Source: Caldilineaceae bacterium (GTDB taxonomy: Bacteria; Chloroflexota; Anaerolineae; Caldilineales; Caldilineaceae). Taken from it: a DNA stretch of 64,000 nucleotides. Numbering within the stretch: the first letter of the stretch is position 1; each line of letters opens with the position of its first letter. Shown in pieces: positions 1 through 64,000 of this stretch. The translations under genes and the position numbers were made by a program. The notes beneath the pieces were generated by a model. The model was given only the letters and a program-made list of their open reading frames with translations, had not been told where the DNA came from and searched no databases. Where the stretch lies: assembly GCA_022842065.1 (NCBI GenBank), contig JALHQH010000007.1, positions 310,527 through 374,526 on the forward strand. Direction: 5' to 3'.

Positions 1-2
1 TT

Positions 3-131
3 CCCACCTCAGAAGCGGTGAATGAAGCATTACGTGTACTGGCAACCGCAGCACAGAATTTACCAAACGCCAAGCCCAAACGTCAGCGTAGACAGCAGCA
101 ATCAACGGTTGTCTCAAGTGTACAAAAATAA
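3..131 (+). CDS. C-terminal end of an unidentified protein (partial at left edge)
   Basis: An open frame enters from the left edge and stops with TAA at 129-131, giving 42 residues. They are rich in Ala, Gln, Lys and Arg, with a basic stretch (KPKRQRRQQQ) near the end. This looks like the disordered basic tail of a larger protein whose body lies outside the window. No family can be named. It faces the minus-strand uppP gene tail to tail. Confidence 0.4.
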   Translation, partial: PTSEAVNEALRVLATAAQNLPNAKPKRQRRQQQSTVVSSVQK

Positions 132-176
132 ATTACCATGTGGGGTTTGTCAGCGGTGAAAACAAAGTGGCACCCC

Positions 177-983
177 CTAAAACCCCACGCCAATCCCCAG
201 CCAATACAACACCAAAATCGCCCCGCCAAAGACAATCCGATACCATGCAAAGACCGCAAACGAGCGATGGGCGACAAAGGCGATCAGCCCGCGGATCACG
301 AACATGGCGGCGATGAAGGCGACGACGAAGCCGACGCCAAATAAGGGAATATCATTCACGGTCAGCAGATCGCGCACGCCCAGGAGTTTGACGAGGGCGG
401 CCCCCAGCAGCGCCGGAATCGCCAGGAAGAAGGAGAATTCGGTGGCCGCGGTGCGGGAGAGGCCCAGGGTCAACCCGCCCATGATGGTCGCGCCCGAGCG
501 CGAAATGCCGGGGAAGAGAATCGCCAACACCTGAATCACGCCCACCCAGATCGCTTTGGTGTAGGAGATATCATCTACACTTTGCACGATGGCGGGGCGC
601 GGGCGCGCTTCGATGACCAGGATCGCGATGCCCCCGATCACCAACGCCAAGGCCACCGGGATCGGTTTGAAGAGATAGGATTCAATCAAGTCATCCAGGG
701 GCAGGCCAATCAGCACGGCGGGAATCGTGCCCAGGATCAGGTTGACCGCCAGCCGGCGCTCGGGTCCATTGCGGTGCAGATTCAACGCCACGTTGATAAA
801 CTTCTGACGATAGAGCCAGAGCACGGCCAAAATCGCGCCGAGTTGGATAAAGATAATAAAGGCATTCTCTTTTTCACCCATAAAGCCCAACCAATTTTGG
901 GCCAAAATCAGGTGCCCCGTCGAAGAGACGGGAATAAATTCGGTCAGCCCCTCGACAAGGCCGAGTAAGATGGCGTCTAACAC
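177..983 (-). CDS. uppP: Undecaprenyl-diphosphatase UppP (BacA family)
   Basis: This membrane enzyme dephosphorylates undecaprenyl pyrophosphate to recycle the lipid carrier of peptidoglycan synthesis; excess enzyme gives bacitracin resistance. The 268-residue length is normal. The N-terminal signature EGLTEFIPVSSTGHL (residues 11-25) and the second signature PGISRSGATI are both intact, carrying the acidic, Ser, His and Arg residues of the active site. Several hydrophobic helices fill the rest. It is the last gene of a minus-strand run, after mltG, so two cell-wall genes are adjacent. A 113-bp palindromic repeat separates it from mltG, so co-transcription is uncertain. Confidence 0.96.
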   Translation of the reverse strand: MLDAILLGLVEGLTEFIPVSSTGHLILAQNWLGFMGEKENAFIIFIQLGAILAVLWLYRQKFINVALNLHRNGPERRLAVNLILGTIPAVLIGLPLDDLIESYLFKPIPVALALVIGGIAILVIEARPRPAIVQSVDDISYTKAIWVGVIQVLAILFPGISRSGATIMGGLTLGLSRTAATEFSFFLAIPALLGAALVKLLGVRDLLTVNDIPLFGVGFVVAFIAAMFVIRGLIAFVAHRSFAVFAWYRIVFGGAILVLYWLGIGVGF

Positions 984-1011
984 GGTTGGTAGTATCCGAT
1001 CGGTTGGTTAG

Positions 1012-1124
1012 GGTAGGTAAATCGGTAGATAAGTAAATCGGTACATCGGTACATCGGTACATCAGTACGCAGCCTGCTATGTACTTGTCTACCGATTTAC
1101 CGATTTACTGATTTACTGATTTAC
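1012..1124. repeat. Palindromic array of 8-bp units (GGTAAATC family), copy 1
   Basis: The left half carries GGTAAATC / GGTACATC units in tandem and the right half carries their complements (GATTTACC-like), so the whole folds as a long imperfect hairpin. It lies between mltG and uppP. Related copies are at 3239-3369 and 37567-37670. Confidence 0.85.
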
Positions 1125-1127
1125 AAT

Positions 1128-2225
1128 TTATTGCCCCCGCAGATAACGCTGCACATTCTCACTATGCTCGGCGAAGGTTTCGGCGAAGACGTGGCGGCCG
1201 GTGCCATCAGGCAGGGCGACGAAGTAGAGGTAATTGTGTTCATCCGGGGCGAGGACGGCGCGAATGCTGCTGAGACCGGGGTTGGCGATGGGACCGGGGG
1301 GCAAGCCTGGGTAGAGATAGGTGTTATAAGGGCTATCCACGCCGCTGTATTCCTCTAGAAAAACGGGGGTCTTCCACCATTGACCGGTGGCGGCCTGATA
1401 ACCCATGGCGTATTGCACGGTTGGATCGGCTTCCAACTTGATCCCCTGCACCAGCCGGTTGAGATAGACCCGGGCAATCGCGGGGCGTTCGGCGGCGACC
1501 ACGGCTTCGCGCTCGACAATGCTGGCCAGTGTCAACACTTCATAGAGGGTGAGGGTGGTCGCACCGCTGGTGCGAGCTTCGTTATACACCGGCAGCACCT
1601 TGGCGGCAAAGTTATCCAACTGGCGGCGCAGCACATCGGCGGCGACGGCGTCAAGGGCTGGGATCTCATAGGTATCGGGGAAGAGATACCCTTCCAGGCT
1701 GGTGGCGGTGGGTCGCTCTTGCAAAAATGGATAGGACGCGGGGTCAAGTTCAGTAAGCTGACCGGATAAAATCTGGCTGCGGTAGCTCTCCAAGGCGACG
1801 GTGTCACTAAAGATTTGGGCCGCGCCCAGGTAATCGCCGATCTGCCCCAAGCGCCAGCCTTCAGGGATGGTGACGGTGACACTGGAGGCTTCGGCCGTTT
1901 GCAACGTGGTGACAATTTCGGCCAACGTCATTGCCGGGCTGAGCACAAAGTCACCGGCTTCCAACTGGGCCGCGACGCCGCTGACGCGCACATAGGCTTC
2001 AAAGAGCCGCGCATCGCTGATCAAGCCGGCGGTCTGGAGTTGCTGCCCGATCAGGCGCGCCGGGGTGCCTGGCTCGACGCGAAAACGGACGGGGCGGCTG
2101 TCATCACTAACCGCTTCGTTGACTTGGGCCTGGCGCCCTTGCATATAGACGCGCTGCATGGTATCACCGCAACCGGCCAGGACGAGCACGAGGAGCGAGC
2201 ATATCAGAATAGATTTTAGTTTCAT
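1128..2225 (-). CDS. mltG: Endolytic murein transglycosylase MltG (YceG-like)
   Basis: MltG cleaves nascent glycan strands at the outer membrane face and is thought to set their length. The start at 2225 gives an N-terminus ([20 protein letters not shown]) that is a lipoprotein signal with lipobox LAGC. An earlier ATG at 2240, three bases after the epimerase stop, is also possible. A YceG core follows: the catalytic Glu lies in ASIVEREAV, and the C-terminal signature [20 protein letters not shown] is complete. Length is about 365 residues. Most MltG proteins have a membrane anchor, so the lipobox is a mild variation. The epimerase gene lies immediately upstream and translational coupling is likely. 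Confidence 0.94.
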
Positions 2226-2243
2226 GGGGAAATCGATCATAGA

Positions 2244-3221
2244 TTAGGCAGCGGCTAGGGCGGCAACCGCTTTACGTTTGGGTTCACCGGCCCCCAACCC
2301 CTGCAAATGGGGATCAAGCGCCAACAACTTTTGTAAGCCAGTCGCTAGCTTGACCGACGGTTCATAATGCAACAGACGTTGTGCTTTATGCAAATCAGCC
2401 ACCAGCCGGGCGATCCCCCCGGAGGTTTCGGTGTTGTGCAGCACGTTCGCCTTGACGCCCACCGTTTGGGCCATCTGTTCGATCAACTCGTCAACTGTTG
2501 TTTCCTGGCCACTGCCCACGTTGATAATTTGCTGGTCGATCCCAGGGGCGGTGGCGGCCTGAATTAGCGCTTCCACCACATCATCGATGTAAACAAAGTC
2601 GCGTGATTGGCTGCCATCGCCAAAGACCACGACGGAGCCGCCGCCAATAATCTGGTGCATAAATTGGGGAATCACCGGCGCATGGACGGGGGGCAGCGGC
2701 TGGCCGGGGCCATAGGCGTTAAAAATGCGCAGGGCAACTGTTTCAAAGCCGCTCAGTGCGCCGATGTTAAAAAGATATTGCTCGGCCGCGACTTTGCTGA
2801 CCGCATAAGGGACAGCCGGATGGGTGGGCAAATCCTCGTCGATCGGCTGCTGTTGTTGATTGCCGTAGACGGTCGCGCTACTCGTCAGAATCACCCGCGG
2901 CGCGCCCACATCGCGACAAGCTTCCAGCAAGGCAACGGTTCCCCCTACATTCACATCGTTGTACTCGCGCGGGTAGAGCACCGAGGCCGGGACACTGGCG
3001 CGCGCCGCCAGGTGGTAGACGACATCGACCCCCTGCAGCAGCGACCAGAGTTTGGGGATATCACGCACATCGCCACGGGTCAGGTTAATGCCACTGTGTA
3101 GCGCGACTGGATCCCCACTGCTGAGATCATCGAGCACCCGCACAAAGTGCCCACGTTCATGAAGTTGGTTCGCCAAATGGCTGCCGATAAAGCCGGCCCC
3201 CCCGGTAATAAACACACGCAT
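2244..3221 (-). CDS. NAD-dependent sugar-nucleotide epimerase/dehydratase (GalE-like extended SDR)
   Basis: This is an extended short-chain dehydrogenase of 325 residues. The Rossmann fingerprint GGAGFIGSHL sits at residues 7-16, the Ser/Thr-containing strand is TSSATVYG, and the catalytic pair is in YAVSK. The motif FVYIDDVVEALI is typical of UDP-glucose 4-epimerases and related nucleotide-sugar enzymes. It probably interconverts an NDP-sugar for cell-envelope glycans, which fits its position directly before mltG (3-nt gap). Exact substrate cannot be read from the sequence. The Ala-rich C-terminus (AVAALAAA) lies beyond the conserved fold. Confidence 0.9.
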   Translation of the reverse strand: MRVFITGGAGFIGSHLANQLHERGHFVRVLDDLSSGDPVALHSGINLTRGDVRDIPKLWSLLQGVDVVYHLAARASVPASVLYPREYNDVNVGGTVALLEACRDVGAPRVILTSSATVYGNQQQQPIDEDLPTHPAVPYAVSKVAAEQYLFNIGALSGFETVALRIFNAYGPGQPLPPVHAPVIPQFMHQIIGGGSVVVFGDGSQSRDFVYIDDVVEALIQAATAPGIDQQIINVGSGQETTVDELIEQMAQTVGVKANVLHNTETSGGIARLVADLHKAQRLLHYEPSVKLATGLQKLLALDPHLQGLGAGEPKRKAVAALAAA

Positions 3222-3238
3222 AACAATTCCTTACTGGT

Positions 3239-3369
3239 TAATGGTATAGATAGGTAAATCGGTAGATGAGTAAATCGGTAAATCAGTAGATAGGTAAGAA
3301 GCTACCGATATACCGATTTACCGATTTACTATCTACTGATTTACTAATCGGTATATCGGTTATACCATT
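3239..3369. repeat. Palindromic array of 8-bp units (GGTAAATC family), copy 2
   Basis: The array is bounded by AATGGTATA and TATACCATT and filled with GGTAAATC / GGTATATC units on the left and their complements on the right. It occupies the whole gap between the MBL hydrolase and the epimerase. Confidence 0.85.
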
Positions 3370-3370
3370 T

Positions 3371-4324
3371 TTAACGCTTCCAATCGCTCCAGTCAATTGG
3401 CCAGTTGCTGGATGAATCTGATGAATCGGGTCTATCTTCGTTTTCTTCATGGGCAGCCGGTTTTAACAGACGCGGCGGTGTGGCCACTTTAAGCGGTGCA
3501 AACAGCGCGTTGTAGCTACGACAAGCTTCCACCAACTTCGCCGCCGAATAGTGGCCCATTGTCCAAAAATAGAGCGCCGGCTCTTTTTGAAAAAGGCGCA
3601 AGACCATTTCATCGGCAGAGAGACCCAACGCATCAAGGCGTGCCACTTCGTTCGTCAGTTGCAACAGATGGCCAATTTTGCCATGCAGCTCGGGGAGTGG
3701 ATTGCGGCTCACCCGCCCATTAGCGGGAAAGAGCCGTTCCGGGTGAAAGCTGGCCAGAGTGCGCAGACTACAGACGACCCCAAAGAGATCGGCTTCCGTA
3801 GCCCAGGTATCCTCGTCACCATGAATATAGATATCACCGCTGAAGAGCCAACGTTGCGTTGGCTCGAAGTAGGCCATGTGATCGGCCGTATGGCCAGGAG
3901 TTTCCAGCGCGCGCAGGCGGTAATTCGCAGTTTGGATGAGATTATCAACCTCATCCAAGGCGCGCAACTGTGTGCGGCAAGGCTGCGGTATCCCCCAAAG
4001 CAGTTGCCGGTAGAACGGTTGGGGCTTGGGTGGGTTTTGCAAGATGGCAAGGGTACGGTGACTGGCATAGACCGTAGCCTGCGGATAGCGGGCGCAAATA
4101 ATCGCCAGCCCGCCGATCTGATCCTCATGGCCGTGGGTGATCAAAACCTGTTCGACCGGCAATTTACGCAACGTAGAACAGAGCGCGTTTGCAGCAAAGC
4201 GCGGCCCAGCATCAATCAACACCCCATCCACCCAATAGACCGTAGTCCACCAGAAGGGACGCCCCAAAAACGAGCGCGAGATGCGAATGGTCAGCACCGC
4301 GCCGTGCTGTTCGACGTGAATCAT
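3371..4324 (-). CDS. MBL-fold metallo-hydrolase
   Basis: This is a metallo-beta-lactamase-fold protein of 317 residues. The metal-binding motif HxHxD appears as THGHEDQIGG. A further His is in ETPGHTADHM and the bridging Asp is in LFSGDIYIHGDED. A substrate-binding C-terminal helical region follows (about residues 200-280), as in the glyoxalase II-like branch. The last about 30 residues are charged (HEENEDRPDSSDSS) and probably disordered. The thioesterase gene lies 6 nt upstream, suggesting that the pair handles thioester substrates, but that is an inference. Confidence 0.88.
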   Translation of the reverse strand: MIHVEQHGAVLTIRISRSFLGRPFWWTTVYWVDGVLIDAGPRFAANALCSTLRKLPVEQVLITHGHEDQIGGLAIICARYPQATVYASHRTLAILQNPPKPQPFYRQLLWGIPQPCRTQLRALDEVDNLIQTANYRLRALETPGHTADHMAYFEPTQRWLFSGDIYIHGDEDTWATEADLFGVVCSLRTLASFHPERLFPANGRVSRNPLPELHGKIGHLLQLTNEVARLDALGLSADEMVLRLFQKEPALYFWTMGHYSAAKLVEACRSYNALFAPLKVATPPRLLKPAAHEENEDRPDSSDSSSNWPIDWSDWKR

Positions 4325-4330
4325 CGATGG

Positions 4331-4777
4331 TTATCCTTGTGGCACCAACAGGGTTGCCAGCTTAGCTGCCCCACGCTGCAACCGCTCGATTACAGTTTCC
4401 GGAATTTTCGCCATCTGGCCGGCCAAGTCAACACAAATATGTTCGCTGGTGGCCGTAGCAAGTAAGGTTTCGTTGGCATCATTATACAACGTATAACTAA
4501 ATTCTACTTGACGACTGCGCAATTTAGTGAGGGTCGTCACAATACGCACGCGGTCGCCAAAACGGCAGGCCGTGCGATAATTGGCATGAATCCCCGTCAC
4601 CGCAAAGTGATGACCACCCGCGGCCACCTCGGCATACGGCATGCCCGCGGCGGTCATCCACTGGACCCGGCCAATCTCCAGCCAAACAATATAAGCCGCG
4701 TGATGGACCACCCCCATCGCATCAGTTTCCGCAAAACGCACATCGATGGTGGTGGTGACGGGAATTTCTGTGATCAT
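4331..4777 (-). CDS. Acyl-CoA thioesterase, hot-dog fold (YbgC/4-HBT family)
   Basis: A 148-residue single hot-dog domain. The family motif with the catalytic Asp is in AETDAMGVVHHAAYIVWLE (residues 16-34), matching YbgC and 4-hydroxybenzoyl-CoA thioesterases. It hydrolyses acyl-CoA thioesters in the cytoplasm; the acyl group is unknown. It is followed after 6 nt by the MBL hydrolase and preceded by lpdA across a repeat array. Confidence 0.9.
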   Translation of the reverse strand: MITEIPVTTTIDVRFAETDAMGVVHHAAYIVWLEIGRVQWMTAAGMPYAEVAAGGHHFAVTGIHANYRTACRFGDRVRIVTTLTKLRSRQVEFSYTLYNDANETLLATATSEHICVDLAGQMAKIPETVIERLQRGAAKLATLLVPQG

Positions 4778-4782
4778 AGTAG

Positions 4783-4947
4783 TGTGATGCGTAAAACGTG
4801 ATGCGTAAAACGTGATGCGTAAAACGTGATGCGTAAAACGTGATGCGTAAAACGTAAAATGTGATGCGTAACCTGGCGCTTCCGATCAGCACACCGCGCA
4901 AATTGCGTTTCACGTTTCACGTTTTACGTTTCACGCCTCACGCCTTA
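4783..4947. repeat. Palindromic array of 7-bp units (GTGATGC / GTAAAAC)
   Basis: Five 14-bp units (GTGATGCGTAAAAC) run from 4783 to about 4860. They are followed, after a unique centre, by complementary units (GTTTCAC, GTTTTAC) up to 4947. The right end overlaps the stop codon of lpdA. The same 7-bp logic recurs at 29127-29325. Confidence 0.88.
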
Positions 4948-6372
4948 CATATGAATCGCGTGTCCTTCGACGGCGTGGGCGGCTTCCATGATTACTTCGC
5001 TCAGGGTCGGGTGCGCATGGACGGTGCGGGCGATCTCAGCGGGGGTGATCTCCATGAATTGGGCCAGGCTCAGCTCCGGCAGCAATTCAGTGACATCGGG
5101 ACCAACCAGATGTGCGCCCAAGATCTCGCCATATTTGGCATCGGTGATGATCTTGACGAAGCCCTCTTTGGCTTCAATCGCCTGTGCCTTGCCATTGGGT
5201 AGAAAGGGGAATTTGCCCACCTTGATCGTATAACCAGCTTCTTTAGCCTGTGCCTCGGTCATGCCCATGCTCGCGACTTCCGGCTTGCAATAGGTACAGC
5301 GCGGCATAAAGATATACTTTTCGTTGGGAATCGGCAAGGTTTCCGCGCCACCGATGGTTTCGGCGGCAACCAGCGCTTGGGCGCTGGCGACATGGGCCAG
5401 GGCCAGTTTGCCGGTGCAGTCACCAATCGCGTAGATGTTGGCCACATTCGTGCGCATGTTGGCATCAATCTCGATGAAACCACGCTGGTCGAGTTTGACG
5501 CCAGCCTTGTCCAACCCAACTTTATCGGTGTTGGGCGTAATACCAATCGAGATCAGCACCTGTTCGGCCTCAAGCGTCTGGACCTTGTCGTCCTTTAGAT
5601 TTTTTACCGTCACTTTGACGCCGCTGTCGGTCACATCAAACTTTTCGGTGCGGGCGCTGGTGAAGATATTAAAACCCTTCTTGACAAACGCCTTGTGCAC
5701 CTCGGCAGCGACATCAGCCTCTTCCAAGGGCAGCACATGGTCAAGCATCTCAATAATCGTCACTTCGGTGCCATAGGTCTGGTAGAAGTAACCCAGTTCC
5801 ATGCCAATCGGGCCAGCCCCCACCACAATCAGCGACTTGGGCTTGGCTTGTGGGCGGATGGCATGGCGATATTGTAAGACGCGCTTACCATCGACTTCAA
5901 CACCGGGCAGGTCGCGCGCACGCGCACCGGTGGCAATGATAAACTTGTCCGCCGTCACCGTGCGTGTTTTGGCCTCGGGCTTAAAATCCGAAGGGGTAAT
6001 GCTCAAGGTATGGGCATCGGTAAACTGGGCATGGCCTTCGATCACATCGATCTTGTTTTTGCGCATGAGGAAGCCGACCCCTTTGGTCTGCCGGTCGACA
6101 ATGCCCATGCTGCGCTTGACCGCACTGCCAAAGTCAACCTGCAAATTATCAAAGGTAAAGCCATAGTCGGCAGCATGATGGAGCATGTCAAGGACATCAG
6201 CATTTTTGAGCAGCGATTTTTTGGGAATACAGCCCCAGTTGAGACAGACCCCACCCAAACTTTCCCGCTCGACAATCGCCGTCTTTTGTCCCAACTGGGC
6301 CGCACGGATCGCAGCCACATAGCCGCCCGGACCGCTGCCGACGACAATCAGATCATAATCGTAATTGCTCAT
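4945..6372 (-). CDS. lpdA: Dihydrolipoyl dehydrogenase (E3)
   Basis: This FAD-dependent enzyme reoxidises dihydrolipoyl groups on E2 and passes electrons to NAD+. I chose the ATG at 6372 because GGGAG lies 7-8 nt upstream; an ATG 15 nt earlier lacks this. The FAD fingerprint is VVGSGPGGYVAA, the redox-active disulphide is in GGVCLNWGCIPKKS, the NAD-binding site is VVGAGPIGMELGYF, and the C-terminal His-Glu dyad is in HAHPTLSEVI. Length of 475 residues is typical. It lies downstream of the E2 gene, separated by a strong hairpin. No E1 gene is in the window. Confidence 0.97.
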   Translation of the reverse strand: MSNYDYDLIVVGSGPGGYVAAIRAAQLGQKTAIVERESLGGVCLNWGCIPKKSLLKNADVLDMLHHAADYGFTFDNLQVDFGSAVKRSMGIVDRQTKGVGFLMRKNKIDVIEGHAQFTDAHTLSITPSDFKPEAKTRTVTADKFIIATGARARDLPGVEVDGKRVLQYRHAIRPQAKPKSLIVVGAGPIGMELGYFYQTYGTEVTIIEMLDHVLPLEEADVAAEVHKAFVKKGFNIFTSARTEKFDVTDSGVKVTVKNLKDDKVQTLEAEQVLISIGITPNTDKVGLDKAGVKLDQRGFIEIDANMRTNVANIYAIGDCTGKLALAHVASAQALVAAETIGGAETLPIPNEKYIFMPRCTYCKPEVASMGMTEAQAKEAGYTIKVGKFPFLPNGKAQAIEAKEGFVKIITDAKYGEILGAHLVGPDVTELLPELSLAQFMEITPAEIARTVHAHPTLSEVIMEAAHAVEGHAIHM

Positions 6373-6446
6373 TTTTTCTCCCTGCATTTGGCGTGGCTGG
6401 ATAACGCAGACACGCAGAAGTCAATCATGCCACATTTTTAAACGAC

Positions 6447-6502
6447 CAACCTCACCCCCGACCCCCTCTCCGCCACGGAGAGGGGGTCGGGGGGTGAGGT
6501 TG
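6447..6502. terminator. 25-bp GC-rich hairpin between E2 and lpdA
   Basis: The arms CAACCTCACCCCCGACCCCC... (6447-6471) and its complement (6477-6502) form a near-perfect stem with a 5-nt loop. It starts 2 nt after the E2 stop. There is no T-tract, so it could be an mRNA-processing or attenuation hairpin rather than a true terminator. Confidence 0.65.
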
Positions 6503-6503
6503 C

Positions 6504-7787
6504 TTAACTTAATGGCAGTGAGGGTCCATCAGTCCACATTTCTAACGTGGTTTTCACCACGGTCATAAACTGATCCGCGGTCGCCCCATCGAGCACGCGA
6601 TGGTCAAAACTAAAACTGAGATAACACATGGGCCGGATCACAATGGCATCATCGGCGCTCGGTAAGAGCGAGGGTGAGGCACTGCGTACCACCGGCCGTT
6701 TGACAATTGCGCCAATGCCCAGAATCCCACTCTGCGGTTGGTTGATAATCGGCGTGCCAAGCAGACTACCCCCCACCCCATGATTCGTAATCGTAAAGGT
6801 GCCGCCACGGGTAGCATCGGCGGGTAGCTTGCCGCGGCGCGCCTGGGTGGCAAGATCATTGACCGCCCGTGCCAACCCTTGCAAATTCTTCTCCTCCGCA
6901 TCCCGGATCACCGGCACAATCAACCCGTCCGGCAAGGCCACGGCCAACCCGATATGAATGCGCCGACATTCCACAATCCCTTCGGCGGTAAAGCGGCTAT
7001 TGGCCTGGGGAACAGCCCGCAGCGCCCGCGCCACCGCCCCCACAAAGTAAGGCGTGTAGGTTAGTATAATCCCTTTATCCGCAAATGGTTGTTTGTTTGC
7101 TTCCCGATGGCGCACCACTGTGGTCATATCGACCTCAAAAACGGTGGTGACATGTGGGCTGGTCGCTTTGCTCTGCACCATGTGGCCGGCAATCGCGCGG
7201 CGCATGGCGGAGAGGGGGTGGAGGAGTTCGTCGGGAGAGAGAGAGTCGGAGATACGGGACACGAGAGGAGGAGACACGAGACTGGGAGAGGCAGAGGCAC
7301 GCGGTTGGGCGAGGTGGGCGAGGATATCTTTTTTGGTGATGCGGCCGGCCAGGCCGGTGCCGGTCACCAGGTCGAGATCCACCTGATGTTCCGCCGCAAT
7401 GCGCGCCACCACAGGGCTGATAAAAGCCCGCCCCACCGGCTTCTCATTCTGCGCAGCCATCTCACCGGCCGCAGTCTCATCTCTCGTTTCCCCCTGTCTC
7501 CCTGTCTCGTGTCTCGTGTCTCGTGTCTCCGTGTCTCGTATCTCCTCCCCCCGCTGCCCGATATAAGCGAGCGCTCCGCCAACGGCGACCGTTACGCCTT
7601 CAGCGGCGACGATCTGCAAGAGGATGCCGGCCGCGGGGGCCGGCAATTCCGTATCAATTTTGTCGGTGCTGATCTCCAAGAGGGGTTCGAGTTTTGTCAC
7701 CGCGTCGCCGGGCTGTTTTAGCCAACGCGCCACGGTGCCTTCCACGACACTTTCACCCAATTGGGGCATTTTGACGACAGTCACCAT
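6504..7787 (-). CDS. Dihydrolipoamide acyltransferase (E2) of a 2-oxoacid dehydrogenase complex
   Basis: E2 is the core of the complex, moving acyl groups from lipoyl-lysine to CoA. Domains: lipoyl domain at 1-80 with lipoyl lysine K43 in STDKIDTELPAP; peripheral-subunit-binding domain at about 119-160 (FISPVVARIAAEH ... LAGRITKKDILAHL); catalytic domain at about 190-420 ending with SFDHRVLDGATADQF (catalytic His and Asp). The DKI lipoyl motif is more usual in 2-oxoglutarate or branched-chain enzymes than in pyruvate dehydrogenase. Both linkers (residues about 82-108 and 162-190) are translated palindromic repeats, read in opposite orientations. The asparaginase stop is 4 nt upstream and lpdA is downstream. 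Confidence 0.95.
   Translation of the reverse strand: MVTVVKMPQLGESVVEGTVARWLKQPGDAVTKLEPLLEISTDKIDTELPAPAAGILLQIVAAEGVTVAVGGALAYIGQRGEEIRDTETRDTRHETGRQGETRDETAAGEMAAQNEKPVGRAFISPVVARIAAEHQVDLDLVTGTGLAGRITKKDILAHLAQPRASASPSLVSPPLVSRISDSLSPDELLHPLSAMRRAIAGHMVQSKATSPHVTTVFEVDMTTVVRHREANKQPFADKGIILTYTPYFVGAVARALRAVPQANSRFTAEGIVECRRIHIGLAVALPDGLIVPVIRDAEEKNLQGLARAVNDLATQARRGKLPADATRGGTFTITNHGVGGSLLGTPIINQPQSGILGIGAIVKRPVVRSASPSLLPSADDAIVIRPMCYLSFSFDHRVLDGATADQFMTVVKTTLEMWTDGPSLPLS
7217..7304. repeat. In-frame copy of the GACACGAG palindromic element (E2 linker 2)
   Basis: The segment is built from GAGATACGGGACACGAGAGG-like units within the E2 coding sequence. It encodes Ser/Pro/Leu-rich residues (SPSLVSPPLVSRISDSLSP). 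It is the reverse complement of the type of repeat at 7463-7544. Confidence 0.8.
7463..7544. repeat. In-frame copy of the GACACGAG palindromic element (E2 linker 1)
   Basis: Tandem GTCTCGTGTCTC units lie within the E2 coding sequence and encode charged residues (RDTETRDTRHETG). With 7217-7304 it forms an inverted pair flanking the subunit-binding domain. Confidence 0.82.
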
Positions 7788-7791
7788 CGCT

Positions 7792-8760
7792 CTATCCTTC
7801 CGGCAACATGGTGCGTTCGGCTAGTTGGGGATCAGCCATCGCGGCGGTCAAATAGAGATAACGCCGTCCCGCCACGGTCGTAAAACCGGCATGTTCGCCT
7901 TGCGGGGAAAGCGCCACAATGTTCATGTATTGGCCAGGGCCACTGCCCATGTACCGCAGGTCGCGCAGTGCTTCCAAGCCGGCCTCGACGACATTCATCC
8001 CCATCTTCATATAAAGCACAATGCTGCGCGCCGACGAGGCCCGGATCGCCAGTTCACCCATGCCGGTGCAAGCCGCGGCGCCATAGCGGTTGTCGCAATA
8101 GTTGCCCGCCCCAATAATCGGGCTGTCACCGACGCGGCTGGGATATTTCCAGGCAATGCCGCTGGTGCTCACCGCCGACGCGATGTTACCGTGGCTGTCC
8201 AGGGCGATAAAATTGACGGTGCCCAACGTGTCGATCTTTTCCTTTTTCTCCAGCTTATCCTGCAAGTTGACCGGCCCAGTCAATTGGGCAGCGACGCGGC
8301 GCAGGGCCTGGCTTTGGCCCGGTTCGATGCCATGTTCAGTATACCGTTCACGCCAGCGCTTGAGCGAGGCTTCGGTCAATTGATTAGCCGGCACCCAGGC
8401 CAGTTCCGCGGCAAACCGTTCGGCCCCCCTGCCCGCCAACAGCACATGGGGCGACTCTTCCATCACCTTGCGCGCCAAGCTAATGGGGTTGCCATAACTG
8501 CGCAGCGCGGCCACCGCGCCGGCCCGCAGCGTACGGCCATCCATAATGCTGGCATCCAGCTCAACTTCGCCCAGGGCATTGGGTAGGCCACCATAACCGA
8601 CGCTCTGATCGTCAGGGTCATCCTCAACAACGCGGCAAGCCACTTCGACGGCGTCGAGCGCATGACCGCCCTGGCTCAGTAATGCCATCGCCGCGAGCGC
8701 GCCAAAGCGCCCATTTTCACTGGAGACAATTGTGGGAAGCACTGCTTGTTCTGCACGCAA
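7792..8760 (-). CDS. N4-(beta-N-acetylglucosaminyl)-L-asparaginase / isoaspartyl peptidase (Ntn hydrolase)
   Basis: A family T2 Ntn hydrolase of 322 residues that self-cleaves to expose an N-terminal Thr. The predicted nucleophile is T178 in KIDTLGTVNFIALDSHG. The conserved segment AVSTSGIAWKYPSRVGDSPI carries the Arg and Asp that bind the substrate carboxylate and amino group. SGG-type beta-subunit motifs follow (AAACTGMGE). It matches glycosylasparaginases (aspartylglucosaminidase) more than plant-type asparaginases because of the WKYPSRVGDSP motif. Cytoplasmic; no signal peptide is seen. It lies 4 nt upstream of E2, so they probably share a transcript. Confidence 0.92.
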   Translation of the reverse strand: MRAEQAVLPTIVSSENGRFGALAAMALLSQGGHALDAVEVACRVVEDDPDDQSVGYGGLPNALGEVELDASIMDGRTLRAGAVAALRSYGNPISLARKVMEESPHVLLAGRGAERFAAELAWVPANQLTEASLKRWRERYTEHGIEPGQSQALRRVAAQLTGPVNLQDKLEKKEKIDTLGTVNFIALDSHGNIASAVSTSGIAWKYPSRVGDSPIIGAGNYCDNRYGAAACTGMGELAIRASSARSIVLYMKMGMNVVEAGLEALRDLRYMGSGPGQYMNIVALSPQGEHAGFTTVAGRRYLYLTAAMADPQLAERTMLPEG

Positions 8761-8789
8761 AGTTCGTGTCCATTCCTGGTGATAGCTGG

Positions 8790-9053
8790 TTAAAGGTCAA
8801 AAAAATTGGCAATGATCGTGCGGATCTGCTCTTCCAACCCGTCCCATGCGGCCGCCGGCAATTTGTTGACGGTGACAAAATCCTGCACCATAAAGACATT
8901 GTAAATGGTGCCAAGGGCAAAAAGTTGCGCCGCCAACTCATTGGTTGCCGCCGCCTCTGCACTGGCAAAGCTGACTGGCTGGGCAAACTGTTTATGCGGC
9001 AAAAGAAATTTACGCGCATTTGGGTTGGGTGTTGGCTGGATCTGAACTGACAT
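8790..9053 (-). CDS. Nfu/NifU N-terminal domain protein
   Basis: An 87-residue protein consisting only of the domain found at the N-terminus of Nfu iron-sulphur scaffold proteins (motif QPTPNPNARKFLLP). The C-terminal CxxC cluster-binding domain is absent, so it may act as a partner or client-recognition module. The start is placed at 9053. The longer reading back to 9248 would add a non-conserved, repeat-derived sequence. There is no Shine-Dalgarno, but a promoter -10 lies 7 nt upstream, suggesting a leaderless mRNA. The asparaginase gene follows. Confidence 0.85.
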   Translation of the reverse strand: MSVQIQPTPNPNARKFLLPHKQFAQPVSFASAEAAATNELAAQLFALGTIYNVFMVQDFVTVNKLPAAAWDGLEEQIRTIIANFFDL

Positions 9054-9060
9054 GCGGCTA

Positions 9061-9069
9061 AGTATAACA
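9061..9069 (-). promoter_or_regulatory. Extended -10 (TGTTATACT) of the Nfu-domain gene
   Basis: On the minus strand TGT-TATACT ends 7 nt before the ATG at 9053, placing the transcription start at or beside the first base of the start codon. Confidence 0.55.
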
Positions 9070-9170
9070 GCCTGTTGAGCAGCCATCAAATTATCGCAAA
9101 ATGATCTAAAAATAGTGGGCAAAAATGATTCGTTGACAAAATCCGGGAAACCATCAATACTAGAGGGATA

Positions 9171-9240
9171 GTTTGTTAGTTGGATGGGTGGTTGGTTGTC
9201 TACCAACTCACCGCCCATCCATCCAACCACCCATCCAACC
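9171..9240. repeat. Imperfect palindrome of GGATGGGTGGTTGG units
   Basis: The sequence rich in GTTGGATGGGTGGTTGG is followed by its complement CCATCCATCCAACCACCCAT. It lies upstream of the aldo/keto reductase gene and can form a hairpin in the 5' leader. Confidence 0.7.
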
Positions 9241-9270
9241 CCCACCAAAACTCACATCAAAGGAGAAACC

Positions 9271-10248
9271 ATGAACTACGTCAACTTTGGCTCGGCTGGC
9301 GTCAAAGTCAGTCCCCTGGCGCTGGGGATGGGCCTACGCGGCCAGAGCGATGAAAGGGCCGCGCAACGGCTGATCGAATATGCCATCGACCAGGGCATCA
9401 ACCTGATCGACTGTGCCAACATTTATGGTCCCATGGATGATCGCGCCAACATTGGGCAGTCGGAAGTGGTATTGGGCCGGGCCATGAAGGGCAAGCGCGA
9501 TGATCTGGTGATCACCTCCAAGGTGGCCAGTGGGGTCGGTGAAGGGCCCAACGACCAGGGCCTCTCCCGCTACCACATTATGCGCGAGGTCGAACGCTCG
9601 CTACAGCGGCTGGAGACCGACCACATTGATGTCTACCTCGTCCATGTTCCCGACACGGCGACCCCCCAAGAAGAGACCACGCGGGCGCTGGATGATCTCG
9701 TGCGCAGCGGCAAAGTCCGCTATATCGGCTGCTGCAACTATGCGGCGTGGCAAGTCTGTCGTGCGCTCTGGATTGCAGATGACCTGCACGCCACCCCCTT
9801 TATGTGTGTGCAGAATCCCTACAGCCTGCTCAACCGCAAGCTCGAAAGCGAGATGTTTGGGCTGGTCCGCGATCAGGGGCTAGGGGTAATGGCTTATAGC
9901 CCGCTGGCGGTCGGCTTGCTCAGCGGGGCCTATCGACCGGGGCAACCGGCTCCGGCTGGTTCGCTCTGGGCCACGCGGCGCAAAGATTGGTTTGACAAGG
10001 CGATGCAGGGCACCGTCGGTGAAGTCATCGCATCGCTACACGAATCTGCCGCAGCACTGGGTAAAACCCCAGCCCAAGTGGCCATTGCCTGGGTGCTCTC
10101 CCACCCAGAGGTCACTGTCGCGATCAGTGGCGCTGATACCATCGAACAATTTGACGATGTGCTGGGCGGCGTCGGCTGGACACTCGACCCCGCAGTGCGC
10201 GCACAGCTGGATGCGGTCTCCGCGCCTTTACAGATGATCCTGGACTAA
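9271..10248 (+). CDS. Aldo/keto reductase
   Basis: An NAD(P)H-dependent (beta/alpha)8 oxidoreductase of 325 residues. The start at 9271 has AAAGGAG 8-9 nt upstream; an upstream in-frame ATG at 9184 lies in a repeat and is rejected. Catalytic tetrad residues are visible: Asp and Tyr in LIDCANIYGP, Lys in VITSKVASG, His in VYLVHVPD. The C-terminal part has the cofactor-binding YSPLAVGLLSG and AISGADTIEQFDD. It resembles the YajO/Tas-like branch acting on small aldehydes or sugars; substrate unknown. The hydroxyacid dehydrogenase follows 15 nt later, so the two are probably co-transcribed. Confidence 0.93.
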   Translation: MNYVNFGSAGVKVSPLALGMGLRGQSDERAAQRLIEYAIDQGINLIDCANIYGPMDDRANIGQSEVVLGRAMKGKRDDLVITSKVASGVGEGPNDQGLSRYHIMREVERSLQRLETDHIDVYLVHVPDTATPQEETTRALDDLVRSGKVRYIGCCNYAAWQVCRALWIADDLHATPFMCVQNPYSLLNRKLESEMFGLVRDQGLGVMAYSPLAVGLLSGAYRPGQPAPAGSLWATRRKDWFDKAMQGTVGEVIASLHESAAALGKTPAQVAIAWVLSHPEVTVAISGADTIEQFDDVLGGVGWTLDPAVRAQLDAVSAPLQMILD

Positions 10249-10263
10249 GGGAGAAAGCCGATC

Positions 10264-11286
10264 ATGACTAACTTGATTGTTGTCCACCCCACCTTTGAAA
10301 GCCACTGGCCCTTTATCGCCGATGATCTTGCGGCTGGCTTGGCGACCCTAGGCGAGACTAAATTGCTGCGGCTGGCAAAAGATGAAAAACGTGCGCTTGG
10401 TGAAGTTGTCACCGCTGGCACCAACGTCACCCGCCTGATTGCCCTGGGCGTCGGGCTGACCGTCCCTTGCCTAACCCATTTCCCCCACTTGCGCGAGTTG
10501 GCCTGTTGTCCAGCCTATGGGCGCGCTCAATTCGACGCTGCGCTCACGGCTGAACTCGACCAGCGTGGGATCACCGCCTATCACCAGCAGAGTGAAGGCT
10601 TCTGGGGGCAGTCGGTCGCCGAGTTTGCCTTAGCGCTCACCCTCTGCGCCTTGCGCCAGATTCCGCAGAACTATCACGCTATGTTGACCGACCACGAAGC
10701 TTGGCAGCGCTATCAGACCAGCCGCAACCAGGGGCCAGGCACCTTGGGCGCGCAATTCAGCGATGATCTGCGCTTTACCAGTGGTACCATTGCCGGCAAA
10801 CGGGTGCGCATTGTCGGGGCCGGCAACATCGGTAGCCGCTACGCCAGTTTTGTCCACATGTTGGGGGCCGAGGTAGCCACCTGGGATCCCTTTGCCAGCG
10901 AGCCGGGCTTTCACCGCGCCGGCAGCCGTCGCGAACACCACCTGACGCGGCTGGTGCAGGATGCCGAAATCTTTGCGCCGATGGTGCCGTTGACCGACAG
11001 CACGCGGGGTGTTGTCACCGCCGCGCACATCGACGCGCTGCCCACAGGCTGCCTGGTCATCCTGGCGACGCGTGCCAACATCTGCGACATGCCCGCGCTG
11101 CGCCGCCGCGTGCTCGCCGACGAGCTGGCCCTGGCCGCCGATGTCTTTGATGTGGAGCCGCTGCCGCTGGATGATCCACTACTGGGGCGGCATAATGTGG
11201 TCCACACCCCGCATTTGGCTGGGCGCACCAGGGATTCTAACCGCCAGTGGGCGGCAGCATTGTTGGCGCAGTTCCAACCGGTTTAG
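10264..11286 (+). CDS. D-isomer-specific 2-hydroxyacid dehydrogenase family protein
   Basis: An NAD-dependent oxidoreductase of 340 residues. The Rossmann motif is RIVGAGNIGSRYASF (about 178-192). The catalytic triad residues are visible as Arg in LATRANICDMPAL, Glu in DVFDVEPLP and His in HTPHLAGRT. The N-terminal catalytic lobe is less conserved. It would reduce or oxidise a 2-hydroxy/2-oxo acid, perhaps together with the upstream aldo/keto reductase. Substrate unknown. RBS GGGAG is about 8 nt upstream of the ATG. Confidence 0.92.
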   Translation: MTNLIVVHPTFESHWPFIADDLAAGLATLGETKLLRLAKDEKRALGEVVTAGTNVTRLIALGVGLTVPCLTHFPHLRELACCPAYGRAQFDAALTAELDQRGITAYHQQSEGFWGQSVAEFALALTLCALRQIPQNYHAMLTDHEAWQRYQTSRNQGPGTLGAQFSDDLRFTSGTIAGKRVRIVGAGNIGSRYASFVHMLGAEVATWDPFASEPGFHRAGSRREHHLTRLVQDAEIFAPMVPLTDSTRGVVTAAHIDALPTGCLVILATRANICDMPALRRRVLADELALAADVFDVEPLPLDDPLLGRHNVVHTPHLAGRTRDSNRQWAAALLAQFQPV

Positions 11287-11380
11287 CTAAAATTTTTGGC
11301 GATAAGGTGGCGGAATTGGATCATTTCTACTATTATTATTGCCCAATTTGTCTTTGATAAGGAGAGACACACATTCACAT

Positions 11381-11468
11381 AGGATTTGCGTACCGGCGCA
11401 GTGACTGGGACGGGCGGGCAGCAACAAGGAACGGCCCATGCCAGTCACTGCGCCGGTACGCAAATCCT
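11381..11468. repeat. Perfect 28-bp inverted repeat with 32-nt loop
   Basis: The arm AGGATTTGCGTACCGGCGCA... at 11381-11408 is exactly complementary to 11441-11468. It lies between the hydroxyacid dehydrogenase and the lipoprotein gene. It could serve as a bidirectional terminator or be a small palindromic element. Confidence 0.9.
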
Positions 11469-11501
11469 GCGACAACAAACCCGACATTGAGGAGTAAAAT
11501 C

Positions 11502-12395
11502 ATGAATCTGACGACAACCAGATGTCACCGTTGCGATTGGCACTTGGGGCTCGCCCTGAGCCTGATCCTATTGCTAGCTGCCTGCGCACCCACCACCGCG
11601 CCGGCGGCCCCCAGCCCAACCGACACAGCGATCGCCCCGGCAGTCGAAGCGGAAGTGCCGATCACTGAGACCACCGAACTGACTGAGAGCGCTGGGCTGA
11701 CTGAAAGTGCAGCCATGACCGACACAGCAAACGTAACTGACACGACAACGGTGCCGGACGCGCAGGTCGAGCTTTCCGCCGCTGAGCCAGCTATCGTCAC
11801 CGCGGCCATCGAACTTGTCGCGAGCGAAAGTGGCGTCGCTGCCGCCGAATTAACGCTGCTTGATCTGCAAGCGGTTGACTGGCCAGACTCCAGCCTGGGC
11901 TGCCCACAGCCGGAGACAATGTATATGCAGGTGATCACGCCAGGTTATCAACTGACATTACAAGATGCGAATGGCACGCCCTATGCGGTTCACACGGGCA
12001 GTGAGCCGAGTAGCCAAATGGTCTTTTGCCAAGCACCAGCCGGGATTGGTGCCACCGAACGCTCCGGCGTTTTCACGGGCACCGTCACCTATCTACAGCG
12101 GATTGCGCTGCCCGCCGGCAGTGTGATTAACGTCGAGTTACAGGACGTTTCGCGCGCCGATGCCGTGGCCGAGGTCCTTGCCACGCAGACGATTACCACC
12201 GCTGGGGAAAATGTACCGATTCCTTTTGAACTTACCTACGACCCTAGCCAAATCGACCAGCGCTTCACCTATGCAGTGCGCGCACAAATCATGGTGGATG
12301 GGGCCTTGCGTTGGACCACTACCACGCAATACCCAGTGTTGACCAACGGTAACCCAACCAGCGGCGTCGAAGTGGTCGTCATGCCGGTGCAGTAA
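11502..12395 (+). CDS. Lipoprotein with YscW/YbaY-type domain
   Basis: The start at 11502 has GAGGAG 7 nt upstream. The signal peptide (ALSLILLLAACAPTT) carries a lipobox LAAC. Then comes a Thr/Glu-rich linker (about 40-85) and a domain with VDWPDSSLGCPQPETMYMQV, a motif I associate with secreted proteins of Chloroflexota and cyanobacteria. The C-terminal about 105 residues (GTVTYLQRIALPAGSVINVEL ... DPSQIDQRFTYAVRAQI) match the YscW/YbaY-like beta-sandwich (PF09619). Role unknown; probably a membrane-anchored surface protein. It stands alone between two hairpins. Confidence 0.85.
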   Translation: MNLTTTRCHRCDWHLGLALSLILLLAACAPTTAPAAPSPTDTAIAPAVEAEVPITETTELTESAGLTESAAMTDTANVTDTTTVPDAQVELSAAEPAIVTAAIELVASESGVAAAELTLLDLQAVDWPDSSLGCPQPETMYMQVITPGYQLTLQDANGTPYAVHTGSEPSSQMVFCQAPAGIGATERSGVFTGTVTYLQRIALPAGSVINVELQDVSRADAVAEVLATQTITTAGENVPIPFELTYDPSQIDQRFTYAVRAQIMVDGALRWTTTTQYPVLTNGNPTSGVEVVVMPVQ

Positions 12396-12491
12396 GGCAG
12401 CGTTGCCCAAAAACAATAGGGCGCAGCCGCAGCAATCTCCACGAAGCGCATCGCACCCTCCAAGTCTAGCAGTAATCCTTCAAACATAACT

Positions 12492-12542
12492 TTAGCCACA
12501 GAGCAGCTAAAGCGCGGCGCGCTTTAGCTGCTCTGTGGCTAA
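12492..12542. terminator. Perfect 24-bp hairpin after the lipoprotein gene
   Basis: The arms 12492-12515 (TTAGCCACAGAGCAGCTAAA...) and 12519-12542 are fully complementary with a 3-nt loop. It lies about 100 nt after the stop and likely ends transcription, though no long T-run follows. Confidence 0.65.
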
Positions 12543-12635
12543 TTACCCCATCCCACATTCCTTTTCTCTCCGCAATCCACCGCTTTCCCTACGTTTGTTC
12601 GCGCGGCGCGCGCACATCGCCACCCGCCACCTATA

Positions 12636-12727
12636 GTGTCATATTTACACCCCTTGCGCAATCGGCACGCTTATGGTATTCTGTTGTTCGTGTACAAGAT
12701 ACACTTTCGTTCGTGTATCTTGTACAC
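12636..12727 (+). promoter_or_regulatory. Promoter and three GTGTA-N5-TACAC palindromes upstream of nadC
   Basis: Promoter: TTGCGC (12654-12659), 17-bp spacer, TATTCT (12677-12682) preceded by TGG (extended -10). Operators: GTGTCATATTTACAC (12636-12650, one mismatch), GTGTACAAGATACAC (12690-12704) and GTGTATCTTGTACAC (12713-12727). The last two are 23 bp apart centre to centre and cover the expected transcription start and leader. This is the classic position for a repressor. NAD-responsive repressors such as NrtR or NiaR are the obvious candidates, but the regulator is inferred. Confidence 0.72.
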
Positions 12728-12807
12728 TTCATTAGTGGAGGTAAGTACAGCTTGCTCCCCAAGAGCAGCGCCGAGCGGTTGGATCCGCTAGAGAGCAGAG
12801 AAAGTCA

Positions 12808-13686
12808 ATGATCAGTCAAATATGGCGCGCACAAGTCGATGAGGTCATCGAACGGGCGTTGGCCGAAGATGTGGGTGATGGCGATATCACCACGGCAGCA
12901 ACAGTGCCAGTCGCGACAACGTATCGGGGCCGGCTGGTGGCCAAAGCCGATGGTATCGTGGCCGGGTTGGAGATCGCACAGCGTACCTTTGAATTAGTGG
13001 CACAACGGCAAGGTAGTGAGTTGCCGATTGAATTTTGCACCATGGTGCAGGATGGGGACGTGGTGGCGCGTGGCACCGTCTTCGCCACCCTACACGGGCC
13101 GGGCCGGGTACTTTTAACCGCTGAACGCACCGCGCTCAATTTTTTGCAGCGCATGTCCGGCATTGCCACATTGACCGCGCGTTATGTCGCGGCCGTGGCC
13201 GGCACCAAGGCCCAAATTCTCGACACCCGCAAAACCGTGCCCGGCTTGCGGCTGCTCGACAAAGCCGCCGTGAAAATGGGCGGTGGCGTCAACCATCGCA
13301 TTGGGCTCTATGACATGGTGCTGATCAAGGAGAATCACATTGCCGCAGCCGGCGGGATTCGCGCCGCCGTCGAACGGGTGCGGGCGCAGGATAACCAACA
13401 GCGGGCCATCGAAGTCGAAGTGCAAACCTTGGCCGAACTCAAAGAAGTCTTAACGCTTAACGTCGATCAAATTATGCTCGACAACATGAACCTGCAACAG
13501 ATGGCCGAGGCCGTCAACCTGGTCAACGGGCGCGTCCCGTTGGAGGCCTCCGGCAATGTCTCGCTGGAAACCGTCGCCCAGATCGCAGCCACCGGCGTTG
13601 ACTACATCTCCGTGGGCAAACTTACCCATTCGGTTGAAGCCTTTGACATCAGCTTTTTGTTGAATGCGGCAGAGGAAGTCAATTAG
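12808..13686 (+). CDS. nadC: Nicotinate-nucleotide pyrophosphorylase (quinolinate phosphoribosyltransferase)
   Basis: NadC converts quinolinate and PRPP to nicotinate mononucleotide, the third step of de novo NAD synthesis. The 292 residues include the family landmarks EDVGDGDITT (N-terminus), LNFLQRMSGIAT, DTRKTVPGLRLLDKAAVKMGGG and HRIGLYDMVLIKENH, with the PRPP/quinolinate-binding Arg, Lys and His residues in place. The C-terminal EASGNVSLETV ... GVDYISVGKLTHS is also typical. First gene of nadC-nadA-nadB; nadA begins 58 nt after its stop. Confidence 0.98.
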   Translation: MISQIWRAQVDEVIERALAEDVGDGDITTAATVPVATTYRGRLVAKADGIVAGLEIAQRTFELVAQRQGSELPIEFCTMVQDGDVVARGTVFATLHGPGRVLLTAERTALNFLQRMSGIATLTARYVAAVAGTKAQILDTRKTVPGLRLLDKAAVKMGGGVNHRIGLYDMVLIKENHIAAAGGIRAAVERVRAQDNQQRAIEVEVQTLAELKEVLTLNVDQIMLDNMNLQQMAEAVNLVNGRVPLEASGNVSLETVAQIAATGVDYISVGKLTHSVEAFDISFLLNAAEEVN

Positions 13687-13744
13687 TCGTTTGGTCAGTA
13701 TTGTCAGTCGTCCGTCGTTTACCGAATCAAGAGGAAGAACAAGC

Positions 13745-14845
13745 ATGTCCGCCATTCAAGCCGCATCGGTGCGGGAAACGTATGAATTGATGAAAGCCAA
13801 GTTGCACAAGGTGGTGCCTGATGTCGAATTGGTGCTCAAAGCTGAGCTAGTCTATGAGATCAATCGGCTGAAGGTCGAGAAGGATGCGATCATCCTGGGC
13901 CATAACTATATGGAGCCGGCGCTCTTTCACACGATTCCCGATTTTGTCGGCGATTCGTTGGCGCTGAGTCGCATGGCCGCGCAGACCGAGAAGTCGATCA
14001 TCATCTTCTGTGGTGTCGAGTTTATGGCCGAAACCGCCAAGATTCTCAACCCAGAGAAGACGGTGCTGCTCCCCGCCGCGCACGCCGGCTGTTCGCTGGC
14101 CAGCAGCATCACCGCGGCTGATGTACGCGCCCTCAAAGAGAAATTCCCTGGCGTCCCGGTGGTGACCTATGTCAACACCTATGCCGATGTCAAGGCCGAA
14201 TGTGATATCTGCTGCACCTCGGGCAATGCCGTGGCGGTGGTAGAATCGCTCAACAGCGACACCATCATCTTTGTCCCCGATGAGTATCTGGCGCGCAATG
14301 TCGCCGCGGAGACGGGCAAACGGATCATTGTGCCGGAGATCAAACCGCAGGGCAAACAGAATGGTATGCATAATGACACAGCGGGGCAGAGCACGGTCAT
14401 CGATTTTCACGAAGATGGGGCCTTCGATTTTGTCGGCTGGCCCGGCCACTGTGAAGTGCATGAAAAGTTCACCGTGCAGGATATCGAAGCGGTACGGGCG
14501 CAATTCCCCTTGGTTGAAATTCTGGCCCATCCGGAATGCAGCCCAGAAGTGGTCGCCAAGTCTGATTTTTCCGGCAGCACCACCGCGCTGATCCGCCGCG
14601 TCGAAACGAGCAACGCGCCCCAATTTTTGTTGCTCACCGAATGTGCCATGGGCGATAACATTATCGCCGCCAACCCCGAGAAAGAGATGTTACGCCTGTG
14701 TAGTGTGCGCTGCCCGCACATGAACCAGATCACGCTGGAAGATACGCTCAACGCGCTACGCTACAACCGTTACGAGATCGATGTCCCCGAACCGATCCGC
14801 ACCCGTGCGCGCCGGTCGGTGGAACGCATGATCGCGATTGGCTAA
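13745..14845 (+). CDS. nadA: Quinolinate synthase
   Basis: NadA condenses iminoaspartate with dihydroxyacetone phosphate to form quinolinate, using an oxygen-sensitive 4Fe-4S cluster. The start at 13745 follows an AGAGGA-type RBS; the frame stays open further upstream but overlaps nadC. The 366 residues carry AHNY-type ILGHNYMEPALF, the Cys-containing motifs HAGCSLASS, AECDICCTSGNAV, HPECSPEVV and ECAMGDN. The three cluster ligands are among these Cys residues. VDGNS-like AIVESL ... FVPDEYLARNVA matches long-form NadA proteins. It receives its substrate from NadB, encoded next. Confidence 0.98.
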   Translation: MSAIQAASVRETYELMKAKLHKVVPDVELVLKAELVYEINRLKVEKDAIILGHNYMEPALFHTIPDFVGDSLALSRMAAQTEKSIIIFCGVEFMAETAKILNPEKTVLLPAAHAGCSLASSITAADVRALKEKFPGVPVVTYVNTYADVKAECDICCTSGNAVAVVESLNSDTIIFVPDEYLARNVAAETGKRIIVPEIKPQGKQNGMHNDTAGQSTVIDFHEDGAFDFVGWPGHCEVHEKFTVQDIEAVRAQFPLVEILAHPECSPEVVAKSDFSGSTTALIRRVETSNAPQFLLLTECAMGDNIIAANPEKEMLRLCSVRCPHMNQITLEDTLNALRYNRYEIDVPEPIRTRARRSVERMIAIG

Positions 14846-14860
14846 GTAAGGAGCTAAATA

Positions 14861-14995
14861 CACTGTAAACTAAGTAACCCGAGATTTTCGTAGGGGCATG
14901 GAGTGTGGCGAGACCAATGCGCCGTAGGGTCACCAATTTGCTGCGCCACACTGCGTGCCCATCGTTCAAAATACCAGATTACTTAGTTTACAGTG
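14861..14995. repeat. Hairpin element with 17-bp terminal arms (nadA-nadB gap)
   Basis: Perfect 17-bp terminal arms (CACTGTAAACTAAGTAA at 14861-14877, complement at 14979-14995) enclose a 70-bp core (14891-14960). The core is itself palindromic (GTGTGGCG ... CGCCACAC) and recurs at 42859-42928 with 61 of 70 bases identical. Confidence 0.88.
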
Positions 14996-15085
14996 CACTA
15001 AATCGTGTAGTACAGAGTAGGATGCGGCGGAAGATGCGCAGCGTAGTCTTTCGCGCTGGGATGATATAAAATAGGGTATAAGCTT

Positions 15086-15171
15086 TAGCCACAGAGGACA
15101 CAGAGACGACAGAGACCACAGAGGGGACGATTCGCTCTCTGGCCTCCGTTTCCGCTGTGGTCTCTGTGGCT
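15086..15171. repeat. Palindromic CACAGAG-type element
   Basis: AGCCACAGAGGACACAGAGA and related units are followed by the complement ending GTGGTCTCTGTGGCT. It fills the gap before the nadB RBS. Short-period (ACAGAG) and palindromic, it follows the same design as the other repeats in this window. Confidence 0.82.
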
Positions 15172-15220
15172 CAATGCGTAAACCCAACCCTAACAATTCA
15201 GCGTAACAGGAGGCACCACC

Positions 15221-16807
15221 ATGGCCCAATTTTCCTTGCAAGGCGATCTACTCGAAACCGAGGTGCTGATCCTCGGCAGCGGGATTGCCGGCTGCACCAC
15301 CGCGCTCAGCCTGGCCGATGCCGGCGTTGCGGTGACCGTCGTCACGAGGGCGCGGGCACCGGAGGATACGAATACCTATTGGGCGCAAGGGGGCATCATC
15401 TATGCCGGGGTCGATGACAGCCCCGCCAAGTTGGCGACCGATGTGCTGGCGGCGGGGGCGCACCACGCCCATGCCCCCGCGGTCGAAGTACTCGCCACCG
15501 ATGGGCCATCGGCGGTGCGCCGGATTCTGCTCGAACGGGTGGGGGTCGCCTTTGATCGCAACCCCGATGGCAGCCTCTCCTTGGCGCTGGAAGGGGGCCA
15601 CACCATCCCACGCATTATCCACGCCGCCGATGCCACGGGTAAGGCAATTCAACTGGCGCTGCTCAATGCCCTGCGCGCGCATCCCAACATCTGCCTGCTC
15701 ACCCAACATACCGCGATTGACCTGCTGACGCCGGCGCACCACTCGCAAAACCGCTTGACCGTCTATGCGCCCCAATCGTGTGTCGGGGCCTATCTCTTCG
15801 ACCAGCAAGGGCAACGGGTGATCCGCTGCCTGGCCAAGAAGACGGTCATCGCCACCGGCGGGGTTGGCCAGATCTACCTGCGCACCACCAACCCAGTCGG
15901 CTCGCGTGGCGATGGGGTGGCGATGGCCAATCGGGCTGGGGTGCGGATCATCAACGCCGAGTTTGTGCAATTTCACCCCACCGCGTTCTATCAGGATGGC
16001 GCACCGAGTTTTCTGATCACCGAGGCGGTGCGCGGGGCCGGGGCGCGCATTGTGGATCGCCACGGCACCCCCTTTATGCACAAATATGATACCCAATGGG
16101 GCGATCTGGCCCCGCGCGATGTGGTCGCGCGCAGCGTTCACCGCGAAATGTTGCGCAACGATCTCACCCACGTCTATCTTGACCTGCACTCCTACGTGTC
16201 CCAGGAGGAAATCTGCAACCACTTTCCCACAATCAGCGAACGTTGTCTGCAATATGGTGTGGATATTACCAAAGAGTTGGTGCCGATTGTCCCCGCGGCC
16301 CACTACTTCTGTGGCGGCATCTGGGTTGACGCGCATGGCCTGACCAACCACCAACATCTCTACGCCGTTGGCGAAGTAGCCTGTACCGGCATTCACGGCG
16401 CCAACCGCCTGGCCAGCACCTCGCTGTTAGAGGGCCTGGTCTGGGGCGAGCGCGCCGCCCAGCACATCGGGCAGACGTTGGCCGGCACCCCCCCGCCCCC
16501 CGCCGCCGAGATCCCGCCCTGGGACGACGACGGCACCGAGGAGGCCGACCCCACGCTGATCAGCCAGGATATGCTCTCGATCCAACAGTTGATGTGGAAT
16601 TACGTGGGGCTGGTGCGCACCACCGCCCGCCTCGCCCGCGCCCGCCGCGACCTGGGGCGCTTGGAACTGGAGATCGAACAGTTCTACCGCACCACCCGCC
16701 TCAGCGACGAGTTGCTCGGCCTCCGCAACGCCGCCCGCACCGCCCTGGTGGTCACCAAAGCCGCACGGCGCAATAAGGAGAGCATGGGTTGTCACTGGCG
16801 GGAGTAG
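15221..16807 (+). CDS. nadB: L-aspartate oxidase
   Basis: This FAD enzyme oxidises L-aspartate to iminoaspartate, the first step of de novo NAD synthesis. A strong RBS (AGGAGGCACCACC) precedes the ATG. The FAD fingerprint ILGSGIAGCTTALSLADAG is at about 12-30. The substrate loop WAQGGIIYAG, ATGGVGQIYLRTTNP, the catalytic region EFVQFHPTAFY, and the C-terminal EVACTGIHGANRLASTSLLEG are all present. A helical C-terminal domain runs to residue 528. Third gene of the nad operon, but two repeat elements separate it from nadA, so a second transcript cannot be excluded. Confidence 0.97.
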   Translation: MAQFSLQGDLLETEVLILGSGIAGCTTALSLADAGVAVTVVTRARAPEDTNTYWAQGGIIYAGVDDSPAKLATDVLAAGAHHAHAPAVEVLATDGPSAVRRILLERVGVAFDRNPDGSLSLALEGGHTIPRIIHAADATGKAIQLALLNALRAHPNICLLTQHTAIDLLTPAHHSQNRLTVYAPQSCVGAYLFDQQGQRVIRCLAKKTVIATGGVGQIYLRTTNPVGSRGDGVAMANRAGVRIINAEFVQFHPTAFYQDGAPSFLITEAVRGAGARIVDRHGTPFMHKYDTQWGDLAPRDVVARSVHREMLRNDLTHVYLDLHSYVSQEEICNHFPTISERCLQYGVDITKELVPIVPAAHYFCGGIWVDAHGLTNHQHLYAVGEVACTGIHGANRLASTSLLEGLVWGERAAQHIGQTLAGTPPPPAAEIPPWDDDGTEEADPTLISQDMLSIQQLMWNYVGLVRTTARLARARRDLGRLELEIEQFYRTTRLSDELLGLRNAARTALVVTKAARRNKESMGCHWRE

Positions 16808-16870
16808 GGATAGAACGGAAGCTGATATAACCTCTGCTAACGAGAAGTTTAAAGAGGAAACGCGAGTTTT

Positions 16871-17026
16871 CTACCGCAAAGGGCGCAAAGATCGCAAAGG
16901 ATTCGCAAAGAAAAATAAGAATGTCTTCGCGAGCTTGCCAATGGGGACTGGTTCTTCTACCATCAAGGGTGCGAGGGGTTTGCTTTGGGTTTGCTTTGCG
17001 AGCTTAGTGCTCTTTGCGGTAGAAAG
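16871..17026. repeat. CTACCGCAAAG palindromic element, copy 1
   Basis: The left end CTACCGCAAAGGGCGCAAAG and right end CTCTTTGCGGTAGAAAG are complementary; the middle is divergent. First member of a family that occupies every junction of the 17-26 kb defence cluster. The remaining 16808-17287 sequence shows no gene and no clear promoter. Confidence 0.85.
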
Positions 17027-17287
17027 CTTTTGGTTCTGGCTCACCTGCCTCAATTGACGGTCCATGCCATTATGTGTATACTGTGCGTAATCAGTTGTTA
17101 AGTTCCTGATCCTGCTTTCCATGGTCTCACTCAAGTTGTCTGCGCTTGCCACAGGTTGCGCTACCACATGTAGTACCATACCTTGTCACCCTCTCTGTGC
17201 CACTGAATCGCCAGCTACAGCGACAATTGATGACTGGATGACGGCTCGATCAGCTTACCCCGATCAGAATGGATGCGGCGCTTTGCA

Positions 17288-20173
17288 ATGAACCTAACCG
17301 ACTTTCATGCCAAATATTTCGCCTATGAATTAACTAAACGCGCCGCGTCGGACAGTGTAGAGAAGCTGGCAACGGTATTAGCCGATGCGCAAGTTGATCT
17401 CAATCCACACCAAGTGGAGGCTGCGCTCTTTGCCTTTCGTAGCCCGTTCTCCAAAGGTGCAATTCTGGCTGATGAGGTCGGCTTGGGTAAGACTATCGAG
17501 GCCGGGCTGTTACTGGCGCAAAAGTGGGCGGAACGCAAGCACCGCCTGTTGGTGATTGCACCAGCCAACCTGCGCAAGCAGTGGAGTCAAGAGCTGGCCG
17601 ATAAGTTCTACCTACCCACTGTCATTTTGGAGCAGCGCACTTTCAACGAAGCGATCCGTGCCGGCAACCTTAATCCTTTCCAGCAAGATGCAATTGTGCT
17701 CTGTTCCTATCAATTTGCCCGCAGCAAGGAAGCCTATCTCAAGCAGACGCCGTGGGATCTGGTTGTCATCGACGAAGCACATCGTCTACGCAATGTCTAT
17801 AAAAACTCCAGCAAGATTGCGCTGGCAATCAAGTCTGCGATCGCCCCTTTTCCGAAAGTCTTGCTCACGGCCACCCCGCTCCAGAACTCGCTGCTCGAAC
17901 TGTACGGGCTCGTTAGCATTATTGATGATTATGCCTTTGGCGATTTCAAGAGTTACCGAGCCCGCTTTGCTCGGCTGGGCAACGACGTTGACTTTACCGA
18001 GCTGAAGGAAAGGCTTAAACCACTTTGTAAACGTACTTTGCGCCGGCAGGTGTTGGAATATATTAAGTACACAAACCGTCACGCCCTGGTGCAAGAGTTT
18101 GTTCCTTCTGCTGAAGAGCAGCAACTCTATGATCTTGTCTCGGATTACTTGCAAAAGCCGACCCTTTACGCCCTGCCCGCCGGCCAACGCCAACTCATGA
18201 CCTTGATCCTACGCAAGTTGCTCGCCTCTTCCACCTATGCGATTTCAGCCACACTCGAAGGATTGGCGCGGCGGCTGGCCGTCGCCGCGGCCGAAGCGAC
18301 CGCCGTCGACGCGCCGCCTGACCCGCTGGCTGCCGACTGGGAGACGCTTGATGAGCTGACTGATGAATGGTTAGAGGACGAAAACGGGACCTCGGCACCG
18401 GAGCGAGCACGCTTGACGCCGGTCCAGCTTCAGGAATTGCGCCAGGAGATGCAACAACTCAACCAGTTCCATGCCCTCGCCAGATCGATTATCAAGAACT
18501 CGAAGGGCGAAGTTTTGTTGATGGCGCTGCGCCGTGGCTTTGCTGCGGCCACGGCGGCCCAAAAGAACCAGGGCGCAGCGACACTTCAGCAGAAGGCCAT
18601 CATTTTCACCGAGTCGCGCCGCACGCAAGAATATCTTTTCCAGGTGCTGGAACAAACTGAGTTCAAGGGCCAAGTGATGCTCTTCAACGGCACGAACAAC
18701 GATCCAACCGCCAAAGCCATCTACCAGGCTTGGCTCGCCCAACATCAAGGTACCGACCGCGTCAGTGGCTCACCCACAGCGGATATGCGCGCGGCGCTGG
18801 TCGAACATTTCCGTGATCACGCCGCCATCCTGATTGCCACGGAGGCCGCCGCCGAAGGCATCAATCTGCAATTTTGCAACGTGGTCGTCAACTATGATCT
18901 GCCCTGGAATCCGCAGCGCATCGAACAGCGGATTGGCCGCTGCCACCGCTACGGCCAAAAATTCGACGTGGTGGTGGTTAATTTTCTCAACAAACAAAAT
19001 GCCGCCGATCAGCGTGTCTACGAATTGCTGGATGAGAAATTCCGTCTCTTTGACGGTGTCTTCGGTGCCAGTGATGAAGTGCTCGGCGCGGTGGAATCGG
19101 GTGTGGACTTCGAGAAGCGCATTGCCGCCATTTACCAGCAATGCCGTACGCCACAGCAAATCCAATTCGAGTTTGATCAATTGCAACAGGAGTTGGAAAG
19201 CGAGATCAGCGCCGGCCAGCGTGACGCCCGCGAGAAATTACTCGACAACTTCGATCAGGAAGTCGTCGAAAAGGTGCGCATCGAAAGCCACGATATGCTC
19301 GACCGCTTTCAAGCCCAGCTTTGGCAGCTCACACAGCATCTGCTCGCCCGCCATGCGCACTTCGCCGCCCAAGGCTACAGCTTCACGCTGCATACCAATC
19401 CCTTTCCCGCCGACGCCATCTACCCTGGCCCCTATCGCATGGGCAAGCGAGTCGATGACGCTAACACCTATCGCGTGGGCCATCCGCTGGCCCAACGTGT
19501 GCTGGCCCACGGGCAGGCGCTCACACCGCCACCCGCCGTGGTCACTTTCCAGTATACCCAAAGCGGCAAGAACATCGCCATTCTGGCCGCTCTGGTGGAC
19601 CAGAGCGGCTGGCTGACATGTACCCAGCTCACGCTCAATGCCTTGGAGACCGAAGACCAACTCATGTTGAGCGGTGTGACCGATGACGGCATCTGCTTGG
19701 ATGACACCCAGTGTCGCCGTTTCTTCGACTTGCCGGGCGTCCAAGGTGACCTGGTCACGGTGCCGAGCCGGGTAACATCCCAACTAGAGCAAACCCAAGC
19801 CCAGCGCCGCCAGGAGCTGCTCACCGCGGCGACGGCGCGCAACGGCCATTGGTTTGATACCGAAATGGAAAAGCTCGACCGTTGGGCGGAAGATCGGCGG
19901 TCGTCGCTCAAGGCCGAATTGGGCGAGTTGGACGATACGCTCAAGGAGGCGAAGAAGGCGGCGCGTGTCGCCCCGACCCTGCCCGATAAGTTGGAACGCC
20001 AACGGGCGGTGCGCAAGTTGGAAACCAAGCGCGATGAAGCCTGGCGCACCTATGACCAAGCCAGCCGCGAGCTAGACCGGCGCAAAGATGATCTGCTCGA
20101 CGAGATCAGCCAACGCCTGGAGCAACGCATTGAGCAAGCGCCACTCTTCACCCTGCGCTGGCAATTGGTATAA
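17288..20173 (+). CDS. SNF2-family DEAD/DEAH helicase, defence-associated
   Basis: A superfamily 2 helicase of about 961 residues. The start at 17288 (MNLTDFHAKYFAYELTKR) matches the usual beginning of this family; an ATG 15 nt earlier is possible. Walker A is DEVGLGKTIEAG (about 60), motif II is VIDEAHRLRN (about 158), and the C-terminal helicase lobe has EAAAEGINLQFCNVVVNYDL followed by PWNPQRIEQRIGRCHRYGQ (about 520-557). The last about 110 residues are charged and coiled-coil-like. Such helicases accompany restriction-type systems; here it is followed by a mod remnant and res. It probably remodels or translocates on DNA in the cytoplasm. Exact role unknown. Confidence 0.9.
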   Translation: MNLTDFHAKYFAYELTKRAASDSVEKLATVLADAQVDLNPHQVEAALFAFRSPFSKGAILADEVGLGKTIEAGLLLAQKWAERKHRLLVIAPANLRKQWSQELADKFYLPTVILEQRTFNEAIRAGNLNPFQQDAIVLCSYQFARSKEAYLKQTPWDLVVIDEAHRLRNVYKNSSKIALAIKSAIAPFPKVLLTATPLQNSLLELYGLVSIIDDYAFGDFKSYRARFARLGNDVDFTELKERLKPLCKRTLRRQVLEYIKYTNRHALVQEFVPSAEEQQLYDLVSDYLQKPTLYALPAGQRQLMTLILRKLLASSTYAISATLEGLARRLAVAAAEATAVDAPPDPLAADWETLDELTDEWLEDENGTSAPERARLTPVQLQELRQEMQQLNQFHALARSIIKNSKGEVLLMALRRGFAAATAAQKNQGAATLQQKAIIFTESRRTQEYLFQVLEQTEFKGQVMLFNGTNNDPTAKAIYQAWLAQHQGTDRVSGSPTADMRAALVEHFRDHAAILIATEAAAEGINLQFCNVVVNYDLPWNPQRIEQRIGRCHRYGQKFDVVVVNFLNKQNAADQRVYELLDEKFRLFDGVFGASDEVLGAVESGVDFEKRIAAIYQQCRTPQQIQFEFDQLQQELESEISAGQRDAREKLLDNFDQEVVEKVRIESHDMLDRFQAQLWQLTQHLLARHAHFAAQGYSFTLHTNPFPADAIYPGPYRMGKRVDDANTYRVGHPLAQRVLAHGQALTPPPAVVTFQYTQSGKNIAILAALVDQSGWLTCTQLTLNALETEDQLMLSGVTDDGICLDDTQCRRFFDLPGVQGDLVTVPSRVTSQLEQTQAQRRQELLTAATARNGHWFDTEMEKLDRWAEDRRSSLKAELGELDDTLKEAKKAARVAPTLPDKLERQRAVRKLETKRDEAWRTYDQASRELDRRKDDLLDEISQRLEQRIEQAPLFTLRWQLV

Positions 20174-20192
20174 AAAGAATAGGAAAAGCTTT

Positions 20193-20510
20193 TACCGCAA
20201 AGAGCGCGAAGCACGCAAAGGAAACGCAAAGAACAGCCAAGGAAAAACGAAGCACGCTTAGCAATAGAAAACCCAATTCATATTTCTTGCACGTTTTCTA
20301 ACCTTGTTTTTGTTTTTCTTTGCGCTCTTTGCGGCCTTCGCGGTAGAAGCCCTTGCCGTAATAATGCTTAGCGGTAAAATTTGAAGGGGAAAACTTCTAC
20401 CGCCAAGAGCGCGAAGAGCGCAAAGGAAACGCAAAGGGTAGTTCTTCTTTGTTTTTCTTTGCGCTCTTTGCGGCCTTCGCGGTAGAAGCCCTTGCCGTAA
20501 TTATGCTTAG
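20193..20510. repeat. Two CTACCGC(A/C)AAG elements with a 60-bp direct duplication
   Basis: The elements are at 20193-20349 and 20394-20488. A 60-bp segment (20312-20371) is repeated at 20451-20510 with one mismatch. The second copy ends exactly where homology to the methyltransferase begins. The 337-nt gap holds no gene. Confidence 0.9.
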
Positions 20511-21736
20511 TCTGGAATAGTTCCACCGCAGGCGGTATTCGACCCAAGTATGTCAGTCAGTGTCACGAATACGCGATCATGTATACTAAGAATAAGGATA
20601 TGCTTGGCGAACTATACGCGCCCTTATCGCCAGAGGCAATCGATCAATACTCGAAATCAGATCAGCAAGGGCTATATCGCGAAAAAGACTTTGCCTGGCG
20701 CAATGCTTCGACTAATCCTAATCAACGCTATGCGATTGATGCGCCTGATGGGTCCAAGCTATTGCCACGCGACGGTTATATTTATCGTTTCGTCAAAGAG
20801 ACCTTTGACAATGCTTTGCGCAAAGGGCAAGTAGTATTCAAGGAGACCACGAGCAGCCCTTTAGTCGATAAACAAGGCCAGCAAGCACGGTACAACATCT
20901 ACATCAAAAAGTATCTTGGAAATGGCGAAGGTGCACCGGCATCAATCCCACCGAGGGGACTGGTTGGTTTATCTTCAAGAGGTAGTGAAGAAGTCAAAGA
21001 GTTGTTTGCTGAAGAGTTGGTGTTTACCAATCCAAAGTCCACCGATTATCTCAAATATCTCTTTGCTGTAGGCGGCGACGAGAACGCGCTCATTCTCGAT
21101 TTTTTCGCCGGTTCCGGTACCACTGCCCACACAGTACTCGACCTAAACCGGCAGGACGGCGGCAATCGGAAATTTATCCTAATCCAGCTGCCTGAGCCCA
21201 CCGACCGTGCTGACTATCCAACTATCGCTGACATCACAAAAGAGCGTGTCCGCCGTGTCATCCAGAAACTCGACGATGAGGATGCCGGCAAACTCGATCT
21301 CGACGGCACCAGCCAACATGACCGTGGCTTCCGTGTCTTTAAACTGGCCGAATCCAACTTCACTCCTTGGAACGCCGACCTACCGCACAATGCCTCGGCC
21401 CTGGCGCAGCAGCTTGAACTGCACATCGACCACATTCGTGACGGGCGCACCGCCGAAGACATTCTCTACGAACTCCTGCTCAAAAGCGGCTTCCCGCTCA
21501 CCACACCGGTTGCGTCGCTGACATTGGTGGGCAAAACCGTCTACAGCGTCGCTGATAGCGCACTCTTCATCTGTCTGGAACGAGCACTCACGCTCGAACT
21601 GATTCGTGCCATTGCCGAACGCCAACCCGAGCGTGTCGTCTGTCTGGACGAAGGCTTCGCCGGCAACGACCAACTCAAGGCCAATGCCGTCCAGATCTTC
21701 AAAACCAAAGGCATCACCAGCTTCAAAACCGTGTAG
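20511..21736 (+). pseudogene. 5'-truncated type III DNA methyltransferase (Mod) remnant
   Basis: The frame reads as methyltransferase from the first base after the repeat (VWNSSTAGGIRPKYVSV, HEYAIMYTKNKDM), which has no start codon. An internal ATG at 20579 gives a 385-residue open frame. Type III Mod proteins are usually about 600-700 residues with motif order IV (DPPY) then I. Only motif I (LDFFAGSGTTAHTVLDLN) and the C-terminal part remain. The N-terminal half with the DPPY catalytic motif is gone. A functional N6-adenine methyltransferase is therefore not expected. It sits between the SNF2 helicase and res, the normal place for mod. Confidence 0.85.
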
Positions 21737-21745
21737 AATTTTCTA

Positions 21746-21975
21746 CCGCGAAGAGCGCAAAGAACGCCAAGAAAAGCAAAGGAAAAACTGATAACGCTTT
21801 TTAATAGGAAGCCAACTTCATATTTCTTACACGCTTTTTAACCTTGCTTTTGCTTTTCTTCGCGTTCTTTGCGCCCTTTGCGGTAGCTCAAAGCTTTTCT
21901 ACCGCAAAGAACGCGAAGATCGCAAAGAAAAACCAAAGCATACCTTTTGTGCCCTTTGTAGTAGCGCAAAGCAAG
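21746..21975. repeat. CTACCGCGAAG palindromic elements, two copies
   Basis: Copies run about 21746-21888 (CTACCGCGAAGAGCGCAAAG ... CTTTGCGGTAG) and 21898-21975 (CTACCGCAAAGAACGCGAAG, degraded right arm). They fill the gap between the mod remnant and the GxxExxY gene; there is nothing else there. Confidence 0.85.
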
Positions 21976-22040
21976 AAAAAACATCTATTATTCTTTACAT
22001 ACCGTTGCACTCTTCATCACAAATAAAGGAATTGTCCCCC

Positions 22041-22430
22041 ATGAAAACCAAAGCCGAGATCGAAGCGATTGCCAAAATTCTTATCGATGCCATTATCTAT
22101 GTCCATCGCATCTTAGGCCCGGGGTTACTGGAATCTGCTTACCAAGCTTGTCTCGCCCATGAATTGCAAAAACGGGGCATTCAGCTACAATGCGAAGTCA
22201 TGCTACCGGTGCGCTATGATGGCGTCACCATTGATGCTGGTTACCGGATCGACATGTTGATTGAAGGGGTAATTATCATCGAAAACAAAGCCGTCCAAGA
22301 TCTGTTACCCATTCACGAAGCGCAACTGATCACCTACCTCAAACTTTCCGGTCTCAAACTGGGCTTCCTCCTCAACTGGAACGTCCGGCTCATGAAAGAG
22401 GGCATCAACCGTAGAGTAAATGGACTGTGA
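22041..22430 (+). CDS. GxxExxY family protein (PD-(D/E)XK-like fold)
   Basis: A 129-residue protein starting at 22041 (MKTKAEIEAIAK). The defining motif GxxExxY is in GPGLLESAYQACLAHEL. A PD-(D/E)XK-type core is visible as YRIDMLIEGVIIIENKAV, with Asp and Glu-x-Lys. These small proteins are common in environmental bacteria and often lie near defence genes; function is unknown, with a nuclease-like or nucleic-acid-binding role suggested by fold only. It is bounded on both sides by copies of the CTACCGC repeat, as if it were a cassette placed between mod and res. Confidence 0.88.
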   Translation: MKTKAEIEAIAKILIDAIIYVHRILGPGLLESAYQACLAHELQKRGIQLQCEVMLPVRYDGVTIDAGYRIDMLIEGVIIIENKAVQDLLPIHEAQLITYLKLSGLKLGFLLNWNVRLMKEGINRRVNGL

Positions 22431-22436
22431 TGACTG

Positions 22437-22745
22437 CTACCGCCAAGATGCGAAGAAACAACCAAACATCCCTTTGCGTTCCCTTCGCGCTCTTCGCGGT
22501 GATAAAAAAGGCTTTTCTACCGCCAAGGGCGCAAAGATCGCAAAGAAATAACCAAACATCCCTTTGCGTTCCCTTCGCGCTCTTCGGGGTAAAATGTTTG
22601 ACTATGCGGAATTTTCCAATGTAAGACGCGTGCGTCTCAAATTGCCCGAACATCTACGACCACAATTAAGCTGGACCAAACCGAGCAATGAATATGATTT
22701 TCTTTGCTTTTGCTTTGCGCTCTTTGCGCCCTTCGCGGTAGAAAG
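22437..22745. repeat. CTACCGCCAAG elements, two full copies and one half copy
   Basis: Copies at 22437-22505 and 22514-22595 share a right part (CATCCCTTTGCGTTCCCTTC). A right-half copy lies at about 22690-22745 (GCGCTCTTTGCGCCCTTCGC). A 90-bp stretch between them (about 22596-22685) is unrelated and may be leftover coding sequence. Confidence 0.85.
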
Positions 22746-22753
22746 TAGTTACG

Positions 22754-25732
22754 ATGAAAATTCAATTCGACGCCAATCAACCCTTCCAACTGGATGCTGT
22801 GGCCGCCATCACCGACCTGTTCGAGGGACAGCCGCAAGGCGCGCCAGAGTACGCCGTGATCAACCTGGGCAACATGGAAGGTCTCTTCGCCGGCCAGGAG
22901 CGCACCGAACTGGGCGCGGGCAACCGTCTGCTGCTGGCCGAGGAGAAGCTGCATACCAATCTGCGCACCGTCCAGACGCGCAATGACATCGAAGTGCCCG
23001 ATCCCGTCGCGCCGCTGGAAGCTTGGGAACTCTTCGACAGTCCGGCCAATGTGGCGCGTCTGTGCCCCCATTTCTCAGTCGAGATGGAGACCGGCACCGG
23101 CAAGACCTATGTCTACTTGCGCACCATCTTCGAGTTGTCGCGACGCTATGGTTTTCAAAAGTTTATTATCGTCGTGCCCAGTGTTGCCATTCGCGAAGGT
23201 GTGCTCAAGAACATCGAGATTACCGCCGAGCATTTCCGCGTGCTCTACAACAATCTGCCCTTTGAGCATTTTGTCTACGACGCCCGCAAAGTCAACCGCT
23301 TACGCCAATTCGCAACCAGCAACACCCTGCAAATTCTCGTCATCAACATTGACGCCTTCCGCAAAAACTTCACCGGCACCGAAGCCGAGCAGAAGAGCAA
23401 CGTCATCTACAAGGAGAGCGACAAACTGTCGGGCCGCCAACCGATCGAGTTTGTCCAAGCAGCGCGACCGATTGTAATCATCGATGAGCCACAAAGTGTG
23501 GATAGCACCGACAAAGCCCAGGAAGCGATCAAGGCGCTCAACCCGCTCTGCACCCTACGCTACTCGGCCACCCATCGCAACCGCTATAACCTCATCTATC
23601 GGCTCGACCCCATACGCGCCTTTGAACTCAAGTTGGTCAAGCAGATCGTCGTTGCCAGCGCGGTGGCCGAGGGCGCAGCCAATCTGCCCTTTGTGCGCGT
23701 GGAGGCGATTGACTGCAAAAAGGGCATCAAAGCCAAAGTACGCATTCATGTGCAGGCGACTGACGGTCCCAAGGAGAAGTCATTTACGATCAAGCAGAGC
23801 GCCGATCTCTTTCTGCTCTCTGGTGAACGGACCAACTATGCTCATGGCTTTTCCATCGCCGAGATCAACGCCGAACCGGGCAATGAGTTTATTCGCTTTA
23901 ATAATGGGCGCAGCCTGCGTTTGGGTGAGGAAATGGGCGGCATGAGCGAAGAGGTCTGGCGCGCGCAGATCAAACATACAATTAAGCGCCACCTGGAGAA
24001 GGAGTTGCAAGTACAGCAGCGCGGGATCAAAGTGCTCTCACTCTTCTTCATTGATCGTGTAGCGAATTATCGCGACTACGATGACACTGGACAACCGGTA
24101 GCTGGTAAATTTGCCTTGGCCTTTGCCGCCGAATTGACCGCCTTGGCCAAAGAGCCACGTTACCAGTCACTATCTTGGCTGCAACAGCCGTTAGAGAAGT
24201 TGCACAACGGCTACTTCGCCCAGGATAAGAAAGGGATCCTCAAGGATACGCGTGGCGACACCCAAGCCGATGACGAGGTTTATAATCTGATCATGAAGGA
24301 GAAGGAGCGTCTGCTTGCCCTTGATGAACCTTTACGTTTCATTTTCAGCCATTCGGCCTTGCGCGAAGGGTGGGACAACCCCAACGTCTTTCAGATCTGC
24401 ACGCTCAATGAAACCAGAAGCGCCGTCAAGAAGCGCCAGGAGATTGGCCGTGGTCTGCGTTTGCCGGTAGACCAAAATGGACAGCGGGTTTTTGACGAAT
24501 CGGTGAACAAGCTCTATGTCATGGCCAATGAAAGCTATGAAGATTTTGCACGCGCCCTGCAAACCGAGTACGAAGAAGAGTGCGGTGTCACCTTTGGCAA
24601 GGTACCACTGCTTGCGTTGGCTAAGTTAACGCAGGTGATGAATGGCGTTGAGCAGCCCATTGGGCGCACTGCCGCCACCGCCATCCAGCAGGCATTGGTT
24701 GCCCAAAACATGCTCGATGCCGATGGTCGCATTCAACCGGCCTTTGACCCCAAGCGCCAAGGGTTTAACCTCGTTCTGCCCCCCGATCAACAAGCCCTGG
24801 CGCCAGCCGTGATCGATCTGCTTGCCTCCTACCAGATTGAGCGGCACATTCGCAAGGAGCGCGATGAGGGCGTGAATCGGCTCAAGAAAGCAGTAACGCT
24901 CAGTTCCGAGTTTCAAGCGCTTTGGGAGCAGATCAGGCCCAAGACCACCTATCGTGTCGAATTTTCCACGGACGAATTAGTGCTGAAGGCGATTGCGGCC
25001 CTCAATCGTATGCCGCACATCGAAATTCCACGCATCCTCATCAATGCGGGACAATTTAGTCTGCGTAAAGGTGGCATCACCGCCGCAGCAGTGAGCGTGG
25101 CCGAAGAAAAAGTCCCCTACGCGGCCCAGCCTATGCCCGATCTGTTGGCTTATCTGCAGAATGAAACCGAACTCACGCGCTCTACGTTGGTACGCATCCT
25201 CAAAGGCTCTGGAAAACTCAACGAGTTCTTCAACAACCCGCAGCGCTTTATGGACGCGGTCGCGGCGATTCTCAAGGATGAATTACACCGGCTACTCGTA
25301 GATGGCATCAAATATGAACGGATCGCTAGCGGCAGGGTAGATGCGGCCTGGGAGATGCTGCTCTTCAAAAACGAGGAATTGATCGACCACTTGACTGCAC
25401 TCCAAGTCGACAAATCGGTCTACGAATATGTGGTCTACGAATCCGAAGTGGAGCGCGAATTTGCAAAACAATTGAATGAGCGCGAAGACATCAAACTCTT
25501 CGTCAAATTACCCGGCTGGTTTACGATCGACACACCCGTTGGCAAATACAATCCCGACTGGGCGATCCTCAAACATGATGACCACGCGCTCTATCTGGTA
25601 CGCGAAACCAAAAGCACCCCCAACTTTCTCAAGCTGCGCAACAGCGAAGCTGACAAAGTACGCTGCGGACAGAAACACTTTGACGCATTAGGCGTTTCAT
25701 TCGATGTCGTTGCAACCGCCGCGGTTGTATAA
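22754..25732 (+). CDS. Type III restriction endonuclease subunit Res (DEAD/DEAH helicase-nuclease)
   Basis: A 992-residue SF2 helicase-nuclease. Walker A is ETGTGKTYVYLR (about 110), motif II is IIDEPQSVD (about 241; the DEPQ form is characteristic of type III Res), and motif VI is RQEIGRGLRLPVD (about 560). The C-terminal PD-(D/E)XK nuclease has NPDWAI (about 933) and VRETKS (about 949). Type III Res cuts only when complexed with Mod, which supplies target recognition. With mod truncated, the protein is probably inactive or partners with another Mod. The coding sequence itself looks intact. Confidence 0.93.
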   Translation: MKIQFDANQPFQLDAVAAITDLFEGQPQGAPEYAVINLGNMEGLFAGQERTELGAGNRLLLAEEKLHTNLRTVQTRNDIEVPDPVAPLEAWELFDSPANVARLCPHFSVEMETGTGKTYVYLRTIFELSRRYGFQKFIIVVPSVAIREGVLKNIEITAEHFRVLYNNLPFEHFVYDARKVNRLRQFATSNTLQILVINIDAFRKNFTGTEAEQKSNVIYKESDKLSGRQPIEFVQAARPIVIIDEPQSVDSTDKAQEAIKALNPLCTLRYSATHRNRYNLIYRLDPIRAFELKLVKQIVVASAVAEGAANLPFVRVEAIDCKKGIKAKVRIHVQATDGPKEKSFTIKQSADLFLLSGERTNYAHGFSIAEINAEPGNEFIRFNNGRSLRLGEEMGGMSEEVWRAQIKHTIKRHLEKELQVQQRGIKVLSLFFIDRVANYRDYDDTGQPVAGKFALAFAAELTALAKEPRYQSLSWLQQPLEKLHNGYFAQDKKGILKDTRGDTQADDEVYNLIMKEKERLLALDEPLRFIFSHSALREGWDNPNVFQICTLNETRSAVKKRQEIGRGLRLPVDQNGQRVFDESVNKLYVMANESYEDFARALQTEYEEECGVTFGKVPLLALAKLTQVMNGVEQPIGRTAATAIQQALVAQNMLDADGRIQPAFDPKRQGFNLVLPPDQQALAPAVIDLLASYQIERHIRKERDEGVNRLKKAVTLSSEFQALWEQIRPKTTYRVEFSTDELVLKAIAALNRMPHIEIPRILINAGQFSLRKGGITAAAVSVAEEKVPYAAQPMPDLLAYLQNETELTRSTLVRILKGSGKLNEFFNNPQRFMDAVAAILKDELHRLLVDGIKYERIASGRVDAAWEMLLFKNEELIDHLTALQVDKSVYEYVVYESEVEREFAKQLNEREDIKLFVKLPGWFTIDTPVGKYNPDWAILKHDDHALYLVRETKSTPNFLKLRNSEADKVRCGQKHFDALGVSFDVVATAAVV

Positions 25733-25757
25733 TAACATCTTGAAAGCCGGTAAAAAA

Positions 25758-25855
25758 TCTACCGCGAAGGGCGCAAAGATCGCAGAGGAAACACCAAGAC
25801 TTCTTCTGGCTTTTCTTGTTTTCTTCGCGCTCTTTGCGCCCTTCGCGGTAGAAAA
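25758..25855. repeat. CTACCGCGAAG palindromic element, last copy
   Basis: CTACCGCGAAGGGCGCAAAG and the complementary right arm CTTTGCGCCCTTCGCGGTAG enclose a short loop. This is the best-preserved short copy. It closes the defence cluster and may act as terminator for both res and the convergent CLC gene. Confidence 0.9.
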
Positions 25856-25858
25856 TCC

Positions 25859-28210
25859 TTATCTAACCCCCCGCACCAGCCCATACAACAACCCGCGCCG
25901 ACTAGCCAACCCGACCACGCGCCCCGCGCCATCGACCACCGGCAGCCGTTTGATCCGGTGGTCGATCAAGAGCCGGATGGCGTCAGAAATTTTGTCCTCG
26001 GTGGTGACACTGAGGATGGGGGTGGTCATCAATTCGGCGGCGGTTTGGGGTAGATCCGGTGGGGTCTCCTGCCCATGTAAGGCGGCTAAGACCTCATCGC
26101 GCTGCGCCGGATCGACATTACGCGCCAGGTCGCTTTCGCTGATCATGCCCAGCGGTGCGCCATTGGCATCGACGACCACGGCGCGCAGTTGGAGGGCACG
26201 CTGCAACTGCGGTAAAAGCTGGGCCAGTGGCGTTGTGGCAGCCACGGTCACCGCTTCCTCCAGTTCGACTGTGCCAACTCGTGCGTCCCAATCAAAAAAG
26301 GCCGAGGCGTCTTTGCTGGTCGGTGGCAGTTGAAAGACGAGGGCGCGCAAAATGTCGGAGCGGGTCAACAGCCCCACCAGTCGCGCTTGCTGGTCGACAA
26401 CAGGCAACCGCTTCCAGTTTCCTTCGCGCATGAGGGTCAACGCGGCGCTGATCGGGGCATCGGCGGCAATGGTGGCAACGGGTTGTGACATGACCTGGCT
26501 GACGTTGATCTGCGCGGCGCGAGCCAGCAAAGGGGTGCGGGCAGCAACGGTCAGTTGTCCGATCTGGTGCAGATTGTAGCCCAAGCCATGACGCAGCAGA
26601 TCATTATCGCTGACAATGCCAACGACCTGTCCGGCGGGGTTGAGCACCGGTACCGCGCGCACCCCCGCGCGCAAGGCACTGGTAATCACTGTCGCCAGGG
26701 TCTCGGCGGCCGTGACACCGACAACGGCGGTCGTCATCAGGCTGCGCACGGGTTGCATCTCCAACGTACGGGTCAGCCTGGGCAACGGTGGCAGCCAGCC
26801 CCCATAGCGCGTACGCAGCGTGCGCAGATTCTCATCTGGTTGTAGATCCAGCACCGCGATCTTGGGTTGATGCACGCGCTGGGTGACATAAATCCCGCGA
26901 TGCCCCGAACCCAAATAGGCGACCACACAGCCGAAAAAGAGATAGGGAATCGCGCCGCCGCCAAAGAGTTCGATGCCCATGATCGCGCAGGCCAGCGGGG
27001 TGTTACTCGCCCCGGCAAAGACTGCGACGAGGCCAACCGATGCTAATAGCGCGGGGGGCAGATCAAGCGGTCCACTCAGGGCATGACCCAAAGTTGCGCC
27101 AATCACAAAGAGCGGGGTCACTTCGCCGCCCAGATAGCCAGTGCCCAGGGTAACGGCGGTAAAAAGGAGCTTTAGGGCAAAAGCCCAGGGCACCACCCCG
27201 GTGCCCGCCACACTGTCGGCAATCAAGGGCAGGCTAAGGCCGAGATAATCACGGGTACCAACCAGCCAGGTCAACCCGATCACCGCCACGCCACCAATCA
27301 CCGGGTAAAGCGGGGTCCAGGTTGTTGTGCGACTCACGAGTAGCTTGATGCCGTGGGTCAACTCGACAAAGATCAGGCTGGTCAAGCCAAAGGCGATGCC
27401 CGCCAGCCCCACCTTGGCCAGCAGCAGCAGTTCAAGCGGGGTTAAGGCCAGCGCGGGATAGTGGACATGCGGTGTACCCCAGGCGCGTGCCACCCAATCG
27501 CCAATAAAGGAAGCGACCAGGCAAGGGATCAGTCCATCATAGCGAATGCGCCCCATGCCCTGCACCTCCATGCCAAAGACAAAGCCGGCCACGGGTACCC
27601 CAAAGACCGAACCAAAGCCACCACTGATGCCGGCCATGAGCAGCAAGCGGCGATCTTCACCGCTCAGCCCCAACAGGCGGCGGACCCCATCGGCCAGACT
27701 GGCCCCCATCTGGATCGCGGTGCCTTCGCGGCCGGCAGAGCCGCCACCAAGGTGGGTGGCAATCGTGCCAAGTAAGACCAAGGGGGCCATGCGCAGTGGA
27801 ATCCGAGCACGGTTATGGTTGACCTCATCAATCACCAGGTTATTGCCCAGCGCGGCGGTGCCGCCAAAGCGATAGTAGAGCCAACCCATCCCTAGCCCGA
27901 CCAGCGGTAGCGCATAGAGCAAGGCTGGGTACGCCAATCGGGTTGCCGTTGCCCAGGCCAACGAGGTTAGAAAGATCCACGCGGCGGTGCCGGCCAAAGC
28001 GCCGACCAGGCTGCCCAGTAGTACCCAGCGCGCCCCATTATACAGAAACGCCAGCAGGTCATGCCCGCGAAAGGCGAAGAGTTCGTTGGCACTTTGATAA
28101 AGTTGGCCCTGCCAGGCGCGGCGGCGGGCACGCGCGGTGGCCTGTTGGGCGCGCACGACACCAGTGGTGGATAAGCGATCCGTCTTGTCAGGCTGCTTTT
28201 TGATCATCAT
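25859..28210 (-). CDS. CLC-F-type fluoride/proton antiporter fused to four CBS motifs
   Basis: A CLC-fold membrane protein of 783 residues. In place of the chloride-type GSGIP and GREGP it has GNNLVIDE (122-129) and GREGT (160-164), and GGEVTPLF (361-368) replaces GxFxP. The gating Glu is E162. These changes are those described for the fluoride-specific CLC-F branch. About ten membrane helices run from 60 to 440. Four CBS motifs follow (about 486-541, 571-622, 645-696, 724-778), i.e. two Bateman modules. Bacterial CLC-F proteins usually end after the membrane domain, so this tail is unusual. RBS AGGAG precedes the ATG. A fluoride riboswitch lies directly upstream, supporting export of F-. Confidence 0.9.
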   Translation of the reverse strand: MMIKKQPDKTDRLSTTGVVRAQQATARARRRAWQGQLYQSANELFAFRGHDLLAFLYNGARWVLLGSLVGALAGTAAWIFLTSLAWATATRLAYPALLYALPLVGLGMGWLYYRFGGTAALGNNLVIDEVNHNRARIPLRMAPLVLLGTIATHLGGGSAGREGTAIQMGASLADGVRRLLGLSGEDRRLLLMAGISGGFGSVFGVPVAGFVFGMEVQGMGRIRYDGLIPCLVASFIGDWVARAWGTPHVHYPALALTPLELLLLAKVGLAGIAFGLTSLIFVELTHGIKLLVSRTTTWTPLYPVIGGVAVIGLTWLVGTRDYLGLSLPLIADSVAGTGVVPWAFALKLLFTAVTLGTGYLGGEVTPLFVIGATLGHALSGPLDLPPALLASVGLVAVFAGASNTPLACAIMGIELFGGGAIPYLFFGCVVAYLGSGHRGIYVTQRVHQPKIAVLDLQPDENLRTLRTRYGGWLPPLPRLTRTLEMQPVRSLMTTAVVGVTAAETLATVITSALRAGVRAVPVLNPAGQVVGIVSDNDLLRHGLGYNLHQIGQLTVAARTPLLARAAQINVSQVMSQPVATIAADAPISAALTLMREGNWKRLPVVDQQARLVGLLTRSDILRALVFQLPPTSKDASAFFDWDARVGTVELEEAVTVAATTPLAQLLPQLQRALQLRAVVVDANGAPLGMISESDLARNVDPAQRDEVLAALHGQETPPDLPQTAAELMTTPILSVTTEDKISDAIRLLIDHRIKRLPVVDGAGRVVGLASRRGLLYGLVRGVR

Positions 28211-28247
28211 CCGCTCCTAAGGTCAAGGGTCCCAATGGAACCAAAAT

Positions 28248-28303
28248 AAAAAAATAGCTTCTACAGTGGCGACCTGAAATCAGGTCAGCCCTGTAGAAGC
28301 TAT
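28248..28303 (-). terminator. Riboswitch-controlled intrinsic terminator
   Basis: In RNA sense, AUAGCUUCUACAG (28303-28291) pairs with CUGUAGAAGCUAU (28266-28254), with an inner GACCUG/CAGGUC stem, followed by UUUUUUU (28254-28248). The 5' arm is the same sequence that closes the fluoride aptamer, so aptamer and terminator exclude each other. This predicts termination without fluoride and read-through with fluoride. Confidence 0.88.
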
Positions 28304-28346
28304 CAGCCTGGTCGCGCCAGACAAAAATTGGTGAGCCTCATCACCT
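28293..28346 (-). ncRNA. Fluoride riboswitch aptamer (crcB motif)
   Basis: Read on the minus strand: AGGUGAUGAGGCUCACC forms the first stem with the conserved GAUG-containing loop. Then come AA, a U-tract and a hairpin GUCUGG-CGCG-CCAGGC, followed by CUGAUAGCUUCUAC. The GAGGC of the loop can pair with GCUUC for the pseudoknot. The layout and the fixed positions match the fluoride aptamer as I recall it from Thermotoga (GGCGAUGAGGC ... GGCUGAUGGCCUCUAC). The next gene downstream is the CLC-F antiporter. Confidence 0.93.
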
Positions 28347-28450
28347 GTCGTGGCGATCATGTGCCACGGCGATTAAGTTCTATGGTAGCACAATCAGGTG
28401 ACGCAGGCAAGCTGATGGCCACTGTGAGGTTTTCATCCGGCCCCACAGAC

Positions 28451-28498
28451 TAGACCGCAGTGTAGACCGCAGTGTAGACCGCAGTGTAGACCGCAGTG
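28451..28498. repeat. Four perfect tandem copies of TAGACCGCAGTG
   Basis: A 12-bp unit is repeated four times without change, followed by a diverging TAGTCTGCATCC. It lies between the riboswitch region and the stop codon of the FmdE-like gene (28536). The complement GCGGTCTACTG reappears at 28532-28542, so a hairpin can form. Confidence 0.9.
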
Positions 28499-28535
28499 TA
28501 GTCTGCATCCTCGGATGTGCACGACACGTTGCGGT

Positions 28536-29105
28536 CTACTGATAATACCCAGGCCCTGCACAAGCGCGACAGAGCAGACGGCCACCGACTAACTGTTCGC
28601 GCTCGTTGATGATCTCTTCGCCACACTGCGCGCAATTGACGCGTACACCGGCCCGGCTCACAATTGCCGCCACCGGCGTCGTCAAGGTAACGGTCTGCAG
28701 GGTCAACAGTTCTGCTGCCGGCATAATCTGGTAGGCTTGCAGTTGGGCAAAGTAGTGGCGGGGCTCGTCAACCGCATAGGCGTAAGCCTTTTCTCGCACA
28801 TCCAGTTGGGGCGCAATGCGGACAGCCGCGGCCGTTTTAGTATCAATAAAAGTGGCCGCAATTTTGCCATAATCCTCGACACGCAACGTGCGATGGCCAA
28901 CCGTGCAACCAGTGGCAACCTCAATGCCATCGGCAAAACAGCCATCGGTTTCGATGATTACCAGCAACCGTTTATCACGCCGCGGTAAAGGGAGATCCAG
29001 CGCCACCCCACCGGCCAGCCCAATCCGCGCCCCCAAGACCTGGCGCGGACAAAGATGTTGATGGCGCGCCATCGAGATCGCTAAAATTTGCTGTAAATCA
29101 GCCAT
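28536..29105 (-). CDS. FmdE-like protein with C-terminal zinc ribbon
   Basis: A 189-residue protein starting at 29105 (MADLQQILAI). An earlier in-frame start at 29297 would only translate the repeat array and is rejected. The N-terminal FmdE domain has HQHLCPRQVLGARIGLAG, the His-x-His-x3-Cys-like motif, and ETDGCFADGIEVATGCTVG with conserved Cys residues that bind metal. The C-terminal zinc ribbon has CAQCGEEI ... LLCRACAG (CxxC twice). FmdE proteins are associated with molybdenum formylmethanofuran dehydrogenase in methanogens. In bacteria they occur near molybdenum or metal genes and the role is unclear. The PfkB kinase lies upstream across the repeat. Confidence 0.87.
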   Translation of the reverse strand: MADLQQILAISMARHQHLCPRQVLGARIGLAGGVALDLPLPRRDKRLLVIIETDGCFADGIEVATGCTVGHRTLRVEDYGKIAATFIDTKTAAAVRIAPQLDVREKAYAYAVDEPRHYFAQLQAYQIMPAAELLTLQTVTLTTPVAAIVSRAGVRVNCAQCGEEIINEREQLVGGRLLCRACAGPGYYQ

Positions 29106-29126
29106 CGGCTGCTGGGTTCCTTTAAA

Positions 29127-29325
29127 AACGTGAGGTGTGAAACGTGAAACGTGAAACGTGAAACGTGAAACGTGAAACGTGAAACGTGAAACGTGAAACG
29201 TGAAACGTGAAACGTGAAACGTGAAACGTGAAACGTGAAACGTGAAACGTGAAACGTAAGACCTAACGTCGCCTATTGTATAGACTTCACGTTTCACGTT
29301 TTACGTTTTACGTTTCACACCTCAT
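29127..29325. repeat. Large palindromic array of 7-bp GTGAAAC units
   Basis: About 17 tandem GTGAAAC units run from 29138 to 29255. After a 35-bp unique centre come the complementary GTTTCAC / GTTTTAC units (29287-29318). The array separates the PfkB kinase from the FmdE-like gene and is translated as a run of SRFTFHV heptads if read on the minus strand. Confidence 0.92.
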
Positions 29326-30245
29326 TCATCGATCAGTTGGGCAAGCAAGCGATCAAAGTCGGTGCGGGCGAAGAGGCCACCGCTGGGGGAGAGGGCATTG
29401 GCGGCACCGGCGGCGATGCCCCAGGCCAATGCGGCCGCGGCGTCGAGGCCGTGACCTTGGGCAACTAACCAGCCGGCGAGGAAGGCGTCACCACTGCCGG
29501 TGGCGCTGACCGCCGCGACGGCGGGGGCGCGCAGGTGGAGTTGACGGCGCCCGGCGCAGTAAATCGCGCCGCGCGCGCCCAGGGTGATAATCACATGGTC
29601 AACACCGCGCGCTTGTACCGCTTGAGCAGCAGTGTGGACATCATCCAGAAAGGGCAAGGCACGGCCCAGCAGGGCAGCGGCCTCCTCATCGTTGATCTTC
29701 AGACCAGTGGGGTACGCATTGACAGCCTGTGCCAAGGCAGGACCACTGGCATCGACCCAAACGGGGACCCCGGCGGCCAGCACGGCTTCGACTAGATCGC
29801 TTGGTGCATGGGCAGGCGCGCCAGGGGGCAAGCTGCCACAGATACAGACCGCGCTCGCCGCCGGCGCGGCTTCGGCCACATCGTGGACAAATTGCAACCA
29901 CTCGGTGGTGGAAACTTGGGCACCGCGGTCATTGATCACGGTGGCGGGGGTGCCATCTTCACTGACGAGGATCGCGCAGTTGCGTGTCTCACCCGCCGCC
30001 CAGGTCCAACGCGCCGGTAACCCTTCCTGGGCCGCCAGTTCGGCCACCAACTCGCCGCTGCGCCCCCCGACCAATCCCATGACCAGGGTTGCTTCACCCA
30101 AGGTCTGCACGGCGCGGGCCACGTTGAGCCCTTTGCCACCGGCCACGACAATCGTACGCGTGGCGCGATGGACCTGCCCTGGCTGTAGGCTCGGCAACAG
30201 ATAGGTGCGATCCACCGCCACATTGGGCGTTACACAGATAATCAT
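29322..30245 (-). CDS. PfkB-family sugar kinase (1-phosphofructokinase-like)
   Basis: A ribokinase-fold kinase of 307 residues. The N-terminal signature is VAGGKGLNVARAVQTLG and the C-terminal signature is AVSATGSGDAFLAGW, where the Asp is the catalytic base and GSGD forms the anion hole. The N-terminal TPNVAVDRTYLLPSLQPGQVHRA is typical of the 1-phosphofructokinase / tagatose-6-phosphate kinase branch, so the substrate is probably a phosphorylated sugar. The start overlaps the end of the PCuAC lipoprotein gene by 4 nt (ATGA), showing translational coupling. Their functional link is not obvious. Confidence 0.92.
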   Translation of the reverse strand: MIICVTPNVAVDRTYLLPSLQPGQVHRATRTIVVAGGKGLNVARAVQTLGEATLVMGLVGGRSGELVAELAAQEGLPARWTWAAGETRNCAILVSEDGTPATVINDRGAQVSTTEWLQFVHDVAEAAPAASAVCICGSLPPGAPAHAPSDLVEAVLAAGVPVWVDASGPALAQAVNAYPTGLKINDEEAAALLGRALPFLDDVHTAAQAVQARGVDHVIITLGARGAIYCAGRRQLHLRAPAVAAVSATGSGDAFLAGWLVAQGHGLDAAAALAWGIAAGAANALSPSGGLFARTDFDRLLAQLIDE

Positions 30246-31159
30246 GGGACTGTCTTTGTTGGGGTATCAGCCATCATATGGCTACTGTGATCCATCGCCT
30301 GTGTCGCGCCCACCGCGGCCACGGCGATCGGCAAGGTGAGGGCGGGGGCATGTGCAAAGGTCAGCGTCGCGGTAAAGGTATCACCGACCGCTAAGGCTTG
30401 GGTCAACCCAAGCAGCATCACATGTTTGCCATTGGGGAGCAGTTCGAGGGTACCGCCGGCGGGAATCGCAAAGCCTTCCGGCCGCGCCAACATACGCATT
30501 ACATTGTTATCGTTGATGCTTTCATGCATTTCAACCGCCTGGGCAATGGCCGAACTGACACTGAGCAACTGGTCGGCCTGGTCAGTTGGATTGGCAATCG
30601 TCAGGTAAAGGGCCCCATTGCCCCCGGCCAGCGGGGCGGGATAGGCCACAATCTGTTCTACCGTCAACCCAGTGGCCGCGGTCTCATGCTGATGATCCAG
30701 GGAGAGGGCGGCACCGGCGGGCACTTCAATGGCATCTTCACTGGCCGCCACATCAATGTCACGGGTCACCGTTGTGCCATCGGCCAGGGTGATGTTGACC
30801 GTGATAATCCAATCCCCCAGCATGGTGAACTGGAAGGGCAGTTGATAGCTGCCATCACTGCTGCCATCGGCGTCATCGCGCACAGCGTCGGCAAAGACAG
30901 GGGCCATGCCGGCATGACTCATATTGCCCTCCAGCGCGACTTGTGCATCGGTGATGGGCGCGCCAGCGGCGTCCGCCAGGTGGACGCGCAGATAGTCCCC
31001 GGCCAACCCGCCGGGCGCTGGATCTAGCGTGATTTGCAGCTCAGCGCCGGGTGCCGATGGCTCATCAGCACCACAGGCAGCCAGCAAGGTCAATAGCACG
31101 AGTAAGCTCACCAGCAAGAACGGGCGCACAAAAAGGCGCGCTAGCCGTGTCAAGATCAT
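30242..31159 (-). CDS. Lipoprotein with YtkA/FixH-like domain and PCu(A)C copper chaperone domain
   Basis: A 305-residue lipoprotein with signal peptide and lipobox (LVLLTLLAACGADE). Residues about 40-140 form a YtkA/FixH-like beta domain (VHLADAAGAPITDAQVAL ... LGDWIITVNITLADG). Residues about 165-285 are a PCu(A)C domain with the copper ligands: EMHESINDNNVMRML and PNGKHVMLLGL, matching the H(M)X10MX21HXM pattern. PCu(A)C proteins deliver Cu(I) to the CuA centre of cytochrome oxidase or similar sites outside the membrane. A His/Met-rich tail (MDHSSHMM) could add copper sites. It overlaps the kinase start by 4 nt. It diverges from the polyferredoxin operon. Confidence 0.9.
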   Translation of the reverse strand: MILTRLARLFVRPFLLVSLLVLLTLLAACGADEPSAPGAELQITLDPAPGGLAGDYLRVHLADAAGAPITDAQVALEGNMSHAGMAPVFADAVRDDADGSSDGSYQLPFQFTMLGDWIITVNITLADGTTVTRDIDVAASEDAIEVPAGAALSLDHQHETAATGLTVEQIVAYPAPLAGGNGALYLTIANPTDQADQLLSVSSAIAQAVEMHESINDNNVMRMLARPEGFAIPAGGTLELLPNGKHVMLLGLTQALAVGDTFTATLTFAHAPALTLPIAVAAVGATQAMDHSSHMMADTPTKTVP

Positions 31160-31400
31160 AAAAACCTTTCCTTCATTCCATTAAGCACTGCACAACCATC
31201 AGACCAATTGTAGCCCCGGTTAGGGTCAATGCCCAAACCGGCGGGATTGGATTAATCCTTGATCCCTATTCAGTAGCCTGCAACGTGTAGTTTGCATCCC
31301 CTGATGCAAACCAGGGCGTCTGGGGACGCCCGGTACACAGCTTGTGGCCCACTGCGCCTTGAAATGTGCTTTATGATTACAGCCACAAACAACCCTCTGG
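31160..31400. other. Divergent intergenic region with GCATCC-type hairpins
   Basis: Apart from the promoter at 31398-31406, this gap holds one hairpin (GTTTGCATC-CCCT-GATGCAAAC, about 31291-31312), followed by a second (GGGCGTC-TGGG-GACGCCC). No ORF is credible. Confidence 0.5.
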
Positions 31401-31406
31401 TATAAT
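31398..31406 (+). promoter_or_regulatory. Extended -10 promoter TGGTATAAT
   Basis: A perfect TATAAT preceded by TGG, with no good -35 at 17 bp, lies 113 nt before the GTG start of the YtkA/FixH-like gene. It would drive that gene and the polyferredoxin. Confidence 0.6.
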
Positions 31407-31518
31407 TATGTGTATCGCTCGGCAAATGCCTGTTCCATCGGGACACCTGACCAGAGGAGGGGGCGCACGTCAGTCTTAAACCAGATATCCCCATGAGATA
31501 GGCAAGGAGTTGGTGCCC

Positions 31519-32337
31519 GTGAAGCAGGCAAACCATTGGGTAAAGCATCTACTATTAATCTTATCGATCGCGCTGTTGGGGCGCAGCAGTTGGCAACCGG
31601 CGCTGGCCCACGGCGGCATCGTGATCGACAGCGGTTACACCGATTACTTTGAATGGCTCGTCTCGATTGACCCCTTTCCCACGTTGATGGGGGAAGCGAT
31701 GTTGACGTTGCTGATCTACGATGTGGTCAGTTATGACCCGGTCAACGATGCCCAGGTCCATGTTTATCTGGCGGCCCCCGATGACCCGCGCCCGTGCTGC
31801 GCGCCAGAGAGCCATCGCGGGCCGATTGAACTGACGATTGACCCCGCCCTCTATCCCGGTGATTACTCCAATTTGATCGACCTTGATCAGCCGGGGGAAT
31901 GGGAGATCCAATTTGTGGTTGACGCTGGTGAACGCGCCTTTACCATCGTTGTCCCGCTCACCGTCAATGCAACCATGGGCGGCTCACAGCCGATCGCAAT
32001 CGACGCCGCCACCACCCCCGATCCAGCCGCCACCGCCACCCTCTTCGCCCAAAATGTGGCGGCAGCACGGGCACAAAATAGCCCACTCGCGGCACCGGAC
32101 TCGCCCCTAGCCCAGCCGCTTTCACCGCTGGCAAACGGCGCAGATGGGGGGACAGCAGCGCCGCCAGGCAGTACCAACGATTGGCTGCTTTGGGGCGCGC
32201 TGGCGATCCTGCCGATTGCCTTGGTCGGCTGGTGGATCTTACGTTCGGCAACAGCAAGCGAAAATGCGATCCGTAACGATGTTGGGCAGCCGGCAACTGA
32301 AGATAGCCAGCACCCATCAGGAGAAAATGATGCTTAA
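31519..32337 (+). CDS. Exported membrane-anchored protein with YtkA/FixH-like domain
   Basis: About 272 residues. I place the start at GTG 31519, 9 nt after AAGGAG; TTG at 31510 is the longest option. A signal peptide (LLLILSIALLGRSSWQPALA) is followed by a beta-rich domain (about 30-155) that resembles the YtkA/FixH-like domain of the divergent copper lipoprotein (GEWEIQFVVDAGERAFTIVVP). A Pro/Ala linker and one membrane helix (WLLWGALAILPIALVGWWIL) follow, with a short cytoplasmic tail. A CC pair (PRPCCAPESH) could bind metal. Its last 8 nt overlap the polyferredoxin start, so the two are coupled. Confidence 0.78.
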   Translation: MKQANHWVKHLLLILSIALLGRSSWQPALAHGGIVIDSGYTDYFEWLVSIDPFPTLMGEAMLTLLIYDVVSYDPVNDAQVHVYLAAPDDPRPCCAPESHRGPIELTIDPALYPGDYSNLIDLDQPGEWEIQFVVDAGERAFTIVVPLTVNATMGGSQPIAIDAATTPDPAATATLFAQNVAAARAQNSPLAAPDSPLAQPLSPLANGADGGTAAPPGSTNDWLLWGALAILPIALVGWWILRSATASENAIRNDVGQPATEDSQHPSGENDA

Positions 32338-33763
32338 TTCTTTACAATCACCGCGCCCGCGCTTTGATCTGCTGCGCGTGCCGTTGCTGGGCGCGCTCTT
32401 GCGCTGGAAACACAACCGGACGGTAGCGCAGAGCGTGCTCTTTGTGTTGGCGGCCGCGATCATCGTCGATGGGCTGTTGGGCAGCCCGCTGGCCTCGAAA
32501 AATGTGGCGACGGTGACGGCTTGGGTCCATTATCGGGGGCTAGTGGTGCTAGCCTTGCTGCTGGTCGGCAACCTCTTCTGTGCGGCTTGTCCCTTTGTCT
32601 TGCCCCGCAAGCTGGCCAAGTGGATTGGCCGCCCGACCCAGCGCTGGCCCCAATGGCTGCGCAACAAATGGCTGGCGCTGATTGGGTTGGTCGCCATTGT
32701 CTACAGCTACGAACTCTTCGACCTCTGGGCCACCCCCTGGTGGACGGCCTGGCTGACCGTTGCCTACTTTGCGGTCGCTTTTGTGCTCGAAGCCTTTTTT
32801 ACGCGCAACAGCTTTTGCATGTATGTCTGCCCCCTGGGCACCTTTAACTTTCTCTACAGCACGATCAGCCCGCTGCAAATTACGTCGCGCGACCAGCAGA
32901 CCTGTCGCGATTGTGTGGGCCATGAGTGTATCAACGGCAGCCCCACCCAACAGGGCTGTCAACTGGAACTTTTCGTGCCCACGATCCAGAGCAACCTCAA
33001 CTGCACGCTCTGTCTCGACTGTATCAAAGCCTGTCCTTATGACAATGTGGCGCTGGCCGTGCGCCCGCCGGGTGATGAACTCTTCCGTCAAACTTGGCGC
33101 AACCGCCTGGATCTGGCCTGGTTGGCGATTGTGGCCGCGTTTATTGCCCTGGGCAACGCTTTTGGCATGACCCCGCCCGTCTATCGGCTGGAAGTTTGGT
33201 TGGGTGAACTGCTTGGCACCGAAAGTGAAGCGCTTGTTTTGGGGCTGATCTATCTGGTCGGCGCGGTTGCTGGGCCGCTGCTGCTGGTCTATCTGGCCGC
33301 GTGGCTCGGTCGCACACTGGCCGGCGGCAAAGGCAGTGAACAGGGGCTGCATCGCCTGGTGATGCGCCATGCCTACAGCTTTGTCCCGCTGGGTTTTGCG
33401 ATCTGGTTTGCCCACTACCTCTTTCACTTTCTGACGGGGGCCATGACCATCGTCCCCACGGTCCAGACCTTCTTCCAGCGCACCCTCAACTGGCCGATCC
33501 TGGGTGAGCCGAACTGGCAAATCGCCATGCGTTTCGTACCCCAAGTCACCACCATCCAGATCATGCAGAGTATCGTTACTTATGGCGGATTACTGGTGGC
33601 GATTGCCCTCACTTTGCGTACGGCGCGCCAAGCCCAAAGCAGTGGCGGACGAGCGCTACGCGAAGCCTTACCGTGGTTGGTGCTGCTGGTTGGCTTGGCA
33701 GTGGCCAGTGGGCTCACCTTCCTGTTGCCGATGGAGATGCGCGGCAGCGCGTTAGGCGGATAA
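32330..33763 (+). CDS. Membrane polyferredoxin (4Fe-4S, NapH/NosR-C/CcoG-like)
   Basis: A 477-residue integral membrane protein. The ATG at 32330 has CAGGAG 6 nt upstream and overlaps the previous stop. Cys motifs: CAACPF in a membrane helix, FCMYVCPLGTFNF, CRDCVGHECINGSPTQQGC and the ferredoxin motif CTLCLDCIKACPYD. About nine hydrophobic helices surround them, including HAYSFVPLGFAIWFAHYLFH with conserved His residues. Such proteins move electrons between the quinone pool or cytoplasm and periplasmic metalloenzymes, or help in copper handling. Its partner here is the YtkA/FixH-like protein. Confidence 0.88.
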   Translation: MLNSLQSPRPRFDLLRVPLLGALLRWKHNRTVAQSVLFVLAAAIIVDGLLGSPLASKNVATVTAWVHYRGLVVLALLLVGNLFCAACPFVLPRKLAKWIGRPTQRWPQWLRNKWLALIGLVAIVYSYELFDLWATPWWTAWLTVAYFAVAFVLEAFFTRNSFCMYVCPLGTFNFLYSTISPLQITSRDQQTCRDCVGHECINGSPTQQGCQLELFVPTIQSNLNCTLCLDCIKACPYDNVALAVRPPGDELFRQTWRNRLDLAWLAIVAAFIALGNAFGMTPPVYRLEVWLGELLGTESEALVLGLIYLVGAVAGPLLLVYLAAWLGRTLAGGKGSEQGLHRLVMRHAYSFVPLGFAIWFAHYLFHFLTGAMTIVPTVQTFFQRTLNWPILGEPNWQIAMRFVPQVTTIQIMQSIVTYGGLLVAIALTLRTARQAQSSGGRALREALPWLVLLVGLAVASGLTFLLPMEMRGSALGG

Positions 33764-33770
33764 CCAAAAA

Positions 33771-33849
33771 TTTGGTCGCGGATTTGCGCGGAAGTACGCG
33801 GATAAAGCTGGTAAAAATCCGCGTACTTCCACGCAAATCCGCGACCAAA
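33771..33849. repeat. Palindromic GCGCGGAAGTACGCGGAT element
   Basis: The left arm (GTCGCGGATTTGCGCGGAAG ... ) and right arm (CTTCCACGCAAATCCGCGAC) are complementary over about 31 bp, with a loop of about 14 nt. It lies 8 nt after the polyferredoxin stop and may double as its terminator. Confidence 0.85.
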
Positions 33850-33877
33850 AATCTGAGTCGCACGGACTCAAATTTTT

Positions 33878-33886
33878 TGTTATAAT
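33878..33886 (+). promoter_or_regulatory. Extended -10 promoter TGTTATAAT for the SDR gene
   Basis: A perfect TATAAT (33881-33886) preceded by TGT, 47 nt before the ATG. A small inverted repeat (GAGTC ... GACTC, 33855-33869) lies just upstream at the -35 position. Confidence 0.6.
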
Positions 33887-33933
33887 GCGCGGGCAAGCAA
33901 ACAAACCAACAGCCCAAACAGAAGGAGAGCAAA

Positions 33934-34692
33934 ATGAGTTCACAGAGGAAAGTTGCGATTATCACCGGTGCCGGCAGCGGGATTGGCCAGTCAAGCGCGC
34001 TGGCCTTGCTGCGCGCCGGCTATCGCGTCGTGTTGGCCGGTCGCCGCGCTGACGCCTTACAGAGCACGATTGACGAAGCGGGAGAACTGGGAGCCAATGC
34101 CCTGGCCGTCGCCACCGATGTCACTGATCAGGCTTCGGTACAAGCACTTTTTGCCGCCACCCAGGAACACTTTGGCCGGCTTGACCTGCTCTTTAACAAT
34201 GCCGGGACCGGCGCGCCGGGCGTGCCGCTTGAAGAGTTACCCTTAGAACAGTGGCAACATGTGCTCAATGTCAACCTGACCGGCTCCTTCCTCTGCACGC
34301 AGGAAGCGATCAAGCTGATGAAAGCGCAAGATCCGCAAGGGGGGCGCATTATTAACAACGGCTCGATCTCCGCCCACGCCCCGCGTCCCAACTCGGCCCC
34401 CTACACCGCCACCAAACATGCGATCACCGGCCTCACCAAGTCCACCTCGCTGGATGGGCGCAAATATAACATTGCCTGTGGCCAGATCGACATCGGCAAC
34501 GCCGCCACGCCGATGACGCAGCGTATGCAGCGCGGCGTCCCCCAGGCCAACGGCGAAATCAAAGTCGAGCCGACGATGGATGTGGAAAATGTGGCGCGCG
34601 CCATCCTCTACATGGATAGCCTGACCCTGGATGCGAATGTGCAGTTTATCACCGTGATGGCGACGCAGATGCCCTATGTGGGGCGGGGGTAG
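33934..34692 (+). CDS. Short-chain dehydrogenase/reductase (SDR)
   Basis: A classical SDR of 252 residues. The cofactor motif [10 protein letters not shown] is at 11-20, NNAG is present ([11 protein letters not shown]), and the catalytic motif is YTATKHA with Ser in NGSISAHAP. Arg residues after the first strands (AGRRADAL) suggest NADP preference. Substrate is unknown. RBS AGGAG lies upstream of the ATG. The gene is monocistronic, with its own promoter and a following 16-bp hairpin. Confidence 0.92.
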
Positions 34693-34705
34693 CAGGCAGT
34701 CGCCG

Positions 34706-34747
34706 TTAACAATTGTCAATTGCGAATGGTTAATTGACAATTGTTAA
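34706..34747. terminator. Perfect 16-bp hairpin TTAACAATTGTCAATT
   Basis: The arms 34706-34721 and 34732-34747 are complementary with a 10-nt loop, 14 nt after the SDR stop. AT-rich, it resembles a short palindromic repeat as well as a terminator. The rest of the 34693-35011 gap carries only the next promoter. Confidence 0.65.
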
Positions 34748-34894
34748 TGGCAGGGTGGCAGCATCCTGCTTGCTGCAAAGCTAAGTGACAAAGTATGGGC
34801 ATCCGATCGGCTGCGCAAAATGATGCAATAATGTCCATAGGAAATTCCAGCCGTTCGCGCTTTGCACACTAAACCAACTAGTAATTGGCTTGAT

Positions 34895-34903
34895 TGTTAT
34901 AAT
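34895..34903 (+). promoter_or_regulatory. Extended -10 promoter TGTTATAAT of the DUF433/DUF5615 operon
   Basis: A perfect TATAAT at 34898-34903 preceded by TGT, 109 nt upstream of the antitoxin ATG. No clear -35 is seen. Confidence 0.55.
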
Positions 34904-35011
34904 GCTGCTGAACATGATAAGATTATGCCGTTACTGTGATTGTGTACAGTACAATTCTGCCCACTGTCAAGCCATCTTCCATGGCGGAGAAGTAACAAGG
35001 AATTAAAATTT

Positions 35012-35239
35012 ATGATAGAAATCGCCCCGCGCATTGTAGTTGATCCCAACATTCGTTTTGGGAAACCAATTATTCAGGGCACGCGCATGACGGTTGCGCA
35101 AGTACTAGCCAAATTAGCCGGTGGGATGACGGCAGCAGAACTAATGCAGGAATATGATCTAGCACAAGCTGACATTTTGGCAGCACTGCACTATGCGTCC
35201 GTCAAAATAGGCGAAGAAGAAATCTTGGTACATTCATAA
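35012..35239 (+). CDS. DUF433 antitoxin
   Basis: A 75-residue protein. The start at 35012 follows AAGGAATTAAAATTT; an earlier start at 34940 would add unrelated residues. The DUF433 signature is complete: PNIRFGKPIIQGTRMTVAQVLAKLAGG, then MTAAELMQEYDLAQADILAALHYA. This is a winged-helix-like DNA-binding domain. It serves as antitoxin for the PIN-like toxin that begins at the next base after its stop codon, and probably represses the operon. Confidence 0.93.
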   Translation: MIEIAPRIVVDPNIRFGKPIIQGTRMTVAQVLAKLAGGMTAAELMQEYDLAQADILAALHYASVKIGEEEILVHS

Positions 35240-35620
35240 ATGTGGCGTTTTTTTGTTGACGAAGATATGCCTCGCTCAACTGCACTTGTCCTCCGTCAAG
35301 CCGGTTATTGGGCGGAAGATGTACGGGACGTTGGATTGCGTGGCCATCCCGATGCGGATGTTTATGCATATGCGCAACAACAAAATGCCACGCTCATTTC
35401 TTGTGACAAAAGGTTCAGTAACTTACTCCTCTTTCCTCTTGGTACTCATGCGGGGATTGTTGTCGTTCGCATTCCCGATGAAGTTCCTGTTACACAAATG
35501 AATGACGAATTATTACGTGCACTGGCAGCCTTTCACGATGACGATTTGGCTGGGTTGCTGATTATCATTGAGGTTGGCCGTATACGCGTACGTCGTTTAC
35601 CCGCCAGTAGACACAATTAA
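35240..35620 (+). CDS. DUF5615 PIN-like toxin
   Basis: A 126-residue PIN-like nuclease. Its ATG directly follows the antitoxin's TAA (TAAATG), a coupled arrangement. The acidic PIN residues are visible in FFVDEDMPRS, HPDADVYAYAQ and LISCDKRFSNLL. Expected to cleave RNA and be held inactive by the DUF433 protein. This pair is widespread in cyanobacteria and Chloroflexota. Confidence 0.92.
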   Translation: MWRFFVDEDMPRSTALVLRQAGYWAEDVRDVGLRGHPDADVYAYAQQQNATLISCDKRFSNLLLFPLGTHAGIVVVRIPDEVPVTQMNDELLRALAAFHDDDLAGLLIIIEVGRIRVRRLPASRHN

Positions 35621-35656
35621 TCTATTAGCGGTGTGTTAGTCCGAAGGGAAAATCCC

Positions 35657-35923
35657 ATGTGTCGCAACATTAAACCATTGGCTAACTTCGAGCCGCCGGC
35701 CACCGACGAGGAAGTACGCGCGGCGGCGCTGCAATTTGTGCGCAAGTTGAGCGGCGTTAACAAGCCGTCACAGGCCAACCAGGCCGCTTTTGACCGCGCG
35801 ATCGAGGAGATCGCGGTCAGTGCGCGCGTTTTGCTGGATGACCTTGTCCTTCAAGGTGCGCCGCGCAATCGGGAGGTCGAGGCAGCCAAGGCAAAAGCGC
35901 GGTCGGCAAAGCGCTTTGGGTGA
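35657..35923 (+). CDS. DUF2277 family protein
   Basis: An 88-residue protein. It starts [16 protein letters not shown], the hallmark of DUF2277, and continues with [16 protein letters not shown] and a conserved basic C-terminus ([11 protein letters not shown]). The conserved Cys-Arg at positions 2-3 suggests a metal or nucleic-acid role, but the function is unknown. The start at 35657 is fixed by the MCRNI motif; an ATG 24 nt earlier is not conserved. A strong terminator follows. Confidence 0.9.
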
Positions 35924-35927
35924 GAAC

Positions 35928-35978
35928 TTTACACAAAAAAAGGCCGTAGCGCATGCGCTACGGCCTTTTTTGTGTAAA
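35928..35978. terminator. Bidirectional intrinsic terminator
   Basis: TTTACACAAAAAAAGGCCGT and its complement ACGGCCTTTTTTGTGTAAA form a stem of about 24 bp with A-tract and T-tract on the two sides. It ends both the DUF2277 gene (plus) and gltD (minus). Confidence 0.93.
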
Positions 35979-35989
35979 TTCTATTTACC

Positions 35990-37537
35990 TCAGGGCAAAC
36001 TCGTCTCGCCCATCAGCCAGCGATCCAATTCGCGGGCAGCGCCCCGCCCTTCGTTGATCGCCCAGACGACCAGGCTTTGGCCACGGCGGCAGTCCCCGGC
36101 GGCAAAGACGCCTTCGACGCTGGTGTGGAAGTGGCCATAGTCGGCCTTGATGTTGGAGCGGGGATCTTTTTCCAGCCCCAGTTGTTCCAACATCGTCTCT
36201 TCGGGGCCAAGGAAACCCATGGCGAGCAGGACGAGTTGCGCGGGCCAGACCTTTTCACTGCCGGCGACTTCTTGCATGCTAAAGCGGCCACTGGCATCGC
36301 GGACCCACTCAATCTCCACGGTGTGTAGCTCTTTGAGGTTGCCATTTTCATCACCGACAAAACGTTTGGTGTTGATCAGGTAGACGCGCGGGTCGTCGCC
36401 AAAGCGGGCGGCGGCTTCGGCCTGGCCGTAATCCATCTTGTAGACGCGCGGGAATTGCGGCCACGGGTTGTCGGCGGCGCGCTGCAGCGGCGGCTGGGGC
36501 AAAATCTCGAATTGGACGAGGCTGCGGCAGCCGTGGCGCAGGGAGGTGCCGACACAGTCGGTGCCGGTGTCGCCGCCACCGATGACAATCACATCTTTGC
36601 CCGCAGCAGAGATCGCCGGAGCGGCCAGGCGACTGGTCAACAGGTTGGCGACATGGCCGTTAGTATGTGCGCCATTGCTGTAACCAAGTGCGTGGCTCTG
36701 GTCCAGCACGTTCTTCGTATTGCCGTGTAGGAATTCCATCGCCATGTGGATACCACCCAACTCGCGCCCTTCAATCGGCAGATCACGCGGCTTGGTGGCA
36801 CCGGTGCAGAGGGCGATGGCGTCAAAGTTGCGGCGCAATTCCGCGCCGGTGATATCCTTGCCCACATGGCAATTGGTGACAAATTCAACCCCTTCGGCGG
36901 CCATCAGGTCAACGCGGCGTTGCACGACCTCTTTGTCAAGCTTCATATTGGGAATGCCATACATGAGCAGCCCACCAATGCGGTCGGCCCGTTCATAGAC
37001 GGTGACGCTGTGCCCGGCCTTGTTGAGTTGGGCGGCGCAGGCCAACCCAGAGGGACCGGAGCCGATCACCGCGACCTTTTTGCCGGTGCGCACTTTCGGC
37101 GGCTGCGGGATCACCCAGCCCTCTTCAAAGCCCTTGTCGATAATCGCACACTCAATGCTCTTGATCGTCACTGGCGGATCGATGATCCCCAAGGTACACG
37201 AGCCTTCACAGGGGGCCGGGCAGACGCGACCGGTAAATTCGGGGAAGTTGTTGGTCTTGTGCAGCCGGTCCAGCGCCTCTTGCCAGTTGCCGCGGTAGAC
37301 CAGATCATTCCATTCCGGAATCAAGTTGTTGACCGGACACCCCGACGCCAACCCATTAATCAGGGTGCCGGTGTGACAGAAAGGGATGCCGCAATCCATA
37401 CAGCGCGCGCCCTGCTGCTGCAAGGTTTGGTCACTGATGTGCAGGTGAAATTCATTGTAATCCAGCACCCGCTCCAACGGGGCGCGTTCAGGCGCTAATG
37501 TGCGCTCAAATTCCATAAAACCAGTGGGCTTCCCCAT
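35990..37537 (-). CDS. gltD: Glutamate synthase small subunit
   Basis: This subunit passes electrons from NAD(P)H through FAD and 4Fe-4S clusters to the large subunit. The start at 37537 ([12 protein letters not shown]) has GGAGG 8 nt upstream; the open frame continues upstream only into repeat sequence. N-terminal cluster motifs: [12 protein letters not shown] and [22 protein letters not shown] motifs: [18 protein letters not shown] and [17 protein letters not shown]. The C-terminal [19 protein letters not shown] is typical. Length 515. It lies downstream of gltB across a 104-bp palindromic repeat. Confidence 0.97.
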
Positions 37538-37566
37538 TGTCGTTCCTCCGTGCTGTTGTCCGTTAA

Positions 37567-37670
37567 GGGGTAAATCAGTAAATCGGTATATCGGTATATC
37601 GGTATATCGGTATATCGGTATTATTTTCACTGATGTACCGATTTACTGATTTACCGATTTACCTATCCCC
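37567..37670. repeat. Palindromic array of 8-bp units (GGTATATC family), copy 3
   Basis: GGTAAATCAGTAAATC followed by four GGTATATC units, then complementary units ending GGGG / CCCC-bounded. It separates gltB and gltD. The array is translated as [14 protein letters not shown] if the gltD frame is extended upstream. Confidence 0.88.
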
Positions 37671-37672
37671 CA

Positions 37673-40600
37673 CTAATTCCCACCGACGCGCGAAAGGTCG
37701 GTCATGTTTGATTCAAAGGCAGCCATTGCGGCTTCATCACCGCTGAGTCCGTCGGCGGCGACACGGGCAAAGGCGACCAGCATGCGCTTATAGTCCTTGG
37801 GGATGACTTTGACAAAGTCGCGCACCGCACCATCCCAGTTGTCCAGCAGGCGTTTGGCCACGGCACTGTTGGTATATGCCAGGTGCTTCTGGAGCATGGT
37901 CTGGATCGTGGCGATCTCTTGCGCATCACACAACTCTTCCATTTCGACCATTTCCAGATTACAGCGACTGGCAAAGGTATCATCTTCATCGAGCACATAG
38001 GCGATGCCACCGGACATACCAGCGGCAAAGTTACGCCCAGTGCGCCCGAGCACGACGACCGTACCACCGGTCATATATTCACAGCCGTGATCGCCGACAC
38101 CTTCAACAACCGTATTAACGCCACTGTTACGCACGCAGAAACGTTCGCCGGCGATCCCGCGGATATAAGCTTCGCCGCTGGTCGCACCATATAAGTTGAC
38201 ATTGCCGGTGATCACATTCTCTTCGGGGGTGAAGGTGGAACCAGCGGGCGGATAGACAATGATCTTGCCACCCGAAAGCCCCTTGCCGACATAATCATTG
38301 GCATCGCCTTCCAGTTCCAAGGTCAACCCCTGCGGAATAAAGGCACCAAAGCTCTGGCCGGCGGAGCCCTGGAAGTGAAATTCGATGGTATCTTCAGGCA
38401 GCCCCGCTGGCCCATAACGGCGGGTGATCTCACTGCCGAGCATGGTGCCGACGACGCGGTTGGTATTGCGAATGGCGACAGTCGCGGCCACCCGTTTCCC
38501 CTCTTCGAGCGCAGGTTTGGCCAGGTCAAGCAGCACCGTGCTGTCGAGTGAATTTTCCAGCCCGTGGTTCTGTGCAATCTGGCAGTAGCGGCCCACACTA
38601 GCCGGCACATCGGGCATGTAGAGAATCTTGCTCAGGTCGATACCCTTGGCCTTCCAGTGATCGACCGCCTGGCGTGGCTCCAGAATATCGACGCGGCCGA
38701 TCATCTCGTTGACGGTGCGGAAGCCGAGTTTGGCCATATATTCGCGCAACTCTTGCGCAATAAAGTACATAAAGTTGACCACATGTTGCGGGTCACCGGT
38801 GAATTTCTTGCGCAGCTCTGGGTTTTGGGTGGCGACCCCGACCGGGCACGTATCGAGATGACAGACACGCATCATGATGCAACCGAGGGCAACCAGCGGT
38901 GAGGTGGCAAAGCCAAATTCCTCGGCTCCCAACAGGGCGGCAATTGCCAGATCGCGACCACTCTTGAGCTGGCCATCCGTCTCGACCACGACACGGCTGC
39001 GCAGGTCATTAAGCACCAGGGTTTGATGGGTCTCAGCAAGGCCCAATTCCCAGGGCAGACCGGCGTGTTTGATGCTGGTCTGTGGCGAGGCACCAGTGCC
39101 ACCATCATGGCCGCTGATCAAAATGACATCGGCGTGACCTTTGGCCACCCCGGCGGCAATCGTGCCAACCCCGACTTCCGAGACCAACTTGACGTTGACG
39201 CGTGCATATTGGTTGGCATTTTTCAGATCGTGGATCAATTCCGCCAGATCCTCGATCGAGTAGATGTCATGATGAGGGGGCGGCGAAATCAGCCCCACAC
39301 CGGGCGTCGAGTGGCGCACCTTAGCGATCCAGGGATAGACCTTGCGCCCCGGCAACTGCCCCCCTTCACCGGGCTTGGCCCCTTGTGCCATCTTGATCTG
39401 CAACTCTTGGGCATTGACCAGATAGTTGCTGGTGACACCAAAACGCCCAGAGGCGACCTGTTTGATTGCGCTGTTGCGCGAGTCGCCATTCGCATCGGGC
39501 GTGTAGCGGGCGGGATCTTCGCCACCTTCGCCGGTATTGCTGCGCCCGCCAATCCGATTCATGGCAATCGCCAGCGTCTCGTGCGCCTCTTTGGAGATCG
39601 AGCCATAGGACATGGCCCCACTCTTAAAGCGTTTGACGATGCTTTCGACAGACTCGACTTCGTCCAGCGAAATTGGCTCTGCGGCAAATTTGAAATCGAG
39701 CAAGCTGCGCAGGGTCATCAACTCGCGGCTCTGGTTATTGACCGCCGCGGTGTATTCCTGAAAGACCTTGTAATCGCCGGTGCGACAGGCATATTGCAGT
39801 TTGTGGATCGTCTGTGGGTTGAAGAGATGGCGTTCACCGTCATAGCGCCACTGGTAGACACCGCCGGCATCGAGTACCTGTGTGCCGTTAACGCGCGGCG
39901 GGAAGCCGCGGCGATGGCGCGCAGCGACTTCCGCATAGACTTCGGCTAGCCCAATGCCTTCAATGCGCGTCGGCGTCCAGGTGAAATATTTATCAACCAG
40001 TGCCTGGCTCAGCCCCAACGCTTCGAAGATCTGCGCGCCGTGATAACTTTGCAGCGTCGAGATGCCCATCTTCGAGATGACCTTGAGCACACCCTTGACC
40101 GCCGCTTTGGCGTAATGATAGTGGGCATCATGCACATCTAGATCGGGCAGTGAACCGTCGGCCACCATGTGGCTCAGCGTCTCAAAGGCCAGATAGGGGT
40201 TAATCGCCGTCGCGCCATAGCTGATCAGCACCGCGAAGTGGTGTACCTCGCGCGCCTCGCCGGTTTCGACCAGCAGCGCGACTTGGGTGCGGGTACGGTT
40301 GCGGATCAGGTGATGGTGCAAGCCAGAAGTCGCCAACAAAGCCGGAATCGGGGCCATTTGCGCATTGACGCCGCGGTCCGAAATGACCATGATATTGACG
40401 CCATTCTGGATCGCCGCATCAGCCGTCGCATAGAGTTCCTCCAACGCAGCTTCCAACCCAGCCGCGCCGCTGTTGACAGCAAAGAGCGTCGGCAGGATCT
40501 GCGCCTTAAAGTTTGAGTGTTCAATGTGGCAGAGTTTAGCCAATTCTTCATTGGTGAGAATCGGGCGCTGCAGCTTGATCTGATGACAGGCGTGTTCGCT

Positions 40601-42310
40601 TGGCTCCAACAGATTTTCTTCTGAACCGATCATCATCTCGGTGGCAGTGACCAGTTCTTCGCGAATGCCATCGAGCGGCGGGTTAGTCACCTGGGCGAAG
40701 AGTTGCCGGAAATAGTTGTAGAGCAGTTGTGGCTGGTCCGAGAGCACGGCGTGGGGAGTGTCGTCGCCCATTGCACCGAGCGCTTCCACACTATCGCGCG
40801 CCATCGGGGTGAGCAGGGCACGCAGTGTCTCGAAGGTATAGCCAAAGGTTTTCTGGCGCGCGACCAGGGTGGCCGGATCATCTTCCCCGCAAGGCTCACG
40901 GTCGGGCAGATCATCCAATTCGACCATGTATTTGTCGATCCACTCCTGGTAGGGATGTTCGCCGGCAATCGTCTGCTTTAGTTCCGCGTCGTCGATAATG
41001 CGACCCTGGGCGGTGTCAACTAACAGCATGCGTCCCGGCTCCAAACGGCGCTTATAAAGCACCTTTTCCGCCGGCACATCGAGCACGCCGACTTCCGAGG
41101 CCATGATCACCATCTCATCGGTGGTGACATAGTAGCGAGAGGGACGCAGACCGTTGCGATCCAGAATCGCGCCGACCACGGTACCATCGGTAAAGCCAAT
41201 CGAGGCCGGACCATCCCATGGCTCCATCAGAGTGCTATGGAACTCGTAGAAGGCACGCTTCTCTGGGCTCATGGTCGTGTGCTTGGACCACGGTTCGGGG
41301 ATCATCATCATGATCGCGTGGGGCAAGGAGCGGCCAGAAAGGGTAAGAAATTCGAGGCAGTTGTCAAAGCTCGCCGAATCAGAGCCTTCTGGGTCGATCA
41401 GCGGCAAGAGCTTGGGTAGATCCGCCCCCCAGCGCGCCGAGGAGAAGGTTGACTCGCGCGCGGTCATCCAGTTGACATTGCCGCGCAGCGTGTTGATCTC
41501 GCCGTTGTGGATCAGGTAGCGATAAGGATGTGATCGCTCCCAGTTCGGGAAGGTGTTGGTGCTAAAGCGCGAGTGGACCAGCGCAAGCGCGCTCTCCATG
41601 CTCGGATCTTGCAAGTCATGATAATAGGTGCCAACCTGGGCACAACGCAACATCCCTTTATAAACAATCGTGCGCGCGGAGAGGCTGGCAAAGTAGAAAC
41701 CTTCACCGCCGGGCAGTGAAGTTGCGCTCATGCCGGGGCGAATCGAATTCTCCGCCTGTTTGCGAATGACATAAAGCTTGCGTTCAAAGGCCAGCTCATC
41801 AGCACCGGCCAAGCGGTCGGGGTTACAGCCAATAAAAATCTGGCGCATGAAGGGCTCACCCGCTCTGGCACCGTTGCCCAGGCTCGAATTGTCGACAGGC
41901 ACCGTGCGCCAGCCTAACACGGTCTGCCCTTCGGTGGCGACAATCTCGTTGAGCCGTGCTTCACAGGCGGCACGTTGGGCGGCATCAGCCGGCAAATAAA
42001 GCATCCCAACCCCATAGAGGCCCGGCTGGGGTAACACAATCCCCCCTGCTGCACAAACTTTGCGTAAGAAAGCATCGGGCAGTTGCATTAAAATGCCTGC
42101 GCCATCACCCGTATTTTCCTCGCTGCCACAAGCGCCGCGGTGGTCAAGATTTAGTAGGATCTGCAGCGCGTTGTCAATAATCGCGCGCGACTTGCGCCCC
42201 TTGATGTCAACGACAAAGCCGACGCCACACGCGTCATGCTCGTAGCGGGGATCATACAGTCCCTGTTTTGGTGGATAGCCGGCCATTGGTTGTCTGGCAT
42301 CATCGTTCAT
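37673..42310 (-). CDS. gltB: Glutamate synthase large subunit
   Basis: A 1545-residue ferredoxin/NAD(P)H-type glutamate synthase large chain that makes glutamate from glutamine and 2-oxoglutarate. The N-terminal glutaminase nucleophile is C28 in [10 protein letters not shown] after removal of a propeptide. The FMN domain has [19 protein letters not shown] and [14 protein letters not shown], the 3Fe-4S motif is [15 protein letters not shown], and the C-terminal beta-helix has [28 protein letters not shown] lies 8 nt upstream of the ATG. With gltD it forms the GOGAT enzyme. Confidence 0.98.
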
Positions 42311-43004
42311 CCCAAACTCCTAGAAGATAAGATAAAAAATTAAGTCCCGAAAATCCATTTTATTTCTTGGTAAGTCCAAACAGACGCCCTTGTACAGAAC
42401 AGGGGTGTCGCAAGCAGCAATGCGTAATTGGGGAATCAGCTACGTGACAAAAGGGAATGACTGACAAAGCAGGCATCGCAAGCTAGATCGACCAGCAAAA
42501 TTGTCGTGCAAGTTATTCGGTTTGACGCCTGTGTCGTGAACACCTACATGGAGAGGAGGCAATTCAATCGCGCTTCATTGCGCGCGCATCTACTTTTCAC
42601 TGGTTTACGCCAACAACTTCATCAATATAACGCGACAGGGATGCAAAAGGAAATGGTGGCACAACGAGAAAATGTCTGTTATATTGTAAGTTTGTGATTT
42701 CTATCACGATAATTATGACACAAAAGTTTGTTGACCACAAGTGCGAAAAAGGTCTGTAAGTAAATAAAGGAAGAAATAGCAAAAAGCAATAGTGTTGATC
42801 TGTAGCAGTTGGGCAAGGTTTGACGGTAGCGGGCAAATGGAAGTCTCAGGTATTACTGTAGGGGCATACGGTGTGGCGCAACCAATGCGCTGTAGCGCCA
42901 CCAATTTGCTACGCCACACTGCGTGCCCGGCTGCGGAAATTACCGAATAACGTAATCGTCGGTCAGCCGAAAGTCCAGTGGGCTCCCGGCTGACCGACGA
43001 GGAG
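42311..43004. other. Long intergenic region upstream of gltB
   Basis: 694 nt without a credible gene. A 63-codon plus-strand ORF (42506-42697) has no RBS or recognisable motif. The region carries the 70-bp hairpin element at 42859-42928 and, next to the LLM oxidoreductase stop, a 12-bp hairpin (42958-42969 with 42987-42998). No clear gltB promoter was found. Confidence 0.6.
42859..42928. repeat. 70-bp hairpin element (second copy)
   Basis: Starts TAGGGGCATACGGTGTGGCG and ends ACGCCACACTGCGTGCCC. 61 of 70 bases match 14891-14960; most of the palindrome is kept in both copies. The 17-bp outer arms present at the first copy are missing here. Confidence 0.88.
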
Positions 43005-43895
43005 TTAAAGCACTCGGATCGCTGGAATTACTTCGCGGCCAATGGTTTCCAGCGGCGTAATCAGATAATCCATCGGCAGCCCGAAGATCGCATGTTGCAC
43101 GCCGACCGCGGCGAGCTGTTCACATTGTTTGATCAGCTCAGCCGTCGTGCCGCCCATGCCGATCCGCGCCGTGTCGAGCGTGGTGCGTTCAATGGTGTCG
43201 TAGTCGCGGCCGAGGGTGTCACAGTGCGCTTTAAGAATATCAAGTTTCTGTTGCACCGCCGCGGCCCCACCATAGGCAAAGATGTTGCAAGCATCGGCAT
43301 ATTGGGCGACTAAACGCAGGGTCTTCTTTTCACCGCTGCCGCCGATCAGAATCGGTGGGTGGGGCTTGGTCAGCGGCTGCGGGTGGTTGATCGGCTCGGC
43401 CAGTTGATAGTGTTTGCCCTGGAAGGGCGACTGATCATCCTGCCACATCTGGTGGGCGAGTTGCAAGGTCTCTTCCAGCCGTTCAAAGCGTTCGGCCAGC
43501 GGTGGAAAGGGAAAGCCTAGCCCCTTTGACTCGCGTTCATACCAGCCCGCGCCAATGCCCAACACCGCCCGTCCACCAGAGAGTACATCCAGATTAGTCA
43601 CGATCTTGATCAGGTGGCCAGGTTGGCGATAGTGGACACCCGTCACCATCGTGCCCAGGGTGGCTCGTTGCGTGTGGCCGGCCAGAAAAGCCAGCGTGGT
43701 ATAGCCATCCAACATCGGCTGCTGGGCCTCAAAATTGCGTGCCGGCATCTCCATCTGAAAGAAATGATCCATCACCCACAGGCTATCAAAGCCCACCGCG
43801 TCGGCGGTGCGGGCAATTTCGGCCACCTTAGCACCGATTTGCTGCGGGGCGATGCCATCCCAGTTAAAGCGATTGATCTGTAATCCGATTTTCAT
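43005..43895 (-). CDS. LLM-class (F420-dependent) oxidoreductase
   Basis: A luciferase-like monooxygenase-fold protein of 296 residues. The motifs ADAVGFDSLWVMDHF, LGTMVTGVHYRQPGHLIKIV and LSGGRAVLGIGAGWYERESKGLG are those of the F420-dependent LLM group. PHPPILIGGSGEKKTLRLVAQYAD is the cofactor-phosphate region. The enzyme probably uses F420 or FMN to reduce or oxidise a small substrate, which is unknown. RBS GAGGAAG precedes the ATG. Monocistronic, flanked by hairpins. Confidence 0.92.
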   Translation of the reverse strand: MKIGLQINRFNWDGIAPQQIGAKVAEIARTADAVGFDSLWVMDHFFQMEMPARNFEAQQPMLDGYTTLAFLAGHTQRATLGTMVTGVHYRQPGHLIKIVTNLDVLSGGRAVLGIGAGWYERESKGLGFPFPPLAERFERLEETLQLAHQMWQDDQSPFQGKHYQLAEPINHPQPLTKPHPPILIGGSGEKKTLRLVAQYADACNIFAYGGAAAVQQKLDILKAHCDTLGRDYDTIERTTLDTARIGMGGTTAELIKQCEQLAAVGVQHAIFGLPMDYLITPLETIGREVIPAIRVL

Positions 43896-44287
43896 AATTC
43901 TTCCTCGCCTTTACAACTTGCGCCACGTTCTCCATAGTAGGTTCTATTGACGTTTGCTAAAACGTCAATAGAACCTACTATGGTAGCATAGCATGGGCCA
44001 GCTCGCTACGCCAGCCATCTTTGTGCCAGGGGTGTTCCCCGAAAGGACAGCAAGGTGACGGTCACTGGGCGAGGCGCGCCTTCATCAACCAACGCCTGCC
44101 ATCGCGCAGTGACCGTCACCTTGCTGCGAAAATTTAGGACGCACCCTTGTGCCAAACATGGGGATCAAGTCGGGGCATAGCCTTGCGGTCGCCCGCTGGG
44201 CAATACAATAACGCGGTGGTAGATGGCGGAAAGGCAGAAAGACGGAATCAGGTCTACTGAGCGGGGGGAGAGTCGTACAATCGCCGG
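43896..44287. other. Intergenic region with two long hairpins
   Basis: 392 nt with no gene. It has a perfect 24-bp hairpin (43932-43955 with 43960-43983, TAGGTTCTATTGACGTTT arms) and a perfect 20-bp inverted repeat (44048-44067 with 44107-44126, CAGCAAGGTGACGGTCACTG) with an imperfectly palindromic 39-nt centre. Confidence 0.8.
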
Positions 44288-44746
44288 TCAGGCCGCCATA
44301 GGCCGTTCGTAAAGTGCATAAACGTTGTCATGCAATCGCTCTAATTCATAGCGGACGTTGTGGAGTTCAATAACACCGCTGATCACCTGATCATGCACAG
44401 TAACTTTGATCTGGCTCTCTTGTTGGCCGGCAACATGGCCATACCAAACAAAGTTTCCCTTACCTTGCTCTTCTACGCGATCAACCAGGGCAATGTAGGG
44501 CGTATCATCAAACAATGTGAAGCTAAAGCGGCCACTTAACTGTTTGGGATCAAGGGTCACGATCCGCAGGTGTTCCGTGCTGGGGGTTGGTGGCATAGGG
44601 TAATCAGCGGGCAGTGTGGCCGGCGTGAAAAACACCGGTGGCAGAACTGGTGGCATAAACACACACGAATAAAGCGCTTTGCTGATCAATAGAGTGAGAA
44701 TCAGCAACCGAGTGAGCTTCATAACTTTTACAATGCGTTTGTTCAT
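44288..44746 (-). CDS. Small exported protein resembling a metalloprotease propeptide
   Basis: A 152-residue protein with signal peptide (LTRLLILTLLISKALYSC), perhaps a weak lipobox at YSC. The mature part has RFSFTLFDDTPYIALVDRVE, then GNFVWYGHVAGQQESQIKVTV and GVIELHNVRYELERLHDNVYALYE. This order resembles the propeptide of bacterial M12B-like zinc metalloproteases (W-G-x-V ... S ... G-x-I ... Y-x-L). No protease domain follows: the stop comes directly after it and the 44287-43896 sequence holds none. It may be a remnant or a free-standing inhibitor. Family placement is tentative. Confidence 0.6.
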   Translation of the reverse strand: MNKRIVKVMKLTRLLILTLLISKALYSCVFMPPVLPPVFFTPATLPADYPMPPTPSTEHLRIVTLDPKQLSGRFSFTLFDDTPYIALVDRVEEQGKGNFVWYGHVAGQQESQIKVTVHDQVISGVIELHNVRYELERLHDNVYALYERPMAA

Positions 44747-45126
44747 GGCTAATCCATTGTTAATTGCTTGTTTATTTACGTAAAATTAATTTACCATGCT
44801 TCCCCCTGTTAACACATGTCGAAAGTCTGACAACTGAAGACAAGCGCGCTGATCGAATGGTTAGCGGGCGACGGCTCGTGCAAACGCCGTTGATACGCGG
44901 CAGGCGCGGCCGATAGGCCGGCAGCAGTACCCACTGTATGGGGACTTTTTCGAGAAACCGTTGCGACGCTTCGTCAGCGGCGCACGGTGCAGTAGACGAA
45001 AAAGGATGCAGCCAAGCCCACATCGAGATGGTCAGCCAGTTCGACGAGTTTGACCTGCCCCGCGAAGAGAGCGTTACTGTACCAGCGCTTTCTCCCGCTG
45101 GTGCAGCGCTAGGTATGAGATTCGCG

Positions 45127-45185
45127 TGTTCTCGTGTCGCCGGCGCTCGTATCTCCTTGTCCCCTGTCTTTATTCCCTCATCTGC
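45127..45185. repeat. Extragenic GACACGAG-type element upstream of the giant gene
   Basis: CGTGTTCTCGTGTCGCCGGC, then GCTCGTATCTCCTTGTCCCC. Same wording as the elements inside the E2 gene and inside the giant gene, here outside coding sequence. The remaining 44747-45126 sequence shows no credible gene. Confidence 0.65.
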
Positions 45186-45206
45186 CCGCCCCAGTGCAAG
45201 CAGCTT

Positions 45207-45295
45207 CCTCACGATCAGAAGCGATTTTCCTCACGATCAAGCCATAATTCATCACGGTTGTAGACAATCTTCATCACGATTTCATCACGATCTCC
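45207..45295 (+). promoter_or_regulatory. Five helically phased TTC(A/C)TCACGAT direct repeats
   Basis: TCACG cores start at 45209, 45231, 45252, 45274 and 45285. Spacings are 22, 21, 22 and 11 bp, i.e. one or two DNA turns, all in the same orientation. This is the typical geometry of OmpR/PhoB-family response-regulator sites. They lie about 90-180 nt upstream of the giant gene's ATG. Confidence 0.65.
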
Positions 45296-45384
45296 CAGTA
45301 AAGTAAGAGTGTGTTTCAAAATTCTGTGATCGAAAGCTGATCCAGGTTCAACCTCATTACCCATCTTAACGAGGAGATGCAATC

Positions 45385-48300
45385 ATGTGGCAATCTTTCA
45401 AGCGCCCACCACGTTACACCTGGTGGTTTGGCGTGGCACTGCTAGTACTCTGTGCTAGTGCCTTTGTTTTCTACCAAACGCAGGCCGCCCCGTTCACGCC
45501 GGCCGCCAACCCGGTGGCGGCCGCCTGGGCCAGGGCACAGGCCAGCGGGGCCTATGGCTTTACCAGTAACATCACCCAAATAACCATCCCCAGCGCCACG
45601 CTGGGTAATGTAGGGCGCAGCAGCCGCAGCGAAGAATTATATCTGACTGGCCAGGTCGATCTGCGCGCCAATCGGACGGAAATGCAACTTTTAACCGACA
45701 ATGGCAGCCTGTTGCAAGCGCAAAGCGGCACCGCGATCAAGATCGAAAATGGCAAAAGTTATGTGCGCCACGGTGCCACCGGTGACTGGCAAGCGAGCGA
45801 TGCAGTCGCCACGGACGGCTTTGCGCCCCAAGGCGACTTTATGAGCTTTCTGGCCGCCGTGCGCGACGTTCAGCAGCAGGGCACCGAGACGCGCGGCCCT
45901 GCCGACCAACGCATCACCTTCAGTCGCTACACCTTTGCCATCGACGGCCAGCGCCTGGCGCTGGCGATCCACACGCAGACCGAAGCAGCCATGCATGCCA
46001 GCGGTGAGTTGCCACCGACCATGCAGCTAGAGCCATCGCCGGTCCTGCGCGATCTGCGCGGCACGGGTGAGCTGTGGGTCGGCGCGGATGGGCTGCCCCT
46101 GCGCCAGATCCTCAACCTGCAATTCCCCGAACAGCGGGATGAGCGCGCCGAGGTGCAGATGGTGGTCGACTTCGCTCATTTTGGCACACCGCAACCAACA
46201 CTCTATGATCTGGCACGCGGCGGCGACCTCGCCGGCATTGGCGCGCGCCTGGCCGCCACCATGCCCAGTGGACAGCCCTTCCTGGCAACCTTACCACTGT
46301 TGGCCCTGGCCGCGCTAGTCGTCTACTACCGGCGCCGACGGCTCTTGGAACGCGCGCTGGCGACCGCCGTGATTGTGAGCATGGTCGTCGGTCCACTCTT
46401 GACCACCGGCACGCAAGTGAAATTTTTTGATACGCAAAGCGCCAAAGCCGCCGCGCAAACGGAGCAACAGGCACGCGCCGGCGAGGATCAGGAAATCCGT
46501 GAGATCCTGGGCAAGGTTGAATTTGACCCGCAGCGTAATCCGCTAGAGGCAATAGGCGAGGGACAGGAGAGAGGAGAGACGAGATACGAGACACGAAACA
46601 CGAGCCTAGCGACTGCTGGGCGTGATGTGGAATCAAGCCTCCTGTCTCCTGTCACTAGTCTCGATGCGGCCACCCTGGCCCAGAGTACAACGTCGGTTGG
46701 ATTGCCACAAGGTGCCTTTAACTGGTGGCCCGGTAACGGCAATGCCAACGATCTGCTGGGCGAGGGCAAGGGTACGCTGAGCGGCAGTGTGACCTTTGCC
46801 CAAGGGCAGGTCGGGCAAGCCTTTCGCTTCGACGGCAGCAATGGCTATGTCGCCCTGCCCGACAATATCTTTCCCTTCCCAACGACCGCCATCAACAGCG
46901 TAACGCCCTTTAGTTTTGAACTCTGGTTCAAAACCGCAGCCAGCGGCGTGATCCTGGGCCAGCAAGAGGGGACCGTCGCCCCCTATGTGGCAACGCCAGT
47001 GGGCCATGTGCCGGCCATCTATGTGGGGACCGACGGCCGCTTGCGTGTGCAGATGTTCTGGAAAGGCACCATCGCCCCCATTACCAGTGCCGGTGCGGTC
47101 AACAATAATGCCTTTCATCATCTGGCCGTGATCTATAATGGCACAACGCAGACGGTCTATCTGGATGGCGTCAGCATGGGCAGCAGTGCGCATAACCAAA
47201 CGCCCTATAATACGCTCTATAAATATCAGTTGGGCACCGGCTTTACCACCAATTGGCCAGGCGCGACCGCCGGCTGGTCTAACTTCAACGGGCTGATCGA
47301 TGAGCCGACCCTCTACCTGCGTGCGCTGACTGTGGCGGAGGTGCAAAGCATCTACACCGCGGGTAGCGGCGGCAAGAGCCTGGGCAAATCTGACCGCGAC
47401 GGCGACGGGCTGACCGACTTGCAAGAACAAAGCCTTGGCACCAGCCCGGTCATGGTCGACACCGACAGTGATGGGGTACGCGATAATGTCGAAGTCGCCG
47501 GCTTTACCTTGGGTGGGCAAAAGTGGTATCCCAACCCCGCCGCCGCCGACAGCAACAAAGATGGGCAAGGCGATGGCATTGAGTGGGGCCTTAACCCAGA
47601 TGGCACACTGCGCACCGCCCCGCTTGACACAGATGGCGATAGCGTGCCTGACCTCTTTGATGAGGACAACGATGGCGATGGCGTGCCCGATCGCCAAGAC
47701 CTCTCGCCCTTTAGCAAAGGCGGCTTCACCTATAACGAGTCAAATCCGTTGCAGATCAAGCTCAACAATCTGACGGCCAACAAGCCGGTCATTGTTGAAT
47801 TTCAACTGCGCCCCCAAGACCCCAAACATCTGCAATTTGCTCACAATGTGCTGGATTGGCCCTTTGATGATAAAGGGCAGATGACCGATATTGACAACAA
47901 AACCTTTGCCGATGTCGCCACGGTCAGTGGGCGTACCCCCAACGCCAACGAAGCGAATGGCGACCTGAAGCTCGTGCCCATGCTCGAATTGCGCATCCCC
48001 ACGAACGGCGCTAATTTGCCATCCCAGGCGGAGTTGACCCCCTACAACATCTCGGTCAACAACCTCACCGCCGATGGCGCCAATAAGACGGTCTATATGC
48101 CGCTCTCGCTGCTCACCAATGAACAGAGTGGCCAGCGTGTCGCCTTTAGTGGGCAGATGCGCTATGCGCCAACCGGCGCTTGGCCCAACTTTCACAGTGT
48201 GCGCTTGGTTTGGGTTGTGCAGGCGCTGGTTGACCAGGCGACCACCCAATGCGACGCCACTGCGACCCCGCCGATCACCACCAACTGTACAGCGGATGGT

Positions 48301-51300
48301 TACCTTCATAATCTCCAGCAGCCAATCCAGAGTTACTACGACAACTTTACGCTGACCGGGTTGACCGTCCGCGAAGATCACGGCGCGACCATGGATCTGA
48401 TCTACGAAGACCCAGCCGTTGACCCCGACAAAAAAGACGATGCCGCGCTCTGGAGTCTGGCCTATGTGCTCGATCACCATTTCGCCATTGCTCGCGATGA
48501 CAACAACGATGGCCAGCGCGATGTGACGGTGGAGACGATTGCCCAACGCTTTGACCGCACCACCAACAGCGGCGTCAGTGAAGCCGACCGCTTTGGCGTG
48601 CCCAATGTGCTGCGCGTGGTGAAAAACAGCTACCCGTTGCTCGACCAGGCGCTGGCGGCCACGGTGATGACCGAAACCAAACAGATCCTGAACAGTGTCT
48701 TCACACCTGCGGTTACGGCTGATGCCGGGGTCAAACCCTTGATCATGTTTGCCCAGGAGAGCAGTTCCCGCCTCTTGACGCTCGATGCCCTCACGGTCGG
48801 TGGCAACTATGTGCTGCAAACCGGCCCCCTCTTGACGCTGGATATGGCCCCCGCCGGGCAACCGGCCCAAGCCGTCTCCGTGGTGGCGGGGTTGAAATGG
48901 GCGGCCTATTGCCCCTCCGCCGCGCCGATCACCTGGGCGCCCTGTGACGCCAACAGCTATTGGCAAGTGCTAGAACAACGCTATGGGACGAATGATTCGG
49001 ACACTATCGTGGCACAGGGCCGCTTACAGTGGAGCCAACTCTTCTATAGCGGCTTTCAAGCCGGTTCCAGCAGTGTGGTGCAGGATGGCGCCAGCATTCC
49101 TGTCCCCGCCGTCAGCCTGCACAACGCCGCCACCACCGCTCAGTTGGTGACGCTGGCAAAGACCAGCAATGCCGCCGTCAGCTTCACTGTATCAAACCTA
49201 CTGTTCAGAACCCTGGGTGTCTCCATTTCTCTTTATACGTCCCTCAGTATTAAAGAGAAGAAGTTTATAGGAAGCTTCTGGTCCTTTGGTTCCGCGCTTT
49301 ACCAAACTATCCAAAGTAAGAAAAGCGCGGACGGTTCTACTAGTTTTGCAAAGAAAAGGGCAGAAATCGCCCAAACGCGATCTGGGTTCTTACGCTATAC
49401 GCTAGCCCCGCTGGCTGTGGGTGGCGCCGTCTTGACGATTGCCGGCAATATCCTTGAATATATCCCCCAAGTGTCAAAGACAGACCGCCAGATTGTGAAT
49501 TTGGTCTCGGCGAGTCTCAACCTTGCCCTCCACGTCGTGCAGCCAAGCCTTGAACTGGGGTTTAGGGTAGTGGGTGGTGGGCAAAGTGCGATTAAGGCAT
49601 TGACTATGCTATCGAGCATCAAAGGCGCGGCGACAAAGTTTGCTGCTGCGGGTCTGGTGCTCACACTGGCGGCGACCTTTGCCTTCTTTATCTACGGTGC
49701 CGTCGCTAGTGGCGCGGGGGCCGGCAGCGTGGAGGTCAACCGGCTCTTTTATAATGCCGTCGCCTCGGTCTATGTGGCGCTTTTACTCTTTACCCTCAGC
49801 ACCAATCCGGTCGGCTTTGTCATTACCGCCGTGCTGGCCGCCATCGATTTGCTCTTGACGATCATTTGCGAAGCGGGGGTGAACGCGCTGCGCAACGTGC
49901 CGGGTGCCAACAGCGGTTGTTTTACGCTCACCGGCACGGCCACCAAATATGTGGCCTATTTCCTCTATAACTATGATCTCATGATCGATGTCGGCAGCCC
50001 CGACCTGATTGTGACCGGCCCGCCCCAGGTGAAACCCGCGGACCCGAACAAAGGGCTGGTGGCCGGCAATCCGCTTTCGGTCAATATGGCGATCACCACC
50101 ACGGTGAAACATAAAGACCCCGACCCGGCCAATGGGCTGTATATCTATCCCTACCTCTGGCTCTACTCGCCGGACAATCTGCGCAGCAGCACGGTGAAGC
50201 TAAGTTTGACGCCGATTACCCAAACGGTCACGGCAGGGTGGAACCAGATGAAGGAGCGCTGGGCCGTACGCGAAGACCACAAATTTCTGCTCACCCCCAT
50301 GTATCGCGGCCAGACGACAGGGCAATACAGCCTGACGCAACCCTTTACACCCACAGCCGGCTTGAATCAATCCATCCCCCTGGCGCTCAATATGGGCTAT
50401 GGCGTGCCGGCCTATGAGTGTATTGGCATTCCCAATATCATTCTGCCCTTCACCCCCCCAGTCTTTCCGATCTGTTACACCCGCGAAGCCAAGGGCAACA
50501 ACGCCAGCACGCTTGACGCCCTGGTCTACGACATCTTCCCCGCCACCCTCGACGGCTTTATGGCCATGGGTACCGCGGCGGATGGCACGCAGCGGCTGGC
50601 GTGGGATACCCGGTTCCCGGCCGTCAAAGATGCCGATGGCGATGGCCTGCTGGCCGGCAGCAGCGGCGGGATCGACCCCAACGACACCACCCCCGACAGC
50701 GATAACGACGGGCTGAGCGATCTGGTCGAGTTGCAGTGGCGCCAACTGGGGCAGCCGGTCTCACCTGTGCTCTGCGACAGTGACAACGACGGCCTGAGCG
50801 ATGCCCAAGAGGTACAACTTGGCACCAACCCCACCAAGCGCGACACCGATGGCGACTTGATTGCGGATAGTGACGAAGTCTGGCACGCCGTGATTAACCC
50901 GACGACTTGCCAACCCACTGCCGTCTGGCGGGGCGGCTGGGATTTGACCATCCCCGGTCCAACACCGGTAACCCTGCGTGTCTCCAGTGACCCGGTCGCC
51001 GCCGACAGCGATGGCGATGGCATCGACGATCTGGCCGAAAAACAACTGGGCACACACAGTGATCCCGCAGTCCGGGTTGACATTCAGGGCGTGACCTACA
51101 ACCCGCTCGTCGCCAATACGCCGCCGATCCAGCTGCTGACCGACGTCAGTCTGCCTGATCGTTTTGTCAAACCGGGGCAATCATTCCTCTACACCACGAC
51201 CATGGTGGCCAATCTGCCGCTGGCCCCCAGCCTCTTGGATGTGACGCCCGCGGCGCAGATCGGGACGGCCCCCTTGCCCAAACTCATTGTGCAAGATGTG

Positions 51301-54300
51301 CCGGTGGGTACCGCCTTTACCGTGCCGCCAACCGCCGTCACCGCCCTTAACCTGCCCATCACCAGCCAGGTGCGGGCGCGCCTGGCCGCGGGCGCACCAG
51401 CTTGGCGCTTTGACCCGCTCACGGTGCAAAGCTTAGGCACCTTTAGCGCGCCCAATCTGGCCCGCTATACCAGCGCAGCGGCCAACCGCAGTGATCGGTT
51501 GGATAGTTACCGGCTGCTGACGCTCAACCAAAACGGCGCACCGAATACCACCGGCTCGGGTAACAGTTCAGTTCTCACTACCTTTGCTCTACCGTCCGGC
51601 CAAAATCGGAATCTGGCCACCATCAATACCTACAATCCGGCCACGGTTGCCTGCAACAATCGCAATGACTGTCTGCTGATCTGGGACAACTTTGCTTTTG
51701 ATACGGAACTGCCCGGACTTGCGGGCACCTTCTTGCGGGCCGATGGCACCGAGACGCCGCTGGGCAGTGGCCTCATGGGGCGGCGCCCCGTAGTTGCCAG
51801 TAACAGCGAGGGCTTCCTGCTGGCCTATGAGAGCTTTGTCTTTGGCGGAACCGCCCGCCTTCGACTACAAGCCTTCTCCAAAGATGGCGTCCTGGCAGGT
51901 TCCAGCGAGATCAACACCGGCTTGCCCGTGTTGACCGGCCAAACCCAACTACGGTATGATCTGGCCTGGGTTGGCAACCGCTACCGGCTGGTCTATAAGC
52001 CGACCTTTGCCACCGGCATCACCCAGGTCGATTTGAACACCAACGCCGTCGTGCAGGGTACGGCCCTCCAGTTGGTCAACGACAGCACCGTGCCGCCGAA
52101 CAACTATACCGTCGATGTCACCCCACGGCTGGCCTATGATCCCATCAGTGGGCGCTGGCTGCTGGCCTATCTGCGTGGCACCACTGCCGAAGGGGTGGCG
52201 TTGCTCTACCCCAACGTGACCACAACCACGCCAACGACCACCCGCACCTTGGGCACAGCGCGCAAACAAGTGCGCATTGCCTATCAGCCGCAGAGCAGCA
52301 GTTGGCTGGCCACCCTTCACAGCAGCACCGATGATCTCGATGCGTACACGCTCAACGGTCCCGATCTGAGTGACCTGGCCGCAGCCCAACGCTTTAACAG
52401 CGCGGGCAACAGCATCCCTGGCAGCACGCTGGCTTGCCCAGCGCCCAGCGCCCTGCCTTTCACCGACCTGCGCTTTGAAGAAGTACCCACGGCGACTGGG
52501 AGCGCGACCACCTACTCCGATAGCTCGGGCCGTGGTGGTGCCGCCACCTGTAGCGGTGCCACTTGTCCGGCAGCCGGTCTGCCTGGTGCCGTCAACGCCC
52601 AGAACAACCCCGTCGGCAGCCCCACCTCCGACTACGCCATTCGCTTCGACGGCGTCGATGATCTGTTGGCGCTCAACCGTGGGTTTAGCACCCACTTTAG
52701 CGTCGCCCTGTGGCTGAAGGCTGCCACGACGCCCAACAACAGCATCATTGTCGATCAAGGCGCCAATGCGGTTACAGGGTGGGCCATCGGGTTAGTCGGT
52801 GGCAGGGCGAGCGTTCTGGTCGGTCAAACCGGTGTCATCCAATCCCCGGCACGCGTGGATGACAATCAGTGGCACCAGGTCGTCGTCACGCGTGATCAAA
52901 CCAGTGGTGTTGTCAGGCTTTATGTCGACGGCGTGGCGGCTGGAACCGCAACCTTTACCACGGGTTTGCTCAATTCGTGGCCCCTGATCCAACTCGGCAG
53001 CGATCGCAACAATGGCCGGCGCTATACGGGGCAGATCGATAATCTGCAGCTCTATAACAACACCATTCTTGGCGCCGATACGGTGCAACAACTCTATGCC
53101 AGTGTGCAGCCTGCCTACTGTGTGGCCACCCGCGCCAACGTTGGCGGCACCGCACTGCAATGGGCGCGCCTCAACACCCAGGCCGTCGATACCCGTGGCG
53201 GCAAGGTAGCAGCCAGCGGCAGGCTGACCGTTACCATCGACGCCGAAGCACCAACCAGCGCGATCACCTCACTGGCCAACAACCAGTATCTGCGCGGCAG
53301 CACTGGTGCCCCCGTCGTGCATATCGTCGGTGGCACTGCGAGTGATCAACTCGCCGGCGTGGCCAATGTCCAGGTGAGTGTCAACAACGGCACCGCTCAA
53401 CTGGCGGATGGTGCCAACAGTTGGCTCTATGCATTGGCGGTTACCGACGGTCAGTACACCGTCAAGGCCACGGCGGTTGATGGCGTGGGCAATGTCCAAG
53501 CCGCCGCCACCCAACCGCAAATTACCCTCTTCGCCGATGGCCGCGCCCCCAACACCACCATCGCCCAACCGGCCAACAGTTACGTGATCCCGACGCACAA
53601 CTACCGGAACCAACTCAATCAACCGTGGCGGCTGCAACTCAGTGGGACCGCTGTTGACCCGACCCTGCCCGGTGCACACCCAGGCAGCGGCGTGCAAAAC
53701 CTGGCCCTCTTGCTCACCGACGCAACGAGTGGCATTGACAAAGGCTGGCAGACGCCGACGCTCACCGGCAACAACTGGCTGATCGACTATGCCTTGCCCA
53801 ACGAACAGAGCAACCCGACCGGCCACTACACCGTCACAGTGCAAGCCACGGACAAAGTCGGTAATGTCAGCGTCACCACCAGCACAATCCGGGTTGATAG
53901 CGATGGGCCGCGTGGGGTAATGACGAAGAGTGATGTGGCGACTGGCGTCTTCACCAACAGCATCACCAGTGCCGTGACCCTAGGCGGTGTCATTAGCGAT
54001 ACGGGCAGCGCCGGGCTGGACAGCGCCGATCTCTTCATCACCCCGCTCACGCGCACCCTGCCCTTTAGCGACACGCTCTTCTGGTTGCCCTTTGACGATA
54101 CCCCAGGAACCAACGACTTCGCAGATCGCACGCTCTATCAGACCACCGTTGGCTGCGGCCCTTGCCCGACAATCACCAATGACGGCAAGATCGGGCAGGG
54201 CATCCAGGTGAACAATACGTCGGCGGCGCCAAGCATTTATGGCACCTTTAATCAGGCGCAGAATCAGTCCTTCAGCAACCCCCAGCAAAGTTTCAGTGTG

Positions 54301-57300
54301 CAACTCTGGCTGAAGAGCAGCGATACGCGCCCAGGTAACCAGTTGCTCTTCTACAAACAAGACTTCCAGCTCTTCCTCACCCTCGAGAACGGGCGCGCCG
54401 CTTTCAGACTTGGCAGTCCGATCACACAGGTGGCAGGAACGAGCGATCTGCGCGACAACCAGTGGCACCACATTGTCGCAACCGTGGATCGCACCACCGG
54501 CCAGATTAGCCTTTACGTGGATGGCCGGCTCACCGATAGCAAACCCTTCACGCAAACCTTGGTCACCTTTCCCCCCTTCCTCTATCGCATCGGGACGAAT
54601 TATGTGGGCGCGCTGGATGAGATCATGCTCATTAATCATGCCCTCAGTGCCGGCGAGGTGCAGGCACTCTACGGGGCGCCGAACCGCTATCCGGTCACAC
54701 TAGCCCAACGGGGCGCCGGCGTCATGCGCAGCGATTGGACCATGCCCTTACCGACTGGTCTGGAAGGACTCTATCAGCTCGACCTCTATGGGCGGGATCT
54801 CCAGGGCAACCGCTTCCAGAGCAGCGACATCTGGCGCGGCTTGATCGACACGGTAGCCCCGCGCGTCACCCTGAGCGGACGGGCCACCGGTCAATCTTAT
54901 ACGGATACAGCGACCAATACGCCCCGCTATGAGATCGTCTATACCTGTCGTGCCGCCGATTTCCTGCTGGATGAAGCGAGCTTCAACTGCGCTGGGAACG
55001 CGCAGCGGGCACCCGTCCGCAGCTTCAATCCGGATCCGCTCTTGCAAGCGCGCTTCCCCGATCTGACGCTACTCAACACCCTCGTCAACACCTATACCGT
55101 CTGGGCCACCACCCCGACGCTAAGCGGTTCACTGACGGCGTGTGATGCCTATGATCACTGTACAACGGCCCCAGCGATAGCGGCGGCGACCGGCGCGAGG
55201 GTCGCCGCAAGCACCGCACTGGCCAACGCCCCCAAAGCCGTGGTGGTGGCCCCCACCAATGACAGCGCCCTGGCCAGTAACAGCGGCAACCTGGTGGTGA
55301 CCATTGCGGCCGAAGCAGTCAATGGGCTCAAAGAAGTCCAACTGCTGCTTGATGGGGCCGAGGTCGGTAAGCTTAGCTTTGACCAAGCGGCCAATCTGCG
55401 TACCGTGTTACGCACAGTCACCGTGCCGATGCCGGCCGGGGGTGACCATCGTTTAACGGTCCGCGCCACGGACTGGAGCGGTGCACAACAGGCGGATGAG
55501 ATCCCCGTCCGCTTTACCATCTACACTGGGGCACCGGGGGTGACAATTGCGACGACGACGCTGGCGACAGCAGACAGCTATGGCCGCGGCACCAACATCT
55601 ACCGCCTGCGTGGCACAGTGACCGCCCCAACGGTGACCGCGGTGCGGGTCAAAGTGGGCAATCAAGCGTATGTCAGCGTGCCGGTAGTCAATGGCGAGTG
55701 GCGCGTCGCCTACCCCGTCTTCAACAATGGCGGTGCCCAGCAGATCACGGTAAGTGCAGATAACGCCGCCGGTCAGATCAGTACGAGCAGCGCGCCGGTG
55801 ACGATTGATGAAAGCGGCGGGCGCGCTATCGATACGATGATCGAGGAAACCCCCACCAATCCGAGCAGCGGCCAGGTCACCTTCCGCTTCAAGGGCAGCA
55901 CCGGGGGTGATGTCGAACTGTTGACCGGTGAATGTAGCCTTGACGGCGCAGCCTTTAGCTTCTGTAACAGCCCGCAAAGCTACAGCGGCTTGAGTGTGGG
56001 TGAACACACCTTCCGCGTGCGGGCCATCAATGCGGAGGGTTTTGTCGATGCCACCCCGGCTGCGTATCAGTGGCAGGTGACAGGCAGTGGTCCGCTCGTC
56101 AACATTGAAAGCGGCCCCGCGCCGACGACCACCGAACGGCGGGCGATCTTTGCCTTCAAAGCGGTCGGCCTGGGCGATACGGAAGCGCTCTTTGACTGTG
56201 CGCTGGATGGCAGTGCGTTTAGTCGCTGCACCAGTCCCCAGGAATACACCGGGTTGGAGAACGGTGAGCACACCTTCCTGGTGCGCGCCCAGCCGAAGAG
56301 CGGTGGCGCCGCCGGTTCGCCCAGCCGCCATCGCTGGCAGGTGAGCAATGGGGCACCGGTCGCCCAGGATGTGGCAGTGACGGTGGCAGCCAATGGCACC
56401 GTTAGCATTACCTTGCCGGCGACCGATGGCGACCCGCTGCGCTTCCAGCTGGTGACCCAGCCCAAACATGGTCTGCTGTTGGGATTCCCTCCGGCGTTGA
56501 CCTATACCCCAGACAGCGACTATGCCGGCCCAGACAGCTTCACCTTCCGGGCCAGTGATGGCGAGTTCGACTCGAATGTGGCAACAGTTCTGATCACCGT
56601 GCAGGGCGTCGTGCCCCCCACTGCGACACCAACCCCCACGGCAACCGCCACGCCGATTGAGCCGACCGCCACCCCGACGGTGCCGATTGAGCCAACGGCC
56701 ACCGCAACGGCGACAAGCACGCCAGCGTTGCCAACAGCAACGCCGGTGGCAACCGAGACGCCAACGGCGACCCCAACACCAGTCGCACCAACGCCAACGA
56801 ACACACCGGTGGCACCAACCGCCACCGCAACGCCGCCCCCCAGCGGCACGTTGATCGGGGTCTGTGGTCCGTACACGGTCTATAAGAATGGCAATCTCTA
56901 CAGCGCCGCCGGCTGGAGTGGCACGATCAAGGTGGGTACCAGTGGCAACAACTCGCTGACCGGCAGCAGCGGGCGCGACCTGCTGCTGGGCCTGGGCGGC
57001 AATGACAAACTCGATGGCAAGAGCGGTGATGACCTGCTCTGTGGCGGCGATGGTGTTGATCTGCTGATGGGCGCGGATGGCAATGACTATCTCGACGGCG
57101 GCACCGGCAACGATGTCGTCAACGGCGGCAAGGGCGATTATGACACCTTGCTCGCTGGTGACGGCAACGATCTGCTACTCGATGCGGACGGTGTGATCAG
57201 CGCCCAGGGTGGCCCTGGCAACGACATCTTTACAATTGCGCTACGCAGCGGCTGGCGCGATGGCAGCGGGCAACCACGCTTCACCGGTTTGACTGGCGGC

Positions 57301-57660
57301 TATGGCGATGACACCGTCGGGCTAGCGCTGCTCAGACCGACGCGCTTCTTCCTCGACATCAGCGGTGACGAGCGCGATGAACCGCCGAGTCCACTCGAAG
57401 GGACGAACGATGGGCTGGTGTTGGCCGGGTTGATCGAGCCAACCTCGACCATCAGCAAGTTCGAGCGCCGGGTCGGCGGCATCAGTGCCAGTGCCGACGA
57501 GACGCAGCCGCTGGACTTCACCGACTTTGCCGTTGACCCGACAACGCTCACCGACGACAGTGGGAGTGAGTTCCTCACCGAGCCAGTGGGTGGCGACGAA
57601 GTGGGCGAGGAGGGCACTACCGTCGGCAGCCAGCTCTTCCTGCCACTGATTAATCGCTAG
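45385..57660 (+). CDS. Giant multidomain cell-surface protein (LamG, TSP3, Ig-like, RTX repeats)
   Basis: 4091 residues in one uninterrupted frame; GAGGAG lies upstream of the ATG. Order: signal/anchor helix (15-34); a beta-rich LolA/LppX-like region (about 38-290); two hydrophobic helices (about 303-345); an in-frame palindromic repeat (about 391-427); LamG 1 (444-661); TSP3-type calcium repeats (DRDGDGLTDLQEQSLG, 669-777); a long unassigned region; a hydrophobic block (about 1267-1500); TSP3 repeats again (1752-1894); LamG 2 (2352-2575); Ig-like domains; LamG 3 (2892-3098); more Ig-like domains; two related 90-residue domains (3479-3653); a cadherin/VCBS-like domain (3653-3740); a Thr/Pro stalk (3742-3817); RTX calcium repeats (GGNDKLDGKSGDDLLCGG, 3851-3947); C-terminus SQLFLPLINR. 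Probably a calcium-stabilised adhesin or filament-sheath protein. Monocistronic; the domain calls are mine by motif. Confidence 0.88.
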   Translation: MWQSFKRPPRYTWWFGVALLVLCASAFVFYQTQAAPFTPAANPVAAAWARAQASGAYGFTSNITQITIPSATLGNVGRSSRSEELYLTGQVDLRANRTEMQLLTDNGSLLQAQSGTAIKIENGKSYVRHGATGDWQASDAVATDGFAPQGDFMSFLAAVRDVQQQGTETRGPADQRITFSRYTFAIDGQRLALAIHTQTEAAMHASGELPPTMQLEPSPVLRDLRGTGELWVGADGLPLRQILNLQFPEQRDERAEVQMVVDFAHFGTPQPTLYDLARGGDLAGIGARLAATMPSGQPFLATLPLLALAALVVYYRRRRLLERALATAVIVSMVVGPLLTTGTQVKFFDTQSAKAAAQTEQQARAGEDQEIREILGKVEFDPQRNPLEAIGEGQERGETRYETRNTSLATAGRDVESSLLSPVTSLDAATLAQSTTSVGLPQGAFNWWPGNGNANDLLGEGKGTLSGSVTFAQGQVGQAFRFDGSNGYVALPDNIFPFPTTAINSVTPFSFELWFKTAASGVILGQQEGTVAPYVATPVGHVPAIYVGTDGRLRVQMFWKGTIAPITSAGAVNNNAFHHLAVIYNGTTQTVYLDGVSMGSSAHNQTPYNTLYKYQLGTGFTTNWPGATAGWSNFNGLIDEPTLYLRALTVAEVQSIYTAGSGGKSLGKSDRDGDGLTDLQEQSLGTSPVMVDTDSDGVRDNVEVAGFTLGGQKWYPNPAAADSNKDGQGDGIEWGLNPDGTLRTAPLDTDGDSVPDLFDEDNDGDGVPDRQDLSPFSKGGFTYNESNPLQIKLNNLTANKPVIVEFQLRPQDPKHLQFAHNVLDWPFDDKGQMTDIDNKTFADVATVSGRTPNANEANGDLKLVPMLELRIPTNGANLPSQAELTPYNISVNNLTADGANKTVYMPLSLLTNEQSGQRVAFSGQMRYAPTGAWPNFHSVRLVWVVQALVDQATTQCDATATPPITTNCTADGYLHNLQQPIQSYYDNFTLTGLTVREDHGATMDLIYEDPAVDPDKKDDAALWSLAYVLDHHFAIARDDNNDGQRDVTVETIAQRFDRTTNSGVSEADRFGVPNVLRVVKNSYPLLDQALAATVMTETKQILNSVFTPAVTADAGVKPLIMFAQESSSRLLTLDALTVGGNYVLQTGPLLTLDMAPAGQPAQAVSVVAGLKWAAYCPSAAPITWAPCDANSYWQVLEQRYGTNDSDTIVAQGRLQWSQLFYSGFQAGSSSVVQDGASIPVPAVSLHNAATTAQLVTLAKTSNAAVSFTVSNLLFRTLGVSISLYTSLSIKEKKFIGSFWSFGSALYQTIQSKKSADGSTSFAKKRAEIAQTRSGFLRYTLAPLAVGGAVLTIAGNILEYIPQVSKTDRQIVNLVSASLNLALHVVQPSLELGFRVVGGGQSAIKALTMLSSIKGAATKFAAAGLVLTLAATFAFFIYGAVASGAGAGSVEVNRLFYNAVASVYVALLLFTLSTNPVGFVITAVLAAIDLLLTIICEAGVNALRNVPGANSGCFTLTGTATKYVAYFLYNYDLMIDVGSPDLIVTGPPQVKPADPNKGLVAGNPLSVNMAITTTVKHKDPDPANGLYIYPYLWLYSPDNLRSSTVKLSLTPITQTVTAGWNQMKERWAVREDHKFLLTPMYRGQTTGQYSLTQPFTPTAGLNQSIPLALNMGYGVPAYECIGIPNIILPFTPPVFPICYTREAKGNNASTLDALVYDIFPATLDGFMAMGTAADGTQRLAWDTRFPAVKDADGDGLLAGSSGGIDPNDTTPDSDNDGLSDLVELQWRQLGQPVSPVLCDSDNDGLSDAQEVQLGTNPTKRDTDGDLIADSDEVWHAVINPTTCQPTAVWRGGWDLTIPGPTPVTLRVSSDPVAADSDGDGIDDLAEKQLGTHSDPAVRVDIQGVTYNPLVANTPPIQLLTDVSLPDRFVKPGQSFLYTTTMVANLPLAPSLLDVTPAAQIGTAPLPKLIVQDVPVGTAFTVPPTAVTALNLPITSQVRARLAAGAPAWRFDPLTVQSLGTFSAPNLARYTSAAANRSDRLDSYRLLTLNQNGAPNTTGSGNSSVLTTFALPSGQNRNLATINTYNPATVACNNRNDCLLIWDNFAFDTELPGLAGTFLRADGTETPLGSGLMGRRPVVASNSEGFLLAYESFVFGGTARLRLQAFSKDGVLAGSSEINTGLPVLTGQTQLRYDLAWVGNRYRLVYKPTFATGITQVDLNTNAVVQGTALQLVNDSTVPPNNYTVDVTPRLAYDPISGRWLLAYLRGTTAEGVALLYPNVTTTTPTTTRTLGTARKQVRIAYQPQSSSWLATLHSSTDDLDAYTLNGPDLSDLAAAQRFNSAGNSIPGSTLACPAPSALPFTDLRFEEVPTATGSATTYSDSSGRGGAATCSGATCPAAGLPGAVNAQNNPVGSPTSDYAIRFDGVDDLLALNRGFSTHFSVALWLKAATTPNNSIIVDQGANAVTGWAIGLVGGRASVLVGQTGVIQSPARVDDNQWHQVVVTRDQTSGVVRLYVDGVAAGTATFTTGLLNSWPLIQLGSDRNNGRRYTGQIDNLQLYNNTILGADTVQQLYASVQPAYCVATRANVGGTALQWARLNTQAVDTRGGKVAASGRLTVTIDAEAPTSAITSLANNQYLRGSTGAPVVHIVGGTASDQLAGVANVQVSVNNGTAQLADGANSWLYALAVTDGQYTVKATAVDGVGNVQAAATQPQITLFADGRAPNTTIAQPANSYVIPTHNYRNQLNQPWRLQLSGTAVDPTLPGAHPGSGVQNLALLLTDATSGIDKGWQTPTLTGNNWLIDYALPNEQSNPTGHYTVTVQATDKVGNVSVTTSTIRVDSDGPRGVMTKSDVATGVFTNSITSAVTLGGVISDTGSAGLDSADLFITPLTRTLPFSDTLFWLPFDDTPGTNDFADRTLYQTTVGCGPCPTITNDGKIGQGIQVNNTSAAPSIYGTFNQAQNQSFSNPQQSFSVQLWLKSSDTRPGNQLLFYKQDFQLFLTLENGRAAFRLGSPITQVAGTSDLRDNQWHHIVATVDRTTGQISLYVDGRLTDSKPFTQTLVTFPPFLYRIGTNYVGALDEIMLINHALSAGEVQALYGAPNRYPVTLAQRGAGVMRSDWTMPLPTGLEGLYQLDLYGRDLQGNRFQSSDIWRGLIDTVAPRVTLSGRATGQSYTDTATNTPRYEIVYTCRAADFLLDEASFNCAGNAQRAPVRSFNPDPLLQARFPDLTLLNTLVNTYTVWATTPTLSGSLTACDAYDHCTTAPAIAAATGARVAASTALANAPKAVVVAPTNDSALASNSGNLVVTIAAEAVNGLKEVQLLLDGAEVGKLSFDQAANLRTVLRTVTVPMPAGGDHRLTVRATDWSGAQQADEIPVRFTIYTGAPGVTIATTTLATADSYGRGTNIYRLRGTVTAPTVTAVRVKVGNQAYVSVPVVNGEWRVAYPVFNNGGAQQITVSADNAAGQISTSSAPVTIDESGGRAIDTMIEETPTNPSSGQVTFRFKGSTGGDVELLTGECSLDGAAFSFCNSPQSYSGLSVGEHTFRVRAINAEGFVDATPAAYQWQVTGSGPLVNIESGPAPTTTERRAIFAFKAVGLGDTEALFDCALDGSAFSRCTSPQEYTGLENGEHTFLVRAQPKSGGAAGSPSRHRWQVSNGAPVAQDVAVTVAANGTVSITLPATDGDPLRFQLVTQPKHGLLLGFPPALTYTPDSDYAGPDSFTFRASDGEFDSNVATVLITVQGVVPPTATPTPTATATPIEPTATPTVPIEPTATATATSTPALPTATPVATETPTATPTPVAPTPTNTPVAPTATATPPPSGTLIGVCGPYTVYKNGNLYSAAGWSGTIKVGTSGNNSLTGSSGRDLLLGLGGNDKLDGKSGDDLLCGGDGVDLLMGADGNDYLDGGTGNDVVNGGKGDYDTLLAGDGNDLLLDADGVISAQGGPGNDIFTIALRSGWRDGSGQPRFTGLTGGYGDDTVGLALLRPTRFFLDISGDERDEPPSPLEGTNDGLVLAGLIEPTSTISKFERRVGGISASADETQPLDFTDFAVDPTTLTDDSGSEFLTEPVGGDEVGEEGTTVGSQLFLPLINR
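46555..46664. repeat. In-frame GACACGAG-type palindromic element inside the giant gene
   Basis: GGGACAGGAGAGAGGAGAGA-like left part with GAGATACGAGACACGAAACA, and complementary right part (CTCCTGTCTCCTGTCACTAG). Encodes a charged then Ser/Leu-rich segment between the membrane helices and LamG 1. Confidence 0.78.
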
Positions 57661-57675
57661 CGGAGGGGAAGAGCT

Positions 57676-57771
57676 GATGGGGCGGTGACTGCGCACCGCC
57701 CCATCACACTGTACTAATATTAACGCGTATGCCGATGTGAGCCCAGTGGGCCCACATCGGCATACGCGTTA
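57676..57771. terminator. Two hairpins after the giant gene
   Basis: GATGGGGCGGTG / CACCGCCCCATC (57676-57687 with 57694-57705), then TAACGCGTATGCCGATGTG / complement (57721-57739 with 57753-57771). They lie between convergent genes and probably stop both transcripts. Confidence 0.75.
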
Positions 57772-57793
57772 TTGATTTGACGAACCACATGAG

Positions 57794-58606
57794 TCACAAG
57801 CGGGCAACCAACACACTGCGCCGAAAGGTCCGTTGACCATACCAAAGCAGGCCGGCGTCGATCAGCCAGAGGCCCAGGCCCATCGCAAAAACGACACTCA
57901 AACTCAGGTAGAGGGCCCCACTAAGCTGACCGACGATTAAGCCCATCACCGGCAAGACAATCAAACTGCCGATCTGATAGGCCGCTTGCATGCTGTTCGT
58001 GCGCGCCGAGACCAATACCGATGTCCCCAAGCCCAACCCAGCCGCGGCCGGTGCCACCCAAAAGACCAACAGTAACCACATGGCATTGGGCAGAAAGATC
58101 CGCTGCATGATCGGCCAGGCCACCGTATTGGACACAACTGCATAGAGCAAAAAGCTGAGCAAGCCAATGCTAAGCCCCGGCAGCCAGGCCGCTAACACCT
58201 TGGCGGTCAGTAACTCTTCATCACTGGTTGGGGTATAAAGTAGCGCTTCCAGCGTTTTGCGTTCCCGCTCACCAGCAAAACTATCCGCGGCAATGACATT
58301 GGAAACCATAATAGGAAGCATCAGATAAAGCGGGGCAAAGAAGTAGACCAACATGTAATAGAGAATCGCCTGTTCAGGCGTCAAGTCGGCCAACTGTTGC
58401 GCCAGGCTAGGGGGTAACAGGGTCAACATTTGTGACACATTGAGCTCGCCGTGCAAGCTGATGCTGCGCACGATGAGCCCCAAGCCTAACGGCAAGACGA
58501 CGGCAACAAAGAGGGGCACCGCAACGAGCGGCACCGTGATCGATTTACTTTGCAGAACAATTCTTAGATCCTTCTCGATGATGGCCCAGATGGCGTGCCA
58601 GTTCAT
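57794..58606 (-). CDS. ABC-2 type transporter permease
   Basis: A 270-residue membrane protein with about six hydrophobic helices. N-terminal amphipathic MNWHAIWAIIEKDLRIVLQSK is followed by the first helix. The signature ERERKTLEALLYTPTSDEELLTAKVLAAW is the conserved cytoplasmic motif of ABC-2 permeases. It forms an exporter with the ATPase encoded 44 nt upstream. Substrate unknown. Confidence 0.9.
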   Translation of the reverse strand: MNWHAIWAIIEKDLRIVLQSKSITVPLVAVPLFVAVVLPLGLGLIVRSISLHGELNVSQMLTLLPPSLAQQLADLTPEQAILYYMLVYFFAPLYLMLPIMVSNVIAADSFAGERERKTLEALLYTPTSDEELLTAKVLAAWLPGLSIGLLSFLLYAVVSNTVAWPIMQRIFLPNAMWLLLVFWVAPAAAGLGLGTSVLVSARTNSMQAAYQIGSLIVLPVMGLIVGQLSGALYLSLSVVFAMGLGLWLIDAGLLWYGQRTFRRSVLVARL

Positions 58607-58650
58607 ACGGCCTGCTTTCCAGTTTTATGGGTAACGCACGGCGGCGCGGC

Positions 58651-59598
58651 TTAGGTCGCTTGGAGGGCAAAATAGACATCTTCGAGCGATGCTTCTTCCG
58701 GCTCAACCGCAAAAAGATTCAGGCCATGGGTGGTCAGATGCCGCAGAAAATCAGGCAAATGCGCGTGGGCGACGCCCTGTAGCGCAACCTGGGTGGTCTC
58801 CTGATCAGCAAATCCATGAGTGGTGGTGAAATTAATCTGGGGGCGATCGCGGAGGAGTTGGGGCAACAACGTTTCCTGTCCGACCCCAATGCGAAGCTTG
58901 ACGCGTGACGAAGGGCTAAAGCGGGCTGTTAACTCGCGGGGGGTACCAACCGCTAACAATTGCCCGTGTGCGAGGACGGCCACCCGATGACACAACTTCT
59001 GCGCCTCGATCAGATTGTGGGTACAGAGAAAGACGGTGCGCTGTTCTTGCTGGGTCAGCACCTGAATCAGTTGATGGACATCCCGAATGGCCACTGGATC
59101 AAGCCCGCTCGTGGGTTCATCCAGAAAAATGAGCTTGGGGTCATGCAGCAACGTACGCGCGAGCGCCAAGCGCTGGCGCATGCCTTTACTGAAACTGCCA
59201 ATCTTCTGGTCGGCATAGGCTTGCAGGTTAAAGGTCTGGAGCAGCATGTCCACCCGCTGCGCGACAAGCGGGGCAGGGACCTGATAGATTTTAGCAAAGA
59301 TCCGCAAGCTGGTGCGCGCCGTCAAGCGGTCATCCAGCGAGGGTGTCTCCGTCAAAACACCGGTCTGCTGGCGCACTTGCGCGCCATGGGAAACCGGATC
59401 AAGACCAAAGAGACGCGCCTCACCCGCGGTCGGTTTGAGAATGCCATTCAGCAGACGGACCGTTGTGGTCTTGCCGGCACCATTATGGCCTAAAAAGCCA
59501 AAGACTTCGCCCGCCCTAATCTCTAAATTCAGATCAGAAATGGCAACCTTGTCACCAAAATGACGAGTTAATCCGCTAGTACAAATGATAGGTTCCAT
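58651..59598 (-). CDS. ABC transporter ATP-binding protein
   Basis: A 315-residue ATPase. Walker A is GHNGAGKTTTVRLL (about 35-48). The signature motif is FSKGMRQRLALARTLL and Walker B is PKLIFLDEPTSGLDP. The conserved switch His is in TVFLCTHNLIEAQ. The C-terminal about 90 residues form the extra domain common in ABC-2 exporter ATPases (ELTARFSPSSRVKLRIGVG). It pairs with the permease downstream and is divergent from the subtilase gene, sharing its control region. Confidence 0.94.
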   Translation of the reverse strand: MEPIICTSGLTRHFGDKVAISDLNLEIRAGEVFGFLGHNGAGKTTTVRLLNGILKPTAGEARLFGLDPVSHGAQVRQQTGVLTETPSLDDRLTARTSLRIFAKIYQVPAPLVAQRVDMLLQTFNLQAYADQKIGSFSKGMRQRLALARTLLHDPKLIFLDEPTSGLDPVAIRDVHQLIQVLTQQEQRTVFLCTHNLIEAQKLCHRVAVLAHGQLLAVGTPRELTARFSPSSRVKLRIGVGQETLLPQLLRDRPQINFTTTHGFADQETTQVALQGVAHAHLPDFLRHLTTHGLNLFAVEPEEASLEDVYFALQAT

Positions 59599-59629
59599 GC
59601 TGTCAATTGTACGTCAATTATCGCATGAG

Positions 59630-59669
59630 AATCATAACATTATGATTGCAATTTCGATGGTATAATAGC
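59630..59669 (+). promoter_or_regulatory. Subtilase promoter with overlapping 18-bp palindrome
   Basis: TGGTATAAT (59658-59666), an extended -10, precedes the S8 protease gene by 57 nt. Upstream, AATCATA-ACAT-TATGATT (59630-59647) is a perfect palindrome covering the -35 position, within the divergent space to the ABC ATPase gene. Confidence 0.6.
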
Positions 59670-59723
59670 AGTTACCACGCAACGTAGCGGATCACCAACC
59701 GTCATAGGGATAGGAGAGTTCTA

Positions 59724-61931
59724 ATGAGTAACGCACGTGCGACCTTGAGCGCGCTTTTCTTGTGTCTGATCCTGGCCGCCGGCACTTGGGCCAATCCGGC
59801 GGCGGCCCAGCACCCAACCGACAATGTGAACCAAGCGCCGGATCAGCCGACTACCCTCTTTCTGCCACTGGTACAGCAAGCCGGTGCCACCCAAGCAGCC
59901 ATTGACCAGCGCGTCTGGGCGGATACGGCGGATGGGCAAGTTGGTCACTTTCTAATCTTATTGAAAGAGCAAGCACCCCTGGCCGAGTTGGTAAATGCGG
60001 CCACGGATCACGCCAGCCGGGGCACACTGGTGGTCGATGCGTTGCGCAGTGTGGCCGCGACCAGCCAGACCGCGGTGATCGCCCACCTAGATCAGTTGGG
60101 GGCCACCTATCGGGCTTATTGGGTCGCCAATTTTATCGCAGTTGCCGGCGATCGCGCGGTAGTTGAGGCAATGGCCGCCCGCCCTGAGGTGCAGGCGCTT
60201 GAATCGGATCGCAGCTTTCAAGTCCCCTTAGAAGTCCCCGTAGAAGTTGAGGAGGAGATCAACCCCGCTGCCGTCAGCGCGGTGGGCTGGAATCTCAACT
60301 GGGTCAGCGCCCCCGCGGTGTGGGCACTGGGCGCAACCGGACAAAACATGGTCTATGCCAATGCCGATACGGGGGTCCAGTGGAATCATCCGGCGCTACA
60401 ACCACACTATCGAGGCTGGAATGGCACCAGTGCCAACCATAATTACAGTTGGTGGGACGCGATCCACAGTGACATTGATGGCAACGGCAACCCCTGCGGC
60501 TTCAACCTGACTGTCCCCTGCGACGACCAGGGCCACGGCACCCATACCACCGGCACCGGGGTCGGCGATGATGGGGCCGGCAATCAAATTGGGGTGGCAC
60601 CGGGGGCTAAATGGATTGGCTGTCGTAATATGGACGCCGGGGTCGGTCGGCCCAGCACCTATATCGAGTGTATGCAATTCTTCCTTGCCCCCACCGATCT
60701 CAACGGCAACAACCCCGACCCCAGCAAACGCCCGGATGTGGTCGGCAACTCTTATGGCTGCCCCAGTTCAGAATTATGCACGGCCAACAGCTTGTTGACC
60801 GCGATGAATAATCTGCGCACGGCCGGGATTTTTATGGCGGTCTCCGCCGGCAATTCTGGATCGGCTTGTGCGACTATTAGCGACCCGCCCGGACTCTATG
60901 ACGCCGCGATCACGGTGGGTGCAACCGGCAATCAGACTGATAATATTGCCAGTTACAGCAGCCGCGGGCCAATCACAGCGGATGGCAGCGGGCGGACCAA
61001 ACCTGACCTCGTGGCCCCAGGCAGTAGCGTCCGCTCGGCCTATCCAAACAACAGTTATACCATGCTCAGTGGCACCTCAATGGCCGCACCCCATGTAGCC
61101 GGCGCGGTTGCGCTACTCTGGTCCGCCTTTCCCAATCTGCGGGGCAACGTCGATCAGACGGAGTTTATTCTAAAACAAACAGCCGTCCAACTGACCAGCA
61201 GCCAAGGCTGTGGCGGTGATAGCCCCACCCAAGTGCCTAATAATGTCTATGGCCATGGGCGGATCAATCTGCTGGCCGCCTACCAGTATGCCGCAGCAGG
61301 CAGCCCAACCCCCACCCCAACAGTGACTCCCACCTTGACGCCTCTGCCAACGCTAACGCCAACTTCAACCCCACCCGCGACCACGACGCCCACGCCCGGC
61401 AACACCGGCTGGCTTAATCCAAGTGCCCACACCGCACAGACCAGCAGTGCCGGCGACAACAATGGCTTTCAAACCGCGCCGGCCCAAGCCTACAGTGATG
61501 GGGGCGGCGTTGCGCTGGATCTCAACAGTGGCACCAACAACAATAGCTCCTGCACCGCCAGCAGCAAAGACAAACATCGCTATGCGAATTATAATCTTAG
61601 TTTGCCTGGTGGGGCCACAGTCACTGGGCTTGAAGTCCGGCTCGATGGTTTTGTCGACGCGGTGGGTGCGAATGCCCCGCGCTTCTGTGTGCAGCTCTCG
61701 TGGAATGGGGGCACAACGTGGACAGCCGCCAAGCAGACGCCAACCTTGACGACTAGCGAAGCAACCTACCTACTAGGCGCGGCCAACGACAGCTGGGGGC
61801 GTGCGTGGACGGCAAACACGCTCAACAACGCTAACTTCCGCGTGCGGATCATCCCCGTCGCCACCGGCGTAAACGCCACAACGCGCGATTTCTCACTCGA
61901 CTGGATCGCCGTCCGGGTCTCCTACCGGTAG
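59724..61931 (+). CDS. Secreted subtilisin-like serine protease (family S8)
   Basis: 735 residues. Signal peptide (ATLSALFLCLILAAGTWANPAAA), then an LFLPL motif (45-49). An inhibitor I9-like propeptide follows (about 70-165). The catalytic domain has Asp in NADTGVQWNHP (D215), His in DDQGHGTHTTGTG (H271) and Ser in LSGTSMAAPHVAGA (S452). A Thr/Pro stalk (about 530-560) links to a C-terminal beta-sandwich domain of about 170 residues with ANYNLSLPGGATVTGLEVRLD. Exported and probably surface-bound. The stalk type is shared with the giant surface protein, suggesting a common envelope location or processing. Confidence 0.94.
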   Translation: MSNARATLSALFLCLILAAGTWANPAAAQHPTDNVNQAPDQPTTLFLPLVQQAGATQAAIDQRVWADTADGQVGHFLILLKEQAPLAELVNAATDHASRGTLVVDALRSVAATSQTAVIAHLDQLGATYRAYWVANFIAVAGDRAVVEAMAARPEVQALESDRSFQVPLEVPVEVEEEINPAAVSAVGWNLNWVSAPAVWALGATGQNMVYANADTGVQWNHPALQPHYRGWNGTSANHNYSWWDAIHSDIDGNGNPCGFNLTVPCDDQGHGTHTTGTGVGDDGAGNQIGVAPGAKWIGCRNMDAGVGRPSTYIECMQFFLAPTDLNGNNPDPSKRPDVVGNSYGCPSSELCTANSLLTAMNNLRTAGIFMAVSAGNSGSACATISDPPGLYDAAITVGATGNQTDNIASYSSRGPITADGSGRTKPDLVAPGSSVRSAYPNNSYTMLSGTSMAAPHVAGAVALLWSAFPNLRGNVDQTEFILKQTAVQLTSSQGCGGDSPTQVPNNVYGHGRINLLAAYQYAAAGSPTPTPTVTPTLTPLPTLTPTSTPPATTTPTPGNTGWLNPSAHTAQTSSAGDNNGFQTAPAQAYSDGGGVALDLNSGTNNNSSCTASSKDKHRYANYNLSLPGGATVTGLEVRLDGFVDAVGANAPRFCVQLSWNGGTTWTAAKQTPTLTTSEATYLLGAANDSWGRAWTANTLNNANFRVRIIPVATGVNATTRDFSLDWIAVRVSYR

Positions 61932-62086
61932 GCAGGAGGGCGCAGGGGCGCGCACAGTGCTGGTTTTGGAATAGCGGTAGATAGGTAAGGTATACAGGGG
62001 CAGCGGGATCGAGCAGTCTATATTGATACAGGGTGCCCACGCGCCCTGATCACTTGGCCCAACCAGTGTCGAGAGCAGCACAGATC

Positions 62087-62602
62087 CTACCGTGAATGGT
62101 GTGGCTCAAAGATAATTGATCGTTGTTCTGGCGTCAGGATCAACTGTTCAACCCGTTGCATCTGTTCAATCAATTCATGCACTGCACGACGTGAGATTAT
62201 TTTGCGAACCCAGAGTAAACGGAGAATATCAACTAAATCAAGCGAGCGGATGCCCTGTTGTTCACAATAACGCACAGCACGCTGATCATTGCTTAATAGT
62301 ACCCCATTGCGTTGCTCTGCTAATACAATTGCCTGCCTTTCACCGACATTCAATCGGTGCGGTAGCAACCGCAACAACTCTGCTTCGGTTGAGTTGAGCG
62401 GCAGAACGACAATTTGTTGGGTAGCAACTGCTTCGACCAGGACAAGCAGATAGCTGCGCCCATGCGTAAGCGCGACGTGTACTTCTTCCAGAACCGCAGG
62501 CGGGATATAGATTTCAGGCTGGGCAAACAGGTGAAACAGGAGAGAAAATGCATTTCCAGCAGCAAAGGAGCTGAGGATATTCGTGTCACTGATGACAATC
62601 AC
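62087..62602 (-). CDS. PIN-domain toxin (DUF3368-like)
   Basis: A 171-residue PIN ribonuclease. GTG start; the first 4 nt (GTGA) overlap the antitoxin stop. Acidic residues for Mg2+ binding: D6 in MIVISDTNIL, Glu in VLEEVHVAL, Glu in NVGERQAIVLAE and Asp in LLSNDQRAVR. The C-terminal extension beyond the PIN core (about 130-171) is helical. Toxin of the pair with the UPF0175 protein. Confidence 0.9.
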   Translation of the reverse strand: MIVISDTNILSSFAAGNAFSLLFHLFAQPEIYIPPAVLEEVHVALTHGRSYLLVLVEAVATQQIVVLPLNSTEAELLRLLPHRLNVGERQAIVLAEQRNGVLLSNDQRAVRYCEQQGIRSLDLVDILRLLWVRKIISRRAVHELIEQMQRVEQLILTPEQRSIIFEPHHSR

Positions 62603-62928
62603 AAAATGCCCTCACGCGCCAGTTCATCTGCCAGCGCATCAATTTCTTGTGCGCTGCGCGAATGGTAAACAAGGATCGGAATATCCCGTTCCTTGAGTTC
62701 GTCGATCATATCCCAGCGCGTCACGCCGGCTAGTTCGGCGGCACGGCCCAGGCTACATGCGTCGGCCAGATAGAGGGCGATGGCTTCGTCCAATGTGGCT
62801 GTTTCAGGCAAAGGGGTATCTTCGAGCCGGCTGAGCAACGCACCCAACCAATGGCGGTCTGCTTCAGAAAGATGGCGGGCCAGGGCTAGCACATCCTGGA
62901 CAGTGACAGTTTCTGGTGATAAGGTCAT
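62599..62928 (-). CDS. UPF0175 family antitoxin
   Basis: A 109-residue protein. The C-terminal half matches UPF0175: EAIALYLADACSLGRAAELAGVTRWDMIDELKERDIPI, a helix-turn-helix-containing module. The N-terminal about 40 residues (LARHLSEADRHWLGALLSRLE) form an extra helical segment. RBS GGAGG lies 8 nt upstream. It is transcribed first, before the PIN toxin, and likely binds the palindrome over its own promoter. Confidence 0.9.
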   Translation of the reverse strand: MTLSPETVTVQDVLALARHLSEADRHWLGALLSRLEDTPLPETATLDEAIALYLADACSLGRAAELAGVTRWDMIDELKERDIPILVYHSRSAQEIDALADELAREGIL

Positions 62929-62953
62929 CCAACGTTCCTCCGTTTGAACAAAA

Positions 62954-62996
62954 AATCGACTGTCTCGATTATAGGAGGACCGGGCACTTCTGTCAA
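62954..62996 (-). promoter_or_regulatory. Consensus promoter and 17-bp palindromic operator of the UPF0175/PIN operon
   Basis: On the minus strand: TTGACA (62996-62991), 17-bp spacer, TATAAT (62973-62968), a perfect sigma-70 promoter. The palindrome AATCGA-CTGTC-TCGATT (62954-62970) overlaps the -10 and the start site, suiting autorepression. Confidence 0.8.
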
Positions 62997-63111
62997 TAGA
63001 GGGATGTATAACAGGTGATTAGAGATTGGGTGAGCGCACAGTGGCGTCATCCATCCGAATTGCTATACTGAAGTCAAGTTGAGAACCGGCGTTTTGCTGG
63101 CTAACGGGATC

Positions 63112-63177
63112 GCGTGCGTCGCACTCACCGCCAACTGTTTCCAGTCCGCTAGATTCTTTGGTCAGTGCGACGCACGC
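63112..63177. repeat. 14-bp inverted repeat GCGTGCGTCGCACT
   Basis: The arms 63112-63125 and 63164-63177 are exact complements. The right arm supplies the last codons and the stop of the type ISP remnant. Confidence 0.75.
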
Positions 63178-63959
63178 TGACCGAAACTAGGGGTCTCATT
63201 CTGATTTGAGTATAGCGGCGGCAGGTTATTGACGATCGCGACCGTTGCCAAACTGACCCCGATTACCTGGCCGATCAGGCGGACGATATACTGGGGATCT
63301 TCGGGGTTGTTGGGGTCGTTGACAATGCTGCTGCGTTTGTCGGTGGTCACCTGGTATTGGTCGATCACCCATTCGAGCGCGGAGCGGTTGCCCAACTTAT
63401 AGTCGTAGACCTGGGGTGGAATGCCGGCCAGGGTGAGAAACTCGTTGTAGACCAGGCTCGTCTTCTCCTTGTTCAACTTCATGCGTTCGACACGCCAGTC
63501 GAGCGGCTTGGCCGGGTTTTCTACAAAGTCGAGGCGATATTCGGGCTGGCTTTCATAGCCCACATGCAAGGCGGCCAACTGTGCCCCAGCCTGGACAAAG
63601 CCCCAGAAATCCTCGACAAAGGGCAGGCGCGGCAATTCGCGGCGTAAGTTAGCGGCGTACTTGGTCCGATAATCGGGGTGATGGAGCAGGGCGTAGACGT
63701 AGTGGAAGATGTCCCATTTGGAGAGAGGGGATTGGGTGATTGGTGATGAGGGATAGCGTTGTTGAAATTGGGCAAGCGCCCAGTCGGTGATGTTTTCGCG
63801 GCGGTTGCTGCCGTCTTCGGCGTAGGTGTAGAAGGGGAAGCATTGGGTGCCGCTACCAGCACCTACAAGATGTATATCAGGGATTACAATACCTTCGCCA
63901 AAATGAGGCAGAAAAGGAGCTTTCGAGTAAGATAGGTTTTCAACTCTCACATTGGAAAT
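63162..63959 (-). pseudogene. Type ISP restriction-modification enzyme, C-terminal remnant
   Basis: A 262-codon open frame from a GTG at 63950, with an in-frame TAG at 63960-63962 just upstream. TQCFPFYTYAEDGSNRRENI, KWDIFHYVYALLHHPDYRTKYA and LRRELPRLPFVEDFW are typical of the C-terminal target-recognition part of single-chain type ISP enzymes, normally over 1000 residues with helicase and methyltransferase parts. Those parts are absent in the 50 nt left before the window edge, and all three frames there contain stops. The 3' end also runs into an inverted repeat. A broken second restriction system. Confidence 0.75.
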
Positions 63960-64000
63960 CTAGCAAACAGGAAAGCTCCAGATGGATATTATCACGCTAC

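Follow-up and report, generated by a model that had tools for sequence, protein, structure and literature searches.

Organization of the locus

The DNA analysed here (the window, 64,000 nucleotides from a Caldilineaceae bacterium) carries on its minus strand a putative fluoride exporter gene, preceded by a leader in which a fluoride aptamer and an intrinsic terminator overlap. The features are listed below in the order of transcription.

28382..28410, minus strand: candidate promoter, TTGCCT 28410-28405 and TACCAT 28387-28382, picked by eye
28349..28368, minus strand: leader hairpin CGUGGC/GCCACG, directly 5' of the aptamer, in the best folds of several truncated transcripts
28293..28345, minus strand: fluoride aptamer core, from P1 to the conserved UAC (RF01734 match 28354-28287; R2 match 28353-28283)
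28346-28330, minus strand: AGGUGAUGAGGCUCACC, aptamer segment of the initial annotation, located by sequence
28345-28342 / 28333-28330, minus strand: P1 stem, GGUG / CACC, with the loop AUGAGGCU
28335..28339, minus strand: pseudoknot 5' strand GAGGC, within the P1 loop, pairing with GCUUC 28300-28296
28322-28317 / 28311-28306, minus strand: variable hairpin, GUCUGG / CCAGGC, from sequence and fold
28306-28293, minus strand: CUGAUAGCUUCUAC, second aptamer segment of the initial annotation, located by sequence
28296..28300, minus strand: pseudoknot 3' strand GCUUC, common to the terminator 5' arm and flanked by the linchpin bases A28303 and U28295
28248..28303, minus strand: intrinsic terminator with a 13-bp outer stem, an inner hairpin and seven U, from the fold, with arm and U-run kept in relatives
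28214..28218, minus strand: Shine-Dalgarno-like AGGAG, preceding the ATG at 28210
25859..28210, minus strand: predicted fluoride/proton antiporter of the CLC-F type (783 aa; PF00654), its C-terminal part holding four CBS domains (PF00571, four stretches)

The ATG of the exporter gene at 28210 lies 83 nt past the end of the aptamer core. The spacer of the candidate promoter is 17 nt long and ends in TGC (extended -10), and 8 of 12 positions match the consensus; a sigma-70 scan (threshold 9) lists no promoter for the riboswitch leader. A promoter at 28410-28382 is possible from this likeness. Further upstream on the minus strand, an FmdE-like open frame (28536-29297) stops about 190 bp short of the aptamer core. 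A perfect 12-bp tandem repeat, TAGACCGCAGTG, in 4.2 copies (28451-28501) is located between this frame and the riboswitch leader. A heptanucleotide repeat, AAACGTG/TTCACGT in about 19 and 5 copies (29126-29318), would read as SRFTFHV repeats starting the FmdE-like frame, the real start of which probably lies after the repeat. On the other side, a Type III restriction enzyme Res-like subunit with an endonuclease domain (22754-25732) is encoded convergently with the exporter gene.

The downstream gene encodes a predicted CLC-F exporter

Judged by published signatures and the best solved-structure match, the product of 25859-28210 is a CLC-F. The best PDB match is the E. casseliflavus CLC-F (6d0j) with an E-value of 1.5e-49 and 172 bits, and the first CLC entry other than a CLC-F, 3nd0, scores 25 bits. 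The signatures of CLC-F proteins given in a review are GREGT/V, GEVTP, and GNNLI or GMGLI (PMC11139923). The exporter has GNNLV at residue 122, GREGT at 160 and GEVTP at 362. In GNNLV, V replaces the I of the published GNNLI, and the solved E. casseliflavus CLC-F has GMNLV at this place. The fluoride-related gene expected downstream of the aptamer is thus present as a CLC-F gene, in line with the initial annotation, on signatures of which one differs by one residue and on the best match to 6d0j. Homologues of the exporter, as far as named among the best 120, come mostly from Caldilineaceae and other Chloroflexota, with one from Bathyarchaeota.

Structure of the aptamer

The elements of a fluoride aptamer that had been annotated on the minus strand at 28346-28248 were all found there upon inspection of the sequence. 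The P1 stem closes the AUG-containing loop AUGAGGCU, as in the fluoride riboswitch (crcB motif), and the variable hairpin is followed in order by UGAUA, GCUUC and UAC. All four P1 pairs are intact in the window, and the pseudoknot GAGGC/GCUUC forms five of five pairs, one of them G-U. The bases A28303 and U28295 are both present; they do not vary among the 25 rows of an alignment made without the window, partly through the selection of the rows, and would be the counterpart of the published B. cereus linchpin A40-U48 in a numbering mapped by us (PMC8752731). In addition, the window keeps all 11 positions at which the 25 relatives of this alignment agree.

Covariance models and covariation

A search of 351 nt (28150-28500) against 4227 families gave RF01734 (Fluoride) as the best of the 10 listed matches, at 28354-28287 with an E-value of 8.6e-5, which by our own arithmetic becomes about 0.016 when scaled to 64 kb and 4227 families. 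The alignment spans the full length of the model (positions 1-64), yet reaches 24.5 bits against a gathering cut-off of 34, and for this reason the whole 64-kb window is without any Rfam match at the gathering threshold. The search with the Rfam crcB model, suggested in the initial annotation as the check, thus gave a significant E-value, with a score below the curated cut-off. The null at the gathering threshold, by itself evidence against a riboswitch, was overturned by the E-value search, the relatives and a held-out model. This held-out model, R2, was built from 25 relatives with the window left out. On the 64-kb window it finds the riboswitch copy at 28353-28283 with 36.7 bits and an E-value of 2.6e-9, the next match having an E-value of 0.23, where E-values of such covariance models are rough. 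The aptamer is therefore identified by more than an Rfam match below the cut-off.

When an alignment of 21 homologues was used for scanning, 234 relatives were detected, and the best 80 loci were kept. A strict motif (four of four P1 pairs, five of five pseudoknot pairs and fixed flanks) was found at most 600 nt upstream of the CLC match in 27 of these best 80 of 234 CLC loci, compared to 0.11 expected from the off-target rate. Elsewhere in 1.28 Mb the strict motif occurs in three copies, which are aptamer-like too and are detected by R1, the model described below; the copy in L006 lies 1.4 kb upstream of the CLC match, before an open frame that we read as MFS-transporter-like.

The alignment A2 holds the window and 25 loci (26 aptamers). 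Because pairing was the criterion for including a row, P1 and the pseudoknot are necessarily 100% paired in A2. Changes on both sides were observed at four of the four P1 pairs and two of the five pseudoknot pairs. The covariation score of 0.436 is reached by none of 500 shuffles, which leave the relatedness of the rows in place, and by no slid version of the alignment. Two of the five measures are weaker: 16 of 500 shuffles have at least as many pairs with a change on both sides, and 126 of 500 at least as many further pair types. The helix of the variable hairpin is 81.6% paired in A2.

The model R1, built from A2, has a match with an E-value below 1e-6 in 41 of the 80 loci kept (the best of 234), in each case no more than 393 nt before the CLC match, and 17 of these 41 lie outside its training set. 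In L006 and L007 the R1 match is about 1.4 kb upstream of the CLC match. Of the 17 R1-found loci outside training (L007 counted in and L052 left out), 14 were read directly, and the Chloroflexota-type ones were counted in the platform set used below; some of the loci outside training have the linker UAAU in place of UGAU. An R1 match is present in 17 of the 26 closest loci among these 80 (L001-L026); the nine lacking one include L002 and L003, whose CLC proteins share the long CBS-type tail.

The terminator shares a strand with the pseudoknot

The 5' arm AUAGCUUCUACAG (28303-28291) pairs with CUGUAGAAGCUAU (28266-28254) in 13 Watson-Crick pairs, followed by seven T at 28254-28248, the first of which doubles as the last base of the stem. 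The stem is lengthened by inner helices of 3 and 6 bp, which the initial annotation did not list. The terminator folds at -37.2 kcal/mol with a z-score of -8.6, and none of 200 shuffles is as low. The pseudoknot strand GCUUC belongs to the 5' arm, and the pseudoknot and the terminator stem are therefore mutually exclusive. The double use of the last aptamer segment as the 5' arm of a 13-bp stem with seven U, as first proposed, was located at 28303-28248. At the level of structure, a 5' arm overlapping the pseudoknot strand is what marks a fluoride riboswitch that terminates transcription.

Conservation of the overlap was followed in a platform set made up of the aptamer of the window and those of the 17 Chloroflexota-type loci that are R1-positive among L001-L026, 18 in total and chosen without regard to the terminator arm. 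In 17 of these aptamers, all of the last nine bases pair with an arm further downstream, and in 16 of the 18 this 9/9 arm is followed by at least seven T within the next 10 nt. The exceptions are L001 with a weak U-run and L005 with an 8/9 arm and three T. Shuffled downstream sequences reach a 9/9 arm in 1.4% of cases and a 9/9 arm plus seven T in 0.01%. In a nine-row alignment, the terminator helix is 100% paired compared to 38-56% when slid. Its covariation is weak, with one pair changed on both sides and a score reached by 38 of 500 shuffles in the nine rows, which is expected because the same strand also serves the aptamer. The insert between the terminator arms is 28-30 nt long in the window and L001, against 8-20 nt in the other 16 aptamers, and this longer insert may lengthen the time for the decision.

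A pseudoknot version that often escapes the Rfam cut-off

The pseudoknot of the Rfam consensus is GGaGU/ACUCC, the same letters as in the B. cereus riboswitch, whereas that of the window is GAGGC/GCUUC. The strand GARGC is found in 17 of the 18 platform-set aptamers, and GGAGU only in L005. The A-U second pseudoknot pair of the window is common to 16 of the 17 related Chloroflexota-type loci and accompanies a low Rfam score. When 16 loci were scanned at the gathering threshold, only L005 matched (50.9 bits). At E-values up to 10, only L018 was listed (27.6 bits) among L001, L004, L018, L020, L021, L022 and L024, and in whole-genome scans the aptamers of L009, L011 and L019 score 29.8, 30.7 and 22.6 bits, respectively. 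The RF01734 scores of aptamers before CLC genes thus range from unlisted to 50.9 bits. At E-values up to 1, some RF01734 match appears in 19 of 20 genomes, and in 13 of the 14 controls as well, nearly all of these matches being weak. Because genomes and controls alike give weak matches, only those adjoining CLC genes were used.

A pattern for the GARGC version was detected in 46 of 400 genomes from the phylum to which L001 belongs; its reversed control matched, by our reading of the table, in one. A survey of 33 instances in 30 fetched loci showed that 15 reach the Rfam cut-off, 12 are below it and six are unlisted at E-values up to 1, so that 18 of 33 miss the cut-off. The terminator arm is 9/9 in 28 of the 33 and 8/9 in one more, the two counts being given side by side because 21% of shuffles reach 8/9. 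Among 400 genomes from the phylum, a pattern for the canonical pseudoknot hit 15, but its reversed control gave 10 matches and about five of the 15 were aptamers by eye, so that it was dropped as a count. The pseudoknot version common in these CLC loci often escapes the Rfam cut-off, which is mildly new. Of 1901 Rfam fluoride sequences profiled in a published study, only 323 proved functional when transcription by E. coli polymerase was assayed, a caution for the switch proposed below; a covariation model covering both the aptamer and the terminator came out of the same study (PMC13273304). Its input was Rfam, and sub-cut-off members would for this reason be missing from its set; the word 'chloroflex' is absent from its main text. 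With a model adapted to the lineage, further parts of the fluoride response would come to light, among them unstudied genes like those of DUF6062.

Proposed switching mechanism

We propose that the leader is a transcriptional fluoride (crcB-motif) riboswitch acting as an ON switch for the CLC-F exporter, a reading that we hold with high confidence. It is based on the sequence, the structure, the covariation, the conservation of the overlap and the gene identity (by sequence) observed here. The riboswitch belongs to a known class, for which the B. cereus member provides a known mechanism with a mutually exclusive pseudoknot and intrinsic terminator (PMC11077080, PMC8752731, PMC13273304). Similar to the B. 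cereus crcB riboswitch, the window has P1, the pseudoknot, the linchpin A-U and a terminator overlapping the pseudoknot (PMC8752731, PMC11077080). It differs in the extra inner hairpin of the terminator and in the controlled gene, a CBS-bearing CLC-F and not crcB. The original reading as an ON switch thus matches the published overlap mechanism of B. cereus, and the overlap is kept in relatives.

By analogy with this class, P1 and the variable hairpin would fold first as the polymerase makes the leader, and the loop strand GAGGC would then pair with GCUUC to form the pseudoknot. Upon binding of fluoride with Mg2+, the A28303-U28295 linchpin would lock the pseudoknot. With the pseudoknot locked, GCUUC would be unavailable, and so the polymerase would read on into the exporter gene. 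When fluoride is absent, the 3' arm GUAGAAGCUAU would displace the pseudoknot strand to form the terminator, and transcription would stop at the U-run. The full terminator is calculated at -35.5 to -37.2 kcal/mol, compared to -13.2 kcal/mol for P1 plus the hairpin and about -4.4 to -6.0 kcal/mol for the pseudoknot duplex. As the terminator is far more stable, switching must be kinetic, a property that folding energies cannot show; fluoride binding, the direction of the switch and the kinetics of strand displacement would be those of the known class. Folding of the nascent chain, calculated without pseudoknots, lets the full terminator take over from about 28260 and therefore places the decision point roughly between 28293 and 28262; some truncated transcripts show other best folds in this calculation.

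A real fluoride aptamer might instead control translation mainly, or act only weakly, with a hairpin that is a poor terminator for the host polymerase. Such control would suit four of the 33 survey instances (L127-L130), aptamers before Na+/H+-exchanger-like frames (by Pfam on two of the four, L127 and L128), which are likely under another control mode because the overlapping terminator arm is missing, and it would also suit L005 with its 8/9 arm and three T. However, the terminator of the window is very strong with seven U, the 9/9 arm and U-run recur in 16 of 18 aptamers, and the Shine-Dalgarno sequence at 28218-28214 lies by coordinates outside the aptamer and terminator helices, which makes this explanation improbable. 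The hairpin could also be merely the terminator of the FmdE-like gene (28536-29297), which lies on the same strand with its end some 190 bp upstream of the aptamer core, and the aptamer likeness would then be due to chance; given the E-value of 2.6e-9 from the held-out R2, the presence of the aptamer-terminator unit before CLC genes in other genomes and the position of the pseudoknot strand inside the terminator arm, we consider this very improbable. Equally remote is a terminator that acts constitutively because the aptamer has decayed or does not bind, as might be suspected from the Rfam score under the cut-off, since P1 (4/4) and the pseudoknot (5/5) are intact, the 11 invariant positions are kept, and the A-U second pseudoknot pair tied to the low score is shared by 16 of 17 related loci.

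The proposed ON switch adds a clear and readily testable case of a known switch from a phylum that has been little studied. According to the initial annotation, such switches have rarely been examined in organisms of this kind. This is in keeping with a full-text search for 'fluoride riboswitch' with 'Chloroflexi', most subscription journals lying outside it, where the single match concerned, by its title, a dental Megasphaera.

CBS domains of the exporter and genes behind related aptamers

The new points at this locus are modest: the under-detection by Rfam of the pseudoknot version, and the CBS domains on the exporter, both mildly new. About 30% of CLC-Fs are under riboswitch control according to a review (PMC11139923), and the CLC-F of the window likewise stands behind a fluoride riboswitch, differing in its four-CBS tail. 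Counted from GEVTP, this tail comprises 422 residues. Five of the 80 CLC loci kept (the best of 234) have tails of 419-445 residues by the same count; the titles of all five refer to Chloroflexota groups, and the four CBS domains were confirmed in the two long-tail loci that were scanned. Five further CLC loci have tails of 263-274 residues; the one scanned, L041, is without CBS. From their sequence, the four CBS domains of the exporter are possibly a nucleotide-sensing module. For the fluoride channels, the other type of exporter, the same review reports that no natural protein-level regulation has been identified (PMC11139923), and a full-text search, with most subscription journals outside it, found no literature on a CLCF with a CBS domain and fluoride. 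A CBS-bearing CLC-F behind a riboswitch raises the question of an additional regulation of the fluoride exporter at the protein level.

Pfam was run on 23 of the 33 frames downstream of the GARGC-survey aptamers. These included two CrcB, two MFS, three MutS domain V, three Na+/H+ exchanger, one DUF190, four DUF6062 and one prenyltransferase-like protein, and seven had no match. Exporters and Na+/H+ antiporters are known targets of fluoride riboswitches (PMC11139923). In L120, L121, L122 and L123, aptamers above the Rfam cut-off precede DUF6062 proteins, that of L123 being just below the Pfam cut-off. No mention of DUF6062 was found in the full-text literature searched. From its position, DUF6062 is a candidate for a new fluoride-response family.

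A broader scheme, which we regard as tentative and rather unlikely in its entirety, would join these points: the RNA would sense fluoride while the CBS domains, as a possible second sensor, might gate the CLC-F in response to nucleotides and so to energy or to a second messenger, the Chloroflexota would have a lineage-typical aptamer version (A-U second pseudoknot pair, mostly overlapping terminator) that Rfam undercounts, and DUF6062 would take part in the fluoride response. If this were true, the DUF6062 genes behind the same RNA would belong to that response.

Aptamers above the Rfam cut-off also precede proteins with MutS domain V in L101, L111 and L112. In L106, L107, L124 and G224:C68, fluoride aptamers are found close together in tandem or divergent pairs, and in L106 and L107 one aptamer of the pair precedes a small protein with no Pfam match.
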